DNA from: Spirogloea muscicola
Taxonomy: Eukaryota > Streptophyta > Zygnematophyceae > Spirogloeales > Spirogloeaceae
Reading direction: 5' to 3'
Length of the DNA: 21,463 nucleotides
Assembly: GCA_009602725.1 (NCBI GenBank)
Contig: WELB01000351.1
Location: 63,947 to 85,409 of the forward strand
Below, in pieces: positions 1 to 21,463 of the stretch (position 1 is its first letter; every line of letters begins with the position of its first letter). Both the position numbers and the translations under genes were made by a program. The notes under the pieces were generated by a model that searched no databases, was not told where the DNA came from, and saw only the letters and a program-made list of their open reading frames with translations.

Positions 1-11
1 CGGCGCCCGCC

Positions 12-121
12 ATGGCGGCCGCGGCTCGCGGCGGTCGCCGCGCGGCGCGGGAGCTGGCGGCCGCCGCGCTCTCGGCCTGCCGCGAGGGCCTCTCTAATAG
101 CGGCGCGGGCTTGGGGGCCGG
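12..121 (+). other. Probable first coding exon: mitochondrial presequence
   Basis: ATG at 12 in a strong context (gccATGG) opens 36 codons very rich in Ala and Arg with no acidic run, as expected for an amphipathic matrix-targeting peptide. The frame meets TGA at 123-125, but a donor GTGAGC begins at 122. The exon would therefore end in phase 2 and can join in frame to an acceptor after 308 (CAAGCAG). Only the frame and composition support it; earlier upstream exons cannot be excluded because the window starts here. Confidence 0.5.
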
Positions 122-2499
122 GTGAGCGTGCCGCTCTTGGCCATGGATCCCGGCCTCCGCTCGCCTCGTCGCGGCGCTGCCGCGTCCGCGACGGCGGCTT
201 CCTCTGGCGCGTCGTATCGATGCTACGGCTGCTGATCCTCGCTTCTGCTGTCGGCGCAATGCAGGGACCTCATGCCTTTTGGAGCACGGGCAGCCAGCAA
301 CCAAGCAGGTCAGCGACGGCCGTTTCCTCGTTGAGAGCGGCCACCCGAGCACCAAGCAGAAGCCGCCTTCCCGGCGAGCCTGGCCGCCGTCTCAGAGCTC
401 TTGTGAAGAGCCTGCATGTCATCATAATGCTTGGCCAACTGGCACAAAGCTTGACCGGCCTCCATGTCCACATTGTGCCCTGCGCAGTGAAGAACCGGAT
501 GCGGTCCGTGCAGAGCATCTCCAAGATCACAAAGGCCATGAAGATGGTTGCCGCCTCCAAGCTTCGTGGCGTCCAGCAGAAGGCCACCAAGTCCCGCAAC
601 ATCTGGCAGCCCTTCACGGCCCTCCTTGGGGACGGCATCAGTAAGAGCTCCCAACTGTTATGCTCGGCCCCCCATCTCCGCTATCAGTGAGACCTGGAGC
701 ATTGGTGCCCAGTGGGGCATTCATCTGCTGACGAAGAGGACTGCTTAAGTTCACCTTGCTTGCTATGTGCATTGTACTGGAACTTATGATGCTGCCAAAG
801 TATTCATACTCATGGCTGCCTATTGAGACACATGCCTTCGTTGACGCAGCAAAGCATGTACCTAAGACAGTCATCCTCACCGTTAGTACCGATCGTGGCC
901 TTTGCGGTGGTCTCAACTCAACATCAGTGAAATACAGCCGGGCTCTCATGAACCAGACACAGCTTGGTGAGTATTCAGTGAGTTTGTTTGCCAGGACATC
1001 TTATTGTTCCAAATGATGTTCTCCAGCACTCATGGATGCCGGTTACTCGTTGGTTGACTAGCCTGTGCAATGCGGTCGCTTGTTCTCTCCTCTGTCCTCT
1101 TCTCTGCCGACCTGTGCAAAATCTAAGAGCTTGCTAGTTTCGTGCTTAGACTTGATAGCTGGAGAATCAGCATTGTGTCATGAAGATTACAGCCAGTCGA
1201 GTGTTGAGCTTGCAGATAAGGATAGCACAGCTTGTTATGTCATCATTGGAGAGAAGGGACGGGCTCAGCTGGCCCGAGACTCGAAGAAGAAGATTGCAAT
1301 GACCATCACCGAAACTCAGAAGCTGCCAATCAATTTCACACAGGTGGTCAATTGGCTCTGTCTAGGGGTCTGTCATACCATAGCAAGTTATGTATGCCCT
1401 GACTGCTATGTAAAGCAAGGGAACTCACTGGTTTGATGGAGGTCGTCTGATTTGAAAATGAGTGACATATCTGTAAAGGTCTAACATTGGGTTGGCTCGA
1501 TTGACCCACCACTTTTGCCCTTATCTTACCTTCTCAAATGAAGAGTGGAGGACTGCACTGTGCTATGTCTGATAGACAAAAACACCACAGAACTCAGGTA
1601 ATAAGTCAAAGAGGGGCTTTGTGCGTGTGTGTGGACTGCAGACTTGCATGATTGCTGATGAGGTATTGAAGAATGTGGAATATGACGCCATCCGGATAGT
1701 TTACAATCACTTCAATACAGTTGTGTCATATACCCCCTCCATATCAACAGTGTTGGCACCAGAGGTATTGCAGCTTGCCAAACTTCTGCTTGATGATGAA
1801 GTCAGATAAGCTGCACCGTTTCTGCATGTACCAGTGTGATCAATGGCTGTGAGGTGTGCTGCTAGCTGAGGTTCTGGACTAGTGTGACGTGTAACTTCTT
1901 GCAGGTTTACTTACAAAGTAAAGAAGCAGACGGAAGCTTGGGTGAGCTTGATGCTTATGAGATTGAAGGGGCTGAGGAGGAAGGGAGCGGGCAACAAGAG
2001 ACACTTGCTAATCTTGCAGAGTTCCATTTCGCCTCTGTAAGCTTGCCGGTCTTTGCCAGATGTTCCTGTGGTTGATCAACATACTTACATGCTCAGGGCC
2101 AACTTATGAGAATCTAAACATGCCATCGATTTATTTGGCAGCTGCTGTACAATGCCACTCTGGAAAATGCTACCAGTGAACAAGGTGCCAGAATGTCTGC
2201 GATGGACAACTCTACGAGGAACGCTAAGGAAATGCTTGAGAGGCTGACTCTCAGCTACAACAGGTAAGCATATGCAGGTTATGCCTGGTGTCTACTTTTT
2301 GAAAAGCCTGTTGTACACCCTGCACTCCACTACTCTTAGTTCACAGAAGTCAGTGCTAGAGCATATTGTCCATGTCATTCTGCATGAAAGCACTCCTTAA
2401 CGTGCAAGATCATGGGATTGCAGATCACGACAAGCAACTATTACCACAGAGCTCATTGAGATCATTTCTGGTGCTGCTGCTTTGGAGGCTTCGTCATAA
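12..2499 (+). CDS. ATP3: Mitochondrial F1-ATP synthase gamma subunit (spliced)
   Basis: Encodes the central rotor shaft of mitochondrial F1-ATPase, which couples proton flow to ATP synthesis in the alpha3beta3 head. Proposed exons: 12-121, 309-640, 850-966, 1216-1343, 1642-1764, 1905-2036, 2142-2263, 2424-2499 (1140 nt, 379 aa). The mature part starts near residue 97 with the family N-terminal helix ([21 protein letters not shown]). The STDRGLCGG motif lies near residue 160, and the C-terminal helix carries [14 protein letters not shown] and [15 protein letters not shown]. The plastid gamma subunit's cysteine regulatory insertion is absent, which supports the mitochondrial form. Exons from 850 onward join in frame and align almost without gaps to the plant protein as I remember it. 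The first two exons are tentative: ATG 12 has a good context (GCCATGG) and opens an Ala/Arg-rich presequence, but a 96-residue leader is long. An ATG at 220 or another acceptor (for example after 487) is possible. The donor at 1344 (GTGGTC) is weak. Confidence 0.92.
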
Positions 2500-3102
2500 G
2501 TCTGGCGAAGTTGCCATTGCGTGCCCCTTCTGTCGTGAAGAATGGAGTATGGGGTGTATCACAACAGGATGGCAGAGTAGAACTGAGCAAGGAATAGGGA
2601 AAAGACATGTGAGCACGTTGTGATGTCTACGGCACATCTAGCAGCATGGAGCGCAGCTCAAGTGCCCCCCTCAAACGGCTTGACAAATCTGTACGCGTGG
2701 AAAAGAGCCACAGTTTCCATCCCAAGGATGAGGAGCAAGGCTCTTCTTGTTGTACTGCTATTGTTTTGGCTCATAGGATGTGCAAAAGCGTCCAGCTGCC
2801 TCTTGATTGGTGGCAGATCTCAGCTTAGGAGGCTCCCTGGGCCTTGAGGCACTGCTTACTCCAAAGCTTAGAAGCTTTCTGTGTCTTGAATGTCCATTCA
2901 TGCCCTGCTTCAGCTCCTTGTTGAGGTTTAGGTCTAGGTCTGTCATGCTACTACTCGCTGAGAGCTTCGTGCGTAGGAGAACGAGCTCAAAGTCGCTTGT
3001 CGCATGCACATTAATTAGAAAAGCAGCCCAGCGTGCAGCGTGAATGCAAGCCCTTCCTCTGGGAAAGGGGGTCCACTGAAGAAGCCTTGCAGGCCTTACA
3101 TG

Positions 3103-3308
3103 TTGTCCATTCCTTTGGGCTGGCCTCTCACAGCCACCGCTGTCAAATTGGCAGCGCTTTTCTGTGCACCCGCGTCAGGCGGGAGTTGGGCAGCTGATTG
3201 TGTTGTGCTGACGTCTTAGAATTAGTATCCTGCTTTTTGCGCCATCCGGCCCTCTCAGACCTTGTCCATACCTTTGGGCTGGCCTCACTCAGCCACTGCT
3301 GTCAATTT
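3103..3308. repeat. Imperfect 47-bp direct repeat pair
   Basis: Positions 3103-3149 and 3262-3308 match at about 42 of 47 bases by eye. Both begin TTGTCCAT and contain CCTTTGGGCTGGCCTC followed by a CAGCCAC block. The copies are 159 bp apart in the same orientation, which suggests an old local duplication. No terminal repeats or target-site duplication were seen, so this is not called a transposon. Confidence 0.65.
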
Positions 3309-3405
3309 CGAGGAGCTGTTTTGTTTCTTTTGTATGAGTGGTTGCCAACAGTAGTGAAAGAAAGTCCCTCTCGGTGTTTAAGTCTCATGTGGGCTGGCTT
3401 CTTGC

Positions 3406-3445
3406 AGCTGTCGCCTCCCTCTGGAAGCTGTCGCCTCCCTTTGGC
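3406..3445. repeat. 20-bp tandem repeat, two copies
   Basis: Two consecutive copies of a 20-bp unit starting AGCTGTCGCCTCCCT (3406-3425 and 3426-3445) differ only near their 3' ends. They lie in intergenic DNA just downstream of a TGGGCTGGC box. Probably replication slippage. Confidence 0.7.
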
Positions 3446-4063
3446 ATCGATTAGCGACCGTTATATTTCGACCCGTGGTTACTGAGCGGGTCAATCTGCT
3501 GTAGCTTATGTAGGTCTTTAGATGTGCTTGCCTTCGTACTTGGCCATTTGGCTTTCCGTTTGTTTCAAATACACGAAATTATTCATCTGGAAGAGCAGCT
3601 TGCTCTTCTTTTCATGTTCCATCTACCTGCACTATGCCCAACAATCACCGTTGTCGTAGTTTGCAGTGACTTTGGAAAGGCTGAAAAGGGAGTAGCTCTA
3701 ATAGACCAACTTTCCGTCTTCTTTTGCATGGGCCTGCTGAGCTGGCGGCACGGCAGGACGCCAGCTCAAAACCCCCTCTCCTCCCCCCTCCTCGGGGGTG
3801 GGCGAGGCGAGGCGGATCTTCTCAGAAGAGAGAGAAGGCGCGCGGTGCGCATGACATTAAAGCGAGGCCAATTCAAGCCATTACATTGTTCAGGCAGAAA
3901 ATGCAGAAAGTGAAAAGAATGCAAAGAATGTGGCTACATGAAAAGACGCCCTATACTAGGAGGGCCGGAGGTGCCACAGAGCGGGGGGAGCCGTGCTGAC
4001 GGGGGCCATGTCGACTCGACCGGTACCGCTCAGAAGGGGAAAAACGGCGGCGCCGGCTGGCCG

Positions 4064-4089
4064 GCCCATGTTGCGCGCCTAACATGGGC
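4064..4089. repeat. Hairpin-forming inverted repeat
   Basis: A perfect 9-bp inverted repeat, GCCCATGTT (4064-4072) and AACATGGGC (4081-4089), is separated by an 8-base GC-rich spacer. Each arm carries a site II-like hexamer. It lies about 800 bp upstream of the RPI start. It could be a paired protein-binding site or a chance hairpin. Confidence 0.6.
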
Positions 4090-4236
4090 TTCTGATGCGG
4101 GCCCGCGAATCCACTGAGACGCCTCCTCGATTCCTTATGGGCTGGCTTTCCAGAAGGAAGGCTTTCCACAGCCCACTGCCTCTGGCTCTGTCCAGGGGAC
4201 CAACCCACTTCCAGGACCCTAGCCTCTCTAATTTGA

Positions 4237-4446
4237 AGAAAGGGCTCGCCCATTGAGGATAATTTGCGGCTCTAATTTGCGGCTGCTTAGCAGGGGTTAC
4301 TGAGTAATTTGTAGCTGCTTTCTTTCTTTGTGTGCTTTGGTTTCTTAGCGCTTCCTCTGGCTTCCTCTGGCCCCCTTCTCGTTCTTTGTTCATTCTTTTT
4401 TGGGCTGGCTTGTCCAACCCCTATCCTCAATGGGCGAGCCCTTTCT
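4237..4446. repeat. 210-bp segment bounded by 25-bp perfect inverted repeats
   Basis: Positions 4237-4261 (beginning AGAAAGGGCTCGCCC) are the exact reverse complement of 4422-4446 (ending GGGCGAGCCCTTTCT). The arms enclose 160 bp holding a 13-bp tandem repeat (TAATTTGCGGCTC-like, 4260-4285) and a 10-bp tandem repeat (CTTCCTCTGG, 4351-4370). The size and the terminal inverted repeats resemble a MITE, but no target-site duplication is obvious at the flanks. A simple inverted duplication is equally possible. There is no coding capacity. Confidence 0.6.
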
Positions 4447-4745
4447 CTCTCTTTTCCACAGCCCACTATGACAAGAAGGTCACTGAGTCTTTGTCCTACA
4501 TGGTAATCGCTCAGTGGTATCATTCAGCGCCTTTTGGCGCCTTTCGGACCTTAGATTCTCTGCGGCCTGGCTTTTCACATCAGCTCTTCCGGCGAATGGC
4601 TGTGAGAAGAATGTGCTCGCCCATGGAAAAGAGGAGCCCGGGAAAGAAATAGGAAAAATGGAAAAAAGGGCTTTTCACAGCCGGAGTATTAATCCGAGAA
4701 ACTGTAACCCACTGGACGATGAGGCCTCCTCCGATCAACTGCTAG

Positions 4746-4803
4746 CCGCCACCGCCGCCGCCGCCGTCGCCGCCGCCGCCGCCGCCGCCGCTGCCGCCGC
4801 CGA
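4746..4803. repeat. (GCC)n trinucleotide tract
   Basis: A nearly pure GCC/GCT/GTC run is followed by GACGAA-type triplets. It lies between an in-frame stop (TAG 4743-4745) and the RPI start codon at 4887, so it most likely sits in the 5' UTR or core promoter. Open frames through it encode poly-Ala or poly-Pro runs and are not credible proteins. Confidence 0.8.
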
Positions 4804-4886
4804 CGACGAAGACGAAGTCGACGCCCATCCCGGAGGTCTCACAGCGCTGCCCGATCCACGGGTGCGCCCCGGCGGAGCTCGCCGCG

Positions 4887-7800
4887 ATGGCCGCCGCTCT
4901 CGCCCCGCGGGCCGCGGCAACCGCGTCCACGCCGGGCAGCCTGCAGCTGGAGCGGTCGAGGCCTGCCGCTCCCGGCGCCGCCGGGCCGATCTCGCAGCAG
5001 AGTCGGCGTGTCTGCTTCGCCAAGCTGCAGCTGCAGTCTCCTTCCCAGGCTGCCAGCGTCCGTTGCCGGTTGTCCAGAAAGGCAGGACGCAGAGGTGTTG
5101 CTGTCATGGCCATTGCCGAAGCTCCAGCAACCGATGGTGCGTCACACTTGCCTTGAGCTGAAAGATGCAGCAGATCAGTAACACTGCCTCTTCTCTTCGT
5201 CCTTGGACCTCTACATTTTCTACATTGCTGTTAGTGCCAGCACGCACACCAGCACCAAATTGGCACGGCCTCCACCTGGTTTCTCAGCAGCCGCTCTGGT
5301 AGAAGCATGTGCAGGACCTGTAGGCAATTAGAGCTTCCGTGGAGTCCTCGTCACAATGCAAGAGGAGAGCTCACCATTACATTCTTTTTGCAGCAAGAGT
5401 GTTTAATTGTGTTGATCAGTGTTGACTTTGTTGAGGCAGTACATCAATTTGTAGGCCTAGGACAGGTTGGTAAGCTGATCTGGATGTCACGGCCATCCAG
5501 AGGGGCTTCCAATGTCATTCCCTGCCCTATACCAGGAGCCTTGGGAGAGCTCACCAGCCCGATCATGAGAAGTTTGGCAGCCAAGGATAGGTCCAAAAAT
5601 ATGATTACCTAGTTGTACTTGTTTGCATTCCTCCACAGCCATTGACCCAGCACTGCAGGACACTCTGAAGCGCGCCGTCGCTCAGAAGGCTGTCCAGCTC
5701 GTCAAAAACGGCAACATTGTTGGTCTTGGAACTGGGAGCACGTCTTCGATGGCAATCGAGGAGCTTGGGAAGCTGATAACCTCTGGCAAGGTAATGCTAG
5801 CTACTTATGAGAGATCATCGAGATATGATCTCTCACAGGCTTGCCTGCAATTCCTGCGGTGATGGGTCCAACTGTGCACGGATGAGATCTCTTATGCAGT
5901 CTGCGAGAAGAATCTATGAAGTTTGCATTTGCCAATTTGCTTGGTGTCTCAGTCGTAGTTGACTGATAGCTGGTGAGCTGAACAGCAGCACACCAGCTCA
6001 ATATGCACAAATGGTGTGTTGGTGGGCTTGATAATGGTGTGTTGGTGGGCTTGATAATGGCCAATTGTAGGGGTTCAGACAGAGCAGCATACGAGTGTTC
6101 TGTCAAGCAGAGACAATACTCTGAAGACCAAAACCTTAAATTTGCCTAGATTCACATTGATGTAAATTTGTTGCCAGTACTCAATTTCTTGGAAGTCTCA
6201 ATTTGCAGCTCAAGGACGTGAAAGGCGTGGCAACCAGCTATCAAGCAAAGGTGCTTGCTCGGCAATTTGGTGTACCTACGGTAAGGCTACCTCTTGTGGC
6301 GCATTGTAAAACGTGGAGTATCGTCAAAGGGCTGCAAATTCACATTGCTGTCTACAAAGACCTAGTGAGCCTCCAGTAAATGTGCGTGGTGTCTGCTGGT
6401 CAGTCATTCCTGCATTGCTTTTTTGTGAATGTAAGCAGCAGCTACTATTAACGCTTCTGTGATGACGTGCAGTTGGACCTGAATGACGTCAACCATATTG
6501 ACATAGCCCTTGATGGATGCGACGAAGTCGATGCTGATATGAATCTCATCAAGGTGCTGTGATCTGCCCAGGACGATTAAGCTTGACATGTTTTTACGCA
6601 CAAACATAGCTAGTCAAGCTAGTGTTAGCCAGGCTAAGGATGCTGCACTTCTGCAGCAGTAGCCTGAGACCTTTATCAATCTGCATTGGTGCAGGGAGGA
6701 GGTGCTGCTCACACCATGGAGAAGGTATACGTGACTGGTTGACAGTGATGAAGACTTCAGAATGCCTGTATGCAAGAATTGATGCACATCATATTTGAAG
6801 TTCTTGCTCACCCATACGCACGACTGCAGCATATTTCTGCTGTTCTTCACCGCTCAGGCTTGTGAAGTAGACCTTACTATCAGCAATCTTGGACTTCAGG
6901 TGATTGATACGATAGCTAAGGAGTGTGTCATATTGGTGGACCAGTCCAAGGTGGTCAAGAAGCTTGGTGTGAACTTCCCTGTCGCGGTGCAGACTCCCTG
7001 CATTCTCAGCTGTGCATGCTATCATGCATGCTTTCAGTGGCGCACACTTAAGCCACAAGAGATGTATTGCGAAGGAACTTTCATTGTCAATAGCCTACAC
7101 TAACGCTGTCAACTTTGTGAAGGACATTGCTGGTTGTTTGCTTCTCTTAGAGCAGATTGTCTATCATTGAGCAGCCTGACTGATTGTCAATATCTTGAGA
7201 AAGGAGGGACTGGATTTCTCCGACTGCCAGCCATTCTTTTGAGCTGGGCCTGCACTTGATGTGCATGATATCTGCCCTGACAAAGTTGCTACGTGTCTTG
7301 ATCAGGTGGAAGTGTTGCCTCCTGCCATTTCTCCTGTGATGAGGTCGCTACTCCAACTTGGAGGTGGTAAGTCAAGCTATTTGATTGTCAGCAGTACCTC
7401 CACATGACTTAATTCTTGTGGATATTAACATGGTATGCCGCCTCTTAGCATTTATCAGTCAACTTACTACCAGGACTTGATTGCAGTGTCCAATGTGTGC
7501 TATAGATTGCAAAATCATCAGTGCACTAGCTGCACGCAGAATGACAAAAACACCTTGTACACATTTTGATTGTTGGAGCGTGCTCACTTGCTTCAGCCCC
7601 TGAGATTCGGACTGCCTTGAGGAAAGATGGCCCAGTGATGACAGACCTTGGAAATATGGTCGTCGATGTCAGGTACTGCATCAGCTTCTGCTGCCCTCAG
7701 CAGTTATGGACATGCAGCTTCGAGTACACAACATGAGTGTTGTTGGCATCTGCTAATGTAGTCTCTTGGCATGTCGATGCCTCCAGCTTCCAGGATGGCA

Positions 7801-8097
7801 TCTTAGATGCTGCACAGGTGGAGAAGGAAATCAACAATATTCCTGGTGTTGTGGACAATGGTAAGTGACGCCTAGTCATCATTAGTGCCTCTCTTGTTCT
7901 TACATCAGAATATAATAAAACAGCGAGCAGGGTCTGGGATCCAGTGCCTCACAGCAAGGGCTGTGCTGAATACAGGGCTCTTCGTCAGGGTTGCGACAAA
8001 GGTGCTCGTGGCTGTCCAGGACGGTGCTGGCACACCCATTATGGAGCTTGCCGAGTATATAAAAGGCATTGAGCCCCCGCCTACACCAGAGAACTAG
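4887..8097 (+). CDS. RPI: Ribose-5-phosphate isomerase A, plastid-targeted (spliced)
   Basis: Interconverts ribose-5-phosphate and ribulose-5-phosphate in the Calvin-Benson and oxidative pentose-phosphate pathways. Ten exons: 4887-5136, 5639-5790, 6209-6280, 6473-6553, 6695-6724, 6900-6986, 7306-7366, 7597-7672, 7787-7860, 7976-8097 (1005 nt, 334 aa), all GT-AG and frame-consistent. ATG 4887 is the first Met after an in-frame TAG at 4743. The first ~80 residues are rich in Ala, Ser and Arg with few acids, ending near VAVMAIAEA, as in a plastid transit peptide. The RpiA core follows: GLGTGST at 112-118, DGCDE at 172-176, NLIKGGG with Lys185, and TMEK with Glu194. These match the catalytic Asp, Asp, Lys and Glu of bacterial RpiA. 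The usual Ala of DGADE is Cys174. A Pro-rich tail (PPPTPEN) extends the C-terminus. It converges on the minus-strand methyltransferase gene. Family assignment is firm; the plastid location is inferred. Confidence 0.93.
6010..6055. repeat. 23-bp tandem repeat in RPI intron 2
   Basis: Two exact copies of a 23-bp unit beginning AATGGTGTGTTGG (6010-6032 and 6033-6055), plus five bases of a third, lie in the 418-bp intron 5791-6208. A recent slippage duplication without visible function. Confidence 0.85.
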
Positions 8098-9076
8098 GCA
8101 ATAAGGTCATCCCCATCGGTCAACTTGTGGATTACAAAGGTGACGACGTGCAGTCAAGTCAAATGAGCACAAGTCTTATACCAATATGCACTACTTTATG
8201 GTAGCCCTAAGAGAGCCAACACTCTCATATCCCACCACGTGTGAGTGAATCACTTGAGTTGAAAATTTCGTTTCTTGGATCCCACATTGATTGATACCTA
8301 GGTGAAAGTGCCGCAGCTTTTCCGTAACATCATGGGTTTGGGGAGGATGGGGTGGAGGTTGGAGAACATGCATTGGCTGCATCGTTAAAGGCTGCAGAAT
8401 GAAAAGTTTGGTGTACATGCTGATGCCAGTACCGCTTGGCCGAGTCACTGCAGTGCTTAACAGTGCAGTGACCTGCTGTTTGAAGATTGACCTTAAGGCT
8501 AGAGTGGTACGTTCGTATTGACAGTTGTGCAGGTATGGAAGTTATTAAATGTGCCCCACAATCGGATGCTCCACAAAGATTTTAATGTGTGGCACTTAAT
8601 GTCTGCACTGGCTGCCCAGATCTTGTCTGACTAACCATGCGACAGCTGTTTTGCAAGCCCCTGATGAGTGGCTACTGAACTGTGCTTGCTGAGTCAACAA
8701 TAAGCTCAACAAGTCGATATGCATCACTACATGCGCGCCTGCTAGGCGGCCTCCCACACTTAAGGGGCTAAGGATTGATTCACCTATGAGCACACAGCCC
8801 CTGCCCAGCCCGCAGACGCACAGTCGACCTATGACGCCTTCTGACCCTATCTAGCTGGGCCATGGCTGCTAGGCGGCAGGGAGATGGGCAGCACCTGCTA
8901 CTGGAGGCTAAAAGCTGGCAGCCTGGAGAAGCAGACACGAATGGTGTGCTGTGGCGTGCTAATGATCTGGCTTTTTACCTTAAGGCAACCTTTACCTTTA
9001 CCATGACTAACACAACGCTTGCTGTGACTAACACCGACTCCTCACAACCCTTTGAACACACACTAACACCCTATAG
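8098..9076. other. Convergent intergenic gap with both 3' UTRs
   Basis: This 979-bp stretch lies between the RPI stop (+) and the methyltransferase stop (-). The only notable open frame, 8862-9209 +, overlaps the last methyltransferase exon on the other strand and resembles no known protein. A purine-poor, TGACTAACAC-containing stretch at about 9000-9075 would form the start of the methyltransferase 3' UTR. No RNA gene or clear repeat was seen. Confidence 0.6.
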
Positions 9077-12000
9077 TCAGCTGTCGTATGGGCCGACAAA
9101 CTTGACTGGCCGGTCTCGCAGCCACGTCATGAGCTCCGAGCCGCAGAGCGATCGCCCTGCCATCGTGGCATCAAGCATCGGGCTGCCATACAGCTGGCGG
9201 TTGCGGTAGACCCACAGCCACTTGTCATTGGCCTTCTGCCAGTGCTTCTGCGGCTTGTTCTCCTATTCACAGCAACGTACAGTGAAGATCGTTAATCACA
9301 CAGAAATATTGCAGCTGTGCCCACCTCTTACAGAAGCTTCCATTTGCAGCTAGCTGGTCACTGCTTTTGGTTAGATTGGTTCAGTACATCCCAAAGCTTC
9401 GCTCAAGTAAGTGCTTCTAGAGATCCAGACTGGCTAGAGCTTCCATTTGACCACCCAACAACCAGCAGATTGCCCAACTTCCAGGATCATGTATAGGTTG
9501 CTACTGTGCAAGCCCAATGTAGTGATGGTTAAATCACTTGAATCACTACGAACTACAATGACACTATACAAGTGACTCTTGTTCATGAGACCTCATAAAC
9601 GCTTTGGTTTAGGATTACGGAGCACCACAAGCTCCAAAACCCTCTGCTCCAGTCAGCAGGTTTTGGGGTGTTAGAGATGTGGGCCTCACCATCTTGTCAA
9701 ACATCTCCTTGCGCTGCTGAGGCCCGTAGGCGCGCATGACGGCCTGCTGCTGGTTCCTGGAGTAGCAGGAGGAGGGGTCAGGCAGCACGAGGCAGCCGCG
9801 GCGAGCAGCTGCGAGGCTGTGCCCGGGGTCCGCCACCGTCTGCTTGAACCAGTAGACGAGCTGCCCGAGAATGTGGTCTCGGTCGTATGTCTTGCTCCAC
9901 TCGCGGTCGCCGCCGTCCACCGCCGCGCCGCCGCTTCGCAGCCCCAGGTCCTCCTTGCGGATCACAAGGGGCGGCGAGTCGAAGGCGTCGTACTCCTGTC
10001 GAGCAGTATGATATCTTGATCAGGGGCAACACTTAGAATGCGTTGATTGCAGTACAAAGTAAGAAATTAAGCTAAGTTGAGCTCCATGGGTGTAACAAAT
10101 TCTACTCTTCCTAACTGCCTCTGTCACCAATAATGTACTAAAGCATCCTCAATTCGTAAGTATATCAGTTGGGTATATATCTGCAGAATATTGGCAGGCA
10201 CTTGTCCAAACCACACAGAAGTGATGGTTGACCTGCGTCGTGAAGAAGGTCTCAGTGTGCGCGTAGAGGTGGAGCAGGTCTGCAGCAGCATCGTGGCGAC
10301 TCACAGCTGACGAATCCAGTGTCAGCAAGTAGTCTCGCAACCTGATTACAACAACGAAGATCTTGTTACAATTTAAACCATCATCACAACCCCCTGGAGC
10401 CAATTTCACTTCCTGCATGACCATTCAACTATCTGCAGGTAATAGGACTAAGAAACAATTTCTCTTCATTGAATTCCAAAACACCAATCTTTAATGACTG
10501 ACCAGAGGAGGTTGATGCGGAGCTGCCTCATGCCCTCCGTCGTCTCGGGCACGCCGTCGCGACTCCGCACCTCCTGCCAGAGGCGCGCCATGGCCGCCTT
10601 CTCCATGTGCGGCGCCACGCACTTCAGCATCTGGTTCACGACCGACGCCTCCGACGACCCGTCGCCTGTCCAGAGCTTCTGGATCAGCTCGTGCGGCGAG
10701 AGGATGCGCAGCGGCGGCAGGCCCTCCTTGGCTTCCCCGTACAGAACCTTCAAGCAGTAGCGGACCTGCCAATGCCCATGTCCCAATAACTCAGCACTTT
10801 ATGCCTGAGACAACCTCTTTTGCTGCGATAGTCGGCAATACAGCATTCACACAATCTCACAACCAAGACTTCTACCTGTACCCCATGTATAATACTTATC
10901 TCCACTTGCAGATTGTGATGAGAATCTAGAAATATGCACGTTATCTCCACTTGCAAGTTGTGATGAGAATCTAAGTAATATGCACAACGGCTCGGTGATA
11001 ACCAAGTCAATAACTCAAACACAAGAACAACTGAGGAGGCGCATGCAGGACCCAAGCTGCCACTCTGTGCCTCACATGAGGCGACATACTAGCCGCTCAA
11101 CCCCAGCCTTTATAGAGCCAAGATGGCTTACCTTGTCCAGCGTGATGGCCAGGTTCTGAAGCCGCGACAGCCAGACGCCCTCGGCTTGCTCCTGCGCCGC
11201 CTCCAAAGAGTCCTCCCCATCGTCTTGCAACCGCTGCATGGGCCGCCGACGGCCCTTGCGCCCCTCCTTGTAAAGGATCGCAGGCAGCAGCTTCCTCTCC
11301 TCGGCAATGAACTCAACCTGAAGCAGTGCAAGTGAATGAGGGACAGGCACCAGTTGAGGAATAATGCTTGAATATATTGGCAGGGGTTTTGCAAGGGTTT
11401 CTGTTTGGAGATGGTCTCTGGGGCTTCAACTCAAGATCAAGATCTGAACTGTTAGCTACTGCACAAGCAACAATATGTTGTAGACAAACAATTGCTCAGC
11501 ATATTGGAGCAAAAATAGTACATCAAGGAGATGGAGCTATTGAGGGACGCACCAGCCGCGCCGCATACTTGACAGCCCAGTCAGGCAGGTCATTCAGCAG
11601 GCACTTGCCAAAGCCGCTCTTTGCGAGCTGCTCAAGCTCAGCTGCAGTGACGCCTTCCTTGGAGCTGCAGGCCTCAAGCAGCATGCGATGCCGGTCCAGC
11701 AGCCCATGGTGCTCGCTAATGACCTGCAATAGAAGGCATTTCAAAACAGATGTTCAAGGCAATGACTTGGTCGGTGTTTGGTATGACCAGCTACCAGATT
11801 GCTAGGGAATTGCCTGTCATTCTTAACCTCCTCAAGCACTTATATCAATCTAGCTGTGCATGCATAATCAACTTAAGCTGTGCCCCTGGAGACAAAAGCG
11901 AAGTCCTTCGAAGAAGTCACAATTCTTTGATCAAGGATTCGAGATGCTGTGTGCTGCAATAACAATCAAATGTACATGTCCAAAGTGGACTGTAGGCAAT

Positions 12001-15000
12001 ACCTGCTGGAATGTGGTGGCGCTGTTGAGGCTAAGGTAGCTCCCCTTGCAGAGGCGGTGGCCACACAAACACACAGCCTGCTTGTACTCCTCCTGGCTCT
12101 GGAAGGGGCCCGTCACACAGCACAGCAGCACTTGCCCAGATCAATAAGGGCAGGCGCTGCATCACTGAGGTACACAGTCTTCTTGCTAGAATGGGTGCTT
12201 AAAGCTTAATTAATTATAAATTGCTAATCAGTGTACACCTAACATAATCATCACTACCAGGCACTGCCGCTGTGCATTATCTCCTCAATTGTCTACACAA
12301 TCGCAACTGGACAAAGTATCTGTGGGATACCTCAGTAACAGAGTTGTAGTCAAAAGTGAGCTCCTCGCCAGGCAGTATCTGCCGCAGCGTGTAGACACCA
12401 ATCATGTACTTCCCATCAACGGCCGTCACCCTGCTCAATAGAAAAACAACAATTCCCAGTCAGTAACTATGTCGGGAAGCTATTTGATACGCAATTCAGC
12501 AGCATGGCCGAGAGCTGCCAGCACCATGAAGCTCTCACTTTAACTGGGTTTTTCGCTCAATAATGGAGATCCATAGTTGGCATGCAGCAAGATAAGCGTG
12601 TGGGCTATTGACCAGCCTTCACTGCCTGGCCACCTACTTGGCTTCGCAATTGGGTCTGCATGAGTGGCATAGGCGGCTGGCGAAGTTGGCTTTGTGCATG
12701 GCGTCGACGATGAGCACATCGTAACCGGCGGCATCAGCCTGAAGCAGCACAGAGACGAAGCTCAGCCAATGTCAGTGCCATCGAGCATGCACACTATGAC
12801 TCACACCCAAGCAATCGCGTAAAGGTTTAGAATAAGGTTCAGAATAAGGGGCTGTGCATGCGATCTCAGCTTTACGGATGCAGAAATATGGACCGAAGAA
12901 GAGAAACACAAGCTTCTGTTCCTCTGAGCAAGTGAACCTTGGGGCGCTCAAGGTAGATATTATAGAACTCCGTAACAGACTCCTTCTTCTGTATGAAGCG
13001 TATGCCATCTTGCTTCTCAAACCACCGCCAGGGCGGGTACACCTGCACATACAAACCCATCTCAGGATAGGCTATAAACTTGCTCATGTACCCTTAGCTA
13101 ACATCGAACCCATATAACAAGGAAACCAATACCTTCAGCTGTAGGTAGGCAGCTTCTCAGCCAGCCAGATGCACAATCTGACCCAGCTTCAGCAAGCGCG
13201 AAGGCATCCTAGGACCTCAGCTCACCAGACATGAATTGACTTGAGCGCCAGCATGAGGCAACAAAGACATGCTCAAGAGCAGACGGCTGACCTCGCCAAA
13301 GAACTCCACAACGAAATCATCGCGGTTGAAGCCATCGGAGGAGTCGCAGATGACGCCCAAGCCCTTCCGGTATGCATTGTACTTATCCTTTGGGCGGGCC
13401 CGCATATTGGCCAGGAGGAGCGTCGTGAAGGTGCCGAGGTGGCTGTCCCCTTTCTCTTCAGCCTCTTTGATGACCCGCTCCATGACACGGTCGAGCGGCA
13501 GCTCCATGGGCGCCTTCAGCTCTCCTCCAAACATCTGTGCCTCCTTGTTCAGAGCCAGTAGAAGTGTCTGCAGGAGTATGGAGGAGCTCAGAGACATGTT
13601 AAGTGAGGATGACTTATGACCTGTGATTACTATGTTGATAGTGACTGTTACTTCCTCAGGTCGAAGATTTCAGGGCTCAAGCCTTGATTGCCTCAAGGTG
13701 AGGGCCTAAGAACCAGGAGAAGGCTGCCCTGTACTCTAAATTGTGATTTCACATTAGTGACCCTGTAATGCAGAATTGAGTAGATTGCGCACACTGCTCG
13801 AGGGCAAATTTGCAGCTTACAGGATATTTCAAGAAAGCATCTTCACTAGGCTTTGCCAGGACCATTAGAGGAGAGAATGTAACCTCCTCAATGAAAGCGT
13901 GTTGATCTTCCTGCTCCAAGAAGCCCATATAATTGCTCGGCATGGTGTCTAGAAGGAGATTATGAGTGAATGGGTCGATCCCATACACCTCCTGCTCCAG
14001 AACCTCCATGCCAAGCACCTTACGCGGCTTCGGCTCTTTAAAGTCAGGAACGTCGAGATGACAATACTGCTCAGCATTTGCCTGACACAAACGAATATTG
14101 AAGCAGTGCTCACATATCAGAACTTAATCCGACAAAAGGCCTGAAGCAACTAAGTCACATTCCATGACTAGCTAAAGGGCCACATCAACGGCACTAGCAA
14201 CTATCCTGCTCGTATGCACAAAACCCACCATATGTGAAGTCAAAGCTAGGCAACACCACTACAACGAGTGCTGAACCAATATCAACGACAACCCTAAGTG
14301 ATACAACCACATTAGCACAACCATGGACAAGTTTCCCACTCACAAAAGTCTGCGCTGTAAAGAAGCACAGACATGCACCTCAAATAGAGATCAATTCGTC
14401 GACGAGCTCGGCGTGTGCACATTAGCAAGCAAATACCAACATCACCTTGCTTTCAGTACTACAAGCATGACCTGGCATGAGCCCTAGAGAATGAAGCTCA
14501 CCTGAGGATGACTTGAATCCGTGTAACTCTCCAGAAGGTGCACAACCATCTTCTGTTGAACCTCCTCCTCCTCCTCCACAATGACGTACTCATTGATGAC
14601 CTGTTGATGGAGCTAAACTGCCATGAGCCAGTTGACTATGACCTTAAAACATAACCACATAGCACTCAGACAAGCAAATTGCCACGTTCCTTCACAGCCA
14701 AAGGAATGAAGACTCAATGCTGCCAAAGTATGGGTTGGAGAATGCATGCACTCGTGGTTCCGCTTAACAATTGGGTACCTGTTTCAGAACCTTCAGGAGG
14801 AGTTACTCAAGGCTTACCTCGTATTTTCTGGTTATGGGCGGCACCATTGCCTTGCTGTTCATGCTGTTGCCCCAGGCCTTGCGCTTCTGGCGCTCCTCGG
14901 CACCAATGCCCATCTCCGCGCACCGCTTCTTCCACTCTTCCTCCTCCTTTTCTTCTATCTTCTTGGCCTTCTCCTTCTCCCTTCTCTCTACCTCCGCTGG

Positions 15001-18000
15001 CTCTGTGAGGAACTCTGTGAAATCCTGCTCACATACTTGCATCCTGTGTCAGTCTAAGATCAATATGGCCTCTTGCCTAGCCAAACACAAGACAGATGGA
15101 CAGATAAACACATCTTCATCGGGCACAGTGAGAGACTGTTGCAAAGTCAATATACAGCGACTATGCATCTAATCTTCGTTTCCATCAGCAAAAGGCCTTC
15201 CAAAAGCAAGACATTTAAAGGACAGAGCAGCCCAAGCAGCAATGAGTTGCTGCAAGGCCAATCCAGCAGGCTTTAGTTGCACAGAACAATTAGAGACAAT
15301 CAATTTAGAAGATTCTCACATCATCATCAGTCTCGGACCCTGAGCTCTCGTCCTCGTCCTCCGACTCTGACCAGGGATTCCTCTCCACGACTGTCTGCCT
15401 TTCACGCGCGATGCCCTTTCTCCGTGCGACGTCATCCTCTCCGCTGTCGTCAACGCTGCCATCTTCCTCTTCCGAGGAGCTGTTCTCGTCCCTTCTCCTC
15501 TTTCTGCCTGGCTTTGTCAACACCCCTTCCTCCACCTTCCGCCTTCTCCCTGAAGAATTGCTCGAAGGCTTGGCTTTGATGAGCACGCTCTTTGTCCTGA
15601 TAGCACGGTCAACAAAATATACTCCGACACATCAGTACATCCTGATCACCAGGGAATCAGAGTATCTACTAGAGCACCACCCCAGATGCCGCAGCTTCTT
15701 AAAAATATGTGCCCACCTGCTTAGATCTGGTTGTATAGCCTTTGTAAATGCAGCATTCAGTCGATGATTCTCTTTGAAGAGCTCTGTTGCATGGTTGTAC
15801 AAGGGGCTCTTCGTGCCCAGATTCATCTCGCACCTGTGGTCACAGATAGAGAGCCGAAATGTTATTGACTTTATGGACTTGCCAATGCAAGACAATCAAT
15901 GCATGCTTCCTGTGGGTCTTACATGCACTGCAGCTGTCACATACATTGCAGCTATGAAATATGCTCTTGGTTGGGCTTTGTGGGGACATACTGCCAGACG
16001 TTGCGGCACATGCGGCTTATATCTGAGAAGAATTCATCTGCGGCCTTGGCTCCTCCAGAGTACACGCCCTCACGGAGCCGCTTCTCAATAAGAGAGAGGT
16101 CCATAGGCACCTTGATCTTTGCAGAGTATTTGGGGCAGACATCATCTGTCATTGGCTGCGTGAAGATGCGCCTCTTGTCCATAGCAACCAGCTTCCGGAG
16201 CACGCTCTCCAGCTCCCTTGCTATCAGTGTAACTTTTTCGCTTTTGTTGCTTGGTTGCTTCTCAGCGCTCCCCGGTTTGCTCCCCACCTTAGCTTTGTTA
16301 CTGGGATGACCGAGATTGTTTGATCTTGACCAACCAGCACCATTTGCGAGCCTAGCTCTGCCAACTCCACTTGATTGATAGGTGCTTCCGGGCATGGACT
16401 TCTGAAGTCCACCTGACGCCCTGTCCAGAGCATTCCCAGGTACGCTCCTCACCACAGCACCATTCTGGTAGAAGTCATGATTCAGGTTGTCAGAACTGGG
16501 TACTGCCTTCACGTGCTTCACGGTGGCAACACTCCACGACTTCTTCCCGCTGTCTGCAGAGAGCCTGGCAATCTTTCCGTTCCTGACTCCCGGCTTCATC
16601 CCCTCATCAATGAAGCAAATTTCCGGGTGCAAGTGAGGAAGGTCTCGGAGGTGAGCGCAGCCTGTGATGTCAAGCTCACTGATGGAAGGACAGGTCTGCA
16701 GGAGGCTTTCTACAGACTTCGAGGAGAGCTGCGTGCACTCCTTCAAGCACGCCCTCTTCAGCCCCCTGGGTTTCAACGCCTGGCACAAAGGCAAGCAGAC
16801 AGCATCGGGCTGGTGAGTGCAAGTAAGAGAATGGCACAGACGTTTGAAAGAGGTGTTTGCCAAGCAGCACTTGTGCGCCTTGATAGAGAGAAAGTAAGGT
16901 GGCCACTGCCTTTGACAGTCTGTCAGATTTTCACCACATACAGTAACAACATATGACCAAAGCATTGGAGGACAAAGTAGTGAGATGTCAGCTGATCAAA
17001 CCTGCAAGGAGGCAAGCGCTTCAGTCTGAGAGATGGTGCCGACATCTGACAGGTCCGCCCTCCTCAGCTCCGGCATGAAGTGGGTCACCGCCAAGCGCCA
17101 GGCCTTGCAGGTCGCCGAGGCCCTGACGAGGCTCCGCAGGTTGCCGCGCAGGCAGGCAAGGACCTGGACCAGCGCCGACGACGGCAGCTCCGCCCAGCCC
17201 TGGCCAGCCCCGCATTGGTCGCGTTGGCTATCAGCCCTGGGCTTCAGACAGTGGTCTACTTCAGCGGGGTCCGGAGTGGCGCCCAGGAGCCGCGCCTTCA
17301 TCGGCCTGCAATGGCCGCCTGCCGAACGCTGCCGTGCATCGCAATCTATGCGCCTGGCAACAGCGTTCAGGACGTCTGTGTCCTCCTCGCTCACTTTCGC
17401 CTGAGTGTCCCTGACGTTTGGCAATGACAGTGTTCCTCCCCAAGTGGCCCCCTTGTCCTCATCAGAGTCTGTGTCGAGTGTGCTCAACATGCGTCTCTGG
17501 GGTTTGTGACTGTCGTGGCTCGTCGAAAGCGGAGCCAGTGTGCTCAACATGCGTCTCTGGGGTTTGTGACTGTCGTGGCTCGTCGAAAGCGGAGCCACCT
17601 TCTCTGCCACTGGGGATTGTGGCACCGAGCTGCGAAGCTGGGATGTGGACTCAGCGCCTACTACCTCAGTATCGCTTCGAACATCAGCACCTGCCAAGGA
17701 GTACACAGATAAGATAGTCACTAATCCTGGCTTACTGCTTCAACCTTCAGCTCTGTAGAGGAGATTTATTTTGCAGGTCAGAACATAGCAACAAGGCTAC
17801 ACTACACTACACTTGGCAGTAGAGGCAATGAATGTAGGAGTGTGTACTGAAATGACACACTTCGCGAGAACTGCTTAAAGATGAACCATGGTCTACAGCA
17901 AATAAGTATGCCATCAGTTGCACCAACTTATTGTGGCATTCTGAGCAAAGAGCAACCTCTACATCCAGATCACGGCAGCCAGAGAGAACTCCAGCTGCTG

Positions 18001-21000
18001 CAAGATAGTGTGACTTACCATCAATCGACCTCCCACCGTCTGGCCTGACTATGGGGCCATTCTCAACAATGGCTGCCGAAACTGGGGACAGCGTGACAGA
18101 GTCCCTCCCATCTGGTAGCCGCCTGGGCACTGGACCCGGTGTCCGGCCATTCACCTGCCGAGAGCTACCAAGCCGATCGCTCAGGGCGTCCTTGAGGGCC
18201 GGCGCCAGGACCTTGGTGCGATACGCCGACACAACAGTCTCGTGAAGCTTCCAACGGACGTGCGCAGCAGAGCCCAGCGCGGCGCTTGGCTCTGCCCTGC
18301 GGCGGTGCCCACTGTCTGTCTCCAACTTGTTGCCGCTCTTCTGCGCTTGGTCGGTAGCAACCCACGAGTGCAGCACGCCGCCGTGCTCGGGTAGGAAGGC
18401 CCGCTGCTCCGCCGAGACCGCCGACTGCTGACTGTCCTCTCTCATGTCTGCGCTGCTCTGCTCTTGCAGTAGAGCCTCCTTAACGTCTCCCCAGCTCTGT
18501 GAGCCCGGCGAAGGTGCCAGCGCCGCACCCGATGGTGCTCTACCGGTGCCAGGAGAGGGCCGCGACAGGAGCGGCGAGGACCCCTCTTGCGATCCCCGGC
18601 AGCCATCGGCAGGCTCCGCCGCCATCGGCGGGGGCCCTTGGAGCGACCGGCCCTCTGGCGGCGGGCTGCCAAGCACAGCGGACTTGTCGCCAGCGTCCTC
18701 TCGTGGAAGCCTCGCCGCCACCACCAGCGCCTGCCTCTTGAGGACCTCCACGTTGCGGCGGGCCAGCGGCAGGATCTCCATCCGGCCTCCCCCCTCGTCC
18801 GCCCTCCTCAACACGGGCCTGCCAGCCCGCGGCGGGACGCCGGCCGGCTTCGAGCCGCCACCGCCGCTGGTCGTCCTGGCCTTGGCTGACGGCGACAGCA
18901 CCCGCAAGCCGCCCTTTGCCGATAAGCCCTGCTGCTTTGCCGTCTCGCCGCTGCTGCCACCGCCGCCAGTCGGCGGTTTGATGGCCGCTGGGAATCCCCT
19001 CCCCTTGCTGGGAGTCACTGCTCTTGGTGTGGAGGCCTGCGAGCGCGGCGTGCCGCCCTGCTCCAGCGACGGCGAGGACACCTCAGCGGCTCCTGGCGGC
19101 CGAATCCTCACTGACAGGCCGTGTGATGTGGCCGCCTCCAGGAGCGAGCTCCCGCTGGCTGCTTCAGTGGCCTTGCAGGCCCAGTCGGGCAGCGCCAGCA
19201 GCGCACCTGCCGCCGCCACCTCAGGCCTGGCTGCTGTCGGCGGCGGCCTGGGGTCGACCGCCCCGCCACTGCGCTCGAGGCACAGCGGCCGGCCGCCGTT
19301 GACGATGCGCTTGACGCCCTCCGCTGGCGCTCCGGCGACCTGCTCGGTGGTCTCCCAGCACCAATCCCCGCCCCGGAGCGGCCACAGCCCCGCCACGCTG
19401 CCGCCCCGTGACAAAGTGCCGCCATTGCCAACCACGGCAACCTCCTGCGGAGAAGCTTCTTCTTTGCACCGAGCAGACATCCCGCTGCCTCGTCCGCTCT
19501 CTACCTTGCTAACGTCCTCCTCCTTCATCAACTTAGCAGCAGGCGATGTAGCCTCCACAGCCAGTCCCGGAACTGGTGCTGCCGCAGCAGCTGTTGGCCC
19601 AGGCTTGCTGCCGAAGTCTGGATACTGCCACTGCTCTGCGAAGCCTGGGGCCCTCTGTGGCTCCTCGGCCACTCTGCATCAGCCAAGAACGTGGTAACAG
19701 CATGAGAGCTTGCAAAAGGCTTTCTCCCTGTTCTAAGAGTACTACCAATTCTGACAATACTCGTCCCACAAACGCTAAACCCTAGACCTTCACAACAACA
19801 ATAAGAGCAGCACTATCCTTAAGTGCCCTGCTGGTTGTGCCCGACACAAGTCAGCATCAAGAGAGCGGCACAGTTTCGCTCTACTATCTGGTGCGCTTTG
19901 TGTCCTGTATGCCATCTTCTGTTAGCAGGCTGTTACAACAGTGTAGCTGAGAAGCCCTCTGTAAGACCCAGACAAACCTAGATAAAGTTCATGTTGGAGT
20001 CATGACCAGCAACCCTATATTGAGTATTGCCAATGCGCCAAGCGCGACCACCTCACCTTCTGAGGCCCATTCAACGTCAGAATCCTCGGCAGCGCGGCGC
20101 GATGCAGACCGCAGCGCCTCTGCGCGAGGGCGACCAAGGAAGCCGGAGTCAGTGCTTCGGTGACATGCTGTCCTTAATGGCCAGTCAACAGACCAATTGT
20201 GAAGTCCAAACCCAGCAACAGTGCAGCAGGACCGTCACCAGTGACAATCTCTTTCTCATGGCCCTCGGCGCGTCGGAAGCCCTGCATGAGCTGCTCCACG
20301 CGACGGTCGATTGCCGCCAAGCCCTGGTCGACCTCCTCCTCCTTGCCACCAGCCTCTTGACTGTCTTTGCCGCCACCTTCCCTGCTCCCACTCTCCTCCG
20401 TTGCATCGCTGAAGCCGCAGTCGCTCAGTGCTGGCCCTGAAGCTCCGTCGTGGTCGGCCAACGGGACACTGACGCGATCTCCATTCGCCTCAGGGGCCTC
20501 TGGGTGGGAAGCGGCATTTGAAAGAGGAGGAGCTAGCGCCGCCAGGAACGCCACGCTGCTTGCGCCAGACCGCGGAGAAGGTGGCGGCAGCGGTGGAGAC
20601 GGCGGCAGCTGTGACCGTGGCAAGGGCGGTGGTGGCGGCGACTGCGCGTGCTCGAGTGTGAGCCACACGTTGCTGCCGCCGCGGCAGACAAGGTGGTCGA
20701 GCGGCAGCAGGCCCTGGGCGAGCCAGCGCTTGAGCTGCAGCAGCGGGAACGGGCCATGGAGCCCGCCGTCGCGGCCGTTGTAGAACCATCCGGGGCCGCC
20801 TTCTTCGCCGCTGCCACGGTCGTCGCCGCGGATGTGGGGACCCGCTAAAGCAGGGTGCTCGTCCACCACCGTGGAGGCGGCGGCGGCGAAGCTCCCCATG
20901 GGATGCCACCCCAGATTGCTCGCCGTTTCCGACGACACAGCCGAAGTGTCCTGGTTGCGATTGCGCGGGCTGCTGATGGCGGCGTGCCAAGGCCCTCGCC

Positions 21001-21463
21001 CGAGCCTGGCTGAGGCACTGCGCGGCGCCTCCTCCGCGACCGGCTCGTCGCCCCAGCTGGCATACCTCCCAGCGCCGACGGTAAGGTCGTCTAGATGGCG
21101 CTTGTCCCTACCGCCTCGGTCGCCGTTAACGCCTCGGTCGCCGTTAACGGCGCCGCAGCGACGGCCCTCGCCGCCGCCGTGCTTCCAGGCCGCGGCCTCT
21201 TCTGGCTCCCAGCGGCTGTCGGTGCCATTGCCGCCGGTGCTGCCTCGCAGCAGCCACTGGCGCTCGCCGCCTCCACCGCCGCCAGCTCCGGCGGCGGCCC
21301 TGGCCCAGGCCTGCGGCGTGGCGGCGGCGTGGCGAGGCGCCGGCTCCTGGCAGTTGGCCGCGACGTGGCCGGGTGCGCCGCAGCGGAAGCACTCGGCGGC
21401 GGGGCAGTAGCGTGCATAGTGGCCTGGCCGCCGGCAGCGCTTGCAGAGCACGCTCAGCGCGCC
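9077..21463 (-). CDS. ATXR3: ATXR3/SDG2-like histone H3K4 methyltransferase (5' partial)
   Basis: Predicted nuclear SET-domain enzyme of the plant family responsible for bulk H3K4 trimethylation. Exons, high to low: 21463-20239 (open at edge), 19671-18019, 17690-17002, 16779-15992, 15833-15717, 15596-15320, 15024-14818, 14600-14502, 14081-13884, 13567-13292, 13042-12938, 12738-12638, 12430-12331, 12098-12003, 11723-11553, 11317-11132, 10765-10503, 10341-10233, 9995-9690, 9262-9077. They sum to 7152 nt, exactly 2384 codons. Order of parts: two CCHC knuckles, GYF domain, low-complexity region, conserved helix (LHETVVSAYRTKVLAPAL), F-box-like/leucine-rich block, bromodomain-like region, charged linker, MVPPITRKYE, VLEQEVYGIDP, SET and post-SET, then the ATXR3 C-terminus (QAEGVWLSRLQNL, ending YDS). 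Length is close to Arabidopsis ATXR3 (about 2.3 kb of codons, from memory). The join 20239/19671 is the least certain. The start codon lies beyond the window. Confidence 0.93.
10896..10985. repeat. 45-bp tandem repeat in an ATXR3 intron
   Basis: Two copies of a 45-bp unit beginning TTATCTCCACTTGCA (10896-10940 and 10941-10985) with a few mismatches lie in the intron 10766-11131. Probably slippage; no function is suggested. Confidence 0.8.
12003..13363 (-). other. SET and post-SET catalytic core
   Basis: Spread over five exons (13567-13292 to 12098-12003). It shows the SET opening GLGVICD, the family motif YPPWRWFEKQDGIR, IYLERPK, the cofactor/pseudoknot motif RLCHSCRPNC, and GEELTFDYN with the catalytic Tyr. 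The post-SET cluster CLCGHRLC, with the Cys of RPNC, supplies the four Zn ligands. NHSC reads CHSC here, which I also recall in Arabidopsis ATXR3. All key residues are present, so an active lysine methyltransferase is expected. Confidence 0.93.
15746..16215 (-). other. Bromodomain-like region of ATXR3
   Basis: Starting at ELESVLRKLV, the frame reads FTQPM, then PKYSAKIKVPMDLSLIEKRL, then GVY and EFFSDISRMCRNVW. After the intron 15834-15991 it continues MNLGTKSPLYNHATELF. This follows the bromodomain order: Z helix, ZA loop with Y..I..PMDL..I..RL, D...M..N, then the acetyl-lysine-contacting Asn before SPLY..A..L. The usual YN is MN here, and the spacing to the preceding Asn is about two residues longer. 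Identified by pattern only. Confidence 0.75.
16609..17187 (-). other. F-box-like and leucine-rich segment of ATXR3
   Basis: LPSSALVQVLACLRGNLRSL followed by ASATCKAWRLAV has the Leu-Pro start and the SL..AS.TCK.W pattern of F-box-like helices. The next exon continues with leucine-rich turns (LKRACLKECTQL, ISELDITGCAHLRDL). Arabidopsis ATXR3 has the same pattern (CRHW, VDLSS, DITGC), from memory, so this part is family-conserved. No SCF role is established. The intron 16780-17001 splits it. Confidence 0.65.
17478..17597. repeat. Exact 60-bp in-frame tandem duplication in ATXR3 exon 3
   Basis: Positions 17478-17537 and 17538-17597 are identical over 60 bp. On the minus strand this repeats a 20-residue block (beginning APLSTSHDSHKPQRR) in the linker before the F-box-like region. 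The lack of any mismatch implies a recent event, or an assembly artefact. The reading frame is kept. Confidence 0.92.
20650..20795 (-). other. GYF domain
   Basis: The stretch starting GWFYNGRDGGLHGPF and ending near NVWLTLEHA has the Trp-Tyr opening, the GPF signature and the hydrophobic helix (LKRWLAQGLLP) of GYF domains, which bind proline-rich peptides. Arabidopsis ATXR3 has a similar WFYLD...HGP segment, from memory. It corresponds to fragment residues about 226-272. Confidence 0.8.
21112..21147. repeat. 18-bp in-frame tandem repeat in the first ATXR3 exon
   Basis: Two exact copies of an 18-bp unit starting CGCCTCGGTCGCC (21112-21129 and 21130-21147) encode a doubled VNGDRG hexapeptide in the linker between the zinc knuckles and the GYF domain. 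The frame is preserved. Confidence 0.85.
21350..21445 (-). other. Two tandem CCHC zinc knuckles
   Basis: Fragment residues 7-38 contain CKRCRRPGHYARYC and CFRCGAPGHVAANC, both fitting C-x2-C-x4-H-x4-C exactly, ten residues apart. Such knuckles bind single-stranded nucleic acid or proteins. They lie in the same uninterrupted reading frame as the GYF domain further on, so they belong to this gene and not to a retroelement Gag. Confidence 0.9.

Follow-up and report, generated by a model that had tools for sequence, protein, structure and literature searches.

A constrained, atypical bromodomain-type module predicted within an ATXR3/SDG2 homologue of the alga Spirogloea muscicola

An ATXR3/SDG2-type methyltransferase gene of Spirogloea muscicola appears to carry an atypical bromodomain-type module, placed after its F-box/leucine-rich block and ahead of SET, that is constrained as SET is, and we lean, with modest confidence, towards a role for it in docking the enzyme through a non-canonical ligand. 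We hypothesize that the module would fold as a four-helix bundle and tether the enzyme, at a point near SET, to chromatin or a partner, with H3K4 methylation laid down where its ligand is. A peptide, either unmodified or presented in some other manner, or else a neighbouring domain would be a more probable ligand than an acetyl-lysine gripped in the canonical way. Coordinates refer to the window, the whole stretch of 21,463 nucleotides that was analysed (C351:63947-85409 of a 153-Mb assembly of 471 contigs, which was the scope of the genome scan), and all features of the gene lie on its minus strand.

The gene enters the window at its open right edge (21463), its start lying beyond, and ends with a stop at 9079. 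A script applied to an alignment of three genomic copies produced a single stop-free model (27 exons, 2336 residues) that joins the bromodomain to SET and SDG2_C and includes three doubtful tiny exons (14600-14544, 14483-14460 and 13186-13183). Pfam scans of the first open frame recovered two CCHC zinc knuckles at the 5' open end (21347-21448; zf-CCHC, 33.9 bits in two stretches, cut-off 20.8) and a GYF domain at 20651-20788 (GYF, 25.8 bits, cut-off 25.7) that also matched the ATXR3 type, by a thin margin (GYF_ATXR3 PF25531, 27.6 bits, cut-off 27). Further along, in the model's last 1542 residues, the scans recovered, in order, F-box-like, Bromodomain, SET and SDG2_C. The F-box-like motif (17086-17196; 28.8 bits, 26.1 in the spliced model, cut-off 24.3) is followed by a leucine-rich-like block in which no leucine-rich Pfam family was matched. 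The SET match spans several exons (12343-12949; 50.3 bits, cut-off 22.4, profile positions 43-105) and contains ASRLCHSCRPNC and GEELTFDYN, with the N-terminal part of the domain (KYNAYRKG, FVVEFFGEV) at 13384-13289. SDG2_C occupies the exons leading down to the stop (9083-12077; 474.3 bits, positions 2-419 of 420); a PDB search with one of its exons returned no matches, and a scan of the viral-contig collection with an SDG2_C exon found no relative. Given GYF_ATXR3, SET and a near-complete SDG2_C in one gene, it is an ATXR3/SDG2 homologue. We note separately that an F-box-like motif above the Pfam cut-off within a histone methyltransferase raises a possible link to ubiquitin ligases, and that a 20-codon tandem duplicate (APLSTSHDSHKPQRRMLSTL; 17595-17476), mostly intronic according to the gene model, is present in the window copy and single in the copy on contig C245.

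The bromodomain was recognised by Pfam (PF00439) in the spliced protein at 15833-16209, a span that includes a 158-base intron, with 48.4 bits against a cut-off of 21.7; scores ranged from 45 to 52 bits depending on the construct (45.3 in the long model), with E-values of 9.3e-13 for the spliced protein, 5.5e-13 for the open frame and 8.6e-12 for the long model. Searched against PDB, the domain found 73 distinct sequences at E<=0.01, the best at 1.5e-8 (9tsm, a 'putative bromodomain protein'), and its other neighbours included BRD9, BRD7, BRD1, CECR2, ATAD2 and BPTF. A scan of the spliced domain against NCBIfam matched 0 families, and the genome-contig and viral-contig collections contained no relatives of the bromodomain exon (collections without a plant set). 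The signature of human bromodomains, as given in the accessible portion of PMC3326523, consists of a ZA-loop Tyr, P-phi-D, an AB-loop Tyr and phi-x-x-D-phi-x-x-phi-phi-x-N-phi-x-x-Y/F, followed by the acetyl-lysine Asn. The window bromodomain reads Y (16128), PMD (16107-16099), Y (16062), then FFSDISRMCRNVWQ with the helix-B D at 16023 and N at 16002, and then C-E. The initial annotation had called this segment a near-intact bromodomain in an ATXR3/SDG2-type methyltransferase, with the full bromodomain order. Its quoted motifs are all in place (PKYSAKIKVPMDL at 16134-16096, LIEKRL ending at 16075, DISRMCRN at 16023-16000 and MNLGTKSPLYNHATEL at 15826-15779), and the profile match above cut-off in a gene with SET and SDG2_C bears out the domain call. 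As to order, helices Z, A and B and the ZA loop are recognisable, but the match covers only profile positions 2-70 of 84 and Cys-Glu closes helix B; 'near-intact' is thus too strong, since the match stops at the junction and the usual Tyr-Asn pair is replaced.

That junction lies inside the domain. One exon (15992-16779) encodes the end of the leucine-rich-like block, a linker, helix Z, the ZA loop, helix A, the AB loop and helix B, and ends at a GTATGT donor found in all three copies, in agreement with the gene model. The intron (15834-15991, 158 bases) is 75-80% identical between copies and contains an indel, with near-invariant exons on either side. The following exon (15717-15833), entered through a CAG acceptor that is likewise kept in 3/3 copies, encodes the end of helix B, a long BC loop and a presumed helix C, and a single amino-acid position in it varies among the three copies. 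The donor, the acceptor and the gene-model script all place the junction (16779-15992 to 15833-15717) where it had originally been proposed.

Where the domain ends is less sharply drawn. Both the Pfam match and a match to a local profile stop at the exon-junction residue, and the five PDB alignments examined end one residue before it, ahead of the BC loop. A piece running from helix A to the end, searched by itself against PDB, found no bromodomain at E<=10 and two matches at E 1.6, neither of them to a bromodomain, from which we conclude that the bromodomain signal depends on helices Z, A and B in combination with the ZA loop. ATAD2B and BPTF gave weak matches over the whole domain, known by their match coordinates only, which reach beyond the BC loop (to query residues 109-114) and so pull in the opposite direction from the helix A-to-end result as far as a putative helix C is concerned. 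When 21 registers were scored for helix C, the highest value was 2.8, a score equalled by 0.05% of 11,768 background 18-mers (about 1% allowing for the number of registers); the register that had been quoted at the outset, from SPLYNH, scored -3.4, and two registers compete. A structure model of a 99-residue piece of the first exon, computed with no alignment, had a mean pLDDT of 48.6, too poor for a fold search, and its helices sit at the expected positions of Z, A and B. We regard the bromodomain call as a strong prediction for helices Z to B considered jointly; a chance match is ruled out by the E-values together with the constraint described below.

The pocket departs from the canonical form. 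In an ungapped extension of the helix-B signature, and in a MAFFT placement, Glu (codon 15827-15829) takes the position of the Asn that anchors acetyl-lysine (N140 of BRD4), an assignment that assumes a gapless helix B; in the same frame the nearest Asn, that of MN (15821-15823), lies two residues past the canonical slot and could serve instead. The Tyr-Asn pair that anchors acetyl-lysine and closes helix B is therefore read as Cys-Glu in the window, and the Cys and the displaced Asn occur in 3/3 copies. The AB and BC loops are also longer, by four and three residues. For comparison we used five frames (L001-L004 and L007) from the 17 non-ATXR3 bromodomain matches listed for the genome; the L003 frame equals that of L002, L004 and L007 are partial domains, and Tyr-Asn occupies the site in all four distinct frames. 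The signature script matched three of these four, missing L002 at one hydrophobic position. The shared frame of L002 and L003, 370 codons long, lies on contigs C66 and C89 at loci that differ elsewhere. According to the available text of PMC5977933, 13 of 61 human bromodomains have Tyr, Thr or Asp instead of the Asn, and Glu is absent from the replacements named there for human atypical bromodomains, a point against the atypical-pocket reading.

With the gripping Asn off its usual place, the module may not be an ordinary reader of acetylation; the missing aromatic-Asn pair lowers the case for an acetyl-lysine reader and leaves that for the fold as it was. The proposal with which the analysis began, an active reader tying H3K4me3 to acetylated chromatin as in MLL-type proteins, accordingly loses ground on two counts: the canonical Asn is absent in 3/3 copies where the four other distinct frames of the genome have Tyr-Asn, and the MLL bromodomain itself has Asp at the slot, with normal acetyl-lysine binding doubted (PMC3326523, in its accessible portion), so that the MLL comparison counts against the claim. 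It could be restored if the lengthened BC loop let the Asn of MN swing into the pocket, in which case H3K4me3 would be written on acetylated chromatin. The ZA-loop Tyr, PMD and helix-B Asn are retained and tightly constrained, as such a reader would need, and a link of this kind exists in trans in Tetrahymena, between an acetyl-binding bromodomain protein and an 'Atxr3/SET1-like' methyltransferase (available part of PMC5844071). Against it, the shift of the Asn by two residues and the Cys in place of the preceding aromatic are common to all three copies, and we consider this outcome unlikely, if the most serious competitor. The case for acetyl-lysine binding by the algal module is weak, and the data are better matched by an atypical bromodomain kept by selection than by an ordinary reader; Glu at the Asn slot and the longer BC loop make a non-canonical ligand the likelier one.

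Selection on the module could be gauged because the ATXR3 gene occurs in three collinear copies, on contigs C351 (the window), C371 and C245, 85-88% identical across the gene; the 21 listed SDG2_C matches all fall on these contigs, and each copy has a Pfam bromodomain (52.4, 49.8 and 53 bits), among 20 such matches listed for the genome. Near-collinearity extends over 6882-21463 for C371 and from about 8000 upward, within the compared stretch, for C245, and the introns can be aligned. Collinear copies with alignable introns point to genome triplication, and the three copies fit the triplication of S. muscicola cited in PMC7994812 (as seen in the available text). Light-harvesting proteins encoded in the genome likewise suggest a streptophyte: one frame matched its sixteen best PDB chains, most of them named Lhca4 or P4 and of land-plant origin, at 270 to 248 bits and two truncated chains at 227 and 220, before the score fell to 186 for 7yca, from a green alga; a second frame was closest, behind a 620-residue polyprotein, to 8htu and 7xqp, both from moss. 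For the three copy pairs, dN/dS in the bromodomain was 0.05, 0.09 and 0.11 (0.08, 0.11 and 0.17 over a wider slice), against 0.09, 0.06 and 0.05 in SET, 0.08, 0.06 and 0.07 in SDG2_C and 0.27, 0.24 and 0.20 in the linker preceding the bromodomain, values that are coarse because only three close copies were available. Elsewhere the same pairs gave 0.37, 0.40 and 0.48 in the disordered middle, 0.29, 0.16 and 0.46 in the F-box/leucine-rich block and 0.08, 0.42 and 0.15 in GYF. The acidic linker behind the bromodomain is also constrained (0.10, 0.11 and 0.15), so low dN/dS alone does not single out the bromodomain. Five of the 109 bromodomain positions vary among the copies, and the exon changes are mostly synonymous. 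There is strong evidence that the bromodomain is constrained about as tightly as the catalytic SET domain, with dN/dS below that of the linker before it.

The same data bear on whether the domain is a structural leftover, a bromodomain-like fold that binds no ligand and merely scaffolds the SET module. In its favour are the atypical pocket and the lack of a bromodomain signal from the helix A-to-end piece by itself, but the constraint is spread along the domain at a SET-like dN/dS, and we judge this improbable. A misread splice, in which a retained intron or another acceptor gives helix B a different end (VWQYVP when unspliced), is very improbable and was rejected: the unspliced sequence scores slightly above the spliced one (49.1 versus 48.4 bits with Pfam, 53.8 versus 50.0 with the local profile), but the GTATGT donor is what supplies its Tyr and Val codons, its frame in the window reaches a stop 12 codons past the junction codon, and it shows non-synonymous change from copy to copy, in contrast to the acceptor and the following exon, which are conserved.

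ATXR3-like proteins of four angiosperms, one rice protein excepted, are described by DUF4339 in PMC6986063, whose available text does not contain the word bromodomain; the accessible part of PMC3264562 marks only SET in the ATXR3 class, and 'bromo' is absent from it and from that of a poplar SET study (PMC3402991). A putative land-plant ATXR3 fragment had no Pfam bromodomain, shared IE.R..G.Y and DISRMCR with the window, and aligned locally to the window domain with a score above those of all 2000 shuffles. If this fragment is faithful to the land-plant protein, the two segments share ancestry and the one in land plants is degenerate; the decay of a bromodomain in land plants, as the initial annotation had suggested, is a lead only. 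ATXR3/SDG2 is the major H3K4me3 enzyme of Arabidopsis (PMC3402991) and its placement has been described as co-transcriptional (PMC9372134), both as stated in the available texts. We tentatively propose, as an idea that may well prove wrong, that ATXR3 began as a bromodomain-SET fusion, that a reader with an acidic pocket is still strongly selected in this alga, which stands close to the root of land plants, and that the land-plant remnant, immediately upstream of SET, is an unrecognised bromodomain fold aiding placement at transcribed genes; the algal module would predict a hidden remnant of this kind in land-plant ATXR3.

Animal MLL (KMT2A) and ASH1L resemble the algal gene in being methyltransferases with a built-in bromodomain, and differ from ATXR3 in SET class and domain order; they differ further in that no PHD finger was found in the scanned parts of the algal gene. 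In MLL, as in algal ATXR3, the residue at the Asn position is acidic (PMC3326523, accessible portion). In the apicomplexan SET1 family, Cryptosporidium cgd8_2730 combines SET with PHD, bromodomain and post-SET; it belongs to another lineage, and neither GYF nor SDG2_C is named for it in the available text (PMC9487757). Bromodomain and SET in one protein are therefore already known, from the published portions available for MLL, ASH1L and Cryptosporidium SET1. The bromodomain protein Ibd1 of Tetrahymena recognises H3K9ac/K14ac as well as acetylated peptides of H4 and H2A; it was co-purified with the methyltransferase that its authors call 'Atxr3/SET1-like' and, unlike the algal fusion, is a separate protein acting in trans (PMC5844071, available part). 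Over helices Z to B the nearest PDB sequences are those of BRD9, BRD7, BRD1 and 9tsm, at 38 down to about 27 bits, from which the algal domain differs in its longer AB loop (four residues).

For a bromodomain within ATXR3 itself, we found no earlier description in the accessible text of the literature on ATXR3/SDG2 and bromodomains: PMC9824250, PMC3797736, PMC6954211 and PMC5972625 do not place one there in their available parts, and PMC10970695 was discarded as a source on SDG2 and bromodomains, its 'SDG2' occurrences, in the text available, being SDG26. Nor is a histone-reader domain named in the available text of the ATXR3/SDG2 literature we found, and a constrained bromodomain-type module beside SET offers a concrete recruitment candidate for an ATXR3 homologue. 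The closest known system remains plant ATXR3/SDG2 (KMT7-class), with which the algal gene shares GYF_ATXR3, SET and a near-full SDG2_C in one gene, and to which it adds an above-cut-off bromodomain and an F-box-like motif that set it apart from the plant proteins as described in the accessible parts of PMC6986063 and PMC3264562.
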